Assembly: GCF_014647915.1 (NCBI RefSeq)
Contig: NZ_BMQC01000006.1
Location: 62,001-126,000 of the forward strand
DNA length: 64,000 nt
DNA from: Pilimelia terevasa
GTDB taxonomy: Bacteria > Actinomycetota > Actinomycetes > Mycobacteriales > Micromonosporaceae
Direction of reading: 5' to 3'
The notes under the pieces are model-generated. The model was not told where the DNA came from. It saw only the letters and a list, made by a program, of their open reading frames with translations, and searched no databases. Made by a program: the position numbers and the translations under genes. Of this stretch, positions 1 through 64,000 are shown piece by piece. How positions within the stretch are numbered: the stretch's first letter is position 1; each line of letters opens with the position of its first letter.

Positions 1-939
1 GACCCAGGTGACGGGGCTGATGAGGCAGCCGACGACGCCGGTCAGCGCGAGGCCGGCGGCCGCGTCGCAGCCCGGCCGGGTGATCCGCCAGAGCCAGATG
101 CCGACCACGGCCAGCACCAGCAGCGCCCACAGCGCGCCGCTGGGGTGCGCCGGGTTCAGCCGGGCGACCACGCCCTCCAGGCTCTGGTTCGAGGCGTAGC
201 TGAGGGTGCCGACGCGGTCGGTGTTCCAGATCGCGTCGGTCCAGAAGCCGCGGGCGGTGTCCGGGGTCAGCACCCCCGGGACCAGCGTGGCCAGGCCCGC
301 CGCGAAGACGGCCGTCCCGGCCGCCCGCCACCGCCGGGTGGCGAGCAGGTAGATCAGGAACACCCCCGGGGTCAGCTTCACCGCGGTGGCCAGGCCGATC
401 CCCAGGCCCGCCCAGCGGCTGTCCCGGCCCACGAGCAGGAGCAGGTCGGCGGCGACGACGGCGAGCAGCAGCAGGTTGACCTGGCCGAACGTGATCGTCT
501 CGCGGACGGGCTCCAGGGCCAGGGCCAGCAGCGCCACGACGGTGAGCACCCACCACAGCGGACGGCCGGCGCGGGCGGCCAGGGTGCCGGTCAGCCAGTA
601 CAGGACGGCGACCAGCGCGCCGAGGGACGCCAGCACCGAGACCACGACGACGACCGGGAACGGCAGGAACGCCATCGGCGCCATGACGTAGGCGCCGAAG
701 GGCGGGTACGTGAAGCCGTACTTGCTGCGCGGCGTCAGGAAGTCGTACAGCTCGCCGTCCTCGACCAGCCAGTAGCGCATGGCGCCGCGGTACACGGTGA
801 GGTCGAACCAGTCGTGCCACCACAGGGTCAGCGCGAGGAATACGGCGAGGACCGCCGCCAGGGTGACGACGGAGGCGACGGGGCGCCGCGAGAGGCGGGT
901 CAGTGCGCCGGTCCAGCGGCCGGCCTGCGTACTGCTCAT
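1..939 (-). CDS. GT87/DUF2029-type polyprenol-dependent glycosyltransferase, 3' end cut by window
   Basis: The reading frame is open from an ATG at 939 to the window edge, so 313 codons are visible and the C-terminus is missing. The protein is a multi-pass membrane protein. After the first helix comes a periplasmic-type segment (WWHDWFDLTVYRGAM) and then KYGFTYPPFGAYVMAP, the aromatic/proline motif typical of GT87 (DUF2029) alpha-mannosyltransferases that use polyprenyl-phosphate sugars. At least eight hydrophobic helices follow. Its ATG overlaps the TGA of the upstream DUF2079 gene by four bases (ATGA), which suggests translational coupling and a shared cell-envelope glycosylation role. The family call rests on motif and topology; the sugar and acceptor are unknown. 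Confidence 0.75.
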   Translation of the reverse strand, partial: MSSTQAGRWTGALTRLSRRPVASVVTLAAVLAVFLALTLWWHDWFDLTVYRGAMRYWLVEDGELYDFLTPRSKYGFTYPPFGAYVMAPMAFLPFPVVVVVSVLASLGALVAVLYWLTGTLAARAGRPLWWVLTVVALLALALEPVRETITFGQVNLLLLAVVAADLLLLVGRDSRWAGLGIGLATAVKLTPGVFLIYLLATRRWRAAGTAVFAAGLATLVPGVLTPDTARGFWTDAIWNTDRVGTLSYASNQSLEGVVARLNPAHPSGALWALLVLAVVGIWLWRITRPGCDAAAGLALTGVVGCLISPVTWV

Positions 940-2390
940 CGGGCACCGAGGCTACTGTCGGCGCCGGCCGGCGGGGCGCCGGGGGTGCCGCGGGCCACGA
1001 ACAGCCGCACGCCGCCGCCCTGGGCGACCTGCGCGTACCCCTCGGCGGGCAGGGCGGCGACGAGCCGCCGGTACTCCTCGGGGGTGCCGTTCCACCGGCC
1101 GGGGGCGTCACGGGTGGCCACCCACGGCGTGCGCAGCCCGCGGTCGACCTGCGCCTGCGGGAAGGCGAACACCCGGCAGCGCGCCACGAGCTGCGGCGAC
1201 AGGTTGTTGTCGGCGGCCACCACGGCGCCGTCGGGCACCTGGGCCAGCACCGCCCGGGCGGCCGCGACCTCGGGCGGGACGCGCCACGCCCGGGCGTGCA
1301 GCAGCGCGGCGGCGGGCTGCCCGACGCCCACCAGCAGGGCGACCGCCACCAGCAGCGCGGCCACCGCGGTGCCGCCCGGCACGCGGAGGTCCCGGCCGGG
1401 CAGCCGGAGCGGGGGCAGGCGGTCGCGCAGCGCACGGCACCACCGGTCGGCGCGCAGCCGGTCGGCGCCGTCGACGGCCGCGGCGAACAGGATCGGCATC
1501 AGTACCGCGTTGTAGTGGAAGCCCCGCTCCCAGTACGTCCACCGGTCCGCCCAGAACCGGGCGGCCAGCGGCAGCACCACCAGCAGCGTCAGCGGCGAGC
1601 GCAGCGCCAGCAGCCCGGTGACGGCCAGCAGCAGCCCGACGAGCTTCCACTTGGCCACCGGCGCGAGCAGCCGCGTCACCGGGTCGCCGGACGCGGCGGC
1701 CGAGCCGAGGTAGTCGTACCCGCCCGCGGCGTTGAAGGCCGGGATGACCAGCAGCACGATCACGGCGCCGGCCAGCACCGCCGCCGCCATCACGGCCGCG
1801 CCGAGCCGGCGGCTGCCCTTCCAGCAGATGTACGCGCCGATCCCCAGCACGATCAGGGCCTGGTCCTCCTTTACCAGCAGCAGCGGCAGCGCCCACCACG
1901 CCGCCGCCCGCCACCGCCGCCGGGCCAGCGCCGTCACGCTCGCCGCGATCAGCGGCACCGCGAACGCGATCTCGTGGAAGTCGAACCGGACCGCCTGCTG
2001 GAGCCCGAACGACAGCCCGTACGCCGCGCCGACCGCGGCCCCGGGGCCGGCCCCGAGCCGGTCGACGGCCCACCGCGTCACCGGTACCACCGAGAGCGCC
2101 AGCAGCAGCGCCTGGGCGACCAGCAGGGTCCGCGGATCGGGGAACAGCCGGTAGAACGGGGCCAGGACGGCCAGGACGGGGTGGAAGTGGTCGCCGAGCA
2201 GGTGGTACCCGGGACCCTTCAGCTCGGCGACCGGGGCGCGCAGCTCCGCGTACCCCCGGACCGCCTGGGTGAAGATCCCGAGGTCGAAGCCGGTGCTCTG
2301 GAGCTGGGCGTGCCGCAGCAGCGAAATCGCCGCGTACAGCGGGGCGACGGCGCCGGCCACGATCCAGCCGATCGGGTGGGACCGGGGCAT
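936..2390 (-). CDS. DUF2079 family multi-pass membrane protein (GT-C-like)
   Basis: This 484-residue integral membrane protein has about ten hydrophobic helices. The N-terminal region carries STGFDLGIFTQAVRGY, then HLLGDHFHPVLAVLAPFY and VRFDFHEIAFAVPL. The combination of FDLGIF, GDHFHP and FDFHE is the signature of DUF2079, a family related to GT-C glycosyltransferases. A later LLLVKEDQAL contains the conserved acidic pair. A cytoplasmic or extracytoplasmic tail of about 130 residues follows. It is the first gene of a two-gene unit; its stop codon overlaps the start of the GT87-type gene. Function is probably transfer of a lipid-linked sugar at the membrane, but the substrate is not evident. 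Confidence 0.8.
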   Translation of the reverse strand: MPRSHPIGWIVAGAVAPLYAAISLLRHAQLQSTGFDLGIFTQAVRGYAELRAPVAELKGPGYHLLGDHFHPVLAVLAPFYRLFPDPRTLLVAQALLLALSVVPVTRWAVDRLGAGPGAAVGAAYGLSFGLQQAVRFDFHEIAFAVPLIAASVTALARRRWRAAAWWALPLLLVKEDQALIVLGIGAYICWKGSRRLGAAVMAAAVLAGAVIVLLVIPAFNAAGGYDYLGSAAASGDPVTRLLAPVAKWKLVGLLLAVTGLLALRSPLTLLVVLPLAARFWADRWTYWERGFHYNAVLMPILFAAAVDGADRLRADRWCRALRDRLPPLRLPGRDLRVPGGTAVAALLVAVALLVGVGQPAAALLHARAWRVPPEVAAARAVLAQVPDGAVVAADNNLSPQLVARCRVFAFPQAQVDRGLRTPWVATRDAPGRWNGTPEEYRRLVAALPAEGYAQVAQGGGVRLFVARGTPGAPPAGADSSLGAR

Positions 2391-2446
2391 GGGCGCGATC
2401 CTAACCTGCCGCCGCCACCGGGCGGTCCGCGCCGTACGCTGGCGCC

Positions 2447-3007
2447 ATGTCCCAGGGTTACGTCCGCCCCGCGCGGCCCGCCGAGGCGGCCGAGATCGCG
2501 CGGATCCAGCTCACCACCTGGCGGGTGGCCTACGCGCGGATGCTGCCGCGGCACGTGCTCGCCGACCTGGACGCCGACCGGCTCGCCGCGGCGTGGACGG
2601 CGGCGATCACCGCACCGCCCAGCGCCCGGCACCGCGTGCTGGTCGCGGTCGAGCAGGCCGGGGAGTCCACCGTGGTCGGCTTCGTCGCGGCCGGACCGGC
2701 CGACGCGCAGGCGCTGGCCCCGGACGAGCCCGCGCTGCCGGCGGACGCCGCCGCGGTGACCGACCTGCTGGTCGAGCCCCGGTGGGGCCGGCGCGGCCAC
2801 GGCAGCCGCCTGCTGGCCGCGGCCGTGGACCTGTGGCGGGCGGACGGCTTCGGTCGGGCCGTCGCGTGGGCGTACGAACAGGACCCGGCCACCCGGTCGT
2901 TCCTGCGGGGCGCGGGGTGGGAGCCGGACGGCGCGGCCCGCGCGCTCGACGTCGACGACCTGCTGGTCAACCAGCTCCGCCTGCACACCGACCTGACCGC
3001 CGCCTGA
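2447..3007 (+). CDS. GNAT family N-acetyltransferase
   Basis: A 186-residue single-domain GNAT enzyme. The N-terminus YVRPARPAEAAEIARIQ is the usual first strand and helix of the fold. The acetyl-CoA pyrophosphate loop (motif A) is VEPRWGRRGHGSRLL at about residues 108-122, followed by a helix and FLRGAGWEPDG, the motif-B-type beta-bulge. No substrate can be inferred. It is monocistronic, transcribed divergently from the DUF2079 gene and convergently with dapB, from which it is separated by a strong hairpin. Confidence 0.85.
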   Translation: MSQGYVRPARPAEAAEIARIQLTTWRVAYARMLPRHVLADLDADRLAAAWTAAITAPPSARHRVLVAVEQAGESTVVGFVAAGPADAQALAPDEPALPADAAAVTDLLVEPRWGRRGHGSRLLAAAVDLWRADGFGRAVAWAYEQDPATRSFLRGAGWEPDGAARALDVDDLLVNQLRLHTDLTAA

Positions 3008-3055
3008 GCACGGCCCGATCCGCGGCGCGCGGCCGGCGCCGGGAGCGCGGCGCGG

Positions 3056-3080
3056 CCGGCGGCCCGGTCCGGGCCGCCGG
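3056..3080. terminator. Bidirectional hairpin between GNAT gene and dapB
   Basis: The arms 3056-3066 and 3070-3080 are perfectly complementary (11 bp) around a GTC loop. The hairpin lies between convergent stops, so it probably ends transcription from both sides. There is no T tract, as is common for terminators in GC-rich actinomycetes. Confidence 0.65.
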
Positions 3081-3106
3081 TGCGCGGGTCGGCGGCGCGG
3101 CGGCCC

Positions 3107-3865
3107 TCAGACGAGCAGGTCGTTCAGGCCGACGGTCAGACCGGGCCGGGCGAGGACCTGGCGGATCGACAGCAGCACGCCCGGCATGAAGGACACCCGG
3201 TCGTAGGAGTCGTGCCGCAGCGTGAGGGTCTCGCCGAGCGCGCCGAAGATGACCTCCTGGTGGGCGACCAGGCCGCGGGCGCGGACCGAGTGCACCCGGA
3301 CACCCTCGACACTCGCGCCGCGCGCCCCGTCCAGCTCCTCCTTCGTCGCGTCCGGCACGTCGCCGAGTCCGGCGTCCGCGCGGGCGGCGGAGATGGCCGC
3401 GGCGGTCGCCAGGGCGGTACCGCTGGGGGCGTCCAACTTCGCCGGGTGGTGCTGCTCGACGATCTCGACCGACTCGAAGTACCGGGCCGCGCGGGCGGCG
3501 AACTCCATCATCAGGACCGCGCCGACGGCGAAGTTCGGGGCGATGACGACGCCCTGCTGCGGCCGGTGCGCCAGCCAGCCGCGGACCCGCTCGATGCGCT
3601 GCGGGGTGAAGCCGCTGGTCCCGACGACGACGTTCATGCCCTGCTCGACGCACCAGTGGACGTTGTCCATGACCACGTCGGGGTTGGTGAAGTCGACGAC
3701 GACCTCGGCGCCCGCGTCCGCGGCGCTGAACAGCCCGTCGCCGGTGTCGACCATGGCCACCAGCTCCATGTCGGGGGCGCCGTCCACCGCCTTGCAGACC
3801 TGGGCGCCCATCTTGCCCTGCGCACCGATGACCCCGACCGCGATCGGGTTCGTCCGCTCCGCCAT
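3107..3865 (-). CDS. dapB: 4-hydroxy-tetrahydrodipicolinate reductase
   Basis: DapB reduces hydroxy-tetrahydrodipicolinate with NAD(P)H in the diaminopimelate/lysine pathway, supplying the peptidoglycan cross-linking amino acid. The protein (252 residues from the chosen start) has the N-terminal Rossmann loop GVIGAQGKMG. The family signature EQHHPAKLDAPSGTA carries the catalytic His and the substrate-binding Lys and Ser/Gly/Thr. NFAVGAVLMM is also typical. I chose the ATG at 3865 because GAGGTGG lies a few bases upstream; an ATG four codons earlier has no such site. It is separated by about 34 bp from the upstream M16 peptidase gene, a common neighbour in actinomycetes. Confidence 0.95.
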   Translation of the reverse strand: MAERTNPIAVGVIGAQGKMGAQVCKAVDGAPDMELVAMVDTGDGLFSAADAGAEVVVDFTNPDVVMDNVHWCVEQGMNVVVGTSGFTPQRIERVRGWLAHRPQQGVVIAPNFAVGAVLMMEFAARAARYFESVEIVEQHHPAKLDAPSGTALATAAAISAARADAGLGDVPDATKEELDGARGASVEGVRVHSVRARGLVAHQEVIFGALGETLTLRHDSYDRVSFMPGVLLSIRQVLARPGLTVGLNDLLV

Positions 3866-3899
3866 GTCCCACCTCATTCTGTGTACCGGCCGCGCGGTG

Positions 3900-5288
3900 T
3901 CACGGCCGGGGCGCGAAGTCCCCGTCGGCGAACGGACCCACCACGGCCAGGGACGCCGGCTGCCGCAGCAGCTCGCCCGCGACCGCCGTGACCTGGGCGG
4001 AGGTCACGGTGTCCACCCTGGCCAGGAGGTCGTCCACCGACAGTTGTTCGTCGTACAGTAGTTCACCCTTGGCCAGCCGGGTCATCCGCGATCCGGTGTC
4101 CTCCAGGCCCAGCACCAGCGTGCCCTTGAGCATCCCCTTGCCGCGGGTCAGCTCGTCGTCGGTGATCCCCTCGGCGCGGACCCGGTCCAGCTCCGCGGCG
4201 ATCAGCGCCCGGACCTCGGCGGCCCGGCCCGGCGCGCAGCCGGCGTAGACGGCGAAGTAGCCGGTGTCGGCGAACTGGCTCGCGTACGAGTACACCGAGT
4301 ACGCCAGGCCGCGCCGCTCCCGGATCTCCTGGAACAGCCGGCTGGACATCCCGCCGCCGAGCACGTTGTTGAGCACCCCGAGGGCGAACCGCCGGTCGTC
4401 CAGCCGCCCGATTCCCGGCACGCCGAGGACGAGGTGGGCCTGCTCGGTGTCCTTGCGCTGCACCACGACCGACGACGCCGCGGTGGCCACGACCGGCGTG
4501 GGCGGGCGGTGTCCGGCCGGCGCCGCGGGAGCCGCGCCGTCCCCCAGCGGGGTACCGGCCAGCGCGGCGCTCACCTGGGCGACGACGCGGTCGTGGTCCA
4601 GGCTCCCGGCGGCGGCGATGACGATCTGCGGCGCCGTGTAGTGGCGGGCGTAGAAGTCGAGGATCTGCCCGCGGGTCATCGCCGTGATGCTCTCCTCGGT
4701 GCCCGAGATGAGCCGGCCCAGCGGGTGCCCGTCGTACAGCGCCCCCACCAGCAGGTCGTGCACCTCGTCGCCGGGCTCGTCGTCGTGCATGGCGATCTCC
4801 TCCAGGATCACGCCCCGCTCGGTCTCGACGTCCTCGGCGGTGAGCAGCGAGTCGGCGACCAGGTCGCACATGACCTCGATGGCCATCGGCAGGTCCGCGT
4901 CCAGGACCCGCGCGTAGAAGCAGGTGTACTCCTTGGCGGTGAAGGCGTTGGTCTCCCCGCCCACGGCCTCAATCTGCGCGGAGATCTCCAGGGCGGTCCG
5001 CGTGCGGGTGCCCTTGAACAGCAGGTGCTCCAGGAAGTGCGAGACGCCCGAGTCCGCGGGCGCCTCGTCCCGGGAGCCGGCGGCCACCCAGACGCCGAAG
5101 CAGGCGCTGCGCATGGCGGGGATGGCCTCGGTGACGATCCGCAGGCCCTGCGGCAGGACGGTGCGGCGTACCGTCCCGTCCAGGACGGCGGCGCCGCCCG
5201 CGTGCGCGTGGCTGGTCCCGGAACCGGCCCGGGCCGGCGCCTCGCGGCGGCCGGCCCGGACAGGAACCTCGTGACGAGAGATTGTCAT
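3900..5288 (-). CDS. M16 family zinc peptidase (pitrilysin-like)
   Basis: This 462-residue protein has the inverted zinc motif HFLEH in SGVSHFLEHLLFKGT at about residue 81. The downstream glutamate region TERGVILEEI provides the third zinc ligand. A C-terminal M16 inactive half follows, with the usual GGGMSSRLFQEIRE loop. The N-terminal 40 residues, rich in Arg and Ala, are not part of the domain. It lies 9 bp downstream of pnp, the standard actinobacterial order pnp-pepR. Members of this group are processing or degradative peptidases; the substrate is unknown. It is probably co-transcribed with pnp. Confidence 0.9.
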   Translation of the reverse strand: MTISRHEVPVRAGRREAPARAGSGTSHAHAGGAAVLDGTVRRTVLPQGLRIVTEAIPAMRSACFGVWVAAGSRDEAPADSGVSHFLEHLLFKGTRTRTALEISAQIEAVGGETNAFTAKEYTCFYARVLDADLPMAIEVMCDLVADSLLTAEDVETERGVILEEIAMHDDEPGDEVHDLLVGALYDGHPLGRLISGTEESITAMTRGQILDFYARHYTAPQIVIAAAGSLDHDRVVAQVSAALAGTPLGDGAAPAAPAGHRPPTPVVATAASSVVVQRKDTEQAHLVLGVPGIGRLDDRRFALGVLNNVLGGGMSSRLFQEIRERRGLAYSVYSYASQFADTGYFAVYAGCAPGRAAEVRALIAAELDRVRAEGITDDELTRGKGMLKGTLVLGLEDTGSRMTRLAKGELLYDEQLSVDDLLARVDTVTSAQVTAVAGELLRQPASLAVVGPFADGDFAPRP

Positions 5289-5297
5289 GGACGCAGG

Positions 5298-7760
5298 TCA
5301 GTCCCGACGCTGCCGACGACGGCGCGGCTCGCCGCCCTCACCCTCGCCCTCGGCGCGCGGAGCGCGGTCCTCGGCGCGCGGAGCGCGGTCCTCGCCGTCG
5401 CCGCGGGGGGCGCGGTCCCGGTCGCCGCCCTCGGCGCGCGGGGCACGGTCGCCGCCCTCAGCGCGCGGGGCGCGGTCGCCGCCGTCGCGGCGCGGGCCGC
5501 GGTCCCCGCCCTCGCGGCGCGGGCGGTCGCCGCCACCGCCGCGACGGTCGCCGCCGGACTCGGCGGCCGGGGCCACCTCGCCGTCGGCGCGGACCTTGTC
5601 CAGGTAGACCTTGCCGCGGGCGTCGATGTCCGCGATCTGGACCTCGACCTTGTCGCCCACGTTGAGGAAGTCCTCGACGCGGTCGACCCGCTTGCCGTCG
5701 CCCACCTTGGAGATGTGCAGCAGGCCGTCGCGGCCGGGCAGCAGCGAGACGAAGGCACCGAACGCGGCCGTCTTGACGACCGTGCCCAGGAACTTGTCGC
5801 CCACCTTCGGCAGGGTCGGGTTGGCGATCGCGTTGATCCGCTCGACCGCGGCCTCGGCGCTGGGGCCGTTGGTCGCGCCGACGTAGATCGTGCCGTCGTC
5901 CTCGATGGAGATCTCGGCGCCGGTCTCGTCCTGGATCGCGTTGATGGTCTGGCCCTTCGGGCCGATGACCATCCCGATCTTGTCGACCGGGATCTTCACG
6001 CTGGTGACCCGCGGCGCGTACTCGCTCATGGTGGCCGGGGACTCGATCGCCCGCTGCATGACGCCGAGGATCGTCTGGCGCGCCTCGTACGCCTGGGCCA
6101 GCGCGCCGGCCAGGACGTCCGAGGGGATGCCGTCGAGCTTGGTGTCGAGCTGGAGGGCCGTGATGAAGTCCGGCGTACCGGCGACCTTGAAGTCCATGTC
6201 GCCGAACGCGTCCTCGGCACCGAGGATGTCGGTCAGCGTCACGTACCGGGTCTTGCCGTCGACCTCGTCCGAGATCAGGCCCATCGCGATGCCCGCGACC
6301 GGCGCCTTCAGCGGCACGCCGGCACTCAGCAGCGACATCGTGGACGCGCAGACCGAGCCCATCGAGGTCGAGCCGTTGGAGCTCAGCGCCTCGGAGACCT
6401 GGCGGATCGCGTACGGGAACTCCTCGCGCGTCGGCAGCACGGGCACGATCGCCCGCTCCGCCAGCGCGCCGTGGCCGATCTCGCGGCGCTTCGGCGCGCC
6501 GACCCGGCCGGTCTCGCCGACCGAGTACGGCGGGAAGTTGTAGTTGTGCATGTAGCGCTTGTGCTTGTCCGGCGACAGCGTGTCGAGCTGCTGCTCCATG
6601 CGGAGCATGTTCAGCGTGGTGACGCCCATGATCTGGGTCTCGCCGCGCTCGAACAGCGCCGAGCCGTGCACCCGGGGCAGGATCTGCACCTCGGCGGTCA
6701 GCGCCCGGATGTCGGTGGTGCCGCGGCCGTCGATGCGGATCTGCTCGCGCAGGACGCGGGCCCGCACCTCGGACTTGGTCAGCGACCGGAACGCCGCCGA
6801 CAGCTCCTTCTCGCGCCCCTCGAACCGGGGGGCGAGCTGGTCGAGCACCTTGGCCTTGATCCGGTCCAGGGCCTCCTCGCGGTCCGCCTTGCCGGCGATC
6901 CTGAGGGCCTCGGCGGTCTCGCCCTGCACCAGGCCGGCGACGGCCTCGTAGGCGTCGGGCTGGTAGTCGAGGAAGACGGGGAACTCGGCGATCGGCTTCG
7001 CGGACACGGCCGCCAGCTCGCTCTGCGCCCGGCACAGCTCGCGGATGGCCACCTTCGCGGCCTCCAGGCCGCCGGCCACGATCTCCTCGGTCGGCGCGGT
7101 GGCGCCACCGGCGACGAGCGTGAGGGTGTGCTCGGTCGACTCCGCCTCGACCATCATGATCGCGACGTCGCCGTCGTCGAGCGCGCGGCCCGCGACGATC
7201 ATGTCGAAGGTGGCGCGGCCCAGCTCCTCCTGGGTCGGGAACGCGACCCACTGGCCGTCGACGTGGGCCATCCGGGTCGAGCCGATCGGGCCCGAGAACG
7301 GCAGGCCGGAGATCTTCGTCGACAGCGAGGCGGCGTTCATCGCCACGACGTCGTACGGGTGCGCCGGGTCGAGCGCCAGGACGGTGCAGACGACCTGGAC
7401 CTCGTTGCGCAGCCCCTTGACGAAGCTGGGGCGCAGCGGCCGGTCGATCAGGCGGCAGGTGAGGACGGCGTCCTCGCTCGGCCGGCCCTCGCGACGGAAG
7501 AACGAGCCGGGGATCCGGCCGGCCGCGTACATCCGCTCCTCGACGTCGACCGTCAGCGGGAAGAAGTCGAAGTGGTCCTTGGGCGTCTTGCCCGCGGACG
7601 TCGCCGCCAACACGACGGTGTCGGCGAGCTGGGCGGTCACCGACCCGGCGGCCTGCCGGGCCAGCCTGCCGGTGGAGAAGACGATCTCACGGGTGCCGAA
7701 GCTGCCGTTGTCGATGATCGCCTTGCTGTGCTGGGTGCCGAGTGCGTTGTGCTCGGTCAT
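5298..7760 (-). CDS. pnp: Polyribonucleotide nucleotidyltransferase (PNPase) with Arg/Gly/Asp-rich tail
   Basis: PNPase degrades RNA phosphorolytically and, in actinomycetes, also makes RNA 3' tails. The 820-residue protein contains two RNase PH domains (the second with [12 protein letters not shown]), a KH domain ([12 protein letters not shown]) and an S1 domain ([17 protein letters not shown]). After the S1 domain a tail of roughly 85-90 residues is built almost only from repeats of the type GGDRAPRAE, rich in Arg, Gly and Asp. The start was set at ATG 7760 (TEHNALGTQ), which fits the family N-terminus; an upstream in-frame start would add 18 unlikely residues. rpsO lies upstream, the conserved rpsO-pnp pair. 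Confidence 0.96.
5330..5560 (-). repeat. Low-complexity repeats encoding the PNPase C-terminal tail
   Basis: Imperfect tandem units of about 21-24 bp, such as GGCGCGCGGAGCGCGGTCCTC repeated near 5355-5397, encode (G/E)GDRAPRAE-like repeats. The region is coding and in frame with pnp. It probably expands and contracts by slippage. Confidence 0.8.
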
Positions 7761-7980
7761 ATAACGGTGTACTCCGTTTCGGTCGTGGGGCCACGAACCG
7801 AGGGGAGACCGCACGCGCGGCCGGTCTTCGATCGAAGCTCCCGGCGGGCGCCGACCCTGTGCGTCGACTCGCCGGGGGCCACTACCGAGGACCGGTGCGT
7901 CGGCCGGTCGCCATCGCTCTGGTCCGCATCACCCCGTGGTGGTGGAGCGGGGTCCGACGCGGGCGCCGGACCCCGTCACG

Positions 7981-8250
7981 TCAGCGTCGCAGGCCGAGGC
8001 GCTCGATGAGCGACCGGTAGCGGCTGATGTCCTTCTTCTGGATGTAGTTCAGGAGGCGGCGCCGACGGCCCACCAGCAGGAGCAGACCACGCCGGCTGTG
8101 GTGGTCGTGCTTGTGCACCTTCAGGTGCTCGGTGAGGTCGGCGATCCGCTTGGTGAGGACCGCGACCTGTACCTCCGGCGAACCGGTGTCGCCGTCGACG
8201 GTGGCGTAGTCCTCGCGGATCTTGGCCTTGGCTGCCTGGTCGAGCGCCAT
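7981..8250 (-). CDS. rpsO: 30S ribosomal protein S15
   Basis: An 89-residue protein of standard S15 length. It has the family segments [34 protein letters not shown] and [10 protein letters not shown], which contact the 16S rRNA three-way junction. AGGGAG lies just upstream of the ATG at 8250. In many bacteria S15 binds its own leader to regulate translation; a hairpin in the leader (8402-8420) could take part, but I cannot show this. pnp follows after about 220 bp. Confidence 0.97.
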
Positions 8251-8401
8251 GTTCTCCCTGTTCTCGGTAAGGGTGGTGGACGCTCCGCTCCCGCGGCGTC
8301 GTGCAGGTGGCGGAGCCGTGTCCGGCGGCGGCGCTGCGGGGGCCGCGTGGCGGCACTCGTCCCGCTGGTGCGGCGCGCACCCGCTCCGCCGGACCGGGCC
8401 G

Positions 8402-8420
8402 GACCCGCCGCAGGCGGGTC
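8402..8420 (-). terminator. Hairpin between ribF and rpsO
   Basis: GACCCGCC and GGCGGGTC pair perfectly (8 bp) around a GCA loop. It is 118 bp downstream of the ribF stop and about 150 bp upstream of rpsO. It may terminate ribF transcription or be part of the rpsO leader structure. Confidence 0.45.
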
Positions 8421-8436
8421 ACCGGAGCGCAGATGG

Positions 8437-8472
8437 ATCGCCGGACACAGTGACATCGCCGGACACAGTGAC
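8437..8472. repeat. Exact 18-bp tandem duplication in the ribF-rpsO spacer
   Basis: ATCGCCGGACACAGTGAC occurs twice head to tail at 8437-8454 and 8455-8472. It is non-coding, about 200 bp upstream of rpsO. It could be a recent duplication or a paired protein-binding site. Confidence 0.85.
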
Positions 8473-8537
8473 GGAGTACCCGCCACTGCGGTCACCCTAC
8501 CAGGCCGGGTACCGGCCGCCGCGGCGGACGCCGCCGG

Positions 8538-9494
8538 TCACGGGCGCAGCGCCGCCCGGGTCTCGGACACGTCGGCGTCGATCTGCGCCACCAGGTCCTC
8601 CACCCGGTCGTACCGGCGCTGCCCGCGCAGCCGGGCGACGAAGTCCAGGCCCAGCCGCTCCCCGTACAGGTCGCCCGCGAAGTCCAGCGCGTACGCCTCC
8701 ACCCGGCGCTCGTCGCCCCGGAACGTCGGGTTGGTCCCGATCGACACCGCCGCCCGCAGCCGCGGCGGCCCGTCCGGGGCCACCGGCGCGCCGTCGGGCC
8801 GGACCAGCCACGCGGCGTACACCCCGTCGGCCGGCAGCGCCGTGAACGGCGGGCAGAGCAGGTTGGCGGTGGGGTACCCGAGCTGCCGGCCGCGCTGGTC
8901 GCCGCGGACCACGACGCCCTCGATCCGGTGCGGCCGGCCCAGCGCGGCCGCCGCGGCCGCGACCTCGCCGGCCGCCACGCCGCTGCGGATGTACGTCGAG
9001 GAGAAGACCTCGGCCGCCTCCCCGCCGACCAGCGGCGCGCCGTCGACCGCGAAGCCGAAGGTCCGGCCGAGCCGGTCCAGCAGCGGCACGTCGCCCTGGG
9101 CCCGGTACCCGAACCGGAAGTTGTGCCCCACGACGACGAGGGCGGCGTGCAGGCGCTCGACGAGGATGTCGTGGGCGAACTCCTCGGCGGGCAGCCGGGA
9201 GAACTCGCGGGTGAACGGCAGCACCCAGAGGGCGTCGACGCCCAGCCCCGCGACCAGTTCGGCCTTGCGGGCCGGGCCGGTCAGCACGGCCGGGTGGGCG
9301 CCCGGCCGGACGACCTCGGCGGGGTGCGGGTCGAAGGTCACCACGACGCTGCGCAGCCCGCGGGCGCGGGCCTGGGCCACAGCGTGCCCGATCGTCGCCT
9401 GGTGCCCGCGGTGCACGCCGTCGAACACGCCGATGCTGACCACCGACCGGCCCCAGCCCGCCGGCACCGCCCCGAGTCCACGCCACCGCTGCAT
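8538..9494 (-). CDS. ribF: Bifunctional riboflavin kinase / FAD synthetase
   Basis: RibF phosphorylates riboflavin to FMN and then adenylates it to FAD. The 318-residue protein has the N-terminal nucleotidyltransferase motif GVFDGVHRGHQ. The adenylyltransferase domain follows (VVTFDPHP, VVVGHNFRFG, STYIRSGVAAGEV). The C-terminal kinase domain has RGRQLGYPTANL and DFAGDLYGERLGL. It is classically next to truB; here a signalling island is inserted between truB and ribF. The start at 9494 leaves about 20 residues before the first strand, a normal length. Confidence 0.95.
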   Translation of the reverse strand: MQRWRGLGAVPAGWGRSVVSIGVFDGVHRGHQATIGHAVAQARARGLRSVVVTFDPHPAEVVRPGAHPAVLTGPARKAELVAGLGVDALWVLPFTREFSRLPAEEFAHDILVERLHAALVVVGHNFRFGYRAQGDVPLLDRLGRTFGFAVDGAPLVGGEAAEVFSSTYIRSGVAAGEVAAAAAALGRPHRIEGVVVRGDQRGRQLGYPTANLLCPPFTALPADGVYAAWLVRPDGAPVAPDGPPRLRAAVSIGTNPTFRGDERRVEAYALDFAGDLYGERLGLDFVARLRGQRRYDRVEDLVAQIDADVSETRAALRP

Positions 9495-9588
9495 CCCGCG
9501 AGCCTAGGCGGCGGCGGGCGGCCGGCCGGCGCGCACCCCGCGGCGCGCCGGAAACGGGCCGGCGGCCGCGCGGGGCCCGCCGACCGGG

Positions 9589-9825
9589 TCAGGTGCCGGC
9601 GGTGGCGACCTCCTGGAGGTCCTGCACGAGGGCGACGGCGCGCGCCGTCGCGGTCTCCAGCGGCGGCAGGTCCGCCCGGGCCGGGTGGCCGGGGTCCTCG
9701 GGCAGGTCGTCGGCGAGGAACGCGACGTAGTTCTGCACGATCCCCAGGGCGTTGGCCAGGTCGTGGGCGAGCCGCCCGACCTCCGTGCGCAGTCGCTGTG
9801 CCTCGTCCGCCGTGTCCACCGCCAC
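9589..9825 (-). CDS. Small protein resembling an isolated histidine-kinase DHp hairpin
   Basis: A 78-residue protein. The segment RLAHDLANALGIVQNYVAFLADDL resembles the H-box helix of histidine kinases (H-D/E-L-x-N-x-L), with His at about residue 20. A second helix (TARAVALVQDLQEVAT) could complete a dimerisation/phosphotransfer hairpin. There is no ATPase domain (no N, G1 or G2 box). It lies just upstream of, and divergent from, the hybrid kinase gene at 9951, so it may act as a phosphotransfer or decoy partner. Coding bias is good and the frame is the only plausible one here. Function is inferred only. Confidence 0.6.
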   Translation of the reverse strand: MAVDTADEAQRLRTEVGRLAHDLANALGIVQNYVAFLADDLPEDPGHPARADLPPLETATARAVALVQDLQEVATAGT

Positions 9826-9950
9826 CCCTCCCGCCCCAGATCACCGACCTGGGCGGCGCGCCCGCGGCCGCCGCGCGGGACGTTGCCCATCATCCGACAG
9901 TGCCGGTACGCGTGTCACGCGATCTGGTTACAGTTTGCGTGGGGAAGGTG

Positions 9951-12368
9951 ATGGACAGTAACCAGCCGTTGACGATGATCGCCGAGCTGTGTCTCGCGGT
10001 CGTCTTCCTGCGCGCCCTGTGGGGCTACCTGCGCAGCCGCGACCCCATGCAGCGCGACGTGACGATCATGTTCGCCGCGGCCGCCGCGCTGTTCGTCCTG
10101 GACCTCGTGCAGGTCCTCGGCCAGCCCGTGCACCGGGCCCTGTGGGCCGCCGCCCTGGGCCTGCTGCTGCTCCAGCCGTACCTGACCCTGCGCCTGGCCC
10201 ACCGGCTGCACCACGTCCCGCAGTGGCTGACCCGGACGACCATCGCCGCGTACCTCGTCGCCGCGGTACCCGCGGTGGCGGCGCCCCGACCGCTGGCCTG
10301 GGGGCTGGCCCTCGGCTTCATCGTGGTGTTCATGGTCACCGAGGGGATCGCCGCCGGGTACCTGTTCGCCGAGGCCCGCCGGCGCACCGGCGCCAGCGCT
10401 GTCCGGCTGCTGATCACCGCCGTGGCGACCGCGCTGTTCGCGGCGGCCGGCGGGACGCTCGGGGCCAGCGTGGCCGCCCCGAGCCTGGCCACGGTCGCCC
10501 GGGTGATCGGCCTGCTCGCCGCCCTCGGGTACCTGCTGGCCTTCTTCCCGCCGGCCTGGCTGCGCCGCCAGTGGTCGGCCGCGGCGGCGTACACGATCGG
10601 CGAGCGCATCCTCAACGCCCCGGCCACCGACACCAGCGCCCGCATCTGGCACCGGTACGCCCGCACGGTCCGCGAGGTCGCCGGCTCCGACGCGGTCGCC
10701 GTACTCCTGCACGGTCCCGACGGGACGCTGGTCCAGCCGGCGACGGCCGGCTTCACCATGGCGCCGCCCGCCGGCTCCCCCGCCGACCTCGAACGGCTGC
10801 TCGCCGCCAGCCGGCCGGCCCCCCTGGCCGGCGACGCCGGGAACCCCGTCGCGGCGCACTACCGGCAGGTGCTGCACGGGCGGTACCTGACCGCGGTGCG
10901 GCTCACGGTCCCGCCCACCACGGCCGGCGCCCTGCTGGTGTTCGACGCCCACCGGGGCCTGTTCGCGGAGGACGACCTGCGGATGCTCGCCGACCTCGGC
11001 GGCCAGGCCGGCATCCTGGCCGAGCGCGGCGAGGTCATCGCCGAACGGGGCCGGCTCGCCGACGAACTCGCCGACTCGGTCCAGGCGCTGACGGTGGCCA
11101 GCCAGGCCAAGTCGAACTTCCTGGCCAGCATGAGCCACGAGCTGCGCACCCCGCTGAACGCGATCATCGGCTTCTCGGACCTGATGCGCGGCGAGCAGGC
11201 CCAGGGCGACCACCGGCTGGTCCCGGCCGACTGGGTCGACCACATCCACTCCAGCGGCCGGCACCTGCTGGGACTGATCAACGACGTGCTCGACCTGACC
11301 AAGGTCGAGGCCGGCCGCCTGGACCTGCAGCCGGTCCCGCTGCGGCTGGACACCGCCGCCGCCGACCTGCTGACCGCCCTGCGGCCGCTGATCGACACCA
11401 AGCACCTGCGCGCGCGCAACGACCTGCCCGCGCTCACGGCGCACGTGGACCCGGTCCGGTACCGGCAGATGCTGGAGAACCTGCTGTCCAACGCCATCAA
11501 GTTCACGCCCGAGGGCGGGGACATCACCCTCACCGGCGGCGCGGACGGCCCCCAGGTGACCGTCAGCGTCACCGACACCGGGGTCGGCATCGAGCCGGCC
11601 GACCACCACAAGGTGTTCGAGGAGTTCCAGCAGGTCGGCGACGCCGCCCAGCGCCAGGCCGGGACGGGCCTGGGCCTGGCGCTGACCCGCCGGCTGGCCC
11701 AGGCGCACGGCGGGGACATCCGGATGCGCTCGGCGCCGGGCCGGGGCAGCCAGTTCACGCTGTACCTGCCGGCCGCGGTGCCCACGGCGGCGGAGCGGGC
11801 CGAGCCGGCCCGGCGCGGCGACGCGGCCCTGGGCCGGGTGCTGCTGATCGAGGACGACCTGCGGGCCGCGGAGCTGATGCGGACGTACCTGAGCGCCGCC
11901 GGCTACGACATCCAGCTCGCCAGCACCGGCGAGGCCGGTCTGCAGATGGCCCGGGCCGAGGCCCCGCACGCCGTCCTGCTGGACCTGCAACTGCCCGGCA
12001 TGAACGGCTGGGAGGTGCTGCGCCAGTTCAAGAACGACCCGGGGCTGGCGACCGTGCCCGTCCTGGTGGTGACCGTCCTGGACGAGCGACGCACTGGCGT
12101 GGCCATGGGGGCGGCCGAGTACTTTGTCAAGCCGGTGGAGCAAGGCGAACTGCTCGCCGCGCTCGCCCGGCACGTCCCCCGACCGCACCCGAACCCCGCC
12201 TGGCCGCTCAACGACGCCTCGGCCCTGCGGCCCCGCCGCCGGGACCACGACGCCGCGGACCGGCAGGGCCGCTCGTCCGGCCTCGTCGGCGGCGCCGCCG
12301 ACGACGCACCGGACGGCGTGCCGCAGCGGCTCGCCGTACCGCACGACAGCACCGGAGGAGCATCATGA
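9951..12368 (+). CDS. Seven-helix membrane hybrid sensor histidine kinase
   Basis: An 805-residue protein. Roughly residues 1-220 form seven hydrophobic helices. A GAF-like cytosolic domain follows (about 225-370), then a DHp domain with SMSHELRTPLN (His396). The ATPase domain has ENLLSNAIKFTPEGG (N box), DTGVGIE and GTGLGLALTRRL. A C-terminal receiver domain has LLIEDD and a phospho-acceptor Asp678 in LLDLQLPG, with Lys in FVKP. The stop overlaps the ATG of the next receiver gene (ATGA), so the two are translationally coupled. The start is ATG 9951 preceded by GGGAAGG; an in-frame GTG at 9939, just after TACAGT (possible -10 at 9929-9934), is an alternative leaderless start. The stimulus is unknown. 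Confidence 0.9.
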   Translation: MDSNQPLTMIAELCLAVVFLRALWGYLRSRDPMQRDVTIMFAAAAALFVLDLVQVLGQPVHRALWAAALGLLLLQPYLTLRLAHRLHHVPQWLTRTTIAAYLVAAVPAVAAPRPLAWGLALGFIVVFMVTEGIAAGYLFAEARRRTGASAVRLLITAVATALFAAAGGTLGASVAAPSLATVARVIGLLAALGYLLAFFPPAWLRRQWSAAAAYTIGERILNAPATDTSARIWHRYARTVREVAGSDAVAVLLHGPDGTLVQPATAGFTMAPPAGSPADLERLLAASRPAPLAGDAGNPVAAHYRQVLHGRYLTAVRLTVPPTTAGALLVFDAHRGLFAEDDLRMLADLGGQAGILAERGEVIAERGRLADELADSVQALTVASQAKSNFLASMSHELRTPLNAIIGFSDLMRGEQAQGDHRLVPADWVDHIHSSGRHLLGLINDVLDLTKVEAGRLDLQPVPLRLDTAAADLLTALRPLIDTKHLRARNDLPALTAHVDPVRYRQMLENLLSNAIKFTPEGGDITLTGGADGPQVTVSVTDTGVGIEPADHHKVFEEFQQVGDAAQRQAGTGLGLALTRRLAQAHGGDIRMRSAPGRGSQFTLYLPAAVPTAAERAEPARRGDAALGRVLLIEDDLRAAELMRTYLSAAGYDIQLASTGEAGLQMARAEAPHAVLLDLQLPGMNGWEVLRQFKNDPGLATVPVLVVTVLDERRTGVAMGAAEYFVKPVEQGELLAALARHVPRPHPNPAWPLNDASALRPRRRDHDAADRQGRSSGLVGGAADDAPDGVPQRLAVPHDSTGGAS

Positions 12369-12775
12369 CCGCCCATCAGGTCCTGCTGGTCGAGGACGAG
12401 GAACTGAACCGCGTCCTCGTCCGCGCGAGCCTCGCCCGCGCGGCCGACCCGGATGTCCGGGACGTCGAGCTGGTGGAGGTCGCGACCCTGGCGACGGCGC
12501 GCGCCGCCCTCGTCTCGACGCCGCCGGACGTGGTCCTGCTGGACCTCAACCTGCCGGACGGCAACGGCCTGACGCTGGCCACGGAGCTGGCCGACCAGGA
12601 CCAGGCCACCCGGCCGGAGGTGGTGGCGCTGACCGCCAGCGTGCTGCCCGCCGAGCGGGCCGCGGCGATGGCGGCCGGCTGCGACGGCTTCCTGGACAAG
12701 CCGTACGTGGCCGCCGACCTCGTGGAGATTCTCGCCACCCACCTGCGCCGCCGGGCCGAGCGCCCCGCGGGCTGA
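12365..12775 (+). CDS. Single-domain response regulator (receiver only)
   Basis: A 136-residue stand-alone receiver domain. It has the acidic pocket VLLVEDEE, the phospho-acceptor Asp60 in LLDLNLPDGNG, the switch Thr/Ser in VALTAS and Lys112 in FLDKPY. No output domain is present, so it acts through protein contacts or as a phosphate shuttle, as in CheY or Spo0F types. It overlaps the upstream hybrid kinase by four bases, and GGAGGAG within that gene's 3' end serves as ribosome-binding site. The hybrid kinase is its likely phosphodonor. Confidence 0.93.
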   Translation: MTAHQVLLVEDEELNRVLVRASLARAADPDVRDVELVEVATLATARAALVSTPPDVVLLDLNLPDGNGLTLATELADQDQATRPEVVALTASVLPAERAAAMAAGCDGFLDKPYVAADLVEILATHLRRRAERPAG

Positions 12776-12809
12776 CCCTCCCGGGGGTCACCGGCCCGGC
12801 GGGGTGACC
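12773..12809. terminator. Hairpins between response regulator gene and truB
   Basis: Two overlapping inverted repeats lie between convergent genes: TGACCC (12773-12778) with GGGTCA (12785-12790), and GGTCACC (12786-12792) with GGTGACC (12803-12809). They are mutually exclusive structures and could stop transcription from either side. Confidence 0.45.
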
Positions 12810-12852
12810 GGCGCCGACGAACCGGGCGGGCCGCCGCCCCGCCGTCACCGGG

Positions 12853-13749
12853 CTACGCCGCCGCGAACACGACCTCCGGGCGGGCGCGACCCTGCCGGTC
12901 GCGCAGGACCGCGAGCAGCGCGCCGTCCGGCCCGATGGCGGCGTACGGCCCGTCGACCGGCACCTCGGCCGGCTCCAGCGGGCCGCCGTGCGACAGCACC
13001 CGGGCCTCCTGCGCCGTCACCTCGCGGGCCGGCAGGAAGCGCCGCGCCGCGGCCGCCATCGGCGTACCGGTCACCGGCGCGTCCCCGGCCGAGGCGGCGA
13101 GTGCCTCCAGCGTCGCCGCCTCGGCGAGCGTGAAGCCGCCGACGGCGGTCCGCCGCAGCGCCGTCAGGTGTCCGCCCACGCCCAGGGCCGCGCCGAGGTC
13201 CCGGGCGATGGCCCGGATGTACGTGCCGGAGGAGCAGATCACGTCGACGTCGATGTCCACCACCCCGGCGCCGGGCCGGCGCACCGCGTCGACCGCCAGG
13301 CGGCGCACGGTGACCCGGCGCGGGGCGAGCGCCACCTCCTCGCCCTCGCGCACCCGCTTGTACGCCCGCACCCCGTCCACCTTGATCGCGCTGACGGCGC
13401 TCGGCACCTGGTCGATCTCGCCGGTCAGGGCGGCCAGGCCGGCCGCGATCCCGGCGTCGGTGACCGCCGAGGCGTCCGCCCGCGCGGTGGTTTCGCCCTC
13501 GGCGTCGTCGGTGACGGTGGCCTCGCCGAGCCGGATCGTCCCGGCGTAGGACTTGTCGGCGCCGACGACGTACGTCAGCAGCCGGGTGGCGCGGCCGACC
13601 GCGACGACGAGGACCCCGGTGGCCATCGGGTCGAGGGTGCCGCCGTGGCCGACCTTGCGCGTGCGCGCCAGGCGGCGCATCCGGCCGACGACGTCGTGCG
13701 ACGTCCAGCCCGCCGGCTTGTCCACGATGACCAATCCGTCCCCACTCAC
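12853..13749 (-). CDS. truB: tRNA pseudouridine(55) synthase
   Basis: TruB makes pseudouridine 55 in the T-loop of tRNAs. The 298-residue protein begins GDGLVIVDKPAGWTSHDVV. It has the catalytic GHGGTLDPMATGVL motif with the nucleophilic Asp, SAIKVDGVRAYKRVREGEEV, and a C-terminal PUA-like region. The start is the GTG at 13749, which overlaps the TGA of the upstream MATE gene (GTGA). Coupling to a MATE transporter gene is also seen in other actinomycetes. Confidence 0.95.
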   Translation of the reverse strand: MSGDGLVIVDKPAGWTSHDVVGRMRRLARTRKVGHGGTLDPMATGVLVVAVGRATRLLTYVVGADKSYAGTIRLGEATVTDDAEGETTARADASAVTDAGIAAGLAALTGEIDQVPSAVSAIKVDGVRAYKRVREGEEVALAPRRVTVRRLAVDAVRRPGAGVVDIDVDVICSSGTYIRAIARDLGAALGVGGHLTALRRTAVGGFTLAEAATLEALAASAGDAPVTGTPMAAAARRFLPAREVTAQEARVLSHGGPLEPAEVPVDGPYAAIGPDGALLAVLRDRQGRARPEVVFAAA

Positions 13750-15119
13750 CGGGACAGCCTGCCACTGCCCCCGCGGCGCCGCGCAGGCCGGTCCGGGGGT
13801 TCGGGCGGCGGCGGCCAGTCCGGGCGCCGGACGCGCAGCAGGAGCAGGGCGAGCCGGGCGACGACGAACAGGGTCAGGCCCGCCCACACGCCGCCCAGCC
13901 CCAGGTCGGCGTACGCCGCCGCGAGGCTGGCCGGGACGAACACGCCGACCCCGCTGACCACGGTGACGGTCCGCAGGTAGCCGGCGTCCCCGGCGCCGAT
14001 CAGCACGCCGTCCAGGGCGAACACGACCCCGGCCAGCGGCTGCATCCCCACGAACCAGGGCCACGCCTCGCGCGCCGCGGCCCAGACCGCGGGGTCGGGG
14101 GTGAACACGCGGGGCAGTACCGTGGCGACCGCCGCGAGGACGACCGCGGCGGCGGTGCCGGTGCCGAGGCCCAGCAGCGCGCTGCGGCGGGCCAGGCCCC
14201 GGGCGTCGCCCGGCCGGCCGGCGCCGACCGCCTCGCCGACCAGGGCCTGCGCGGCGATCGCCACCGCGTCCAGGACGAAGGCGCAGAACATCCAGAGCTG
14301 GATGGCGATCTGGTGGGCGGCCAGCGGCGCCGACCCGAACCGGGCGACGACGGCCGTGGCGCACAGGAACGACCCCTGCATCGCCGCGCCGCGCACGAGC
14401 AGGTCCCGCCCCAGCCGGAGCTGGCCGGCCAGCAGGCCGGGCCGTGGGCGCAGCGGTACCCGCTCGGCCAGCAGCGCGCGCAGGAACAGCAGCCCGCCGA
14501 GGCTCTGCGCCCCGACATTGGCCCACGCCGACCCGACGAGCCCGAGCCCCGCCGGGTACACCAGCAGCGGGCACGCCGCCGCCGACAGCGCGTTGGCCCC
14601 CAGCGCGTACCGCAGCGGCCGCCGGGTGTCCTGCACGCCGCGCAGCCAGCCGTTGCCGGCCATCGTCAGCAGGATTCCCGGCGCGCCCCAGGCGGCGATC
14701 CGCAGCCAGTCCGCGGCGCCCTCGACCACGGCCGGGTCGCCGCCGCCGAGCGCGGCGGCCAGCGGGCCGGCGGCCCAGATCGCGCCGACGGCCAGCGCCA
14801 CCCCCAGGCCCAGCGCCAGCCAGGTCGCCTGCACCCCCTCGGCGACGGCGCCGGCGCGGTCCCCCGCGCCGAACCGCCGGGCGGACCGGCTGGTGGTCCC
14901 GTAGGCCAGGATGGTGCCGAACCAGGCGGCCACGGTCAGCACGCTGCCGCCCAGGGCCAGCGCCGCGAGGGCGTCCCGGCCGAGGTGGCCGACGACGGCG
15001 CTGTCGACCAGGACGTACAGCGGCTCGGCGGCGAGGATCACCAGGGTCGGCAGCGCCAGCCGGACGAGCCGGCCGAGGCCGGGAGACGGGGTGGCCGGCG
15101 GACCGGCGGCGGCGCTCAC
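13746..15119 (-). CDS. MATE family efflux transporter (DinF-like)
   Basis: A 457-residue membrane protein with about twelve hydrophobic helices in two similar halves, as expected for the multidrug and toxic compound extrusion family. N-terminal ALPTLVILAAEPLYVLVDSAVVGHLG matches the DinF branch; the second half repeats the pattern from about residue 235. It probably exports cationic compounds using H+ or Na+. The start is GTG 15119. Its stop overlaps truB. Upstream is the hairpin that ends the preceding rbfA operon. Confidence 0.9.
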   Translation of the reverse strand: MSAAAGPPATPSPGLGRLVRLALPTLVILAAEPLYVLVDSAVVGHLGRDALAALALGGSVLTVAAWFGTILAYGTTSRSARRFGAGDRAGAVAEGVQATWLALGLGVALAVGAIWAAGPLAAALGGGDPAVVEGAADWLRIAAWGAPGILLTMAGNGWLRGVQDTRRPLRYALGANALSAAACPLLVYPAGLGLVGSAWANVGAQSLGGLLFLRALLAERVPLRPRPGLLAGQLRLGRDLLVRGAAMQGSFLCATAVVARFGSAPLAAHQIAIQLWMFCAFVLDAVAIAAQALVGEAVGAGRPGDARGLARRSALLGLGTGTAAAVVLAAVATVLPRVFTPDPAVWAAAREAWPWFVGMQPLAGVVFALDGVLIGAGDAGYLRTVTVVSGVGVFVPASLAAAYADLGLGGVWAGLTLFVVARLALLLLRVRRPDWPPPPEPPDRPARRRGGSGRLSR

Positions 15120-15180
15120 CGCGCCAATATCCCACCGGGCCGTAAGGTTTGACTACCCCTGAGACCCGTTACCGCACCCA

Positions 15181-15205
15181 CAGGCCCGCGCTCCGCGCGG
15201 GCCTG
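15181..15205 (-). terminator. Terminator after the rimP-to-nrnA cluster
   Basis: CAGGCCCGCG (15181-15190) and CGCGGGCCTG (15196-15205) form a perfect 10-bp stem with a CTCCG loop. It lies about 80 bp downstream of the DHH phosphoesterase stop and upstream of the MATE gene, so it probably separates the two transcription units. Confidence 0.75.
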
Positions 15206-15287
15206 ACGGATCGCGGCGTCGGTCGCCGCGGCCGGCTAGGTCAGGAGACCGCGGCCGGCAGGGTCAGCAGGGCGGTGGCCGGCCGGC

Positions 15288-16316
15288 TCAGGAGGCGGTG
15301 GCGAGGGACTCCCGCAGGCGCGCCAGCACCTCGTCCCGGGTGCCGCGTCCGGTGAAGCCCGCGGCCAGGCGGTGCCCGCCACCGCCGAGCGCGACCGCGA
15401 CCGCGGCGACGTCGCGCGCGCCCTTGCTGCGCAGGGACACCGACCACTCCCGCTCGCCGAGCTGCTTGAGGACGCAGGCGACATCGGCCTCCGCGGCGCC
15501 GCGGACCGAGTCGATCAGCGCCTCCATGACGTACGGCTCCTGCCGGTGGGTGGCCAGGTCGGCGAGCGTGACGTACGCCCAGACCAGGCCGGCGCCGCCG
15601 GCCGCCGCCGGCTCCAGCTCCGCCCGGCTGAGCGCGTCGCCGAACAGCCGCACCGCGCCGAAGGGCCGCGAGTCCAGAACCCGCTGCGAGATCTCCCCCG
15701 GCCGCAGCCCGGTGCGCAGCAGCCGCGCCGCCAGCTCGTGCACGGCCGGCGTGGTGAGGTCGAACTTGAACGAGCCGGTGTCGGTCACGAGCGCGATGTA
15801 GAGGCACTCGGCGATGCGGGCGTCCAGCGGGTAGTCGAGCCGGCGCAGCAGCTCCGCCGCCACCACCGAGGTGGCCGCGGCGTGCGGGTCGATCAGCGGC
15901 AGCGTGCCGAAGCCGCCGTTGGACGCGTGGTGGTCCAGCACCACCGACACCCCGGCGGTCTCCAGCCGGCCGGCCAGCCTGCCCAGCCGGGCCGGGCTGG
16001 CGGCGTCGAAGCACATCAGCAGGTCGGGCGCGGCGACGGCGTCGTCCTCATCGACGAGCAGCTCCAGACCGGGAATCTGCCGGAACGGGACCGGCAGCGT
16101 CGACGGGCCCGGGAAGGTCGCCTGGAGCCGGGTGAAGCCGGCGGCCCGCAGCGCCAGTCCGACGCCGAGCATGCTGCCGAGCGCGTCGCCGTCCGGATTG
16201 ACGTGGCAGACCAGGAGGACGGCGGCGTCGGGCGGCAGCGCGCGGACCGCATCCACCGCCGCCCGCCACCGCGGGGCCGCGATCCCGGACGCCGGGGCCA
16301 CCTCGTCCTCGGTCAC
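15288..16316 (-). CDS. DHH/DHHA1 phosphoesterase, NrnA-type oligoribonuclease/pAp phosphatase
   Basis: A 342-residue protein. DHH-domain motifs are CHVNPDGDALGSMLG (metal-binding Asp), CFDAASPARLG, VVLDHHASN (the DHH motif) and LVTDTGSFKFD. The C-terminal DHHA1 motif GGGGHRLAAGF binds substrate. NrnA enzymes degrade nano-RNAs and dephosphorylate pAp. The start is GTG 16316, overlapping the rbfA stop (GTGA). The order rbfA-nrnA-truB is conserved in Gram-positives. Confidence 0.93.
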   Translation of the reverse strand: MTEDEVAPASGIAAPRWRAAVDAVRALPPDAAVLLVCHVNPDGDALGSMLGVGLALRAAGFTRLQATFPGPSTLPVPFRQIPGLELLVDEDDAVAAPDLLMCFDAASPARLGRLAGRLETAGVSVVLDHHASNGGFGTLPLIDPHAAATSVVAAELLRRLDYPLDARIAECLYIALVTDTGSFKFDLTTPAVHELAARLLRTGLRPGEISQRVLDSRPFGAVRLFGDALSRAELEPAAAGGAGLVWAYVTLADLATHRQEPYVMEALIDSVRGAAEADVACVLKQLGEREWSVSLRSKGARDVAAVAVALGGGGHRLAAGFTGRGTRDEVLARLRESLATAS

Positions 16317-16807
16317 CGTCGACCCTCCATGCTCTCCGCCGCGTCGGCGGCGCCGGGCCCGGCGTCCGCGCCGTCGTCGGAGTCCACATCGGACTCTAGT
16401 CGGTACGGCTGGGTGTCGCCCGCGAAGCGCGCCCCCGCCGCCCGGCGCTGGACCTCGGCGTCGGCCTCCCGGGCCGCCTCCAGCAGCTCGTCGATGTGCT
16501 GGACGTGGTCGTGCACCTCGTCCAGCACGAAGGCGATCGTCGGCGAGTGGCGCAGGCCCAGCGCCTTGCCCACGGTACTGCGGACCATGCCCTTGGCGCT
16601 GTCCAGCGCGGCGGCGGTGCCGGCCTGGGCGGCGCTGTCGCCGAGGACCGTGTAGAAGACGGTGGCCTCGCGCAGGTCGGCGGTCAACCGGGCGTCGGTG
16701 ATCGTCAGCATCCCCAGCCGCGGGTCCTTGATCTGCGTGCGGACCACCGAGGCCACCAGCTCCTTCACCCGCTCCGCGTGCCGCCGTACCTTGGCCTGGT
16801 CGCTCAT
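16313..16807 (-). CDS. rbfA: 30S ribosome-binding factor RbfA
   Basis: RbfA binds the 16S helix 1 region for late 30S maturation. The 164-residue protein has the KH-like core: QAKVRRHAERVKELVASVV, IKDPRLGMLTITDARLTADLREATVFYTV, and KALGLRHSPTIAFVLDE. A C-terminal tail of about 45 acidic/Ala residues is typical of actinobacteria. It lies about 200 bp downstream of the DUF503 gene. Confidence 0.96.
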   Translation of the reverse strand: MSDQAKVRRHAERVKELVASVVRTQIKDPRLGMLTITDARLTADLREATVFYTVLGDSAAQAGTAAALDSAKGMVRSTVGKALGLRHSPTIAFVLDEVHDHVQHIDELLEAAREADAEVQRRAAGARFAGDTQPYRLESDVDSDDGADAGPGAADAAESMEGRR

Positions 16808-17011
16808 CCGCGACCACCTCCACTCTCGCTGACGCCCGTCTCCGTCTCGCTGGCGCCGGACCCGCGGGTGCAGTGCCGCGCGGACGGACGCCCTACCGGC
16901 GGGAGTGGCCCACGGGCCGGGGTTCCCGCTACGTCGACCCTACCCGGCGGCCGGCGGCGGCGGCCGGCGCGCTGCGTGGCGACACCCCGGTCCCGGCCGG
17001 GCCGCGGGCGG

Positions 17012-17305
17012 TCAGTCGTCGGCGCCGTACAGCCGCCGCCGGACCGACAGCAGCGTGATCTCCGGGCGCCCGGCGACGGCCCGCTCGCACGTGTCGAGCA
17101 CGTGGGTGACCTGGCCCGGACCGGCCGCCACGGCGGCGACCCCGATCCGCGCGCGCCCGTACAGGTCCAGCTCCCCCACCTCGGCGGCGGCCACCTCGAA
17201 GCGGCGCAGGGCGGCGATGATCGGCCGCACGTACCCGCGCTTGCCCTTCAGCGACCGCGCGTCGTCGGGCAGCAGGACGTCGAACTCCGCCGTAGCCGTG
17301 TACAT
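17012..17305 (-). CDS. DUF503 (YlxP-like) protein
   Basis: A 97-residue protein with DARSLKGKRGYVRPIIAAL, the DUF503 signature, and a ferredoxin-like strand order. This family sits between infB and rbfA in Gram-positive bacteria and is suspected to assist ribosome function. I chose ATG 17305 because the 23 extra residues of a longer frame do not match the family. Confidence 0.9.
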   Translation of the reverse strand: MYTATAEFDVLLPDDARSLKGKRGYVRPIIAALRRFEVAAAEVGELDLYGRARIGVAAVAAGPGQVTHVLDTCERAVAGRPEITLLSVRRRLYGADD

Positions 17306-17381
17306 GGTGGCCCACGCTACGGCAGACGCGCCGAGGGCGGGTGCCGGTCGGCACCCGCCCTCGTACGTCGTCACATCCGGG

Positions 17382-20300
17382 TCAGGCGCGGGGCTTCTCC
17401 CGCATCTCGAAGGTCTCGATGGTGTCGCCGACCTGGATGTTGTTGTAGTTGCTCAGCGTCAGACCACACTCGAAGCCCTCGCGGACCTCGGTGGCGTCGT
17501 CCTTGAACCGCTTGAGGCTGGACAGCGTGAGGTTGTCCGCCACCACGACGCCGTCCCGGACGAGCCGGGCCTTGGCGTTGCGGCGCAGGATCCCCGAGCG
17601 GACCATACAGCCGGCGATGTTGCCGATCTTGGACGAACGGAAGACCTCGCGGACCTCCGCCGAGCCCAGCTCGACCTGCTCGAACTCCGGCTTGAGCAGA
17701 CCCTTCAGGGCCGCCTCGATCTCCTCCAGGGCCTGGTAGATGACCGTGTAGTACCGGATCTCCACACCCTCGCGCTCGGCCAGGGTCTCGATGCCCTTGC
17801 CCTGCGCCCGGACGTTGTAGCCCACGATGATCGCGTCCGAGGCCGACGCCAGCATGACGTTGCTCTCGGTGATCGCGCCGACGCCGCGGTCGAGGATCTT
17901 GAGCTGAACCTCTTCCGGGATGTCGAGCTTGAACAGCGCGTCCTCCAGGGCCTCGACCGAACCGGAGACGTCGCCCTTCAGGATCAGGGTGAGCGAGCTC
18001 TTCTCGCCCTCCTTGATCTGATCCATGAAGTTCTCCAGCGTCGCCCGGCCGCGGGAGTTGGCGAAGCTCGCCGCCCGCCGCCGCGCCTGCCGCTGCTCCG
18101 CGATCTGCCGCACCGTGCGGTCGTCCGAGGCCGCGAGGAACGTGTCGCCCGCGCTCGGCACCGAGGTGAGACCCAGGACCAGCACCGGCCGGGACGGGCC
18201 CGCCTCGGTGACGGCCTGGCCGTTGTCGTCGAGCATCGCCCGGACGCGGCCGTGCGCGCCACCGGCGACGATCGAGTCGCCCGCCTTCAGCGTGCCCTTC
18301 TGCACCAGGACGGTCGCGACGGCGCCGCGGCCCTTGTCCAGGTGCGCCTCGATGGCCACGCCCTGCGCCGGGCCGTCGATCGGAGCGGTCAGCTCCAGCG
18401 ACGCGTCGGCGGTCAGGAGTACCGCGTTGAGCAGCTCGTCGATGCCGGTGCCGGGCTTGGCCGCGACGTTGACGAACATGGTGTCGCCGCCGTACTCCTC
18501 GGCCACCAGCCCGTACTCGGTGAGCTGCTGGCGCACCTTGTCCGGGTTGGCATCCGGCTTGTCCACCTTGTTCACCGCGACCACGATCGGAACCTCGGCG
18601 GCCCGGGCGTGGTTGAGCGCCTCGATGGTCTGCGGCATCACGCCGTCGTCGGCCGCCACGACCAGGATCACGATGTCGGTGACCTGGGCGCCGCGGGCAC
18701 GCATGGCGGTGAACGCCTCGTGACCCGGGGTGTCGATCAGGGTGATCGCCCGGTCCACCTCGTCGTGCATGACGTGCACCTGGTACGCGCCGATGTGCTG
18801 GGTGATGCCACCGGCCTCACCCGCGACGACGTCGGCCTTGCGGATCGCGTCGAGCAGCTTGGTCTTACCGTGGTCGACGTGACCCATGACGGTCACCACC
18901 GGCGCCCGGCTGACCAGCCGGTCCTCGGCCACCGCGGCGTCGAGGTCGATGTTGAACTGCGCGAGCAGCTCGCGGTCCTCGTCCTCGGGGCTGACGATCT
19001 GCACGTCGAAACCGAGGTGCTCGCCGATCAGCAGCAGCGTGTCATCCGAGCACGACTGCGTCGCCGTGACCATCTCGCCCAGGTTGAACATCTCCTGGAC
19101 GAGCGAGCCCGGGTTCGCGTTGATCTTGTCGGCGAAGTCCGACAGCGAGGCACCGCGCGACAGCCGGATCGTCTGACCCTGACCGCGCGGGGCGCCCGAG
19201 CTCATCGTCGGGGCCGACAGGTTGTCGAACTCCTGTCTGCGCTGCTTCTTCGACTTGCGCCCGCGCGCCGGCTTGCCGCCGGGACGCCCGAAGGCACCCG
19301 CGGCGCCGCCACCGCGGCCGCGGCCGCCACCACCGGGCCGGCCGCCGCCACCGGGACCGCCGCGGAAGCCGCCGCCGGCACCCGGCGCACCGCCGCCACC
19401 GCCGCCGGGACCGCCGCGGTAGCCACCGCCGCCGCCGGCGCCGCCGCCCGGACCGCCGCGGTAGCCGCCACCGGCACCACCGGCGCCGCCACCGGGACCG
19501 CCGCGGAAGCCACCGCCGCCGCCACCGGGACCGCCGCGACCGCCGCCGGGACCACCCCGGCCGCCGGCCGGGCCGCCGCCGGGCCGACCCGGCTGCCGCG
19601 CCGGCATGGACGCCGGGCTCGGCCGCGGCGGCATGGAGGCCGGGCTGGGCCGCGGGGGCATTCCGGGCGCGCCGCCGCCGGGACGGGGCGGTGCCCCGCC
19701 CGCCCGCGGGCTGCCCGGCGTGATGCCGAACGGGTTGTTGCCGCCGCTGCGGGCCGGCGGACGTCCGCCGGGACCCGGTCGCGGGCCGGCGCCGCCGCCG
19801 GCACCCGGCTGGCCGGGCGCACCCGGGCCACTCGGCCGCGGCATGGCGGCCGGCGAGCCGGGCCGGGGCGGCATCGAGCCGGGGCCCGGCCGCGGCGACG
19901 TCCCCGCCGCACCGCCGGACTCCCCGCCGGGCCGGCCCTCGGCCTGCCGCTGCTTGGCGGCGCGGACGGCCGCCTCCTGCTCCTTCTTGAGGGCCGCGGC
20001 GCGCTGCTCAGCGGCCTCGACCTCGATGTCGTGCGCGCTCTTCGCCGCCGCCGGGGCCGGGGTCACGACCTTCGGCGCGGGCGGACCCGGCACCGGGGCC
20101 TTGGGGCCGGGCCGGGGAGCCGCGGCCTTCGGGCCGGGACGCGGGGGCGCCGGCCTCGCGGACACCTGCGGCGCCGCGGGCGCCGCCGGGGCGGCGGCGG
20201 ACGCAGCCGCCCCGGCCGCCGGAGCCACGGGAGCCGCGGGGGCCGCCGGGGCGGGGGTCGCGGGCGACGAACCGGCTACGAACGCGTTGCGCAGCCGTCG

Positions 20301-20432
20301 GGCAACGGGGGCCTCGACGGTGCTGGATGCGGATTTGACGAACTCGCCCATCTCCTTGAGCTTGGCGAGAACGGTCTTACTCTCGACCCCGAGCTCTTTG
20401 GCGAGCTCGTGTACGCGGGCCTTGCCTGCCAC
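17382..20432 (-). CDS. infB: Translation initiation factor IF-2
   Basis: IF-2 places initiator tRNA on the 30S subunit in a GTP-dependent way. The 1016-residue protein has an N-terminal IF2N helix bundle ([33 protein letters not shown]), then a linker of roughly 350 residues made of Pro/Ala stretches and Gly-rich repeats of the type RGGPGGG. The G domain follows ([24 protein letters not shown]), then domains II, III and IV. I chose the GTG at 20432 because GAGGAG lies six bases upstream; another GTG four codons earlier lacks a site. It lies downstream of nusA-ylxR. Confidence 0.97.
19290..19620 (-). repeat. Gly-rich repetitive tract within infB
   Basis: Imperfect repeats of about 18-45 bp (CCGCCGGGACCGCCGCGG-like) encode GGPGGG and YRGGPGGG units. 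They are in frame with infB and form a flexible linker before the G domain. Confidence 0.8.
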
Positions 20433-20525
20433 TGCACTCCTCACTGTGCGAGGTCGTGCGGACAGCCCGCAGCGACCTCAATCGTGCACTTGAAGCCTGG
20501 TCATCTGAGCGACTTCATCGTGTGC

Positions 20526-21050
20526 TCATGTCGGTCGTCCTACCTTGCTGGTCTCAGGTGCGCCGTGAAGGCCGCCACCGTCTGTGGTTCCGGGCGGCGC
20601 GCTGACCGCCCGGAGGTGCTCGGCGAGCGGACTGGTGTCGGGGACCCCAGGTCTGCGGAACGCGCGCCCGAAGGCGCGGCGCCGCTCCGCCAGCGCGAGA
20701 CAGGCCGGGTCGGGGTGCAGGTGCGCACCTCGGCCCGACAGTCGCCGCCGCGGGTCGGGCTGGACGGACCAGCCCGGGACCGTATCGCGGACGACGACAC
20801 GTACGAGTTGCGACGCGGGGGCGCGTTCCCGACACCCCACACACATCCTGACAGGCTTCTCCGTCGCCCCGGTGGGCCCCGCCGTCGAGCGGACGGGCGA
20901 ACCGGAGGCTGACGGGCCAGAGGATGGCGAACCGTCAGAGGGGCCGTCACGAGATGGCAGGCCGTCGGACGGCGCGCCACGCGTCAGTGGGAGTCTACCC
21001 CGCGCGCCCCGTGATCGTGTCGGCCGGTCCGCTCCCGGCCCGTCCCTCAC
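20526..21050 (-). CDS. ylxR: YlxR/DUF448 nucleic-acid-binding protein with N-terminal extension
   Basis: The domain covers about residues 67-145 of 174: [19 protein letters not shown], then [27 protein letters not shown]. YlxR lies between nusA and infB in most bacteria and is thought to bind RNA or act as a regulator. The GTG start at 21050 overlaps the nusA stop (GTGA) and adds about 65 residues rich in Ser, Gly, Pro and Arg before the domain. A start closer to the domain cannot be excluded. Confidence 0.85.
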
Positions 21051-22099
21051 TCTGCGTCGGCGAGCGCGTGCGGGTCGGCACCCCGGTCGCCGCCCGCCGC
21101 GCCCTCGGCCGGGGCGGGCTCGGCCGGCGGGGCGTCCGAGCGGATGTCGATCCGCCAGCCCGTCAGGCGGGCCGCGAGCCGCGCGTTCTGCCCCTCCCGG
21201 CCGATCGCCAGCGAGAGCTGGTAGTCCGGGACGGTCACCCGCGCCGTCCGGGCACCGGCGTCCACCACCTCGACCTTGAGCGCCTTGGCCGGTGACAGCG
21301 AGTTACCGACGAACTGGGCGGCGTCGTCCGACCAGTCGATGATGTCGATCTTCTCGCCGTGCAGCTCGCTCATCACGGCGCGGACCCGCTGCCCCATCGG
21401 CCCGATGCAGGCGCCCTTGGCGTTGACGCCGGACACCGTCGAGCGCACGGCGATCTTGGTGCGGTGCCCCGCCTCGCGGGCGATGGCGGCGATCTCCACC
21501 GTCCCGTCGGCGATCTCGGGCACCTCCAGCGCGAACAGCTTCCTGACCAGGCTCGGGTGCGACCGCGACACGGTGACCTGGGGGCCGCGGAAGCCGCGGG
21601 TCACGTGGACGACGACGGCGCGGATGCGCTGGCCGTGCGGGTACTTCTCGCCCGGCACCTGCTCAGCCTGGGGCAGTACCGCCTCCAGCTTGCCGAGGTC
21701 GATCGAGACGATGCCCTTCTCCAGTCGCGCCTCGTGCGCCTGGACGACCCCGGTCACCAGGTCGCCGTCGCGGCCGACGTACTCGCCGAAGTGGGCGTCG
21801 TCGGTGGCCTCCCGCAGCCGCTGCAGGATCACCTGCTTGGCGGTCATGGCGGCGATCCGGCCGAAGTCGTGCGGGGTGTCGTCGTACTCCCGCACCACGG
21901 CGCCCTCGGCGTCCGTCTCCTGGGCCAGCACGCTGGCGGCGCCGGTCTTGCGGTCGATGTCGATGCGGGCGTGCGGCTGGGCGCCCTCGGTGTGCCGGTA
22001 CGCGGTCAGCAGCGCCGTCTCGATCGCGCCGAGGATGGTCTCGAACGGGATCTCCCGCTCCCGCTCCAGCGCCCGCAGCGCCGCGAGGTCGATGTTCAC
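21047..22099 (-). CDS. nusA: Transcription termination/antitermination factor NusA
   Basis: A 350-residue NusA. The N-terminal RNA-polymerase-binding domain is followed by an S1 domain ([21 protein letters not shown]). KH1 and KH2 follow ([42 protein letters not shown]). The C-terminal repeats of E. coli NusA are absent, as in Gram-positives; a short Ala/Pro tail ends the protein. GTG start 22099 overlaps the rimP stop. Confidence 0.97.
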
Positions 22100-22770
22100 C
22101 TCAGGTCACCTTCCTCATCCTCGTCGGCGGCGATCTGGTCGAGGTCCTCGTCGGCGATCTCGTCCATCCGCTGGAACTCCACCTGGACCCGGCCCGGGCC
22201 CAGGTGGTCGTACGCACAGCTCTGGTGCTCCCCGTCGACGTCCAGGACGACCGCCGCGTCGTCGGCGGCCACCACCCGGCCGGTCAGCGCGGTGTCGCCG
22301 TCGTCGGTGCGCCGGGTCACCTTCACCAGCCGGCCGACGCTGCGCCGCCAGTGGCGGGGCAGGCGCAGCGGCCGGTCGGTGCCGGGCGAGCCCACCTCCA
22401 GGCTGTACTCGCCGTCGAACAGCGGGCTGCCCGCCTCCTCGGCGGCGTCCAGGGCCTGGGAGACCGCCCGGGACACCTCGGCGACGTCGTCGAGCGAGAC
22501 GCCGCCGTCGGCGTCGACGACCACCCGCAGCACGCTGCGGCGGCCGGCCCGGGACAGCGTCAGGTCCTCCAGGTCGCAGCCGGCGGCGACGACGACCGGT
22601 TCGACCACGGCGCGGACCCGGTCACGCCGGGTGGCCTCGGAGCCGCCGCCGTGCTGGGTGCGTACCCGCGCCGCCGCCTCGCCGCGGACGCCGGCCGCCC
22701 GGCCGGGCGCCGCCCCCGAGCGACCCGAGCGCGACTCGGCGGGGCGTCCGCCGGCCCGACCGCGTGACAT
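22096..22770 (-). CDS. rimP: Ribosome maturation factor RimP
   Basis: A 224-residue protein with the RimP pattern: [47 protein letters not shown] (shown in part) and [14 protein letters not shown]. It assists 30S assembly. The N-terminal 50 residues are Arg/Gly-rich and lie outside the domain. I chose ATG 22770, about 10 bases after GGGGAG. It starts the rimP-nusA-ylxR-infB unit, with GTGA overlaps at two junctions. Confidence 0.94.
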
Positions 22771-23020
22771 CACGACTGCACTCCCCTTCGCCGGGCGTCG
22801 GCACTGTCCGCCCCGTCGGTCCACCGACGCCGCCCCGACCCGCATCCGCGCCCGTGCCTGGCGACGCGAGACGCGGCCCCCGGGGCATCCCCGACGGCCA
22901 CGCAGAGCCTAACGCGCGCGCCCCAGCGGCGGACGGCAAGCCAGCGGGACTCCGCCGACATCACACACCGGGGTGGCGCGGGCACGGTGCGGCGGGGCCG
23001 ATGGTGTTCACTGGAGAGCG

Positions 23021-23704
23021 ATGTCTCGCCACCACGCCGCCGCGCCCGGCACCGCCCCGGCGGCCGCCCGGCCGGCCTCCGCCCTCCCCGCCCGCGGTGC
23101 CGCCGCCGCGGCGCCGCGCGCCAGCTCACCACACGCGACGCTGCCACCCGCGACGCTGCCACCCGCGACGCTGCCACCCGCGGAGCCGCTGCCCGCCGGG
23201 CCGCTGCGCTGCGCGGCGCTGCCACCCGCGGCGCCGGCGCGTACCGGCGCGCCGCGGGCCACGGCGCCGCGCGCCACCCCGCGGCGGGCGGTCCTCGGGG
23301 CGGTGGGCCTGGCCGCCCTGGCCGGGGTGGGCGGCTGCGGCCTGTTCCGCGACGACCCGGCGCCGCCGCACCCGCTCGCCCCGCTGCTGGCGGAGACCGA
23401 CGCGCTGGTCGCGGCGTACGGCCGGACCATGGCGGCCCAGCCGGCCCTCGCCGCGCGCCTGGAGCCCGTGCACGCCGCCCACACCGCCCACGCCGCCGCG
23501 CTGCGGGCGGCGATCGGGGCCGGCGCCGGGACGCCCGCGCCGGACGCCGGCGCGGCCGCGCCGGGCGTCGCCGCGCTGCGGCGGGCCGAGCAGGCGGCCC
23601 AGCGGGCGGCCGCGGCGGCGTGCCTGAGCGCCGACGGGGTCCGGGCGACGCTGCTGGGCGAGATCGCCGCGGCCCGCGCCACGCACCTGGAGGTCCTGCC
23701 GTGA
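23021..23704 (+). CDS. Putative lipoprotein with an unusually long Ala/Pro N-terminal region
   Basis: A 227-residue protein. [21 protein letters not shown] (residues 86-106) looks like a signal peptide with twin Arg and a lipobox ending at Cys106. About 85 Ala/Pro-rich residues come before it, including three ATLPP repeats; no in-frame ATG or GTG closer to the signal was found. The mature part is alpha-helical and Ala-rich with no known motif. The ATG at 23021 follows GGAGAGCG. The stop overlaps the GTG of the DUF4439 gene, so the two act together, probably in the envelope. Confidence 0.75.
   Translation: MSRHHAAAPGTAPAAARPASALPARGAAAAAPRASSPHATLPPATLPPATLPPAEPLPAGPLRCAALPPAAPARTGAPRATAPRATPRRAVLGAVGLAALAGVGGCGLFRDDPAPPHPLAPLLAETDALVAAYGRTMAAQPALAARLEPVHAAHTAHAAALRAAIGAGAGTPAPDAGAAAPGVAALRRAEQAAQRAAAAACLSADGVRATLLGEIAAARATHLEVLP
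23135..23179 (+). repeat. Three exact 15-bp tandem units in the lipoprotein gene
   Basis: GCGACGCTGCCACCC occurs three times in a row and encodes ATLPP repeats in the region before the signal peptide. Confidence 0.9.
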
Positions 23705-24141
23705 CGGCGCCCCTGCCCCAGCAGCGGCTCGCCGAGACGCTGGCCGGCGAGCACGCCGCCATCTACGCGTACGGCGCGCTCGGGGTCCGCCTGCCGGCGG
23801 CGCAGGCGGCGGTCGCCCGGCGCGCGGAGGCCGCCCACCGGGACCGCCGCGACGCCCTGCTGCTGCGCCTGGACTCCGACGGCGGCAACCCGCCGGCCGC
23901 CCGGCCGGCGTACGCGCTGCCGTTCGCCGTGGCCGACGCCGCCGCGGCCCGCCGCCTCGCCGTCCACGTCGAGGAGCGCACGGCCGGCCTGTGGCGGGCC
24001 GCCCTCGGCGTGACGGAGGGGCCGGCCCGCCAGCTCGCGCTGACGGGGCTGACGGAGTCGGCGCTGTGGGCGGCCCGCTGGCGCCGGTACAGCGGCCAGG
24101 CGCCGTCCACGGTCGTCTTCCCGGGTCGCCCGGCGGGCTGA
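23701..24141 (+). CDS. DUF4439 ferritin-like domain protein
   Basis: A 146-residue helical protein. RLAETLAGEHAAIYAYGALGVRLP and EAAHRDRRDALLLRL, with Glu and His spaced as in ferritin-like bundles, match the actinobacterial DUF4439 family usually found beside rimP. A later helix has EERTAGLWRAAL. Whether it binds a di-metal centre is unknown. The GTG start overlaps the stop of the lipoprotein gene (GTGA). Confidence 0.85.
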   Translation: MTAPLPQQRLAETLAGEHAAIYAYGALGVRLPAAQAAVARRAEAAHRDRRDALLLRLDSDGGNPPAARPAYALPFAVADAAAARRLAVHVEERTAGLWRAALGVTEGPARQLALTGLTESALWAARWRRYSGQAPSTVVFPGRPAG

Positions 24142-24148
24142 GCCGGGC
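24128..24148. terminator. Hairpin at the end of the DUF4439 gene
   Basis: GCCCGGC (24128-24134) pairs with GCCGGGC (24142-24148), enclosing the stop codon. It lies between convergent genes, so it may act in both directions. Confidence 0.4.
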
Positions 24149-24151
24149 CGC

Positions 24152-24865
24152 TCAGGCGGCGCCGACGCCGATCCACGCCCCGATCGCGTACGTCGCGCCG
24201 GCCGCCGCCGCCCCGAGGACGAGCTGGCGCACGCCGGAGCCCCAGGGCGACCGCCCCGTGAACCGCGCGACGAGCGCCCCGGCGGCGAACAGACCCAGAC
24301 CGCCGACCGCGAGTGCGAGCCACAGGTGCGGCAGCCCGACCAGGTACGGCAGCAGCGGCACCAGCGCGCCCACCGAGAAGCAGGCGAACGAGGATGTCGC
24401 CGCCGTCCACGGGCTCGGCCGCGCGTCGGGGTCCACGCCCAGCTCCTCCCGCACGTGCACGCGCAGGGCCTCGGCGGGGTTCCGCTTCAGGACGTCGGCG
24501 ACCTGGTGGGCCAGCGCGGCGGGCAGGCCGCGGGCGATCCAGACTCCCGCGATCTCGGCGGCCTCGGCGTCGGGGAACCGCTCCAGCTCGCGGCGCTCCT
24601 TGGCCACCTCGGCGGCGATCTGCTCGTTCTGCGCCCGGACGCTGGTGAACTCGCCGAGTCCCATGGAGACGGCGCCGGCCACCAGGCCGGCCACGCCGGT
24701 GAGGACGAGGGTGCGGTCGGCGACCCCGCCGCCGCCGACGCCCGCGATGAGGGCGATGTTCGTCACGAGGCCGTCCATGGCGCCGAAGGTCGCGGCGCGC
24801 AGCCAGCCGCCGCTGACGTCGGCGTGGTGGTCCCGGTGGGCGGCCGCGGGCAGGGGGCCGGGCAT
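24152..24865 (-). CDS. VIT1/CCC1 family iron/manganese transporter
   Basis: A 237-residue membrane protein with five hydrophobic helices. The first helix holds ATFGAMDGLVTNIALIAGV, the family signature with Asp and Gly residues for metal transport. The second has AGAVSMGLGEFTSVRAQNEQ. The cytoplasmic loop EVAKERRELERFPDAEAAEI is the metal-binding Glu-rich region. Members export or store Fe2+ or Mn2+. The start at ATG 24865 lies 2 bp after the map stop, so both are likely co-transcribed. Confidence 0.9.
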   Translation of the reverse strand: MPGPLPAAAHRDHHADVSGGWLRAATFGAMDGLVTNIALIAGVGGGGVADRTLVLTGVAGLVAGAVSMGLGEFTSVRAQNEQIAAEVAKERRELERFPDAEAAEIAGVWIARGLPAALAHQVADVLKRNPAEALRVHVREELGVDPDARPSPWTAATSSFACFSVGALVPLLPYLVGLPHLWLALAVGGLGLFAAGALVARFTGRSPWGSGVRQLVLGAAAAGATYAIGAWIGVGAA

Positions 24866-24867
24866 CC

Positions 24868-25725
24868 CTACGGGAGGGTCAGGATCTCGTGGCCGTCGTC
24901 GGTCACGACGACGGTGTGCTCGAACTGCGCGGTCCACCGGCGGTCGGCGGTGACGACCGTCCAGCCGTCGTCCCACAGCTCGTACTCGTGGGTGCCCAGT
25001 GTGATCATCGGCTCGATCGTGAAGGTCATCCCCGGCTCCATCACGACGTCGAGCTGGGGGTTGTCGTAGTGGGGCACGTACAGGCCACTGTGGAACGCCT
25101 CGCCGATGCCGTGGCCGGTGAAGTCCCGGACGACGCCGTAGCCGAACCGCCGCGCGTACGCCGAGATGACCCGGCCGACGGCGTTGAGCTGCCGGCCCGG
25201 GGCGACCGCGCGGATGCCGCGCATCATCGCCTCGCGGGTGCGCGCGACGAGCAGCGCGGCCTCCTCCGCCACGTCGCCGACGCAGAACGTGGCGTCGGTG
25301 TCGCCGTGCACGCCGTGCAGGAACGCGGTGACGTCCACGTTGACGATGTCGCCGTCGCGGATCACCGTGGAGTCCGGGATGCCGTGGCAGATGACCTCGT
25401 TGAGCGAGGTGCAGCAGGACTTCGGGAAACCCTTGTAGCCCAGGGTCGACGGGTAGGCACCGTGATCGCAGAGGAACTCGTGCACGACCCGGTCGACCTC
25501 GTCGGTGGTGACGCCGGGCTTGCAGTGCTCACCGGCGAGCTGCACGGCCTGCGCCGCGACCCGGCCGGCCACCCGCATCTTCTCGATGGTCTCCGCCGTC
25601 TGCACGTGGGAGCCGGTCCAGCGCCGCGGCCCGGGCCGGCCGACGTACTCGGGCCGGGCGATGTGCCCGGGTACGGGGCGCGGCGGCGTCTGGGTGCCGG
25701 GGGTGATCGGGGCGCGGTCGCTCAT
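24868..25725 (-). CDS. map: Type I methionine aminopeptidase
   Basis: The enzyme removes the initiator methionine. The 285-residue protein has all five metal ligands: Asp in VNVDVT, Asp in HGDTDATF, His in DFTGHGIG, Glu in TIEPM and Glu in QFEHT. A 40-residue N-terminal extension ([12 protein letters not shown]) contains the SH3-binding-like linker typical of actinobacterial MetAP1c. It is divergent from the EACC1-like operon. Confidence 0.96.
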
Positions 25726-25822
25726 CCCGCCAGCGTAGCGTCGCGGCGCCGGCGGGCGGGCCGCGGTCGCGCCGGGGCCTCACGTCGTGTCATGTCGTCG
25801 TTACGAGGGGAACCCGACACTG

Positions 25823-25852
25823 GTGACATCGGGGCGCAGTCTCGGATAAAGT
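25823..25852 (+). promoter_or_regulatory. Candidate promoter of the EACC1-caspase-SIR2 operon
   Basis: GTGACA at 25823-25828 (5 of 6 to TTGACA) is followed by an 18-base spacer and TAAAGT at 25847-25852 (4 of 6 to TATAAT). The predicted start near 25859 would give a leader of about 30 bases carrying GGGGAGGA before the ATG at 25891. It is a housekeeping-sigma-type promoter by sequence only. Confidence 0.55.
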
Positions 25853-25890
25853 CGCTCACCGCACCCGGCCAGCGCGGGGAGGACCGCCGG

Positions 25891-26229
25891 ATGGACATCC
25901 ACGTACATACCGACGGCGGCATCGACGCCGCCCTCGACCTGGCCCACTGGATCGCCGCCGACCCCGGCGTCCCGCCGGAGGCGTCGCCGGTGCCCGCGGC
26001 GCCCGCCCCCGGCAGCATGTCCGCGACCACCGACGTCCTCCAGTTCGCCGTCGGCAACGCCATCGCGCTCGGCGCGCTGCTGGTCTCCGTCGCCCAGTGG
26101 CGGCAGTCGCGGCCGGTCCGGCCGACGGTCCGGCTCACCGCGGTGCGGCCCGACGGCGCCAGCGTGACGGTCGAGTCCGACGACCCCGCCACGCTCGCCG
26201 CCGCCGTGCGCGAGCTGGGCGGCACCTGA
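25891..26229 (+). CDS. EACC1-like small membrane protein (effector-associated constant component)
   Basis: A 112-residue protein. A Pro/Ala linker precedes a single transmembrane helix (LQFAVGNAIALGALLVSVAQW). A short cytosolic strand-rich part follows: PTVRLTAVRPDGASVTVESDD then AAAVRELGG. This layout is that of EACC1, a family found next to caspase-like genes in predicted actinobacterial conflict systems; the neighbour here is indeed a caspase, 4 bp downstream. The family label is from memory of the pattern, not from a search. It may anchor or hold effectors inactive at the membrane. GGGGAGGA precedes the ATG. Confidence 0.7.
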   Translation: MDIHVHTDGGIDAALDLAHWIAADPGVPPEASPVPAAPAPGSMSATTDVLQFAVGNAIALGALLVSVAQWRQSRPVRPTVRLTAVRPDGASVTVESDDPATLAAAVRELGGT

Positions 26230-26233
26230 CCCG

Positions 26234-27481
26234 ATGGCCCGGCTCGCCGATCCGAGCGCGTCGCGGGCGGTGCTCATCGGCACCGCCCGCTACGACCACC
26301 TCCCCGCCCTGCCCGCGGTCGCCGGCAACCTCGACGGCGTGGGCGGGGCGCTGCGCGACCCGCTGCTGTGGGGCCTGCCCGCCGACAACTGCCGGCTGCT
26401 GCTCGACCCGGTGACCCCGCGCGAGGTCGACATCGCCCTGTCCGAGGCCGCCGGGGCCGTGCGGCCGGGCGGCCTGCTGCTGGTGTACTTCGCCGGGCAC
26501 GGGCTGGTCGACGTGGACAGTCGGGACCTGTTCCTGGCGCTGCGCGACACGGTCCCGACCGCGATGCACGCCACGGCGGTGCCCTACGACTGGGTCCGGC
26601 GCAACGTGCGCCGCAGCGCGGCCGACCGCCGCGTGGTGATCCTGGACTGCTGCTACGCCGGCCGGGCCGAGATGTCCGCGCCGCACACCGGGTCGGCGAT
26701 GCTCGCCGACAAGGCCCGGATCGACAAGAGCTGCCTGCTCGTGGCCGCGGCCGCCACCGAGGCGGCGCGGGCACCGGCGGGCGAGCCGTTCACCGCGTTC
26801 ACCGGCGCGCTCGTCGGGCTGCTGCGCGCCGGGCTGCCCGGCGGACCGCGGCTGCTGGACGTCAAGACGATCTGGGAGACACTGCGCGACCGGCTGCTCA
26901 ACGCCGGGTACCCCCGGCCGGAGGTCCGCGCGCGCAACTCCGGCGACGACATCCCGCTGGTCCGCAACGCCGCCCTGCACAGCCACGACCTGGCCGGCCG
27001 GGTGCTCGTCGCCGCCCCCCACGTGACCGGGCCGGACCTGCGCGAGGCGGTTCTGCTGATCCTGCGCTACGACCCCGAGTGCGGCGCGGTCGCCGTCCGC
27101 CTCAACCAGCCCACCGCCCAGCCGGCCGCCGCCGTGGCCGGCCACTGGGAGCACCTGCTCAGCGACCCCCCGGTCGTCTTCGACGGCGGCCCGGTGCACA
27201 CCCCCGGGTACCTGGCACTGGCCCAGCTACGGCCCGACGCCGCCGCGCCGACGCGGTTCACGCCGGTCGCCGGGCGGCTCGGCACGCTGGCGCTGTCCGC
27301 CGACCCCAGCGATATGGACAGCTACATCGGGGACCTGCGGCTGTGCGCCGGCTACCTCGGCTGGGGACCCGGCGAGCTGGAGTCCGACTTGGAGTCGGGC
27401 CTGCTGCACGTCGTCGAGGAGGCGCCCGACGCCCCGTTCTCCCCCCGGCCCGGCGAACTCTGGCACGAGTTGCAGACGTAG
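26234..27481 (+). CDS. Caspase-like peptidase fused to a YqgE/AlgH (DUF179) domain
   Basis: A 415-residue two-domain protein. Residues 10-245 are a C14-type caspase domain: RAVLIGTARYDHLPALPAV, catalytic His89 in VYFAGHG and catalytic Cys140 in VILDCCYAG. Residues 251-415 match YqgE/AlgH: LAGRVLVAAPHVTGPDLREAVLLI, AVAVRLNQP, VFDGGPV and GYLGWGPGELESDL. The first domain should cleave proteins at basic or acidic sites; the second is a small alpha/beta domain of unknown biochemical role and may sense or bind partners. It lies between the EACC1-like gene (4 bp) and the SIR2 gene (3 bp), so the three are one operon. Confidence 0.88.
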   Translation: MARLADPSASRAVLIGTARYDHLPALPAVAGNLDGVGGALRDPLLWGLPADNCRLLLDPVTPREVDIALSEAAGAVRPGGLLLVYFAGHGLVDVDSRDLFLALRDTVPTAMHATAVPYDWVRRNVRRSAADRRVVILDCCYAGRAEMSAPHTGSAMLADKARIDKSCLLVAAAATEAARAPAGEPFTAFTGALVGLLRAGLPGGPRLLDVKTIWETLRDRLLNAGYPRPEVRARNSGDDIPLVRNAALHSHDLAGRVLVAAPHVTGPDLREAVLLILRYDPECGAVAVRLNQPTAQPAAAVAGHWEHLLSDPPVVFDGGPVHTPGYLALAQLRPDAAAPTRFTPVAGRLGTLALSADPSDMDSYIGDLRLCAGYLGWGPGELESDLESGLLHVVEEAPDAPFSPRPGELWHELQT

Positions 27482-27484
27482 CCC

Positions 27485-29578
27485 ATGAGCACCCCACCGA
27501 CCGGAGCCGGCTCGTACGCGCTGGTGGACCACCTCGCCCACGCCGTCCGGCGCGGCGAGCACCTGACGCTGCTCGTGGGCGCGGGAATCAGCGTGCCCGC
27601 CGTCCCCGGCGTCGCCGACATGCTCGCCCTCGCCGACGACTACGCCGAGGGCCGCGACGACCTGGAGGAGCTGACCGGCGCGCTGGCCCAGGCCCGCGCG
27701 GCCGGCGACGCCCCGGGTGCGGTGTACCGGGCGTACCACCAGGCCTTCGCGAGCTGGATCGCCGGCAGCGAGTTCGACGTGGTGGCGCAGGAGGCCGTCC
27801 TGCACGCCTACCAGCCCAGCGTGCGCGCGCACTCCGCCCTGGCCACCCACGGCGTCTGGCAGCGGCTGGACAACCGCATCGGCGAGCGCCTGGAAGCCGA
27901 CCTGGACGCCTGGCGGATCCCGGACGGCGTCGCCGCGCTCGGCCGGCTGCTCGCCCGGCGGCCCGCGCAGTTCGGCAACCGGCTGCTGACCACGAACTTC
28001 GACCCGCTGGTGGAGATCGCCATCCGCCGGGCCGGCGGCCGGGCCAGCCCGCTGACCCTGACCGAGGAGGGGACGGCGCCCACGCCGCTGCTGGCCGCGG
28101 ACGCCGTGCGGATCTTCCACCTGCACGGGTACTGGCGCCCCGTCCGCCCGGCCGAGCGGCGCGGGATGCTGCACGACCCGCACCGGCTGCGGGGGGCGGG
28201 CGCCGGCCACTCGGCGGCGCTGGCCCGGCTGCTGCGCGGCGACACGGTCTGCGTGGTCGGGTACGGCGGCGCGGACGACGCGTTCCTGCGCGCGCTGCGC
28301 CAGGTCAGCCACCGGGCCACCGTGGTGTGGGCGCTGCACGAGGCCGACCCGGCGCTCGCGCAGGCGCAGCGCGACCGGCTGACCGCCGCGCTGACCGACC
28401 ACCGCAGCCCGCTGGTGTTCGGCGACGTCGCCGCCGACCTGCTGTTCCCCGCGCTCGCCGACCGGCTCGGGGTGCCGGCCCAGCCGCGGATCCCGCGGAC
28501 GCGGCGCCGGTACCGGCAGCGCGGCTGGGAGCGGGAGCTGGTCTCCGAGCCGACCAACACCCCGCCGGCCGGCGCCCGGGACCTGCTGGAGCAGTTGGAC
28601 CGCCGCTTCGGCTGGGAGTTCCACCAGCCGCCGGACACGCCGCCGGTCGCGCCGGGGCTGCTGTACTGGCCGATCCGGCTGCGGGAGAGCGCGTCGCTGA
28701 TCCACGCCGTGCAGGCGCTCGCCGCCGCCGCGCTGTCGGCGCGCGGGGTGCCGGTGACGGTGTGCCTGGACGACTTCGGCGTCACCCAGCGTTACCGGTA
28801 CACCCACCGGTTCACCGCCGACCTGCGCCGCTGGTTCGCCCTGGTGCCCGACGCGGCGCCCCCGCAGATCGTGTCGCTGCAGGACTTCGTGGAGCGGCAC
28901 GACGTCGTCGCCGACCCGAGCGCCCTGCTGCGCCCGGTCCGGCCGTGGGCGGTGGCGCAGGAGGCGTACGGCGAGCGCAACCCGTCCCTGTACAGCGTGC
29001 TGGTCGCCACCAAGGTGCTGCCCGACGTCCCCGTCGAGCGGCTGATCGACGCCGGCCCGGCGGTCGTGCAGGCGCTGCTGGCCACCAACGCGCGCCGGCT
29101 GCTCACCCCGCTGACCGTGTGGGCGCACCTGAACCACCTGCTCCTGGACCGGCCGAGCCATGCGGTGATCACGCTCAGTGGCCAGGACGAGCGGCCGTTC
29201 TGGCAGTTGTGGCGGGAGGTGTTCGACTACGACCTGCACCAGTTGTGCAATCCCCGGGCGGAGAGCCTCAGCAACGACTCGCTGATGCTGCGCTGGACCG
29301 AACCGGACGAACTGGCCGACCACCTCACCCGGGCGCACGCGCTGCCGGACTGGGACGCCCACGGCGGGTACCTGCACTGGCTGGTCCAGCACGCCGTGCT
29401 GCTGCCGCTGTACCTGACGGCCCACCAGACCCCGACGATCGGGCAGCACCGGCTGGACTGCTGGGCGTCGGTGCGCGAGGCGGTGCGCGAGGACCCCGCG
29501 GCACTACGGACCGTGGCCGAGCGGGTCTCGCGCCTGTACCTGCCCGCCTCGCCCGGCGACGGGCCGGCGCGACCCTGA
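27485..29578 (+). CDS. SIR2-domain protein with large unknown C-terminal region
   Basis: A 697-residue protein. The N-terminal half (about 20-330) is SIR2-like: LLVGAGIS (32-36 region), TTNFDPLVE (Asn171, Asp173), HLHG with catalytic-type His214, and VCVVGYGGADDAFL. Defence-type SIR2 domains hydrolyse NAD+. Residues 330-697 match nothing I recognise. A stretch near 393-450 (YWPIRLRE, ALSARGVPVTVCLDDFG) loosely recalls a HUP/aminoacyl-tRNA-synthetase-like nucleotide fold; this is speculative. It starts 3 bp after the caspase stop and ends 45 bp before the next gene. Confidence 0.85.
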   Translation: MSTPPTGAGSYALVDHLAHAVRRGEHLTLLVGAGISVPAVPGVADMLALADDYAEGRDDLEELTGALAQARAAGDAPGAVYRAYHQAFASWIAGSEFDVVAQEAVLHAYQPSVRAHSALATHGVWQRLDNRIGERLEADLDAWRIPDGVAALGRLLARRPAQFGNRLLTTNFDPLVEIAIRRAGGRASPLTLTEEGTAPTPLLAADAVRIFHLHGYWRPVRPAERRGMLHDPHRLRGAGAGHSAALARLLRGDTVCVVGYGGADDAFLRALRQVSHRATVVWALHEADPALAQAQRDRLTAALTDHRSPLVFGDVAADLLFPALADRLGVPAQPRIPRTRRRYRQRGWERELVSEPTNTPPAGARDLLEQLDRRFGWEFHQPPDTPPVAPGLLYWPIRLRESASLIHAVQALAAAALSARGVPVTVCLDDFGVTQRYRYTHRFTADLRRWFALVPDAAPPQIVSLQDFVERHDVVADPSALLRPVRPWAVAQEAYGERNPSLYSVLVATKVLPDVPVERLIDAGPAVVQALLATNARRLLTPLTVWAHLNHLLLDRPSHAVITLSGQDERPFWQLWREVFDYDLHQLCNPRAESLSNDSLMLRWTEPDELADHLTRAHALPDWDAHGGYLHWLVQHAVLLPLYLTAHQTPTIGQHRLDCWASVREAVREDPAALRTVAERVSRLYLPASPGDGPARP

Positions 29579-29611
29579 CGACAGGGGTTCCGCTGCGGGG
29601 GTCGGCGGGGT

Positions 29612-29617
29612 TAACCT
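29612..29617 (+). promoter_or_regulatory. Possible -10 element for a leaderless transcript
   Basis: TAACCT lies six bases before the ATG at 29624 and there is no ribosome-binding site there. A transcript starting at the ATG would be leaderless, giving the last gene its own expression. The -35 region is poor. Confidence 0.35.
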
Positions 29618-29623
29618 CGGACA

Positions 29624-30130
29624 ATGACGATCAGCGCGGAAGTTCCGGCGTTCCCCGGCGCCGCGCCGGACGGCATCGGGGTGCGCGAGCCCGACACCAG
29701 CCGGCACCCCATCCCCGGCGAGGAGGCGGTCACCGACGGTCACGCCTCGGCGGTCGCGTTCGACCACGCGGTGGAGGTCATCGACGACCTGGGCACCGCG
29801 CTGGCCGAGACCAGCGAGTGGCTGGGCACCCCGCTGGCGACGTACGTCAGCGGCGCGGCGGGCACGGCCGAGCTGTCCGGCTGGATCGAGTCGGGGCCGG
29901 CGGTCGCCGCCAGCAAGGAGGCGCTGGCGCGCCTGCAGACCGCCGTCGAGGTGATCGACATCTTCGCGGCCGTCAACCGCCCGACCGACGCGAAGGCGTG
30001 GCTGCGCGAGGTGTCCACCGAGACCGTCGGGCGCAGCCCGGCGCAGCTACTGCGGTACGCCCGGCATGAGCGGCTCCTGGGCCAGATCCGGCACGCCGCC
30101 ACCCGGCACGCCCACGACACCCGGGACTGA
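29624..30130 (+). CDS. HTH plus MbcA/ParS/Xre-like (DUF2384-like) protein
   Basis: A 168-residue protein. After a disordered N-terminus comes a helix-turn-helix-like stretch (LGTPLATYVSGAAGTAELSGWIESG). The C-terminal part has ARLQTAVEVIDIFAAV, AKAWLREVS and GRSPAQLLRYARHERLLGQI, the spacing of the DUF2384 toxin-binding domain (WL then G-R-x-P-x-x-L-L). Such proteins neutralise RES-type toxins or act as transcription regulators. No RES toxin gene is near; the SIR2 protein 45 bp upstream is the obvious candidate partner. The family call is by pattern. Confidence 0.6.
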   Translation: MTISAEVPAFPGAAPDGIGVREPDTSRHPIPGEEAVTDGHASAVAFDHAVEVIDDLGTALAETSEWLGTPLATYVSGAAGTAELSGWIESGPAVAASKEALARLQTAVEVIDIFAAVNRPTDAKAWLREVSTETVGRSPAQLLRYARHERLLGQIRHAATRHAHDTRD

Positions 30131-30275
30131 CCGGACCGGCACCGCCTCCCGCCGACGACCCCGCCCGGTGGCACGGGGTGGGGATTTCCCCGATGTTCGG
30201 TGCGCGCCCCGGCGACGAGGGTGGACCGCACGGCCGCTGCCCGCGGCCGGGTCGACACACCCCCAGGGGAGACAG

Positions 30276-30767
30276 ATGAACACCACGCTCCGGTCGGCGC
30301 TGGCCGCCGCCGGCACCGCCGTCCTCACCGGCACCGCCGTCCTCGCCGGAGGGGCCGCGCCGGCGCTCGCCGGCCCCACCTACACCTACGACGTCACCGT
30401 CCGGACGGGCGACCGGGAGAACGCCGGGACCAGTGCCGGCGTGTTCCTGACCCTCTACGGCGACGACGACCGCAGCGCCGAGATCCGGCTCGACAACGAG
30501 GGCCACGACGACTTCGAGCGCGGGCAGACCGACCGGTTCCGGGTCAGGACGCCGGTGCGGCTCGGCCGGCTGCTGACGGTGCGGATCCGGCACGACGACC
30601 GCGGCAAGAAGCCCGGCTGGTACCTGGAGCACATCCGGGTGGACCGGGCCGGCGAGGACAATGACGCCCGGTTCGCGTTCCACCGCTGGCTGGCCAGGGG
30701 CCAGGCCGACAACGCCATCTGCCTGCTCCAGCACCGGCGCCCCGGCGAGCCCACCCCCTGCCCCTGA
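30276..30767 (+). CDS. Secreted PLAT/LH2 domain protein
   Basis: A 163-residue protein with a Sec signal peptide (MNTTLRSALAAAGTAVL, cleavage near ALA-GP). It is followed by a PLAT beta-sandwich: TYDVTVRTGDRENAGTSAGV, FLTLYGDDDRS, then RIRHDDRGKKPGWYLEHIRVD with the conserved W-x-L/V-E pattern. The Asp-rich loop may bind calcium. PLAT domains mediate membrane or protein contact. AGGGGA precedes the ATG. The gene is monocistronic and convergent with the radical SAM gene. Confidence 0.85.
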   Translation: MNTTLRSALAAAGTAVLTGTAVLAGGAAPALAGPTYTYDVTVRTGDRENAGTSAGVFLTLYGDDDRSAEIRLDNEGHDDFERGQTDRFRVRTPVRLGRLLTVRIRHDDRGKKPGWYLEHIRVDRAGEDNDARFAFHRWLARGQADNAICLLQHRRPGEPTPCP

Positions 30768-30781
30768 CCCGGCCGGCCGGG
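30768..30781. terminator. 14-bp palindrome between PLAT and radical SAM genes
   Basis: CCCGGCCGGCCGGG is a perfect palindrome directly after the PLAT stop and 15 bp from the radical SAM stop. A bidirectional terminator is possible. Confidence 0.35.
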
Positions 30782-30795
30782 CGCGCCCAGACCGG

Positions 30796-32022
30796 TCAGC
30801 CCGCCGGCACGGGGGTGAGCGGGCCGTTGAGGTAGCGGCTGGCGTGACCCGGCCAGTCGACGCAGGCGTCGAGCCGCTGGCGCATCCGGGCGGGGTCGGG
30901 GCGCTGGTCCGGGGTCCAGACCACCTGCTTGCCCGGCCCGTCGGCCCGCTGCACGCAGAGCTGGCCGCGGGAGTCGATCAGCAGGACCGACCGCGGGGCG
31001 GAGTGGGTACCGGTCACCCGGATGTCCAGCGGCAGGCCGGCGGCGACACACTCGGCGACCAGCTCGCGCAGCCGGTCGAGGACGTCCGGCCCGGGCAGCA
31101 CGGCGGGCCGGCGCTCGGCCTTGCCGGCGGGGACCGCGGCGTGCAGCACCCAGTACCGCACGCCGCGGTCCAGCAGGTCGTCGCGGAGCCGGCGCAGCGC
31201 GTCGCCGTCCTCGTTGTGCCGCCCGACCACCGTCTGCACGCTGCACGGCACGTCCGCCTCGGCGAGCCGCCGCAGCGTGGCGTGGGCGGCGTCGAACGCG
31301 CTGGTACCGCGCGGCAGGTAGCGGGTGTTGATCGGGCGCGCGCGGTCGTGCACCCGGCGGTCGGCGCTGTCCACCGACACCCGCACGTGCGCGCCCGCCC
31401 GGCGCAGGGCGGGCAGCAGCGGGTCGACGTCCCCCGCCCCCGAGGTGTCCAGCACCACCCGCTTGTGCCGGCTGAGCCGGTCGATGAGCTGCGCCGCCCG
31501 GACCGGCGCGACGATCGGGTCGCCGCCGGTGACGACCGCGACCAGGGCCGGGATCAGCGTGGCGGTGCGGTCCACGGCGTCGACCTCGCGGGCGCGCTCG
31601 GTGTCCCGGTACGGGATCATCAGGTCGTCGGCGTGGCAGTAGACGCAGCGCAGCGGGCAGTGGGCCGTGCTGAAGCAGTTGACCAGCAGCGGCCGGGTCA
31701 GCGGCGGCAGCTCGCCGAGCCGGCCGAGGACCGAGCGGCCCTGGTTCGGCCGCGGCGGCGTCGGCGGGTCCGTGACGCAGATCCCGAGCGCGGCCAGCGC
31801 CCGCACCCGGGCCGCCTCGGCGGCGCGGACCGGGCGGGCGCCGACGGCCAGCCGGCGCAGCAGGTCGGCGTGCGCGCGGTCCAGGGCGAAGAAGTCGTCG
31901 CGGCGGCCGACGTAGGCCACCGCGCCGAAGGACTCGAAGCGGACGGTGGTGTCCACGCTGCGGGCGGCCGTCGCGGCGACCGGGGTCCGGGCGCGCACGC
32001 GCGGGGCCGGGCGGCTGATCAC
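30796..32022 (-). CDS. Radical SAM enzyme, no SPASM domain, coupled to a small peptide gene
   Basis: A 408-residue protein. The iron-sulfur motif CPLRCVYC supplies Cys122, Cys126 and Cys129 (CxxxCxxC). VVTGGDPI is the SAM-binding GGE-type motif, with Asp in place of Glu. An N-terminal region of about 80 residues (VRFESFGAVAYVGRRDDFFALD, then a helical part) resembles small peptide-recognition modules of RiPP maturases. Only three scattered C-terminal Cys exist, so a SPASM auxiliary cluster is unlikely. The chosen start is GTG 32022, which overlaps the stop of the 49-codon gene. A longer upstream frame translates into an Arg/Pro-rich sequence without coding character. Confidence 0.85.
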   Translation of the reverse strand: MISRPAPRVRARTPVAATAARSVDTTVRFESFGAVAYVGRRDDFFALDRAHADLLRRLAVGARPVRAAEAARVRALAALGICVTDPPTPPRPNQGRSVLGRLGELPPLTRPLLVNCFSTAHCPLRCVYCHADDLMIPYRDTERAREVDAVDRTATLIPALVAVVTGGDPIVAPVRAAQLIDRLSRHKRVVLDTSGAGDVDPLLPALRRAGAHVRVSVDSADRRVHDRARPINTRYLPRGTSAFDAAHATLRRLAEADVPCSVQTVVGRHNEDGDALRRLRDDLLDRGVRYWVLHAAVPAGKAERRPAVLPGPDVLDRLRELVAECVAAGLPLDIRVTGTHSAPRSVLLIDSRGQLCVQRADGPGKQVVWTPDQRPDPARMRQRLDACVDWPGHASRYLNGPLTPVPAG

Positions 32023-32168
32023 CCCGGGCACGGGCGCCCGCCCCGCGGACGGCGGATCGACCTGCCGGGGCGGCCCGACGGGACCGACGGCAGCGCGTCG
32101 GGGTCGCCCGGCCTGCGGGCGCGGACCGACCGTGGAGCATCGGTCGCGGCGTGCGGGTGGATCGCCAT
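32019..32168 (-). CDS. 49-residue peptide, candidate RiPP precursor
   Basis: A small frame (ATG 32168, TGA 32019) encoding a basic, Pro/Arg-rich peptide that begins MAIHPHAATDAPRS and ends RPRGGRPCPG. GAAGG lies about seven bases before the ATG. Its TGA overlaps the GTG of the radical SAM enzyme (GTGA), which argues for a real gene. Third codon positions are about 90% G/C. The single Cys, two Ser and the Gly-Gly near the end are possible modification or cleavage sites. There is no known family match. Confidence 0.55.
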   Translation of the reverse strand: MAIHPHAATDAPRSVRARRPGDPDALPSVPSGRPGRSIRRPRGGRPCPG

Positions 32169-32289
32169 GTGTGAGCCTTCGTCGGTGTTGCCGGCCGTCA
32201 GTCCCGACAGTGTGCCGGCGACGCGGGCGCAGGCCGGTCGGCGGACCCGATTTCGCGCTACCGCGCACAATCGCCCCAGGACGTAACGA

Positions 32290-32316
32290 GCGGCCGCGCG
32301 CCTGCGCAGCGGCCGC
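32290..32316 (-). terminator. Hairpin downstream of the DUF4081/GNAT gene
   Basis: GCGGCCGC at 32290-32297 and at 32309-32316 (each self-complementary) can form an 8-bp stem with an 11-base loop. It lies about 17 bp after the GNAT stop and upstream of the peptide gene. Confidence 0.4.
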
Positions 32317-32332
32317 CCCGGACGGTCGTCCC

Positions 32333-33169
32333 TCAGAAGAGGACGGTCGCGAAGGTACCCACGGTGCGGAAGCCGCAGCGTTCGTACGCCCGCCGCGCGA
32401 CCGTGTTGTACCCGTTGACGTACAGGCTCACGGTGGGCGCGACCCGGTGCAGCGCGTCGGCGACGACCGCGGCCATCGCCGGGGCGGCCAGGCCCTTGCC
32501 CCGCCAGGGCGGGGCCACCCAGACCCCCTGGATCTGCGCCGTCCGGGCGGTCACGACGGCCAGTTCGGCCTTGAAGACGACCTCGCCGTCGACGACCCGG
32601 GCGTACGCCCGCCGCGCGCGGATCAGCTCCAGCAGCCGGGAGCGGTAGCCGGCGCCGCCGTCGTCGGCCAGCGGCGACATACCGATCTCCTCCTCGTACA
32701 TGGCCACCGCCGCCGGGAACAGCACGGCGGCCTCGTCCCGGCGGACCAGCCGGACCTCCGGGTCGGGCGCCACGGCCGGCGGCCCGTCCAGCAGCAGCAG
32801 CGGCTGGTCGGCGCGGACCTCGCGGGCCGGCCCCCAGGCGGGCGCCAGGTGCTCCCACAGGCCCAGGACGGCGTCCGCCCGGCCGACGACCGAGGCGCAG
32901 GTGCGCGGCTGTACCGACAGCAGCTCCCCGAAGGCGCCGACCGCCGCGGCGTCGGCGCAGACGGGGATCAGGTGGGACCCGACCCAGCACAGCGCCTCGG
33001 GCCGCGGGCCGCCGTAGCCGAGCAGGCGGCCCTCGGCGCGCCAGCGGTGCCAGCCGCGCTGGGTCAGCCGCTCGGCGACCTGGGCGCCGCCGAGGGGGTC
33101 CCGGTCGAGTACCGCGTACGCCTCGGCGCGGTCGCCCGCGCCGAGGGAGCGCACCGGTACCGTCAGCAT
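32333..33169 (-). CDS. DUF4081-GNAT acetyltransferase
   Basis: A 278-residue protein with an N-terminal DUF4081-like half (RDPLGGAQVAERLTQRGW) and a C-terminal GNAT domain. Motif A is VWVAPPWRGKGLAAPAM; the end is YNTVARRAYERCGF, the classic GNAT motif B. This family is normally next to ispG in actinobacteria. The substrate is unknown. Confidence 0.88.
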   Translation of the reverse strand: MLTVPVRSLGAGDRAEAYAVLDRDPLGGAQVAERLTQRGWHRWRAEGRLLGYGGPRPEALCWVGSHLIPVCADAAAVGAFGELLSVQPRTCASVVGRADAVLGLWEHLAPAWGPAREVRADQPLLLLDGPPAVAPDPEVRLVRRDEAAVLFPAAVAMYEEEIGMSPLADDGGAGYRSRLLELIRARRAYARVVDGEVVFKAELAVVTARTAQIQGVWVAPPWRGKGLAAPAMAAVVADALHRVAPTVSLYVNGYNTVARRAYERCGFRTVGTFATVLF

Positions 33170-33275
33170 CCGTCCAGCCTGCCAGAGGCCGGCGGGGGAT
33201 GCGCCTGGTCCGACAGATCGCGCCGGTCGGCCGGAGTCGCCCGGATCGCCGCGGACCGGCCGGCCGCGCCCGTGG

Positions 33276-34466
<1,191 letters not shown>

Positions 34467-34473
34467 TGGTGCC

Positions 34474-35718
34474 TCAACGGAACATGGTGATCGGGTTGAC
34501 GATGTCCGCCGCCACGGTCAGCAGCGTGAACGCCCCGAAGATCAGAATGACACCGTAGGTCAAGGGCATGAGCTTGGCGTAGTCGACCCGCCCCGGGTCC
34601 CGTCGCCCGATCCGGGCGTACACCACGCTGCGCAGCTTCTCGTACCAGCTAATCGCGATGTGCCCGCCGTCCAGCGGGAGCAGCGGCAGCAGGTTGAACA
34701 GGCCGACGAAGAAGTTCAGCGAGATGAACAGGAACAGGAACATCTCCCACGCGTCGTGGGCCACGGCCTCGCCGCCGAGCCGGCTGGCGCCGACCACGCT
34801 GATCGGGGTGTCCACGTCGCGCTCGCCGCCGGTCAGGGACGTCCACAGCGCCGGGATCTTCTCCGGGAACCGCTTCATCGCCTCGACGGTCTTGCCCGCC
34901 AGGAACCCGGTGAAGTCGCCCGTCGCGCCGACCGCGGCGCCCGGCCCGTACGTGATCATGGTCTTCGTGCCCGGCGGCAGCGTCAGGCCGACCCCCATCG
35001 CCGACACGGTGCGGGGGGCGCCCGCGGGGTCCCCGGCCGGCGGGCGCTGGACCGCGGCCAGGTCCACACGCGCGGTCCGCGGCTGCCCGTCGCGCTCGAA
35101 CGAGATCGTGACCGGCCCCGGCGGGACGGTCCGGGTGGTGGTGAGCAGGTCGCCGAAGGTGCCGACCGGGCGGCCGTCGATCGCGGTGATCCGGTCGTTG
35201 TCGCGCAGGCCGGCGGCGCCGGCCGGGCTGGCCGGGTCGCCCGGCTGGCAGGAGCGGGCCGGGTCGTGGGCGACCACGACGCACTCGGAGATCTTCACGT
35301 ACGCCGGCAGCGCGGCCGGGTCGTCGGGCAGGTCGCGGTTGGGCAGGCCGAGGGTCATCGCCATCGCCCAGGTCGCCACCAGGGCGAGCAGGAAGTGCAC
35401 CGCCGACCCCGCGGACATGACGACCGTCCGCTTCCAGACCGGGTACCGCCACATCGCGCGGCGCTCGTCGCCCGGCTCGACGTCGTCGTCCTGGGCGGTC
35501 ATTCCGACGATCTTGACGAAGCCGCCGAGCGGGATGCCCTTGACGCCGTACTCGGTCTCGCCCCGGCGGAACGACCACAGGGTGGGGCCGAAGCCGACGA
35601 AGAACCGCGTCACCTTCATCCCGAACATCTTCGCCGTGGCCATGTGTCCGGCTTCGTGCAGGCTCACCGACACCAGGATGAGGAGCGCGAAGGCGAGAAT
35701 GCCCAGGATCTCTTTCAT
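34474..35718 (-). CDS. Site-2 protease RseP/Rip1-type
   Basis: Intramembrane metalloprotease that cleaves anti-sigma factors and similar targets. The 414-residue protein has HEAGH in [16 protein letters not shown] in the first helix. A PDZ domain lies in the middle ([17 protein letters not shown]), and LLPLDGGHI near the C-terminus supplies the third zinc ligand. It has four hydrophobic helices. Neighbours dxr and ispG match the conserved actinobacterial cluster, where the mycobacterial homologue is Rip1. Confidence 0.95.
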
Positions 35719-35761
35719 AGCTCCCTCTACCTACCCGGCGGGACCGATCGCGTCGATGATC

Positions 35762-36967
35762 TCATTTGCCGGCGATGATCTCGTTGGCCCGGTTCCGGGC
35801 CCAGGCCTCGGCGGCGAGGACATCGCCCACGGTACTCGGTTCGGCAAGGTCGGGCGCCTGGCTGAGGGTTCGCTCGATGGTGTCCACGATGCCGAGGAAC
35901 GGTAGCCGTCCGGCCGTGAAGGCGGCGACGCACTCCTCGTTGGCGGCGTTGTAGATCGCCGGCCGGCAGCGGCCCTCCCGCCCGGCCGCCATCGCCAGCC
36001 GCACCGCCGGGAAGGCGGCGTCGTCCAGCGGGGCGAACTCCCAGGTGTGGGCGGCCGTCCAGTCCACCGCCGCGGCGGCGTCGGGCACCCGGTCCGGCCA
36101 GCCCAGGGCCAGCGCGATGGGCAGCCGCATGTCCGGCGGGCTGGCCTGGGCCAGCGTCGACCCGTCGGCGAACTCGACCATGGAGTGCACCACCGACTGC
36201 GGGTGGACCACGACCGCGATGTCGTCGTACGGGGTGCCGAACAGCTCGTGCGCCTCGATGACCTCCAGCGACTTGTTCACCAGGGTGGCGCTGTTGAGCG
36301 TGACGACCGGTCCCATGTCCCAGGTGGGGTGGGCCAGGGCCTGCGCCACCGTCACGTCCGCGAGCGCGGCCCGGCCGCGGCCCCGGAACGGCCCCCCGCT
36401 GGCGGTGAGCACCAGCCGGCGGACCTCGGCGGCCCGCCCGCCGCGCAGGCACTGGGCCAGCGCGCTGTGCTCGGAGTCCACCGGCACGATCTGGTCGGGC
36501 CGGCGCAGGGCCGCCCGCACGAGCGGGCCGCCCGCCACCAGCGACTCCTTGTTGGCCAGCGCCAGCGTGGCACCCGCGCGCAGGGCGGCCAGGGTCGGCG
36601 CCAGGCCGAGGGAGCCGACCACGCCGTTGAGCACCAGGTCGGCGGGCCAGCCGGCCAGCTCGGTCATCGCCGCCGGCCCGGCGACGATCTTCGGTACGGC
36701 GAACGCACCCGTTGCGTACCCCCGGCGCGCGGCCTCGGCGTAGAAGGCGAGCTGGAGGTCCTGGGCGGCGCTGGCCCGGGCGACGCCCACCACCTCGACG
36801 CCCAGCTCCAGGGCCTGGGCGGCGAGCGCGCCGACGTTGCCGCCGCCGGCGCCGAGCGCGACCACGCGGAACCGGTCGGGGTGGCGGCGGACGATGTCGA
36901 GGGCCTGGGTGCCGATGGAGCCGGTCGACCCGAGCAGCACGATCCGGCGCGGCGCATCCTGTGTCAC
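35762..36967 (-). CDS. dxr: 1-deoxy-D-xylulose-5-phosphate reductoisomerase
   Basis: Dxr makes MEP from DXP with NADPH. The 401-residue protein has [14 protein letters not shown] (NADPH loop), [24 protein letters not shown] with Asp-Ser-Glu metal ligands, TASGGPF and [19 protein letters not shown]. The start is GTG 36967, as a longer frame adds 28 residues without homology. The end is 44 bp from rseP. Confidence 0.96.
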
Positions 36968-37055
36968 CGCGCCATTCTCGCCGATCGCTCCCGGCGGCAC
37001 CCCGGCGCCTCGCGCGGTCGGCGCCCGGCAGGCGGGCGGAGCCGGCGGCACCCGC

Positions 37056-39206
37056 TCAGGACTCGCGGATGCCGTACCGGGCGTAGAAGCGGGCCAGCGG
37101 GCCGGGAGCCCACCAGTTGCCGCGGCCGAGCAGCCGCATCGTGGCCGGCACCAGGAGCATCCGCACCAGCGTGGCGTCCAGCACGATCGCGACGATCATG
37201 CCGACCCCGACCATTTTGATCATCGTGATGCTGCCGGCCGCGAAGCCGCCCACCACGAGGATCAGCAGCAGCGCCGCCGCCGTAATGATCTTGCCCGTGT
37301 GCTGGACGCCGCGGGCCACGGCCAGGGTGTTGTCGCCGGTGGCGTCCCACTCCTCGCGCACGCGCGAGAGCAGGAAGACCTCGTAGTCGGTGGCCAGGCC
37401 GAACAGCACGGCGAGCATGATGATCAGGTTCGTCGGGTCCAGGAAGCCGGTCGAGGTGAAGTCGAGCAGGCCGGACAGGTGGCCGTCCTGGAAGCCCCAC
37501 ACCATGACGCCGTACGAGGCGCCGATGGAGATCAGGTTCATCAGCACCGCCTTGAGCGGCAGCAGCAGCGAGCCGAACGCCAGGAACAGCAGCACGTACG
37601 TCGCGGCGGCCATCAGCACCGCCATCCAGGGCAGTCGCTCCCGCAGGGCGTCCAGGACGTCGACGTCGTTGGCGGTCCGGCCGCCGACCAGCATGGTCCC
37701 CCCGGCCGGCGGGGGCAGGTCGCGCAGGTCGCGGACGAGCCGCTGGGTGTCCCGGTCCGTCGCCTCCCCGGGGTAGCTGACCGCGACCAGCGTCGTGCCG
37801 TCCCGGGCCGCCACCACCTGCGCGTCGGTGGCCGGGGGCAGCGCCGCGAGGCGCGTGGCCGTCGCCGCGGCCCCGGCCGGCGGCACGCCGGTCAGCACCA
37901 CCTGGATCTTGTCCGAGCCGCCGTCGGGGAAGTCGCGGCGCAGCGTGTCGCTGACCGTGCGGGCCTCGGTGCCGACCGGCAGGATCCGCTCGTCGAACCC
38001 GCCCCAGGTCATCCGCAGCGTCGGCGCGGCCAGCGCCAGCAGGACCGCGGAGACGCCGACGGCGTACCAGACCGGCCGGCGCATGACGCTGCTGGCGATC
38101 CGGGCCCAGGCGCCGGTCGTGGCCAGGCCCGGCGCGGCCGGGGCGGCCCGGCGGCGGCCCAGCGGCAGGCGCAGGGCGTTCACCCGGTGGCCGAGCACGG
38201 CGAGCAGGGCGGGCAGGACCGTCAGGGCGCCGAACATGGCGATCAGCACCGCCGACATCCCGCCCAGCCCCATCGAGCGGAGGAAGAACTGCGGGAAGAT
38301 CAACAGGCTGGCCAGCGCCAGCGCGATCGTGAGCCCGGAGACCATCACGGTCCGGCCGGCGGTGGCCACGGTGCGGGCCACGGCGGCGGGCACGTCCCGG
38401 CCGGCGGCGAGTTCGTCGCGGAACCGGCTGACCACGAACAGGGCGTAGTCGACCGCCATGCCGAGCCCGAGCAGCGTGATCACGTTGATCGCAAAGATCG
38501 ACACGTCGGTGAAGGTGGCGAGCACCCGCACCATGGCGAACGAGCCCAGCACGGCCAGGGTGCCGATGATCAGCGGGGTGGTCGCCGCCACGAGCCCACG
38601 GAAGATCAGCAGGAGCATGACCAGCAGTACCGGCGCCGAGAACAGCTCGGCGCGGGTCAGGTCCTGGGTGGAGCGCTCCTTGGTCTGGTACTGGAAGCCG
38701 ACCAGGCCGCCGACGTCCGTCCGGAGCCCCGGCACGTCCGCGAGCGCCCGGACCCGCGCGTACGCGGCCAGCTTCGCGTCCTCCCCCGGACCGCGGAGCT
38801 GCGCCACGACGATGGTGGCGTGTCCGTCCCGGGAGACCAGGCGCGCCGCCGCGGCCGCGGCCGGGCTCCCCGGCGGCGCCTCGACGGCGCTGCGGACCTC
38901 CCGCACGTCCGGGTGCGCGCGCAGCCGCGCGGCCGCGGCGGCGACGCCCTGGCGGAACGGCGGCGCGTCCACCGTGGCCGCGGGGTCGCGGTACAGGACC
39001 ACGAGGTCGCTGCCCTGGTCGCCGAACGTGGCCGTGATCCGCTCCCGCGCCCGGTTGGCCTCGCTGTCGGCGACGAAGAAGCCGCCGCTGGTCAGGTGGT
39101 CGAACAGGCCCGCACCCCAGGTGCCGCCCAGCACCGCCACCCCGAGCCCGGCCAGCAGGACCAGCCACCGCAGCCGGACCACGACGCGCCCCCACCAGGC
39201 GAACAT
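37056..39206 (-). CDS. MMPL/RND family transporter
   Basis: A 716-residue protein with twelve predicted helices in two repeats. Each repeat has one helix, a periplasmic loop of about 130-150 residues and five helices. [21 protein letters not shown] is the family's helix-4 Asp-Tyr region; in the second repeat, [22 protein letters not shown]. Such proteins export lipids or drugs by proton motive force. No obvious partner genes are nearby, so the substrate is unknown. Confidence 0.92.
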
Positions 39207-39308
39207 GACACCCCCACGATCGAAAACCGAGCCGCAGCGCGCGGCGGTACCGCACAGCTAATCAGGCGCGCGACCGCGCGCCGCCGCGACACCCGCCGCG
39301 GCCCGGGG

Positions 39309-40859
39309 CTACGCCTGGCGGTCCGCCCGGATGCGGTGGCCGACGCTGGTCAGGCACCGGCCGGAGGTCAGGTCGAACCGCCACCCGTGTAGCTGACAGG
39401 TCAGCACGTCGCCGTCGACCACGCCGAAGCGGGTGAGGTCGGCCTTCAGGTGGGGGCAGCGGCGCTGCACCCGCCAGCCGTCGAGGGTGATGTCCTCCGC
39501 GTCGGTGCTGCGCTCGTGCTCGTCGTACCAGCCCTCGGCGTACTGGAGCCGCTCCTCGGACAGACACTTGAAGAAGGAGTAGACGAACTCGTTGTACTGG
39601 CCGATCCGGGCCGCCGAGAACCGGGCGGAGAGGAACAGCGAGTTGACCCAGTCCCCCTCGTCGACGTGGATCAGGTGCTCGACGAGCGACCGGCCCGTCC
39701 TGAACCGGTACCGCACCTTCTCCCCCGGCTGCGCCGGCCGGACCACCTTGGCGGGGAAATCCACGGCGATCGACTCGACCACCTCGCCGGCCTCGTCGGT
39801 GAGGTCGAACCGGACCGGGCCGCCCACGCCCTTCGCCATGTAGATCGACTCCTCCAGCAGCGGCTCGATCCGCTTGCGGAGCGCCGCCAGGACGTCGATC
39901 TCGGGGTGCCGCCAGGACGCCTTCTCCGCCTCGATGACCGGCCGCTTGCGGTCGCGCATCTCCTCCAGCACGGCCTTCTTGTCGGCGAAGAACCCCTCGA
40001 CGGAGGGCACCGGCTGCGTCGTCCCGCAGGTGTCGGCGGTCAGCTCGGTGACCGTGCCGGGCAGCAGCACCACGGCGTTGTCGCCGCCGACCTTGGCGTA
40101 CTCCCGGACGAAGTCCGCCTGGTCGGGGAAGATGTTGCCCTCGTCGCCGTGGATGTCGTTGAGGTGCCACAGGTCGTCGTCGAGGAAGCAGGGCGGGCCG
40201 GCGATCGGGAACACCCACGACGCCTTCAGGTCGTCGATGTACCGCCAGGTCCGGTCGTACTGCCGGTCCTTCTTCTGCTTGCCGAACGCCGTCTTCGCCG
40301 CCTGCGGCAGCTCGTAGACCATCGGGTACCAGATCGCGCCCGAGAACTGGAGCAGGTGGGCGTGCACGTGCCCCAGCTCGGCGAACCGGACCAGGTCGGT
40401 CGGGCGGGCGTCGTTCTGGTTCAGGACCCGGACGCCGTCGTACTCGACCCACAGCGACGAGTCGCCGATCGGCCCGTCGGTGGGGCTGATCAACGCCTGG
40501 ATCATGACCTTCAGGCCGCCGTCCAGCTCGTGCACCTCGTCGGAGACCGTGCGCAGGAACCGGGTGAAGCCCAGCTCGCGCAGCTCGTCCTCAAGCTGGC
40601 TGGTCGGGTACTGCGGCAGCAGCACCGTGGCCTTCTTGCTGACGTACCGGCGCAGGTGCGCGGCGTCGAAGTGGTCCCGGTGCAGGTGCGAGACGTACAG
40701 GTAGTCGACCTGGCCCAGGGTTTCCCAGTCGAGCTGCGCGTTGTCCGGGAACGGGAACCACGAGGCGAAGTACGCGGGATTCACCCACGGGTCGGTCAGG
40801 ATGCTCCCCGCGGGGGTGTCGATGCGCAGACTGGCGTGCCCGGTTCCGGTGATCCGCAC
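39309..40859 (-). CDS. MBL-fold/Rieske protein, likely UDP-N-acetylmuramate hydroxylase (NamH-like)
   Basis: A 516-residue protein. An N-terminal metallo-beta-lactamase fold has HLHRDH (His58, His60, Asp62, His63). The C-terminus carries a Rieske 2Fe-2S motif: Cys468-x-His470 in CPHLKADL and Cys488-x-x-His491 in CQLHGW. The mycobacterial NamH has this architecture and size and converts UDP-N-acetyl- to UDP-N-glycolylmuramic acid. Micromonosporaceae peptidoglycan is N-glycolylated, which supports the call. The upstream gap is divergent. The assignment is by architecture, length and taxonomy. Confidence 0.72.
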   Translation of the reverse strand: MRITGTGHASLRIDTPAGSILTDPWVNPAYFASWFPFPDNAQLDWETLGQVDYLYVSHLHRDHFDAAHLRRYVSKKATVLLPQYPTSQLEDELRELGFTRFLRTVSDEVHELDGGLKVMIQALISPTDGPIGDSSLWVEYDGVRVLNQNDARPTDLVRFAELGHVHAHLLQFSGAIWYPMVYELPQAAKTAFGKQKKDRQYDRTWRYIDDLKASWVFPIAGPPCFLDDDLWHLNDIHGDEGNIFPDQADFVREYAKVGGDNAVVLLPGTVTELTADTCGTTQPVPSVEGFFADKKAVLEEMRDRKRPVIEAEKASWRHPEIDVLAALRKRIEPLLEESIYMAKGVGGPVRFDLTDEAGEVVESIAVDFPAKVVRPAQPGEKVRYRFRTGRSLVEHLIHVDEGDWVNSLFLSARFSAARIGQYNEFVYSFFKCLSEERLQYAEGWYDEHERSTDAEDITLDGWRVQRRCPHLKADLTRFGVVDGDVLTCQLHGWRFDLTSGRCLTSVGHRIRADRQA

Positions 40860-41087
40860 CGTCTGTTCTCCCTCGGCCGTGGCGGGTACTCCGCACGACT
40901 ATCCCACCCGGCCGCGGCGCCGGCACGGCCGGCCGGGGCGGCGGATCCGGACTGCCGGCGTGTCCCCCGCACGGGCATGGAAGACTTGGCGGCGACCGAA
41001 CGTACGCGCCCCAGGCGCCCCACCCGCCCGGCGCCCCGCCGCCCGGCGGCAGCGGGGACGGCGCACGAGTGGAAGGGCCGGACGCCC

Positions 41088-41312
41088 GTGGCTGGCAACG
41101 CTCCCGTGACCGCACCGGACCAGCACAAGCCGACCAACCGCAAGTGGCTGCGGATCGGCGCCGTCGTCTCCGCGGCGATCATCGTGCTCATGGCGGCCTT
41201 CGGCAACCACGAGGGCCGGGTCGAGAACTACGTCTCGTACGTCATCGCCGGCCTGATGGTCCTCGCCGTCGTCGTCGACGCCGCGATGCACCGCGCCGGC
41301 CTGCGCGACTGA
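41088..41312 (+). CDS. Small two-helix membrane protein
   Basis: A 74-residue protein with a hydrophilic N-terminus (APDQHKPTNRKWLR) and two hydrophobic helices (IGAVVSAAIIVLMAAF and YVSYVIAGLMVLAVVVDAAM). The HKPTNRKW start and topology may match DUF2631-type actinobacterial proteins, which often lie near dxr. I chose GTG 41088, preceded by GGAAGG; GTG 41106 is an alternative. Function unknown. Confidence 0.65.
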   Translation: MAGNAPVTAPDQHKPTNRKWLRIGAVVSAAIIVLMAAFGNHEGRVENYVSYVIAGLMVLAVVVDAAMHRAGLRD

Positions 41313-41341
41313 CACACGCCGACCGCCGACGCGCACCCCGG

Positions 41342-41369
41342 CGGCACCCGCCCCGTGGGGCGGGTGCCG
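41342..41369. terminator. Strong bidirectional hairpin
   Basis: CGGCACCCGCCCC (41342-41354) and GGGGCGGGTGCCG (41357-41369) are perfect 13-base complements separated by GT. It lies between convergent genes. Confidence 0.8.
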
Positions 41370-41399
41370 GGTGCGGCCCGGCAGCGCCCGGCGGGCCGG

Positions 41400-42860
41400 T
41401 CAGAAGCGGCGCAGGATGTCGCCGACCTCGCGCAGCGCCGACTCGACCTCCGCCTCGAAGTAGCCGCCGGGCACCAGGCCGAACCGCGCGCGCTCCAGCT
41501 CCCCGGGGCTGGCCGGCATCGGCCCCCGGCCGGCCAGGGCCGAGATGATGCCCTCGAACAGCCGGTCCACCTCGGCCGGGTCGTACCCGCTGCCGAACCG
41601 CCGCGGCTGGAACCCCCGGCGCAGCGCGTCGACCCGCTGCGCGGCCGGGGGCAGTCCCCCGCCCGGCGGGCCGGCCGAGGGGGCACCGCCGAATCCGCCG
41701 CCCGGCCCCGGACCGCCCGGCCCCGGACCGCCGTAGCCGGGCTCGGGACGGCCGCCGTACCCGCCGCCCGGCGGGGGGTAGCCGGGTTCCGGGCGCCCGC
41801 GGCCGTAGCCGCCGGGCTCCTGGGGGTCCTGGCCGTAACCGGGTTCGGCGCGGGGCGGCCGGCCCAGGCCCGGGCCGGCGGGGTCGCGCTCGGCGTAGCC
41901 CGGCGGCGGGCCGGCGGGCGGGCGCTCGGGGTAGCCGGACGGGTCGCCGCCGCCGTAGGGCCCCGGGCCGGCGGGCTGGCGCTCGCCGTAGCGCGACGGC
42001 GGTGCGTCCCGGTCGCCGTACCCCGGCGGCGGTCCCGCGGGACCGCGGTCGCCGTACCCCGCGGGCGGTCCGGCGGGGCCGCGGTCGCGGTCGCGCTCGA
42101 CGTAGCCCGGGGGTGGGCCGGCCGGTTCCCGGCCCCGGTCTCCGTAGCCGGGCGGCGGGCCGGCCGGCGCGCGGTCGCCGTAGCCCGGCGGCGGGCCGGT
42201 CTGCTCCCGGTCGCGGTACCCGACCGGCGGGCCGGCGGGCTCCGGGCGGGCCGGGCCGCCGTACGGGGCGCCGGGCGGCGGCTCCCCGTAGCGGGGGTCC
42301 TCGCGCTCGGGCAGGCGGTGCATCTCGTTGGTCATCTCGGCCTTGCCGTGCCGTCCGAGACCCCGGCCGGGGAACGTCTGGTTGGGCGGGTACCCGGGCT
42401 CGTCGCGGTCGCCGTACCCCCGGTCCTCGCCGCCGCGCCCGGCGAAGGCGCCCGGCTCCCGGCCGGCGCCGGGCGGACCGTCGTAGCGGCCGGCGTACGC
42501 CTCGCGGTTGCCCTCCCCCGGGCGCGCGGCGGCGGCCGCCCGCTCCGGGTCCCGCCGGGGCTCGCCGCGGCCGGCCGGCCGGCCGAGGTCGGTGTCGCGG
42601 GAGACCACGCGCCCGCCGGACTCCTCGCGCTCGGCGAGCTGCCGCTCGACGCGGTCCAGGTGCAGGTCGACCTGCCACTCGTCGTACCCGCCGAACCGGA
42701 CCCGGAAGACCACGTCGTGGACCTCCTGGGCGGACACCGGGGCGTCGGACTCCGCGCCGGAGAGGGTCGCCTCGACGCGGTCGAGGAAGCCGTCGACCTC
42801 GTCGACCTTGTACCCCCGGCGGAGTGCCCGCCGGCGGAACCGCTGCCCCTGACTGGTCAC
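41400..42860 (-). CDS. DivIVA-domain protein with Pro/Gly/Tyr-rich repeats
   Basis: A 486-residue protein. The N-terminus has [19 protein letters not shown], then [20 protein letters not shown]. The C-terminus has [18 protein letters not shown] and [16 protein letters not shown]. Each is a DivIVA-type motif (G-Y-x-x-x-x-V-D-x-x-L). Between them is a repeat region (about residues 180-420) of GPPPGYGDR-type units. DivIVA proteins mark curved membranes and poles; this short-motif type is common in actinomycetes and may be a scaffold in cell-wall growth. It lies just downstream of rlmN, overlapping it by four bases. Confidence 0.85.
41690..42310 (-). repeat. Repeat tract encoding GPPPGYGDR-like units
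   Basis: Imperfect units of about 30-60 bp encode [16 protein letters not shown] and similar runs within the DivIVA protein. The tract is in frame and probably encodes a disordered, Tyr-spaced linker. Confidence 0.8.
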
Positions 42861-44281
42861 TGTGCCGCCTTTCGTTCACGACCGGTGGTCTCAGCGGCGG
42901 CCAGCTGGCCGCAGGCGCCGTCGATCTCCCGGCCGCGGGTGTCGCGGACGGTGGTGGACACACCGGCCGCCCGCAGCCGGCGGACGAACTCCCGCTCGAC
43001 GTGCGGGGCACTGGCGTCCCACCGGCTCCCCGGGGTGGGGTTGAGCGGGATCAGGTTGACGTGGGCGAGCCGGCCGGCCAGGAGCGCGCCGAGCAGGTCC
43101 GCGCGCCACGGCTGATCGTTCACATCCTTGATCATTGCGTACTCGATGGAGACCCGGCGGCCGGTTTGGGCGGCAAAGTCCCAGGCTGCGTCGAGGACCT
43201 CGGCGACCGCCCAGCGCTGGTTCACCGGGACCAGCTCGTTGCGCAGTGCGTCGTCCGGGGCGTGCAGCGAGACCGCGAGCGTCACCGCCAGGCCCTCCTG
43301 CGCCAGTTTCCGCATCGCCGGCACCAGTCCGACGGTGGACACCGTCAGGTGCCGCTGGGACAGCCCGAGGCCCTCGGGCGCCGGGGCCGTCAGCCGGCGC
43401 AGCACCTGGACCAGGCGGGCGTAGTTGGCCAGCGGCTCACCCATCCCCATGAACACCACGCGGGACAGCCGGGCGGGCGCGCCCGACACCGCCCCGCTCG
43501 CCGCCACGGCGGCCAGGTGGACGACCTGGTCAACGATCTCCGCAACGGACAGGTTGCGGGTCAGCCCCGCCTGGCCGGTCGCGCAGAACGGACAGGCCAT
43601 GCCGCAGCCGGCCTGGCTGGACACGCAGGCGGTGACCCGGTCCGCGTACCCCATGAGCACGCTCTCGACCAGCGCCCCGTCGTGCAGCCGCCACACGGTC
43701 TTGCGCGTGGCGCCGCCGTCGCAGACCTGCTCCCGCAGCGCGGTCAGCAGCGGCGGGAGCAGCGCGGCGGCGGGGTCGGCACGGAGTGCGGGCGGCAGGT
43801 CGGTCATCTCGGCGACATCCCGGACGTACCGCGCGAAGTAGTGCTGGGAGAGCTGGTTCGCCCGGAACCCGGGCAGGCCGCGGGCGGCCACGGCCTCGCG
43901 GCGGCCGGGCAGGTCCAGGTCCGCGAGGTGGACCGGCGGCAGGGCCGCCCGCCCGCGCCGGCCGGCGCCGAAGTCGACGACCGGCAGGGCCCGCCGAACC
44001 TCCGGGGTCTCCGGGGCTTCGGGGGCGTGCGGGGTCTCGGGGGCCTGCGGGGCGACTCCCGCGCCGTCGGCGGCCGCGCCGGTGGGCTGGCCGGGCACGA
44101 CGACGCCCCGGCCGTCCGCGGAACCACACGAGCCGGACTCGCGCGCAGGGTCGGACGTACGGGCCGATCCCGACAGGCCCGTCGCGGACAGGGTTGTCGC
44201 GGACAGACCCGCCGCGGACAGGGTTGTTGCGGACAGGGTTGTCGCAGGCACGGTTGTCGCGGACAGAGGTTGCGCAGTCAT
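42857..44281 (-). CDS. rlmN: Dual-specificity rRNA/tRNA adenine C2-methyltransferase with repeat-rich N-terminus
   Basis: RlmN methylates A2503 of 23S rRNA and A37 of tRNA with a radical SAM cluster. The 474-residue protein has CGMACPFC (CxxxCxxC). Also visible are [10 protein letters not shown], the substrate-mimic region [11 protein letters not shown] and [18 protein letters not shown] with the catalytic Cys. About the first 110 residues are not in usual RlmN proteins; the beginning is made of LSATT-like repeats. The ATG at 44281 has GGTGAG before it, which supports the long start. The stop overlaps the DivIVA gene start (ATG 42860). Confidence 0.9.
44171..44275 (-). repeat. Seven imperfect 15-bp tandem units at the 5' end of rlmN
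   Basis: Units resemble GGACAGGGTTGTCGC and repeat in register seven times from 44171 to 44275. On the coding strand they give (T/A)(T/G)L(S/P)A pentapeptides. Their lower GC content contrasts with the surrounding sequence. Confidence 0.85.
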
Positions 44282-44344
44282 GGTCTCACCAGTCTCGCAC
44301 GTCCGCCGCGGCGCGGCAGGCGGCGGCCGTCCCGGGCCGGGCGG

Positions 44345-45607
44345 TCAGCCGGCGACCGGCGCGAGGACGGTCAGCAGCAGGTACGCGGTCGGCACCGCGA
44401 AAATGATCGAGTCCAGGCGGTCCATCAGCCCGCCGTGGCCGGGCAGCAGGTTGCTCATGTCCTTGACCTTGAGATCGCGCTTGATCATCGACTCGGCCAG
44501 GTCGCCGAACACGGCGACGACCGCGATGAGCACCCCGAAGACGAACCCCCGCCACAGCGCCAGGTCCAGCAGCGCCCAGGCCAGCAGCGCCCCGCCCAGA
44601 CCGGCGGCCAGCAGCGAGCCCCCGAAGCCCTCCCAGGACTTCTTCGGGCTCACCGTCGGCGCCATCCGCCGCCGCCCGAACCGGACGCCCACCGCGTAGC
44701 CGCCGGTGTCGGACAGGACCACCACGGCCAGCGTCAGCAGCACCCGGTGCATCCCGTCCTGCGCGTGGGCCAGCGGCGCGGCGAAGCCGAGCAGGAACGG
44801 TACGTAGACGGCGACGAGCGCCGCGGCGGCGACATCCTTCTCGTACCCCTCCGGCCCGTCGCCGAGCCGCCAGATCATCGCCGCGAGCACGGTGACCAGC
44901 AGCCCGCCGGCCAGGCCGTCGGAGCCGGCGAGGAAGCCCAGGACCGGGATGACCGCCGCCCCGAGCAGCAGCGGCACCAGCGGCGGCCGCAGCCCGGCGA
45001 CGCCCAGCGCCCGGACCATCTCCCACACCCCGGCGGCGGCCGCCGCCGCCACGACCAGGGCGAAGGGGAGCGGGTGGCTGAGCGAGCCGAGTACCAGCGC
45101 GCCGAGCAGCAGGCCGACGCCGATCGCCGCGGGCAGGTTGCGGCCGGACCCACGGCCCGGGCGCCGCTGCCGGCCGCCCGCCCGGTCGACCTCGGGCGCC
45201 GGCTGACCATCTGGCGCGGACCGCGCGCCTGCGGCGGGCTCCGTGCGCGCGGACCGCCGCGTGTCTGAGCCCGACTCGGTGTCTGAGGCCGACTCCGCGT
45301 CCCGGGCTGACTCCGCGCCCGGCGCCTGAGCCACGTCGAGGGGGGCGGCGTCACCGTCGGCCCACGGGTCCGGTTCGGCGGCGCGGCGGTGCCGGCGCGG
45401 GTACCCCGTCGGCGGGTCCGCGTCGATGGCGCTCGCGGCGTCCGCCGGCCACGCCGGCTCGGCCCGGCCGGCATCCGGCAGCGGATCCGGCCAGTCGTCC
45501 GCGGGTCGGACGTCGTCCGGCTCGGCGGCGGCGTGCCGGGCCCGGCGGCGGGAACGCCGACCCCCGACCGCGGAGCCGCCGCCGGGGTCGGTGGGGTCGG
45601 CGAACAT
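44345..45607 (-). CDS. cdsA: Phosphatidate cytidylyltransferase with hydrophilic N-terminal extension
   Basis: CdsA makes CDP-diacylglycerol. The 420-residue protein has about eight helices and the signature SMIKRDLKVKD then PGHGGLMDRLDS near the C-terminus, with SDTGGYAVG. An N-terminal extension of about 155 charged, disordered residues (SRRRARHAAAEPDD; repeated SxS/D-T-E) precedes the first helix. It lies 4 bp downstream of frr. Confidence 0.94.
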   Translation of the reverse strand: MFADPTDPGGGSAVGGRRSRRRARHAAAEPDDVRPADDWPDPLPDAGRAEPAWPADAASAIDADPPTGYPRRHRRAAEPDPWADGDAAPLDVAQAPGAESARDAESASDTESGSDTRRSARTEPAAGARSAPDGQPAPEVDRAGGRQRRPGRGSGRNLPAAIGVGLLLGALVLGSLSHPLPFALVVAAAAAAGVWEMVRALGVAGLRPPLVPLLLGAAVIPVLGFLAGSDGLAGGLLVTVLAAMIWRLGDGPEGYEKDVAAAALVAVYVPFLLGFAAPLAHAQDGMHRVLLTLAVVVLSDTGGYAVGVRFGRRRMAPTVSPKKSWEGFGGSLLAAGLGGALLAWALLDLALWRGFVFGVLIAVVAVFGDLAESMIKRDLKVKDMSNLLPGHGGLMDRLDSIIFAVPTAYLLLTVLAPVAG

Positions 45608-45611
45608 CAGG

Positions 45612-46169
45612 TCACACCTCTAGCAGTTCGGCTTCCTTGTGCTTGATCAGCTCGTCGATGGTGGCGACGTACCGCTGGGTCAGGTCGTCCAGCTCCTTCT
45701 CCGCCCGCCGGCCGTCGTCCTCGCCCGCCTCGCCGTCCTTGACGATCCGGTCGAGCTCCTCCTTGGCCTTGCGGCGGATGTTGCGGACGGAGACCTTGGC
45801 GTCCTCGCCCTTGTGCTTGACGACCTTGGTCATCTCGCGGCGCCGCTCCTCCGTCATCGGAGGGAGGTTGATCCGGAGCTGGCTGCCCTCGTTGTTCGGG
45901 TTCACGCCGAGGTCGGAGTCGCGGATCGCGCGCTCCATCGCCGCGAGCTGACTGGCGTCGTACGGCTTGATGAGCACCATCCGCGGCTCGGGGATGCCCA
46001 CCGAGGCCATCTGCGGCAGCGGGGTGGGGGCGCCGTAGTAGTCAATCATGATCTTGGAGAACATGGCAGGCGTGGCACGGCCGGTGCGGACCGAGGCGAA
46101 GTCCTCCTTGGCGAAGTCCACGGCGCGGTCCATCTTCTCCTCGGCTTCGAGCAGCGTCTCGTCGATCAC
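45612..46169 (-). CDS. frr: Ribosome recycling factor
   Basis: A 185-residue protein of standard length. Family segments are [37 protein letters not shown] and [24 protein letters not shown] start 46169 with an AAGGAGG site about eleven bases upstream. It follows pyrH and precedes cdsA, a conserved order. Confidence 0.97.
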
Positions 46170-46219
46170 AGCTCGTCTCGCCTCCTTCTACCAGTCGGGG
46201 GATGCGCGGGTCCGTGGCC

Positions 46220-46987
46220 TCAGGCCGCGGTGATCAGGGTGCCGATCTGCTCGCCACGCAGGGCGCGGACGATAGTGTCCTCGCCCTCGGCGCCGAAGAC
46301 CAGCATGGGCAGGCCGTTGTCCATGCAGAGACTGAACGCGGCGGCGTCCGCGACCCGCAGTTCCCGCCGCAGGGCCTCACCGAAGGTGACGGCGTCGAGC
46401 TTACGGGCCGTCGGGTCGGTCCTGGGGTCGGCGGTGTACACGCCGTCGACGCCGTTCTTGCTCATCAGCACGATGTCGGCGTGGATCTCCAGAGCGCGCT
46501 GGGCGGCGACGGTGTCGGTGGAGAAGTACGGCATCCCGGCGCCGGCACCGAAGATCACCACGCGGCCCTTCTCCAGGTGCCGGATCGCCCGCCGCGGGAT
46601 GTACGGCTCGGCGACCTGCGCCATGTGGATCGCCGACTGGACCCGCGTCTCGATGCCCTCCTTCTCCAGGAAGTCCTGGAGGGCCAGGCAGTTCATGACG
46701 GTGCCGAGCATCCCCATGTAGTCGGCGCGGGCGCGGTCCATGCCGCGCTTCTGGAGTTCGGCGCCGCGGAAGAAGTTGCCGCCGCCGATCACCGCCGACA
46801 CCTGGATGCCGGTGCGGGCCACGAGGGCGATCTGGCGGGCGATGGCCTGCGCGACGTCGGGGTCCACACCCACCCGGCCGCCGCCGAACACCTCGCCGGA
46901 CAACTTCAGGACCACGCGGCGCGCGGGGCTGCGCCGCTGCGCCACCCGCCTCGCCGCGGGGGCCGTCTCCTCCGCCGTCACCGCCAT
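46220..46987 (-). CDS. pyrH: UMP kinase
   Basis: PyrH phosphorylates UMP to UDP. The 255-residue protein has [40 protein letters not shown] and [15 protein letters not shown]. The first 20 residues are outside the domain. It is located between tsf and frr as in most bacteria. Confidence 0.97.
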
Positions 46988-47138
46988 CTGACCTGCCTTT
47001 CCTGTCTACCCCGCGCCGTCGGCCCGCCGCGCGGCGCCGGGGCGCCCCGGAGGACCATATGTGACGAGAGGGCCGCGGCGCCCATCCGGTACACCCGCGA
47101 CCCCCGCCCCACCTCGAACGTGTGACCCGAGGACCGGG

Positions 47139-47966
47139 TCAGGCCTGGCCGACCTCGAAGCGCAGGAAGTTGGTGACCTCGATGCCGGCGTCGGCCAGCA
47201 CCTGCTTCACCGACTTCTTCTGGTCGGCGACCGACGCCTGCTCCAGCAGGACGAAGTCCTTGAAGAAGGAGTTGGTGCGACCCTCGACGATCTTCGAGAG
47301 CGCGGCCTCGGGCTTGCCCTCCTCGCGGGCGGTCTGCTCGGCGATCCGCCGCTCCGACTCGACGACCTCGGCCGGGACGTCCTCGCGCCGCAGGTACCGC
47401 GGGCGCATCGCGGCGATCTGCATCGCCGTCGCGCGGGCGTCGGCGTCACCGGCCTCGTCGGTCCTGCCGGCGTACTCCACCAGCACGCCGACGGTCGGCG
47501 GCAGGTCCTGGCTCTTGCGGTGCATGTACACGGCGACCGTGCCGTCGAGCCGGCCGAACCGGTTCACCACCAGCTTCTCGCCGATCTTCGCCGAGAGCGC
47601 CTGCACGGCGTCGGCGACGGTACCGCCCTCGAACGGCGCGGCGAGCAGGCTCTCCGCGTCGGTGGCCTTGCTCTCGACGCCCTGGGCGACGAGGCGGTCG
47701 GCGAGCGCGATGAACTCGTCGTTCTTCGCGACGAAGTCGGTCTCGCAGTTCAGTTCGAGCAGCGCGCCGCCCGAGTGGGCGACCAGGCCGTTCGCCGCGG
47801 TGCGGCCGGCCCGCTTGCCGACGTCCTTGGCACCCTTGATCCGCAGGATCTCGACGGCCTTCTCGACGTCGCCCGCGGCCTCGTCCAGCGCCTTCTTGCA
47901 GTCCATCATCCCGGCGCCGGTCAGCTCGCGGAGCTTCTTGACGTCCGCGGCGGTGAAGTTAGCCAT
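47139..47966 (-). CDS. tsf: Elongation factor Ts
   Basis: EF-Ts recharges EF-Tu with GTP. The 275-residue protein starts [20 protein letters not shown]. It has [28 protein letters not shown] and the C-terminal [13 protein letters not shown]. The ATG at 47966 is preceded by GAGAAGAGAG; a longer frame is not homologous. rpsB lies upstream at 84 bp. Confidence 0.97.
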
Positions 47967-48050
47967 GACTCTCTTCTCAGGTTTGTCAGACTTCTGGGTC
48001 AGGTCGGTGGTGACCGGTGGGCGGCGACCCGCGCCGCCCACCGGCGACAC

Positions 48051-48977
48051 TCATTCGGCGCTGGCGCTGGCCGTGGCCGGCTCGGCGACCGCGGCGGCGG
48101 GCGCCTCGGTCGCGGCGGGGGCCTCCGTCGCGGCGGGGGCCTCCGTCGCGGCGGGGGCCTCCGTCGCGGCGGGGGCCTCCGTCGCGGCGGCCTCGGCGGT
48201 CTTCTCCAGCAGGTCGCGCTCCCACTCGGGCAGCGGCTCCTCGGCGCCGGCCTCGGGCTTCTCCTGGCCGCCGCGGCCGCCCTTGCCGGAGCGCGCGATC
48301 AGACCGTCGGCCACGGCGGCGGCGACGACCCTGGTCAGCAGCTCGGCGGAGCGGATCGCGTCGTCGTTGCCCGGGATCGGGAAGTCGACCTCGTCGGGGT
48401 CGCAGTTGGTGTCGAGTACCGCGATGACCGGGATGTTCAGCTTCCGCGCCTCGTCGACGGCGATGTGCTCCTTCTTCGTGTCGACGACCCACACGGCGGA
48501 GGGGGTGCGCTGCATGTCCCGCAGGCCGCCGAGCGTGCGGCTCAGCTTGATCTTCTCGCGGGAGAGCTGGAGCGTCTCCTTCTTGGTGTAGCCGGCGGCG
48601 GTGCCGGAGAGGTCGCCGAGGGCCTCCAGCTCCTTCATCCGCTGGAGCCGCTTGTAGACCGTCTGGAAGTTGGTGAGCATCCCGCCGAGCCAGCGGTGGT
48701 TGACGTAGGGCATGCCGACGCGCGCGGCCTGCTCGGCGATCGCCTCCTGCGCCTGCTTCTTCGTACCGACGAACAGGATGGTCCCGCCGTCGGCGACGGT
48801 GTTGCGGATGAACGCGTACGCCTTCTCGATGTACTCCAACGTCTGGCGCAGGTCGATGATGTAGATGCCATTACGCTCCGTGAAGATGAAGCGCTTCATC
48901 TTCGGGTTCCAGCGCCGGGTCTGGTGCCCGAAGTGCACACCGCTCTCCAGTAGCTGACGCATGGTCACGACGGCCAT
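48051..48977 (-). CDS. rpsB: 30S ribosomal protein S2 with Ala/Glu/Thr repeat tail
   Basis: The 308-residue S2 protein has the conserved core [48 protein letters not shown] and [21 protein letters not shown]. The tail (about residues 235-308) has five PAATEA-like repeats not seen in short S2 proteins. The ATG at 48977 has GAGGAG upstream. It is first in the rpsB-tsf-pyrH-frr cluster. Confidence 0.97.
48103..48192 (-). repeat. Five 18-bp tandem units in rpsB
   Basis: GCCTCCGTCGCGGCGGGG (first copy with one change, last copy partly diverged) repeats in register and encodes PAATEA units in the S2 tail. A slippage-prone repeat inside an essential gene. Confidence 0.9.
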
Positions 48978-49406
48978 GGGGTAACTCCTCGAATCCCTGG
49001 TTGTACGGGACCGGTCGGCCCCGCCCTGGCGCCTGGTCGTCAGCCGTCGCGGGCCGCGCGTGCGCGGACCAGGGAGGCCGCCGCCACCGTCGCCGAGCAA
49101 CGGGGAAGGCGCGCGAATTGCGTCGGGACGGTCGATTCGTACGACTCCGGCAGGCCGTGCCCGGCCGGTGACGCGGCGGAACGCCGCTCCGACGGGCGAC
49201 CATCCATGGACGGTCGCCAGTAGGCCAGTGTACGCGCCGCCGCCGGTGCGTCACGCCGGGGCCGACCCCCGACCGGGCGCCCTCCCCCACCGGCACCTAC
49301 CAGATTCGACGGGCCACCGGCGCCCCGTCCACAACGCCCGGCCTGTCCACAGGAGCGCCGCCCGTCCGGTTGCCCGGCGGGTTCACCCGCCGCGAGGGTT
49401 CCCGGC
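48978..49406. other. Divergent intergenic region between rpsB and yraN
   Basis: A 429-bp gap with no convincing gene. It holds the rpsB leader (GAGGAG before ATG 48977) and must contain divergent promoters; I could not define -35/-10 pairs with confidence. TGTCCACA-like motifs occur near 49325-49352. No RNA gene was recognised. Confidence 0.5.
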
Positions 49407-49769
49407 ATGACGAAGGCGAGCACCCGGGCGCTGGGCGCCACCGGCGAGGCCATGGCGGCCGCGTACCTGACCCGTGCCGGCATGACCATCCTCGACCGGA
49501 ACTGGCGCTGTCCCGCGGGCGAGATCGACCTGGTCGCCCGGGACGGCCCGGCGGTGGCCTTCGTCGAGGTGAAGACCCGCCGCGGTACCGGCTACGGCAC
49601 CCCCGCGGCCGCCGTGGACCCCCGCAAGGCCGCCCGGCTCCGCCGGCTCGGCGCCCGCTGGCTGGCGGCGACGGCGCTGCGCCCTCCCGTGGTCCGCTTC
49701 GATGTCGTGGCGATCACCGTCGCCGGCGACGGCACCGCGCGGATCGACCACCGGCCCGGGGCGTTCTGA
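49407..49769 (+). CDS. YraN family (UPF0102) putative endonuclease
   Basis: A 120-residue protein with the nuclease-like core GATGEAMAAAYLTRAGMTILDRNWRCPAGEIDLVARD (shown by parts) and FVEVKTRR. The Glu, Asp and Glu-x-Lys residues match the PD-(D/E)xK fold. YraN is always with yifB (comM) and dprA. One base separates its stop from the next GTG. Confidence 0.93.
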   Translation: MTKASTRALGATGEAMAAAYLTRAGMTILDRNWRCPAGEIDLVARDGPAVAFVEVKTRRGTGYGTPAAAVDPRKAARLRRLGARWLAATALRPPVVRFDVVAITVAGDGTARIDHRPGAF

Positions 49770-49770
49770 G

Positions 49771-51285
49771 GTGGGGTACGCGCGCGCCCTGGGCGCCGGA
49801 GTGGTCGGTGTCGCCGGGTGCCCGGTGGAGATCGAGGCGGACATCGCCAACGGCCTGCCGACCATGCGCATGTCCGGGCTGCCGGACGCGGCACTCCACG
49901 AGGCCGGCGACCGCATCCGCGCCGCCATCACCAACTCCCGCCTTCCGTGGCCGGACCGCCGCCTCACCGTCAACCTGCTGCCCGCCGCGCAGCCCAAGCA
50001 CGGCTCCGGCTTCGACCTGCCCGTGGCCTGCGCGGTCCTGGCCGCCGGGGGCGCCGTACCCGCCGCGGCGCTGGCCACCCGGGCCCTCATCGGCGAACTG
50101 GGGCTCGACGGCCGGGTCCGGCCCGTCCGCGGCGTCCTGCCGATGGCCGTCGCGCTCGCCGCGACCGGCGTCACCGAGGTCGTCGTGCCGAGCGGCAACG
50201 CCGGCGAGGCCACCCTCGTCCCCGGCCTGGCGATCCACCCGGCCGACGACCTGGCGGCGGTGGTCGGCCACCTGCGGGGCACCCGCCCGCTCGCCCGGAC
50301 CGCCGTACCGGCGCCCGCCCCGGCGCCGCACCGCCTCGACCTGGCCGAGGTGGCCGGGCAGGAGTTGGGCCGGCGCGCGCTGGAGGTCGCCGCGGCGGGC
50401 GGGCACCACCTGGCGCTGCTCGGGCCGCCGGGTGCCGGCAAGACGATGCTCGCCGAGCGCCTGCCGACGGTCCTGCCGCCCCTGGACGACGCCGCCGCGC
50501 TGGAGGTCACCGCCCTGCACTCCCTGGCCGGGGTGCTCGGCGAGGGCGCACTCGTCCGGCACCCGCCCTTCCAGGCGCCGCACCACACCAGCACGCTGCC
50601 CGCGCTCGTCGGCGGCGGCAGCGGCATGGCGCGGCCCGGCGCGCTGTCGCTGGCCCACCGCGGCGTGCTGTTCCTGGACGAGGCGCCGGAGTTCTCCGGG
50701 CGGGCGCTGGAGGCCCTGCGCCAGCCGCTGGAGACGGGCCGGATCCGCGTCCGCCGGGCCGGCGGCGGCACCGACTACCCGGCCCGCGTACAGCTCGTGG
50801 TGGCCGCCAACCCGTGCCCGTGCGCCCAGGTCGCCGCCGACGGGCTGTGCCCGTGCACCTCGATCGCCAAGCGCCGTTACACCGGCCGGCTCTCGGGTGC
50901 GCTGCGCGACCGGATCGACATCCAGCTCGCGCTGCTGCCGGTCCGGGCGGCCGACCTCACCGCTTCCGCCGGGAGCGAAGGGTCGGCGGCGGTGGCCGCC
51001 CGGGTGGCCGCGGCCCGCGCGGTCGCCGCGCGCCGGTGGGCGCCGCTGGGCTGCGCCACCAATGCCGAGGTCAGCGGCGCCGTGCTGCGGCACCCGCCGT
51101 ACGCGCTGCGCCCGGCCGACACCCGCCAGCTACGCGACCGCCTCGACCGCGGGGTGCTCACCGCGCGCGGATACGACCGGGCGCTGCGCCTCGCCTGGAC
51201 CGTGGCCGACCTCGACGGGCGCGACCGGCCCGCCGCCGACGACATCGCCGAGGCCCTCGCCCTCCGAACTGGAGCCCTGACATGA
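49771..51285 (+). CDS. YifB/ComM AAA+ ATPase (Mg-chelatase-like)
   Basis: A 504-residue protein. The N-terminal lon-protease-like domain VEIEADIANGLPTMRMSGLP precedes the AAA+ core: LLGPPGAGKTMLAERLP (Walker A), FLDEAPEF (Walker B), then a zinc-type Cys cluster (NPCPC, CPC). ComM helicases aid natural transformation by branch migration. GTG start 49771; stop overlaps dprA by ATGA. Confidence 0.92.
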   Translation: MGYARALGAGVVGVAGCPVEIEADIANGLPTMRMSGLPDAALHEAGDRIRAAITNSRLPWPDRRLTVNLLPAAQPKHGSGFDLPVACAVLAAGGAVPAAALATRALIGELGLDGRVRPVRGVLPMAVALAATGVTEVVVPSGNAGEATLVPGLAIHPADDLAAVVGHLRGTRPLARTAVPAPAPAPHRLDLAEVAGQELGRRALEVAAAGGHHLALLGPPGAGKTMLAERLPTVLPPLDDAAALEVTALHSLAGVLGEGALVRHPPFQAPHHTSTLPALVGGGSGMARPGALSLAHRGVLFLDEAPEFSGRALEALRQPLETGRIRVRRAGGGTDYPARVQLVVAANPCPCAQVAADGLCPCTSIAKRRYTGRLSGALRDRIDIQLALLPVRAADLTASAGSEGSAAVAARVAAARAVAARRWAPLGCATNAEVSGAVLRHPPYALRPADTRQLRDRLDRGVLTARGYDRALRLAWTVADLDGRDRPAADDIAEALALRTGALT

Positions 51286-52532
51286 CCCGCGCCCCTCGCC
51301 CCGATACACCCCCGACGCGGTGTTCCGTGGCGTCGGGGACCCAGCCGGCAGGCCGGCCGGCACCGGCGGCCGGTGGCGACCCCGCCGCCGATCTGCGGGC
51401 GCGGATCGTGCTCAGTTGGCTGGTCGAGCCCGGCCACCGGATCATCCACTCCCTCGTCGAGCGGTACAGCGCCACCGCGGTCCTCGATTTCGCGCGGGCG
51501 GGCGACCTGCCCGAACCCCGGCTGCGCGAATCCGTCGCGGCCCGGCTGCGCGCCGCCGACCCGGACCGGGTGGCCGACGCGGCGCTCGCCGGCGCGGCGC
51601 GCCTGGGCGCGGACGTCCTGACCCCCGGTGACGACGCGTGGCCCGCGGCCCTGGACGACCTGCGGCACCTGGAGTCGACGGCGCGGGACGGCAACACCCG
51701 CCCGCCGCTGCTGCTGTGGGTGCGCGGCGAGGCCCCGCGGACGCTGCTGGGCGGCGCGGGCGTCGCCGTCGTGGGCGCGCGCGCCTGCTCGCCGTACGGG
51801 AGCCACGTCGCCACCGACCTCGGGTACGGGCTCGCCGAACGGGGCTGGACGGTCGTCTCGGGCGGGGCGTTCGGCATCGACGCGGCAGCCCACCGCGGCG
51901 CACTCACCGCCGGTGGCGCCACGGTCGCCGTGCTGGCCTGCGGGGTGGACCGGCCCTACCCTTCAGGCAACGCGTCCCTGTTCGAGCGGATCCTCGCCAC
52001 CGGCCTTCTGGTCAGCGAGTGGCCGCCGGGCGCCGCACCCCACAGACACCGCTTTTTAGTACGCAACCGGGTGATCGCGGCGCTCGCCGCCGGGACCGTG
52101 GTGGTGGAGGCGTCCCCGCGCAGCGGCGCGCTCGCCACCCTCCGCCGGGCGGCGGCGCTGGGCCGGGTCGCGATGGCGGTCCCCGGACCGGTCACGGCGG
52201 CGACCTCGACCGGATGCCACCTCGCGCTGCGGGAGGAGCCCGGCGCCCGCCTCGTGGCGCGGGCGGCGGACGTGATCGAGGAGGTCGGCCGGTGGGGAGC
52301 GGACCTGGCGCCGCTGCCCCGCGGCCGGGAGACGGTGCTCGACCGGCTCCCGCCGGACGCGGCCGCCGTGCTGGAGGTCGTGCCGCCGTCCCGGCCGGCC
52401 GCCGCGGATGCGGTGAGCGGCGCGGCCGGTCTGCCGGTGCGGACCGTCCTGCGGGTGCTGCCGCTGCTGGTCGACCTCGACCTGGTCCGTGCCGTGGACG
52501 GCGGCTACGTCCTCGGCCCGCGCCGCCCCTGA
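51282..52532 (+). CDS. dprA: DNA-processing protein DprA with one TTA codon
   Basis: DprA loads RecA on incoming single-stranded DNA. The 416-residue protein has the Rossmann core VAVVGARACSPYG, VSGGAFGIDAAAHRGAL and LACGVDRPYP. SEWPPG and RHRFLVRNRVIAALA follow, then a winged-helix C-terminus. The conserved motif uses the unusual codons TTT TTA GTA at 52053-52061, with TTA at codon 259. The ATG overlaps the yifB stop (ATGA). Translational control by a rare Leu tRNA is possible. Confidence 0.94.
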   Translation: MTRAPRPDTPPTRCSVASGTQPAGRPAPAAGGDPAADLRARIVLSWLVEPGHRIIHSLVERYSATAVLDFARAGDLPEPRLRESVAARLRAADPDRVADAALAGAARLGADVLTPGDDAWPAALDDLRHLESTARDGNTRPPLLLWVRGEAPRTLLGGAGVAVVGARACSPYGSHVATDLGYGLAERGWTVVSGGAFGIDAAAHRGALTAGGATVAVLACGVDRPYPSGNASLFERILATGLLVSEWPPGAAPHRHRFLVRNRVIAALAAGTVVVEASPRSGALATLRRAAALGRVAMAVPGPVTAATSTGCHLALREEPGARLVARAADVIEEVGRWGADLAPLPRGRETVLDRLPPDAAAVLEVVPPSRPAAADAVSGAAGLPVRTVLRVLPLLVDLDLVRAVDGGYVLGPRRP

Positions 52533-52576
52533 CGTGCTGGGGCGACGCCGTGCTCCGTGGCCGGCGCGACCTGCGC

Positions 52577-52593
52577 CCTCCCGTCACGGGAGG
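52577..52593. terminator. Hairpin after dprA
   Basis: CCTCCCG (52577-52583) and CGGGAGG (52587-52593) pair around TCA. It overlaps the end of the convergent M23 gene and may end dprA transcription. Confidence 0.45.
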
Positions 52594-53279
52594 AGGCGGC
52601 TACGGCCGAGGCCCAGCATCGCCAGCGGGTCGAGGTACTGCCGGTCCCGGCGCAGTCCCCAGTGGAGGCAGGCCGGCCGGGCACAGCCGGCGTGGCCCGC
52701 GTCCAGCCGGCCGACCGGGGAGCCGGCGTCCACGCGGTCGCCGACGGCGACCGTCCCGGTCACGGGCTCGTACGTGGTGCGGAGGCCGGACGGGTGCTGG
52801 ACGCTCACCACACCCCGGCCGGCGACCGCTCCGACGAAGGCGACCTCGCCGGCCGCGGCCGCGGACACGACCGCGCCGGGCCGCCCGCCCAGGTCCACCC
52901 CTCGGTGGCCGGGCCGCCACGGCTGCGGCGGCGGGTCGAACGGGCGCGCGATGTCCGGCGGACCCGCCAGCGGCCACACCGCCCCCGAAGCGCCGGGCCG
53001 CGGTGCGGCGTCTACCGGTCCCTGGTGGGCGAGGCCCTGCGGCGCGAAGGCCAGGGGCGGAGTGCGGTTCAGCGCGGAGGTCGATGCCGACGGGGCGGCC
53101 GGACCGGCAACGACAGACCGCAGCGGGAGGAAGGGCGCCGGATGTTCCTGACCACACCACCACACGGAGGTCACCGCCACGACCCCACTCGCCGTCACCG
53201 CGACGGCCGTCCCCGCGGCCCTCGCCATCCTGCCGGCGCGCCGCCGCGAAATGATCAACCTGTCGCCACGAGTACCCAT
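52584..53279 (-). CDS. M23 family (LytM-type) peptidase, exported
   Basis: A 231-residue protein (start uncertain; MARAAG at 53228 or earlier starts are alternatives). An N-terminal hydrophobic signal (AGTAVAVTASGVVAVTS) precedes a Pro/Ala linker. The M23 domain has HRGVDLGG (zinc His and Asp), then GVVSVQHPSGLRTTYEPV and CLHWGLRR. In the usual H-x-H motif, the first His is a Cys here; the second His is kept. The group is often next to rpsB in actinobacteria. It probably acts on peptidoglycan or is a regulator. Confidence 0.82.
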   Translation of the reverse strand: MGTRGDRLIISRRRAGRMARAAGTAVAVTASGVVAVTSVWWCGQEHPAPFLPLRSVVAGPAAPSASTSALNRTPPLAFAPQGLAHQGPVDAAPRPGASGAVWPLAGPPDIARPFDPPPQPWRPGHRGVDLGGRPGAVVSAAAAGEVAFVGAVAGRGVVSVQHPSGLRTTYEPVTGTVAVGDRVDAGSPVGRLDAGHAGCARPACLHWGLRRDRQYLDPLAMLGLGRSRLLP

Positions 53280-53420
53280 GGACGCAGCATCGGGCCGGTC
53301 GTGCGCGTGCCGCCACCGCGGCGAGCCGCCTCTGTGGACAAGCCCGTCCCTGTGGACAGACATCGCTCGCTGGAGGGCGTGCGGGCAGCCGCCCGAGCGG
53401 TCAGGGCACCCGCGAGGGGC

Positions 53421-53744
53421 TCAGTTGCCGAATCCGGAGTCCGAGGGCAGGGAGATGTCGGGCTTCTCCAGCTCCTCGACGTTGACGTCCTTGAACGTGA
53501 TCACCCGGACGTTCTTGACGAAGCGCGCGGGGCGGTACATGTCCCACACCCAGGCGTCCTGCATCTCGACCTCGAAGTACACCTCGCCGTCCGCGTTGCG
53601 CACGTGGACGTCCACCTGGTTCGCCAGGTAGAACCGGCGCTCCGTCTCCACCACGTAGGAGAACTGGCGAACGATGTCCCGATACTCCCGATAGAGCTGA
53701 AGCTCCATCTCCGTCTCGTACTTTTCGAGATCTTCGGCGCTCAT
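53421..53744 (-). CDS. DUF2469 protein
   Basis: A 107-residue protein starting MSAEDLEKYETEMELQLYREYRDIV, then RRFYLANQVDV and FVKNVRVITFKDVNVEEL. The family is common in actinobacteria next to rnhB. Function unknown. The ATG overlaps the rnhB stop (ATGA) at 53741-53744. Confidence 0.95.
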   Translation of the reverse strand: MSAEDLEKYETEMELQLYREYRDIVRQFSYVVETERRFYLANQVDVHVRNADGEVYFEVEMQDAWVWDMYRPARFVKNVRVITFKDVNVEELEKPDISLPSDSGFGN

Positions 53745-54523
53745 CGCCCTCCGCCTTCCATGGCCACATCTTCCCCCACGGACGGGGTGGACCGCCGACG
53801 CGCCCGACGCGCCACGCCGACCGTACCTCCCGGGGTGCCGGCGCCCGTCGGCGGCTCCACGCCGACCGGGCGGGCCGCGCGCGCGGCCGCCGCCACGTTG
53901 ACGTACGAGAACCGGTGCTCCGCGCACGGCCCCAGCCGGGTCAACGCCTCCCGGTGCTCCGGCGTCACGTACCCCTTGTGCACCGCGAACCCGTACCCTG
54001 GGTACGTCCCGTCCAGCCCGACCATGATCCGGTCCCGGGTCACCTTGGCGAGCACGCTGGCCGCGGCGACACAGGCCGCGACCTGGTCACCTTTCCACAC
54101 CGCCAGGCCCGGGACCCCGGCGCCGTCCACCCGGAACCCGTCGGTCAGGACGTACTGCGGCGGTACCGGCAGCCCGGCGAGCGCCCGGCGCAGGGCCGCG
54201 ACGTTGCACACGTGCAGGCCGCGCGCGTCGACCTCGGCGGCCTCGACGACGACGACGCGGTACGCCAGCGCCCGCGCCACCACGGCGTCGTACACCCGCT
54301 CGCGCGCCGCCGGGGTGAGCAGCTTGGAGTCGGCGAGTTCCGGAATCTCACCCCGACGGCCGGTACCGAGCACCGCGGCGGCGGCCACCAGCGGGCCGGC
54401 GCAGGCGCCCCGGCCGGCCTCGTCGGCGCCGGCCACCACGGCGAAGCCGCGGCGGTGCAGCGCGCGCTCCAGGGTGTAGATGTCCCCGTCGCGGCGCAGC
54501 AGCGTGCGCGGGGGCGTCAGCAC
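53741..54523 (-). CDS. rnhB: Ribonuclease HII
   Basis: RNase HII removes ribonucleotides from DNA. The 260-residue protein has GADEAGRGACAGPL (catalytic Asp and Glu), ADSKLLTPAARE, VLTDGF and AAASVLAKVTRDR. A C-terminal Arg/Gly tail is present. The GTG at 54523 overlaps the end of the Nudix gene by 7 bp. Confidence 0.95.
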   Translation of the reverse strand: MLTPPRTLLRRDGDIYTLERALHRRGFAVVAGADEAGRGACAGPLVAAAAVLGTGRRGEIPELADSKLLTPAARERVYDAVVARALAYRVVVVEAAEVDARGLHVCNVAALRRALAGLPVPPQYVLTDGFRVDGAGVPGLAVWKGDQVAACVAAASVLAKVTRDRIMVGLDGTYPGYGFAVHKGYVTPEHREALTRLGPCAEHRFSYVNVAAAARAARPVGVEPPTGAGTPGGTVGVARRARRRSTPSVGEDVAMEGGGR

Positions 54524-54987
54524 GCCGACTCCGCCAGGACGCGGTCGAGCAGGTCCGGCAGCACCGCGGGGTAGACGGTCTCGGCCGTGTCCGCCAGCGC
54601 GGCGCGGGTCCACCAGCGGTGGCCGTCCACCGTGCGCCGCTCCGCCGCGCCGAGACCGCCGGGATCGGCGCGGGTGTCGACGGCGAAGGCGGTGGTGCGC
54701 AGGACGAAGAACTCCTGGTCCTGGACAACGTCCCGGCCGGCGCCGCGGTACCGGATCGTCTCCCGGTGCACCGGCGCGCCCAGCGCTGCCGCCGGTACCC
54801 GCAGGCCGGTCTCCTCAGCCAGCTCCCGGGCGGCGGCCCCCGCGGCCGTCTCGCCGGGGTCCAGGCCGCCGCCGGGTGTCAACCAGTACGCGCGCGGCGG
54901 GTCGGACTCCCTGACCCGCAGCAGCAGCACCCGGGCGTCGTCGTCCACCACGAGAACCCGCGCCGCCCGTCGAATGTCGTCCTCCAT
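54517..54987 (-). CDS. Nudix hydrolase
   Basis: A 156-residue protein. The Nudix box is complete: GGLDPGET, then REL-EETGL, in GGGLDPGETAAG...RELAEETGL. The N-terminus RRAARVLVVDDDARVLLLRV is typical. The substrate is unknown. ATG 54987; overlaps rnhB. Confidence 0.9.
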   Translation of the reverse strand: MEDDIRRAARVLVVDDDARVLLLRVRESDPPRAYWLTPGGGLDPGETAAGAAARELAEETGLRVPAAALGAPVHRETIRYRGAGRDVVQDQEFFVLRTTAFAVDTRADPGGLGAAERRTVDGHRWWTRAALADTAETVYPAVLPDLLDRVLAESAC

Positions 54988-55046
54988 CGCAGCCGCCAGC
55001 CTAGTCCGCGCCCGAGCGGGTCCGCCGCGGGCGCGGCCCGCCGGGG

Positions 55047-55685
55047 TCAGGGCTTGGGGGCGGGGACGCTGTCGAACGCCGCCGGCGGGCTCAGCCAGGT
55101 GGCCCGGGAGAACGGCCAGAACAGGACGAACGCCCGTCCGACCACGGAGTCCGTCGGTACCGTGGCGACCTTGATGTCCGCGCTGCGCCCCCAGTGCTCC
55201 AGCGAGTCGCCGGACTGCGAGCGGTGGTCCCCCATGACCCAGAGGCGGTCGGCCGGGACGGTGACCTCGAACACCCGGTCGGCGGGCGGGTCGCTCACGC
55301 CGCCTTCGGAGTACAGGTACGGCTCGGTGATCGAAACGCCGTTGATCATGAGACGCTGCTGGGTGTCGCAGCACTTGATGTGGTCGCCGGGCAGGCCGAT
55401 GACGCGCTTGATGAAGTCGTCGCTCTCCGCGCCGGTCCGCCACTCCGTCGGGGCCTTGAACACGATGACCTCGCCCCGGGCCGGGTCGCGGAAGTCGTAG
55501 ACGAGCTTGTTGACCAGGACCCGGTCGTTCAGATCGAGCGTGTGCTCCATCGACTGGGACGGGATGTAGAAGGTCTGGAGCACGAACGCCCGGACCACGA
55601 AGGCGACCAGTACGGCCACCACCAGGAGAATGGGCATCTCACGCCAGAACGAGGTGCGGCGTTTGTCGGTCTGCTCGTCAATCAC
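55047..55685 (-). CDS. lepB: Signal peptidase I (second copy)
   Basis: A 212-residue protein with a single N-terminal helix, then FYIPSQSMEHTL (nucleophile Ser), DRVLVNKLVYD, DDFIKRVIGLPGD (general base Lys) and VMGDHRSQSGDSL. It lacks the N-terminal extension of the first copy. GTG start 55685 overlaps the stop of the upstream lepB (GTGA). Confidence 0.95.
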   Translation of the reverse strand: MIDEQTDKRRTSFWREMPILLVVAVLVAFVVRAFVLQTFYIPSQSMEHTLDLNDRVLVNKLVYDFRDPARGEVIVFKAPTEWRTGAESDDFIKRVIGLPGDHIKCCDTQQRLMINGVSITEPYLYSEGGVSDPPADRVFEVTVPADRLWVMGDHRSQSGDSLEHWGRSADIKVATVPTDSVVGRAFVLFWPFSRATWLSPPAAFDSVPAPKP

Positions 55686-57142
55686 TCCAGAAGCGTACGA
55701 CGCGTCGCTGAGAACTGCCTGCGGGTACGCCCGGACACGAGCGAAGTCAACAGCAGCGGGAGGACAATTCCGAACTCTCCGGCGTTGCGGGTGCCTTTCG
55801 CCGTACCGCGGACCGGGGCGTTGGCCACGTCGGGCACGGCGTCGAACGTGGACGGTGTCTGCAGAACGCGCCAGTTCCTGGTCGGCCAGACCACGGCCAT
55901 CGCCTTGCCGATCACGTTGTCGATCGGCACCAGCCCCTGGCAGCGGCCGTCGAGGGAGACGAGCCGGTGGTCCCCCATGACGAACATCTGCCCGTTGCCG
56001 ACCACGACCTCCTCGAAGCGCCGGCCGCGGCACTGGCCGCCCGGCGGGGCGTCCAGCGGCGAGTTCTCGAAGACGTAGGGCTCGTCGAGCGGCACGCCGT
56101 TGACCAGGACGCGCCCGTCGGGGTCGCAGCACGACACGCGGTCACCGGGCAGGCCGATCACCCGCTTGATGAAGTCCTTGTCACCGGGGCGGGTCACCCC
56201 GACCAGGTCGCCCAGGGTCCGGCTGAACTTGGCCACCAGGCCCAGGTTCGGCTCGGGCGGGATCTCCGGCAGCCACGAGTCGGTGCCGCTGAACACGACG
56301 ACCTCGCCGCGCTGCGGACCCCGCATGTCGTACACCATCTTGTTGACCAGCACCCGGTCCTTGACCAGCAGGGTGTTCTCCATCGAACCGGAGGGGATGA
56401 AGAACGCCTGCATCAGGAACGTGCGGATCAGCACCGCGAGGCAGAACGCGACGACGAGCAGGACCGGCATCTCCTGCCACAGCGGCATCTCCTTGCGCCG
56501 CGGCGGCGGCGGCGTGGCGCGGGCCACGGGCCGGGAGCGGACGCCGTCGGTCGCGCCGAGGTCCAGCCGGGCCCGGGCGGGCACCTGGAGGCGCCCCGTC
56601 CCGGTGGTGCCGGCCCGCACCGGCACCCGGCCGGCGGACGCGCCCACCGCGCCGGGAGCGGGCACCTGGGCGCGGTACGAGGGGGGGCGGGGTGCCTCGC
56701 CGCGGGGGTCCGCGCGGTAGGAGGGCGCCCCGATCGCCCGGCGGCCGTCCTCGGCCCCGCGGCCCCGGGGGTCGCGGGCGGAGTCGGGTGCCGGGTCGCG
56801 CTGTCCGTCGGGCCGCGGCCGGCCCGGCACGTCGCCGCGGTACGCCCGCCGCGGCTGGTACTCGCCGTCGTCGCGGGACCGCCCCCGCGCGGCGCCGTCC
56901 GGCTCCTCGCGCAGGTCCCGCCGCCGGGCGGCGGGTTCGCCGGGGTCGTACGACGGGCCGGTGTGCGGCCTGCGGCCGGAGCGCTCCAGCTCGCCGCCGC
57001 GCCGGTCGCCCGCCTGGCCGCCGCGGTCGACGTCGCCGCGGCGCGCGACGCGGCTACCGCCCGGGGCCTCCTGGGAGGTTCCCGCCGAGCGGTAGCCGAA
57101 GGTGTCGCCGCGGTCGCCGCGGTCGGAGCCAGAGCCGTACAT
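55682..57142 (-). CDS. lepB: Signal peptidase I (first copy) with long charged N-terminus
   Basis: A 486-residue protein. About 215 residues of Arg/Asp/Gly/Pro-rich sequence (RGDRGDTFGY, RRAYRGDVPGRPR) precede the helix MPVLLVVAFCLAVLIRTFL. Catalytic motifs are IPSGSMENTL (Ser) and DFIKRVIGLPGD (Lys), with VMGDHR. A second hydrophobic helix (FGIVLPLLLTSLV) is near the end. The extension is cytoplasmic and likely disordered. It is a tandem pair with the other lepB. Confidence 0.94.
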   Translation of the reverse strand: MYGSGSDRGDRGDTFGYRSAGTSQEAPGGSRVARRGDVDRGGQAGDRRGGELERSGRRPHTGPSYDPGEPAARRRDLREEPDGAARGRSRDDGEYQPRRAYRGDVPGRPRPDGQRDPAPDSARDPRGRGAEDGRRAIGAPSYRADPRGEAPRPPSYRAQVPAPGAVGASAGRVPVRAGTTGTGRLQVPARARLDLGATDGVRSRPVARATPPPPRRKEMPLWQEMPVLLVVAFCLAVLIRTFLMQAFFIPSGSMENTLLVKDRVLVNKMVYDMRGPQRGEVVVFSGTDSWLPEIPPEPNLGLVAKFSRTLGDLVGVTRPGDKDFIKRVIGLPGDRVSCCDPDGRVLVNGVPLDEPYVFENSPLDAPPGGQCRGRRFEEVVVGNGQMFVMGDHRLVSLDGRCQGLVPIDNVIGKAMAVVWPTRNWRVLQTPSTFDAVPDVANAPVRGTAKGTRNAGEFGIVLPLLLTSLVSGRTRRQFSATRRTLLE

Positions 57143-57184
57143 CGAGACCCAGCCTAAGGGGCCGGCCTGATCATGCCCAGCCCC

Positions 57185-57202
57185 GATCGGCCAGTGCCGA
57201 TC
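57185..57202. terminator. Hairpin between rplS and lepB, T tract on the plus strand
   Basis: GATCGGC (57185-57191) and GCCGATC (57196-57202) form a 7-bp stem with CAGT loop, followed on the plus strand by CGTTTTT. The surrounding genes are on the minus strand, so the T tract faces the opposite direction. Confidence 0.4.
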
Positions 57203-57233
57203 CGTTTTTGGGCGACGACAGTCAGCCGACCTT

Positions 57234-57575
57234 CTAGCGCAGTTCCTTGATCTTGGCAGCCTTGCCGCGCAGGTTGCGCAGGTAGTAGAGCTTGGCGCGG
57301 CGCACGTCGCCGCGGGTCATGATCTCGACCCGGTCGATCGCGGGGCTGTTCAGGGGGTAGGTCCGCTCGACGCCCACGCCGAAGCTGACCTTGCGGATGG
57401 TGAAGGTCTCGCGCAGGCCGGAGCCCTGGCGGCGGATCACGACGCCCTGGAAGACCTGCACCCGGGAGCGGTTGCCCTCGACGACCCGGGCGTGCACCTT
57501 GAGCGTGTCTCCTGCGCGGAAGTCCGGGATGTCGGTCCGCTTCGACTGGGCGTCCAGAGCGTCCAGCGTGTTCAT
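57234..57575 (-). CDS. rplS: 50S ribosomal protein L19
   Basis: A 113-residue protein of usual L19 size. Segments: [62 protein letters not shown] 57575 chosen; an upstream frame adds ten residues without homology. It is 144 bp after trmD, so it may have its own promoter. Confidence 0.97.
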
Positions 57576-57719
57576 CGCTGCATACCTCGTCAGCTCAAGG
57601 CACACCGGCCCGCGCGGGACCGGTCGTGCGTACGTATCTGGCTAGAATGCCCTCGCCGCCACGGCGGTGGCGCCCGTGCCGGCGGCAGGTCGCGCGGCGG
57701 GTACGCCGCGGCAACCCCC

Positions 57720-58526
57720 CTACTCTGCCACACCGGGTTCCGCGGTCGGGAACCCGCCCTCGGCCAGCACGGCCCGATCCCGCCGGTCCAGGGCGGCCGC
57801 GGCCGGGCCGGCCAGCAGATCGGGTCGGCGGCGGGCGGTCCGCAGCAGCGCCGATTCGCGCCGCCAGCGGGCGATCCGGCCGTGGTCGCCGGAGCGCAGC
57901 ACCTCCGGGACGTCCAGACCGCGCCAGGTCGCCGGCTTCGTGTAGACGGGCGCCTCCAGCAGGCCCGCGGTGTGCGACTCCTCGACCAGCGAGTCGGCGT
58001 TGCCGAGCACGCCGGGCAGCAGGCGGGTGACCGCCTCCAGCATCACCAGCACCGCGACCTCGCCGCCGAAGAGCACGTAGTCGCCGAGGGACACCTCGGT
58101 CACCGGCATCCGGCGCGCGGCGTCGTCGAGGACCCGCTGGTCGATGCCCTCGTACCGGCCGCACGCGAACATCAGCCACGGCTCGGCGGCCAGCTCGACG
58201 GCCAGCCGGTGCCGGAACCGCTCTCCCGCGGGGCTGGGCACCACCAGGCGCGGCGGCGGGCCGGCCGCGGGCAGCAGCGCGTCGAACGCCTCGCCCCACG
58301 GCTCCGGGCGCATCACCATGCCGGGGCCGCCACCGTACGGCGTGTCGTCCACGGTCCGGTGCGCGTCGTGGGTCCAGGTACGCAGGTCGTGCAGGCGCAG
58401 GCTCAGCGTCCCGGCCGACCGCGCCCGGCCGATCAGGGACAGGTCGAGCGGGGCCAGGTACTCCGGGAAGATCGTGAGTACGTCCACCCGGAGCTGTGCC
58501 GCGCCGTCGGCGCCGACCGCGGTCAC
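57720..58526 (-). CDS. trmD: tRNA (guanine(37)-N1)-methyltransferase
   Basis: TrmD forms m1G37. The 268-residue protein has [27 protein letters not shown], the knot motifs [12 protein letters not shown] and [11 protein letters not shown], and a C-terminal domain. The GTG at 58526 overlaps the rimM stop (GTGA). It ends the rpsP-khpA-rimM-trmD operon. Confidence 0.96.
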
Positions 58527-59092
58527 AGGTCGAACAGGCCGGGCGGCGCGTCGACGACGATCCGGCCGCCGGCCACGTCGACCTCCGGCACGATCGCCGC
58601 GACGAACGGCACCAGGCCCCGCGAGCCGTCCGGCCGGCGCAGGACCAGCAGGTCGGCGGCCGGGGCGTGGTCGATGCGCAGCACCTCGCCGACGGGCTGG
58701 CCGGCGGGGTCGACGGCCCGCAGGCCGACGAGCTGGTGGTCGTGGAACTCCTCCGGGTCGTCCGGGGCGTCGATCTCGGCCACCGGGACCCACAGGACGA
58801 CGCCGCGCATCTCCTCGGCCACGTCGCGGTCGGGGGTCTCCTCGAACGTGACGAGCAGGCGGTTCTGGTGCGGGCGGACCGTGCGTACGCGCAGGCGCGC
58901 GGGCACCGTCCAGCGGCCGTCGGTGGCCGGCGGTGCCGGGGCGGGACCCCGGTTGGTGCCGGTGAGCAGCGTGGCGCCGACGGTGAACCGGGCCAGCGGG
59001 TCGTCCGTGCGGACCTCCACGACGAGCTCGCCGTGGATGCCGTGCGGACGGACGACCCGCCCGACGATCACGTGCACCGGTGGTAGGGCCAC
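58523..59092 (-). CDS. rimM: Ribosome maturation factor RimM
   Basis: A 189-residue protein with [20 protein letters not shown], then a PRC-barrel domain ([46 protein letters not shown]). It assists 30S head assembly. The start lies 2 bp downstream of the khpA stop. Confidence 0.96.
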
Positions 59093-59094
59093 GC

Positions 59095-59328
59095 TCAGTA
59101 GGCGTCGACGATGTCGACGCGCACGCCGCGCCCGCCGATCGAGCCGACGACGGTCCGCAGGGCCTTGGCCGTGCGTCCGCCGCGCCCGATCACGGTGCCG
59201 AGGTCCTCGGGGTGCACCCGGACCTCCAGGCGCTTGCCGCGCCGCGAATCCACCAGTCGCACGCGCACATCGTCGGGGTTGTCGACGATGCCCTTGACCA
59301 GGTGCTCCAGGGCCGGCCGCAGCGCCAT
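59095..59328 (-). CDS. khpA: KH-domain RNA-binding protein KhpA
   Basis: A 77-residue KH domain. The GxxG loop is in [15 protein letters not shown]. KhpA pairs with KhpB in Gram-positives to bind many RNAs. One base from the rpsP stop; part of the rpsP operon. Confidence 0.93.
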
Positions 59329-59329
59329 G

Positions 59330-59842
59330 TCAGACCTGCTCGCCGGTGGTCTCGGCGGCCGACTCGACCGGAGCCGCCTCAGCCTTGGCCTTGTCGTCGA
59401 CCTTGGCCTTGTCGTCAGCCTTGGTCTTGTCGTCAGCCTTGGCCTTCTTCGGCGCCGCCTTCTTGGCGGGCTTCTCCTCGACCGCGGTGGTCCCGGGCTC
59501 CTCGGCCGCCGCCGCGGCCGCCTCGGCGGCGGCGATCTGGCGGGCCTTGACGGCCGGGATGAGCAGCGGCTTGGTCGGCGCCGGCAGGCCCTTGAACTGC
59601 TGCCAGTCGCCGGTCAGTTCGAGGATCCGCTGGACGGCCTCGCTGGGCTGGGCGCCGACGGACAGCCAGTGCTGCACCCGGTCGGACTTCACCTCGATCA
59701 GCGAGGGGTCGTGCTTCGGCTGGTAGATGCCGACATACTCGATCGCGCGACCGTCGCGCTTGGTGCGCGAGTCGGCGATGACGATGCGGTACTGCGGGTT
59801 GCGGATCTTGCCCATCCGCATAAGCCGGATCTTGACGGCCAC
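59330..59842 (-). CDS. rpsP: 30S ribosomal protein S16 with Lys/Ala-rich tail
   Basis: The 170-residue S16 begins [31 protein letters not shown] core of about 90 residues is followed by an Ala/Lys/Asp-rich tail with KADDK-type repeats. The GTG at 59842 fits the family start (MAVKIRL). First gene of the rpsP-khpA-rimM-trmD operon. Confidence 0.96.
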
Positions 59843-60080
59843 GTGTGCGCGCTCCTGAAGTCTGGGTGAGCCGAGCCGGTCGACCCGACGCCGTGGGGTT
59901 GGCGCGCGTCGACAGCTCACGGACTGGACAGTACGCCCGGGTTAGAGGGCGCCGTGCGCACTGCCGCATACCAACACGTCATTCTGCCAGACGCCTTGCT
60001 CCCCCGGCGCCCACCCCCGCCGATCCCCACCCCGACGCGCCGCGGGGTACCGCGCGGGAGCCCGCCGGGGCCGTCCCGGC

Positions 60081-60731
60081 TCAGCGCGCCGCGGGCCGGT
60101 CCCAGCCGTCGGGCAGCGCCGCCGGTACCGTCCAGCCCGCCTCGGGCGCGAAGTCGCACCACGTGCCGTCGAACGGGAACGCCCCGGCCTCCGCCGACCG
60201 GGCGACCCGCCGACCCTCGGCCCACACCGCGTCCGGGTCGGGTACCCAGTAGTGCCCCGGCAGCGCCAGCCGCTCGGCGAACTCCCCGACGTCCTTCCAC
60301 TCCCAGGACAGGTCGGGCCGGACCACCAGGTCCAGGTCCTGGTCGCGCATGTCCACCCCGCGCAGCCCCGGGTCGGCCCAGCGGACCGCGGGCTCCTCCA
60401 GGTTGACGTACCAGTTGCGGAAGCCGCCGCCGTCGTCGAAGAACCACCACACCGAGTGGCCCGCCCCCGGCGGCAGGAGCTTGAGCACCCCCGGGCCGTG
60501 CCATGTGTGCGGGAACACGCGGTGCTCCAGCGTCACCCACTCGGCGAACGGCATCGCCCGCATCCCGCGGCCGTCCGCGGCCACCAGGCTGCCCACCGGC
60601 GCGCCGCGCGGGATCCACAGCAGCAGGCCCCGGTCGTCGTCGGCCACCACCACCGCGGTGCGGACCCAGCCGATCGCGCCGGGCCGCACGTTGCGGTGGA
60701 CCACCACCTCGCCGGGGGTGAAGCGGAACAC
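60081..60731 (-). CDS. DUF402 protein
   Basis: A 216-residue protein. SVWWFFDDGGGFRNWYVNLEEPAVRW, DMRDQDLDLVVRPDLSWEWKD and FAERLALPGHYW match the DUF402 family (FomD-like), whose members can be nucleotide phosphatases. GTG start 60731, 5 bp after the proS stop, so the two are likely co-transcribed. The exact substrate is unknown. Confidence 0.88.
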   Translation of the reverse strand: MFRFTPGEVVVHRNVRPGAIGWVRTAVVVADDDRGLLLWIPRGAPVGSLVAADGRGMRAMPFAEWVTLEHRVFPHTWHGPGVLKLLPPGAGHSVWWFFDDGGGFRNWYVNLEEPAVRWADPGLRGVDMRDQDLDLVVRPDLSWEWKDVGEFAERLALPGHYWVPDPDAVWAEGRRVARSAEAGAFPFDGTWCDFAPEAGWTVPAALPDGWDRPAAR

Positions 60732-60736
60732 GGCGC

Positions 60737-62143
60737 TCAGTACGCGCGGGACAGGATCGCCACCAGGTCCGGCTCGTCCTCGCTGTCCGGCACCGCGCCG
60801 TCGGGGCGGACCAGGCAGCGGACCGTCACGCCCTGGTTGTTCGCCTCGGCCTCGCCCGCGGCGCCCACGGCCGCCCACGGCACCCGCGCCCAGCCGGTCG
60901 CGGCGGCCTCCAGCGCCTCGCCCAGCGTCGCCACCTCGACGGTGCGGTCGGTCCGGGCCTTCAGCGCCTGCGCGTACAGGGCCTGCTGGTCCTCGGCCAG
61001 CGCCCGCACGACCGCGTCCACGACCGCGTCCACCGCGACGGGCGTCTTGCTGCCGTCGACGCGCCGGACGAGGGTCACGGTGCCCTGGGCCAGGTCCCGG
61101 GGGCCGACCTCGACGCGGACCGGGTAGCCCTTCAGCTCGGCGTCGACCGCGCGGCGGCCGAAGGCGGTGTCCACCCGGTCGTCCAGCGCGACCCGGACGC
61201 CCGCGTCGCGCAGGGCGTCGCGCAGCGTGGCCGCCGCGGGCAGGACGCCCTCGCCGTCCTTGACCACCATCACGTACGCCTGGACCGGTGCCAGCAGCGG
61301 CGGGATGCGCAGGCCGTCGTCGTCGCCGTGCACCATGATCACGCCGCCGATCATCCGCGTGGTGACGCCCCACGAGGTGGTCCACGCGTGGCTGACGCCC
61401 TTGGCGCTGTCGGAGTACGTGATGTCGAAGGCGCGGGCGAAGTTCTGGCCCAGCTCGTGGCTGGTGCCCATCTGGAGCGCCTTGCCGTCGCCCATCATCG
61501 CTTCGAGCGGGTACGTGTCGGTCGCCCCCGCGAACCGCTCCCGGGCGGTCTTGCGGCCGACCACCACCGGGATCGCCAGTACGTTGACCATGAAGTCCTC
61601 GTAGACCTCGTGCAGGATCCGGCGGGCGTAGGCACGCGCGTCGGCGGCGTCGGCGTGGGCGGTGTGGCCCTCCTGCCAGAGGAACTCGCTGGTCCGCAGG
61701 AAGATCCGCGGGCGCAGCTCCCAGCGCACGACGTTGGCCCACTGGTTGAGCAGCATCGGCAGGTCGCGGTACGAGCCGATCCACTTCGCCATCGACTCGC
61801 CGATGATCGTCTCGCTGGTGGGGCGGACGACGACGGGCTCGGCCAGCTTCTTGCCGCCGCCGTGGGTGACGACGGCCAGCTCCGGCGAGAAGCCCTCGAC
61901 GTGCTCGGCCTCGCGGGTCAGGTAGCTCTCCGGGATGAACAGCGGGAAGTAGGCGTTCTGCGCGCCGGTGGCCTTGATGCGGGCGTCCAGCTCGGCCTGC
62001 ATCCGCTCCCAGAGCGCGTAGCCGGTCGGCCGGATGACCATCGTCCCCCGCACCGGCCCGTTGTCGGCGAGCTGCGCCTTGGCGATGACGTCCTGATACC
62101 ACCGGGGGAAATCCTCGGCACGCGGAGTGACTACTCGACCCAT
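60737..62143 (-). CDS. proS: Prolyl-tRNA synthetase (archaeal/eukaryal type)
   Basis: A 468-residue class II synthetase lacking the bacterial editing insert. MGRVVTPRAEDFPRWYQDVI and RPTGYALWE start the catalytic domain; motif 2 is NVVRWELRPRIFLRTSEFLWQEGH and motif 3 region HGDDDGLRIPP. It ends with a Tyr (ILSRAY), typical of the archaeal-type enzyme. The C-terminal domain binds the tRNA anticodon. DUF402 lies downstream. Confidence 0.95.
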   Translation of the reverse strand: MGRVVTPRAEDFPRWYQDVIAKAQLADNGPVRGTMVIRPTGYALWERMQAELDARIKATGAQNAYFPLFIPESYLTREAEHVEGFSPELAVVTHGGGKKLAEPVVVRPTSETIIGESMAKWIGSYRDLPMLLNQWANVVRWELRPRIFLRTSEFLWQEGHTAHADAADARAYARRILHEVYEDFMVNVLAIPVVVGRKTARERFAGATDTYPLEAMMGDGKALQMGTSHELGQNFARAFDITYSDSAKGVSHAWTTSWGVTTRMIGGVIMVHGDDDGLRIPPLLAPVQAYVMVVKDGEGVLPAAATLRDALRDAGVRVALDDRVDTAFGRRAVDAELKGYPVRVEVGPRDLAQGTVTLVRRVDGSKTPVAVDAVVDAVVRALAEDQQALYAQALKARTDRTVEVATLGEALEAAATGWARVPWAAVGAAGEAEANNQGVTVRCLVRPDGAVPDSEDEPDLVAILSRAY

Positions 62144-62193
62144 TCGACCATCCTATCGACGCCCGCGACCCGGTCTCCGCCACCCGCCCGCCG

Positions 62194-63285
62194 TCACGGG
62201 GTGACGACCCGGCCGCGCAGGATGATGTGCCGCGGCGCCTGGACGACCCGCAAATCCGTCCGCGGGTCCGCCGGGTACACCGTCAGGTCGGGCAGGCCGC
62301 CGTGGGTGAGGCCGGCGAACCCGAGCCACTCGCGCGCCTTCCACGACGCGGCGGCCAGGACGTCGACCGGGGCCATCCCGGCCTTGTCCCGCAGCATGAG
62401 CATCTCGCTCGCCGCGAGTCCGTGGTGGATCCCGCCACCGGCGTCGGTGCCGACGTAGATCGGCACACCCGCCTCGTACGCCGCCGCGACCACCTCGGGG
62501 AACCGCCGGTGCAGCGCGCGCATGTGCGCGGCGTACCCCGGGAACCTCGGCTGCGCCTGCGCGGCGATCTCCTCGAAGTTCTCGATATTGATCATCGTCG
62601 GAACCAGCGCGGTCCCGTTGCGGGCCATGGTGTCGACCAGGTCCAGCGACAGGCCGGTGCCGTGCTCGACGGAGTCCACACCGGCCCGGACCAGGATCTC
62701 CACGGCCTCCTCCGAGAACGTGTGCGCCGCCGCCCGGGCGCCCACGGCGTGCGCGGCGGCGACGGCGGCGCGCAGCGCGTCGGCGCTCCAGGCCGGCGCC
62801 AGGTCGCCGACCCCGCGGTCGATCCAGTCGCCGACCAGCTTCACCCAGCCGTTGCCGGCCCGGGCCTGCCGCACCACCTCGTCCACGACGTCCTCGGCGG
62901 TCACCTCGGCGCCGATGTCGCGCAGGTACCGCCGCACCGGCGCCACGTGCCGGCCCGCCCGCGCCAGCCGCGGCACGTCGGGGTCGTCGTCCAGCTCGGG
63001 GTACGGCACCGGCGAGCCGGCGTCGCGCAGGGCCAGCACCCCGGCGTCGCGGTCCACCAGCGCCAGCTCCCGGGCGTGCCGCACGTCGCGGACCGGCTTC
63101 GCCCCGTACGCGATGCCGATGTGGCAGTGCGCGTCGACCAGCCCGGGCAGGATCCAGCCCTCCGTACAGACGGTCCGGGCGCCCGGCAGCGGTTCGAGAC
63201 TCACGGCGTCCTCGGTCAGCCAGAGGTCCCGCACCTCGTCGTCCGGTAGGACCACCCCGCGCACGTGCAGCACCATCCGCCCCAC
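62194..63285 (-). CDS. Metal-dependent amidohydrolase
   Basis: A 363-residue protein. Metal motifs are VDAHCHIG, the bridging Lys in WVKLVGDW, His in AAHTFSE, His in SVEHGTGL and Asp in GTDAGGG. These match amidohydrolases of the imidazolonepropionase/prolidase-like type. Substrate not clear. An internal ATG (residue 4) is an alternative start. Convergent or unrelated neighbours give no hint. Confidence 0.88.
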   Translation of the reverse strand: MGRMVLHVRGVVLPDDEVRDLWLTEDAVSLEPLPGARTVCTEGWILPGLVDAHCHIGIAYGAKPVRDVRHARELALVDRDAGVLALRDAGSPVPYPELDDDPDVPRLARAGRHVAPVRRYLRDIGAEVTAEDVVDEVVRQARAGNGWVKLVGDWIDRGVGDLAPAWSADALRAAVAAAHAVGARAAAHTFSEEAVEILVRAGVDSVEHGTGLSLDLVDTMARNGTALVPTMINIENFEEIAAQAQPRFPGYAAHMRALHRRFPEVVAAAYEAGVPIYVGTDAGGGIHHGLAASEMLMLRDKAGMAPVDVLAAASWKAREWLGFAGLTHGGLPDLTVYPADPRTDLRVVQAPRHIILRGRVVTP

Positions 63286-63476
63286 TCCGTTTCCCTCGCT
63301 TCGTCCGGTTCACGCCCCGCGGCCACCGCACAGTGGCCATTTCCCTCTGCTGGGAGCGGCGGCGTTCTCCGTACCGTCCGATAACCGCGCATCCTCCGCG
63401 GCCCGACCGGTGTCGGCCACGGCGGACCCGCACCGCACACATCACACCAGACGCGCCGCGCGACCGGAGGCCGACC

Positions 63477-64000
63477 ATGCCGCACATCCGACCCGCCCAC
63501 GCCCGCCGGCTCGGGCCGCTGGGCCTGGCGCTGGCGCTGGGTCTGGCGGCCGCGAGCTTCCTGGCGGTGGACGAACCCGCCGCCGCGCCCCCGGCCGCCG
63601 CCACGCCGACCCCCGCCGCCAGCCCGGACCTGACCGACTTCCCCGCCCGGCTGGCCCACGTCTCGCAGATGCGGACCGGGGCGAGCCGCCGCGGCGTGGT
63701 CGCGCTCACGTTCGACGACGGGCCCTCCGCCTACACCCCGGGGATCCTGAAGGTCCTGAAACGCCACGGCGTCCGCGCCACGTTCTTCGCCCTGGGCGTG
63801 GAGACGCAGAAGCACCCGGTCCTGGCCCGGCGGATCGTGCGCGAGGGGCACCGGATCGGCAACCACACCTGGGACCACCCCGACATGCGCACGCTCAGCG
63901 ACGACGGGGCCCGCAGCCAGATCACCCGGCAGCAGCGCCTCCTGCGCCAGGCCACCGGCGTCACCCCCACGTCGTTCCGGTTCCCCTACGGCGCCACGGA
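63477..64000 (+). CDS. Polysaccharide deacetylase (NodB domain), 5' part
   Basis: 174 codons are visible and the 3' end is outside the window. An N-terminal signal-like helix (LGLALALGLAAASFL) is followed by an Ala/Pro linker and a NodB domain: ALTFDDGPS (Asp pair), HTWDHP (zinc His pair) and RFPYGAT. Such exported enzymes remove acetyl groups from peptidoglycan or chitin-like sugars. GGAGG lies seven bases before the ATG. It is transcribed divergently from the amidohydrolase. Confidence 0.88.
   Translation, partial: MPHIRPAHARRLGPLGLALALGLAAASFLAVDEPAAAPPAAATPTPAASPDLTDFPARLAHVSQMRTGASRRGVVALTFDDGPSAYTPGILKVLKRHGVRATFFALGVETQKHPVLARRIVREGHRIGNHTWDHPDMRTLSDDGARSQITRQQRLLRQATGVTPTSFRFPYGAT

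Follow-up and report, generated by a model that had tools for sequence, protein, structure and literature searches.

The window analysed here, a stretch of 64,000 nucleotides of Pilimelia terevasa DNA, contains an open frame at 26234..27481 on the forward strand that codes for a 415-aa protein in which a caspase domain is fused to an AlgH (DUF179, YqgE) domain. The fusion gene is preceded on the same strand by a gene for an EACC1 protein of 114 aa with one predicted membrane helix (25885..26229), and followed by genes for a 697-aa SIR2-like protein with a C-terminal tyrosyl-tRNA-synthetase-like (TyrRS-like) domain (27485..29578, starting three bases after the stop of the fusion gene) and for a 168-aa MbcA/Xre/ParS antitoxin-like protein, ORF168 (29624..30130). 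A gene coding for a radical SAM protein (30796..32268) lies convergently on the reverse strand.

The caspase domain of the fusion protein (residues 10-245; 26261..26968) contains His89 (codon 26498-26500) within an AGHG motif and Cys140 (codon 26651-26653) within DCCYAG, and is recognized by the Pfam family Peptidase_C14 over residues 11-201 (E 9e-6, 26 bits against a cut-off of 21.4) and by the NCBIfam model NF047832, "caspase, EACC1-associated type", over residues 10-222 (E 2e-66, 223.5 bits against 140). The AlgH/DUF179 domain (residues 250-415; 26981..27478) contains VFDGGPV and GYLGWGPGELE and matches PF02622 over residues 262-413 (E 5.3e-15, 56.2 bits against a cut-off of 27). In an AlphaFold2 model of the fusion protein (mean pLDDT 86.1, pTM 0.65; 35-row alignment), residues 250-415 match the AlgH-family structure 2hrx (Z 22.1, rmsd 1.9 Å, 165 aligned residues, 26% identity), whereas residues 3-244 match the MALT1 paracaspase (3uo8_B, Z 22.8) and residues 9-245 the plant metacaspase-4 (6w8s_A, Z 22.7). 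A sequence-only reading of the window had claimed a caspase (residues 10-245, with His89 and Cys140) fused to YqgE/AlgH (residues 251-415); the Pfam and NCBIfam matches and the predicted structure, in which the latter part does adopt the AlgH fold, confirm this claim. Its proposal that AlgH might regulate or sense during proteolytic cell death is a plausible conjecture. None of the 34 aligned fusion rows that cover His89, Asp138 and Cys140 departs from these residues; Asp138, two residues before Cys140, presumably occupies the position which helps MALT1 and metacaspases to select basic residues.

The open reading frame 25885-26229 ends four bases before the start of the fusion gene and is the sole EACC1 match in the Pilimelia genome (PF19953, E 7.9e-23, 80.9 bits against a cut-off of 23.6). 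Its predicted membrane helix corresponds to a hydrophobic stretch of 19 residues with a mean Kyte-Doolittle value of 1.99. A promoter scan yielded one weak site at 25823-25852 ahead of the EACC1 gene (9 of 12 matches, 0.1 expected), on which no claim rests. In the two-gene conflict system that passages of Kaur et al. (2020, PMC7159879) describe as "System 4", EACC1 sits in the membrane and is paired with a caspase whose C-terminal domain varies; as many as 50 kinds of domain fill this position and are proposed to be deployed by self-cleavage, sensing is assigned to EACC1, the C-terminal slot is treated as the effector, and the counter-invader role of the systems is a prediction. The gene pair in the window likewise combines a 5' EACC1 gene, whose product has a membrane helix, with a 3' gene for an N-terminal EACC1-type caspase that has the His/Cys pair and carries an extra domain in the variable C-terminal position. 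Because the preceding gene encodes EACC1, the frame 26234-27481 is, as judged by sequence, a member of the EACC1-caspase two-gene systems, with AlgH in the variable slot. It differs from the system as portrayed in those passages (Kaur et al. 2020) by the AlgH nature of the C-terminal domain and by the fixed downstream SIR2-TyrRS-like and MbcA-like genes. The terms AlgH, DUF179, YqgE and SIR2 each have 0 occurrences in the main text of Kaur et al. 2020 (PMC7159879), and the first three are also absent from the 2021 follow-up (PMC8195603), as far as its passages show. The literature found on EACC1-caspase systems was computational as far as its passages show, with no experimental work among it, and no paper joining YqgE with a caspase was found.

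Related caspases with other C-termini were also encountered. A Streptomyces fulvoviolaceus caspase (L025, 5950-7896) carries a phytase-like esterase (PF13449, 1.6e-54) in the place of AlgH and has no DUF179; an EACC1-profile match lies just upstream of it. The caspases of L059 and L062 have no Pfam domain beyond the caspase, and no DUF179 either. The L059 protein (genome G187), whose match extends to residue 331, had been considered as a possible counter-example and was rejected, the one DUF179 of this genome being located elsewhere.

In the 697-aa protein, a SIR2 NADase-like domain (residues 8-339; 27506..28501) with the motifs GAGIS, TTNFD and HLHG precedes the TyrRS-like domain (residues 361-694; 28565..29566). 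SIR2_2 (PF13289) matches 30 of the 30 aligned family members. In the predicted model of the protein (pLDDT 83.7, pTM 0.61), the SIR2 domain resembles SPARSA (8y80_E, Z 20.4) and ThsA (8btp_A, Z 19.1), while a sequence profile of the SIR2 part, compared with solved structures, has FAM118B as its nearest relative (3.1e-6), followed by SPARSA (0.0012). KomBC (9v0g_E) was among the Foldseek matches of the 697-aa protein (2.6e-6, aligned part not given). N171 and H214, which we take to be the catalytic residues, are both present in the window protein and are found in 29 and 27, respectively, of the 30 aligned rows; L056 lacks both, and L057 and L058 have Asn at the position of H214. The altered rows suggest that NADase activity may not be universal, some copies possibly being inactive or catalyzing another chemistry. 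Compared with the SIR2 NADases ThsA (Thoeris), SPARSA and KomBC, the protein shares the SIR2 fold and motifs, as taken here from the predicted model and the sequence, but it has a TyrRS-like C-terminal domain, and its partners are a caspase and an MbcA-like protein.

Structurally, the modelled C-terminal domain comes closest to tyrosyl-tRNA synthetases (2cyb_A, Z 20.4, rmsd 3.3 over 279 residues, 12% identity; best Foldseek value 2.8e-7); model confidence falls to 63-79 at about residues 471-540. While the predicted fold is common to the catalytic domain of tyrosyl-tRNA synthetases over about 280 residues, identity is low, homology at the sequence level is not significant, and neither HIGH nor KMSKS was seen by eye in a 22-row alignment of the domain. 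Comparison by hhalign with a five-sequence TyrRS profile gave P 0.03 (shuffled columns 0.59; three other profiles 0.18 to 0.6); with TrpRS the value was 0.22, while the unrelated fusion profile got 0.074, and with TyrRS and TrpRS taken together it was 0.12 (controls 0.16 to 0.31). No synthetase was matched by sequence in the PDB or in Pfam. The predicted relationship to TyrRS thus rests on the fold of the model, and sequence methods give no confirmation. Nevertheless, the domain appears to be under constraint, because ten of its residues (W395, P396, L399, R400, Q410, D430, R483, P484, W488 and Y495) are identical in 30 of 30 members. No relative of the domain occurred in viral contigs, and a search of 149 genomes of the phylum recovered only the Pilimelia genome at 1e-8; the class sample contained two partial relatives, in G463 and G368. 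In G463 (L206, 6957-9746), a SIR2_2 domain is fused to a STAND NTPase (nSTAND_NTPase5, 5.5e-34), making this protein a relative of the SIR2 part only. No paper pairing SIR2 with tyrosyl-tRNA synthetase, NADase and defense was found.

The two domains of the 697-aa protein are joined by a basic linker (residues 326-356; 28460..28552), which we regard as a candidate cleavage region for its richness in arginine and lysine. It is the richest 20-residue R/K stretch of the SIR2 family (21.6%, median 10.1%), with stretch 67-87 reaching 20.3%, and it includes residues 337-342, which are of low confidence in the model. Basicity is weak in L053, L054 and L056 (2 R/K), and the linker has no fixed motif. 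The caspase domain has stretches more basic than the linker, of up to 31.6% (residues 119-136), so that high basicity is no rarity in these proteins.

When a profile of the antitoxin-like family was compared with the PDB, MbcA (6fkg_C) ranked first with an E value of 1.4e-4, and an Xre antitoxin second with 0.74. The underlying alignment (A1) held 25 of the 27 rows then available, with N-termini trimmed; six more members were found later by profile. PF09722 is matched by 4 of the 25 members (best 5.7e-6), whereas the window's own protein remains below the cut-off (12.8 against 24.5 bits). MbcA is normally paired with RES toxins. No RES domain was matched in the seven window proteins scanned or in the 30 SIR2 members. 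The family thus resembles the Xre/MbcA/ParS antitoxins of MbcTA and RES-Xre type II toxin-antitoxin systems in its profile match to MbcA, but differs from them in adjoining a SIR2 gene with no RES toxin seen, and in its variable N-terminal part. As far as the openings of abstracts show, no paper deals with a SIR2 and MbcA pair. PADLOC returned weak matches only.

The radical SAM protein (PF04055, E 2.2e-13), in which the CxxxCxxC motif is kept, is a frequent partner of the operon. Its gene was found in 21 of 200 Micromonosporaceae genomes, 20 of which carry the operon, the other being G185; it lies inside the fetched stretch in 18 of 34 loci. In several other loci (e.g., L034 and L043), the ends of the antitoxin-like and radical SAM genes are within some 20 bases of each other. 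In the window, a gene for a PLAT/LH2-domain protein (30066-30767, forward strand; PF01477, 5.8e-23) with a secretion signal apparent by eye stands between the two. In L053 and L054, which are both without a detected EACC1 gene, a distant relative of the radical SAM gene (291 bits) lies on the strand of the operon; elsewhere, it is convergent. G185 (L205, 4296-9198) encodes a 1284-aa protein comprising a weak TCAD9 match (25 bits, cut-off 40), a SIR2 domain and a TyrRS-like region, with a gene for a radical SAM relative coming next; there is no second DUF179 in this genome, and so no caspase-AlgH fusion. In G368 (L207, 5469-7927), a TyrRS-like region occurs with weak helix-turn-helix matches and no SIR2 match, and a radical SAM relative follows on the same strand, the stop-to-stop frames overlapping. 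Since the TyrRS-like domain and the radical SAM protein travel together in G185 and G368, these two loci suggest that the latter serves the former.

The search for other C14-DUF179 fusions, which had been recommended by the sequence-only reading, detected the caspase-AlgH fusion in 35 of 200 Micromonosporaceae genomes (that of Pilimelia included), representing 8 of the 44 sampled genera. A chance or misassembled fusion is ruled out by this recurrence. In line with the earlier remark that DUF179 proteins are usually stand-alone, 198 of the 200 genomes had a DUF179 match and only 36 had two, namely the 35 fusion genomes and G135, both copies of which lie in 217-aa frames. With a profile of the SIR2 protein, strong matches (E no worse than 1.9e-228) came from precisely the 35 fusion genomes, and one extra distant relative from G185 (3.1e-31). 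The SIR2 gene directly follows the fusion gene in 34 of 34 readable loci; in G088, the locus ends inside the fusion, which is cut by a contig end, and in G042 the fusion is split over two contigs. EACC1 was found by profile in 32 of the 35 genomes, not being detected in L049, L053 and L054, and an antitoxin-like gene is present in 33 of the 34 readable loci. The order EACC1, fusion, SIR2, antitoxin-like is maintained, mostly with short gaps or overlaps. In genus g30, 13 of 36 sampled genomes have the fusion, and none has it without the SIR2 gene or the reverse. Many of the matches in the same 200 genomes cover the caspase only, whereas the SIR2 gene occurs in 35. Because caspase-only matches abound while the genomes with the SIR2 gene are the 35 fusion genomes, the SIR2 gene tracks the AlgH domain and not such caspases in general, this being a co-occurrence within related genomes. 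Locus L047 (G052, 1553-2906) is the only readable fusion locus without an antitoxin-like gene, other small ORFs occupying the gap.

Outside the Micromonosporaceae, no fusion was seen among 394 genomes of the class (three of them from the own family). At E 1e-40, the fusion profile picked out 31 of these genomes, and all matches but that of the Pilimelia genome end by model position 267, i.e., cover the caspase only. A further contig search yielded one full fusion, in Planosporangium flavigriseum (L024), itself a member of the Micromonosporaceae, and one caspase-only match (L025). Among plasmids, 34 records match the fusion, none covering 80% of the query, and 7 records match the SIR2 protein, in the SIR2 part only. 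As to the alignments, A2 comprised 30 of 35 rows, A4 comprised 22 of those 30, and A5 was made of 16 of 19 core rows together with L205. Alignment A3 had 35 rows, with L024 in place of its duplicate L047 and with L060 and L051 truncated where their contigs end; L061, which holds the remaining half from the L060 genome, and L025, L059 and L062, which are without AlgH, were left out.

The Pilimelia genome contains a separate housekeeping AlgH. When 35 fused rows were placed in a tree with 51 standalone ones, the latter being part of the standalone copies found, a branch supported at 100/98.6 set the fused AlgH apart from all others, and a single fusion event is enough to account for it, as far as the tree indicates. 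The possibility of a housekeeping AlgH read through a lost stop codon is ruled out by this separate clade and by the second AlgH in the genome. Over 36 genome pairs, drawn from nine genomes with both copies, mean identity was 0.82 for the standalone AlgH, 0.49 for the fused AlgH and 0.62 for the caspase part; for the SIR2 protein it was 0.52 (28 of those pairs, both rows being present). By this measure, divergence of the fused AlgH has outpaced both that of the caspase it is attached to and that of the housekeeping copy in the same genomes; between genera, identity of the fused domain goes down to about 0.3. Its core, consisting of G284, A285, G319-P320, G373-Y374, G376-W377 and L382-E383, is retained in 35 of 35 rows. 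In contrast, several positions fixed in the 51 standalone sequences are not kept upon fusion, for example Asn in column 65 (0.31 of fused rows), Glu in column 191, Asp in column 207 and the Trp of column 197, which is Leu in 0.94 of the fused sequences; in the numbering of the window protein, positions 291, 385 and 391 are fixed in standalone AlgH and not kept across the fused rows. Since the core is kept but standalone-fixed positions have changed, the fused AlgH probably retains the fold but not the housekeeping task. The cut-off of the NCBI equivalog PRK00228 (housekeeping AlgH/YqgE) was not reached by the fusion (best 121.7 against 225 bits). Fused AlgH therefore shares with housekeeping AlgH/YqgE/UPF0301 proteins (PF02622; 2hrx, 2gs5, 2mui) the fold and the G-P and GYxGW..LE motifs, but differs in being joined to a caspase, in forming a separate clade, in its lower conservation, in several family-fixed positions, and in missing the equivalog cut-off. 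In Arabidopsis, a trap with the plastid chaperone ClpC1 caught DUF179 proteins, with DUF179-3 enriched 4.6-fold and another one only 1.3-fold, as reported in passages of PMC8889267. These data, a single plant data set, are compatible with AlgH being an adaptor near proteases.

It can be stated with high confidence that the operon comprises EACC1 and a caspase with a diverged AlgH domain, together with a SIR2/TyrRS-like partner that is constant in the genomes sampled and an MbcA-like gene that is nearly so. As to its function, we tentatively put forward, as a possible reading, that AlgH links the EACC1-triggered protease to a module of SIR2 NADase and antitoxin, and that depletion of NAD+ is set off by cleavage. 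Membrane-bound EACC1 would sense damage or infection and activate the caspase; if this protease behaves like metacaspases and MALT1, it would cut after basic residues. AlgH would act as a coupling module rather than a toxin, keeping the SIR2/antitoxin pair close to the protease, so that the caspase could cut the basic SIR2/TyrRS-like linker, the target that we prefer, and/or the antitoxin. The freed SIR2 domain would then deplete NAD+, resulting in growth arrest or death that limits phage spread in the mycelium, and the TyrRS-like domain would be a ligand- or tRNA-responsive brake on the predicted NADase. A coupling role is preferred over that of a generic sensor because the SIR2 gene is the constant partner at all readable loci, and the linker is preferred as cleavage target because it combines the most basic stretch of the SIR2 family with low-confidence residues. 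The similarity of the SIR2 fold to the defence proteins SPARSA and ThsA and the match of the antitoxin-like gene to MbcA argue for such coupling, as do the EACC1 type of the caspase, the retained gene order, and the single origin and rapid divergence of the fused AlgH. Arguing against it are the altered N171/H214 positions in three SIR2 rows, the weak linkers of three loci, the comparably basic stretches elsewhere, the lack of either EACC1 or the antitoxin-like gene at four loci, and the fact that an MbcA-like protein, whose window copy is below the Pfam cut-off, stands beside SIR2 with no RES toxin.

To our knowledge, neither toxicity nor an enzymatic activity has been described for any AlgH protein, which speaks against AlgH as the effector itself; nor does such a role agree well with the shortness of the caspase-AlgH linker, which spans roughly 10 residues in the window protein but is longer in rows such as L024 and L053, with the variability of R244 (Arg in 21 of 35 rows), with the loss from the fused form of several positions that are near-invariant in housekeeping AlgH, or with the presence of a canonical effector type, SIR2, in the operon of 35 of 35 genomes. 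The fused domain does evolve fast, as effectors do. It also occupies the C-terminal slot that passages of Kaur et al. 2020 (PMC7159879) treat as effector, and under their general EACC1 model the EACC1-triggered caspase would cut itself and free an AlgH that interferes with the cell; on balance, we consider this unlikely. The alternative that AlgH is the sensor, switching the caspase upon binding a metabolite or a host or phage protein, with EACC1 merely as an anchor, would be in keeping with the G-P (319-320), GYxGW and LE motifs in all 35 fused rows, and with the capture of plant DUF179 alongside ClpC1 described in passages of PMC8889267, AlgH possibly reading proteostasis. Yet it leaves the constant pairing of SIR2 and AlgH unexplained, positions 291, 385 and 391 are not kept across the fused rows as they are in standalone AlgH, and sensing is given to EACC1 in the passages of Kaur et al. 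2020 (PMC7159879), so that a sensor AlgH seems improbable to us.

We likewise give little credence to a proteolysis-controlled toxin-antitoxin system in which the SIR2-TyrRS-like protein is the toxin, the MbcA-like antitoxin is destroyed by the caspase, and AlgH only stabilizes the fold. The MbcA-like gene stands right after SIR2 in all but one of the readable loci, and the profile match to MbcA fits this scheme, but the antitoxin-like proteins vary in length, by eye their alignment reveals no common cleavage site, and L047 manages without the gene. That the genes are mere neighbours through shared descent, not acting together, is very improbable: although the operon was found in one bacterial family only in our samples, whose related genomes are not independent, the order is kept over the 8 genera despite the low identity of the fused AlgH, and in the patchy distribution within genus g30, fusion and SIR2 are either both there or both missing. 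Extending the coupling reading, the operon might constitute an undescribed protease-gated toxin-antitoxin defence system, in which AlgH docking and a cleavage switch act on a SIR2 NADase braked by the TyrRS-like domain and the MbcA-like antitoxin, with the radical SAM protein as a frequent modifier; this full scheme is doubtful as yet.

EACC1-caspase systems as such have been described before; new is the AlgH variant with its constant SIR2/TyrRS-like partner. The conserved cluster looks like a cell-suicide or defence circuit. Since the fixed partner is predicted to hydrolyse NAD+, which can be assayed, and both an antitoxin and a protease substrate are predicted as well, the idea that the caspase activates an effector can be tested directly, and the operon offers a handle on the widespread AlgH/DUF179 family as well as on the predicted TyrRS-like domain joined to SIR2. 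If the proposal is true, AlgH/DUF179 would gain a defined molecular role as a docking domain, and caspase, toxin-antitoxin and NAD-depletion immunity would be combined within one operon.
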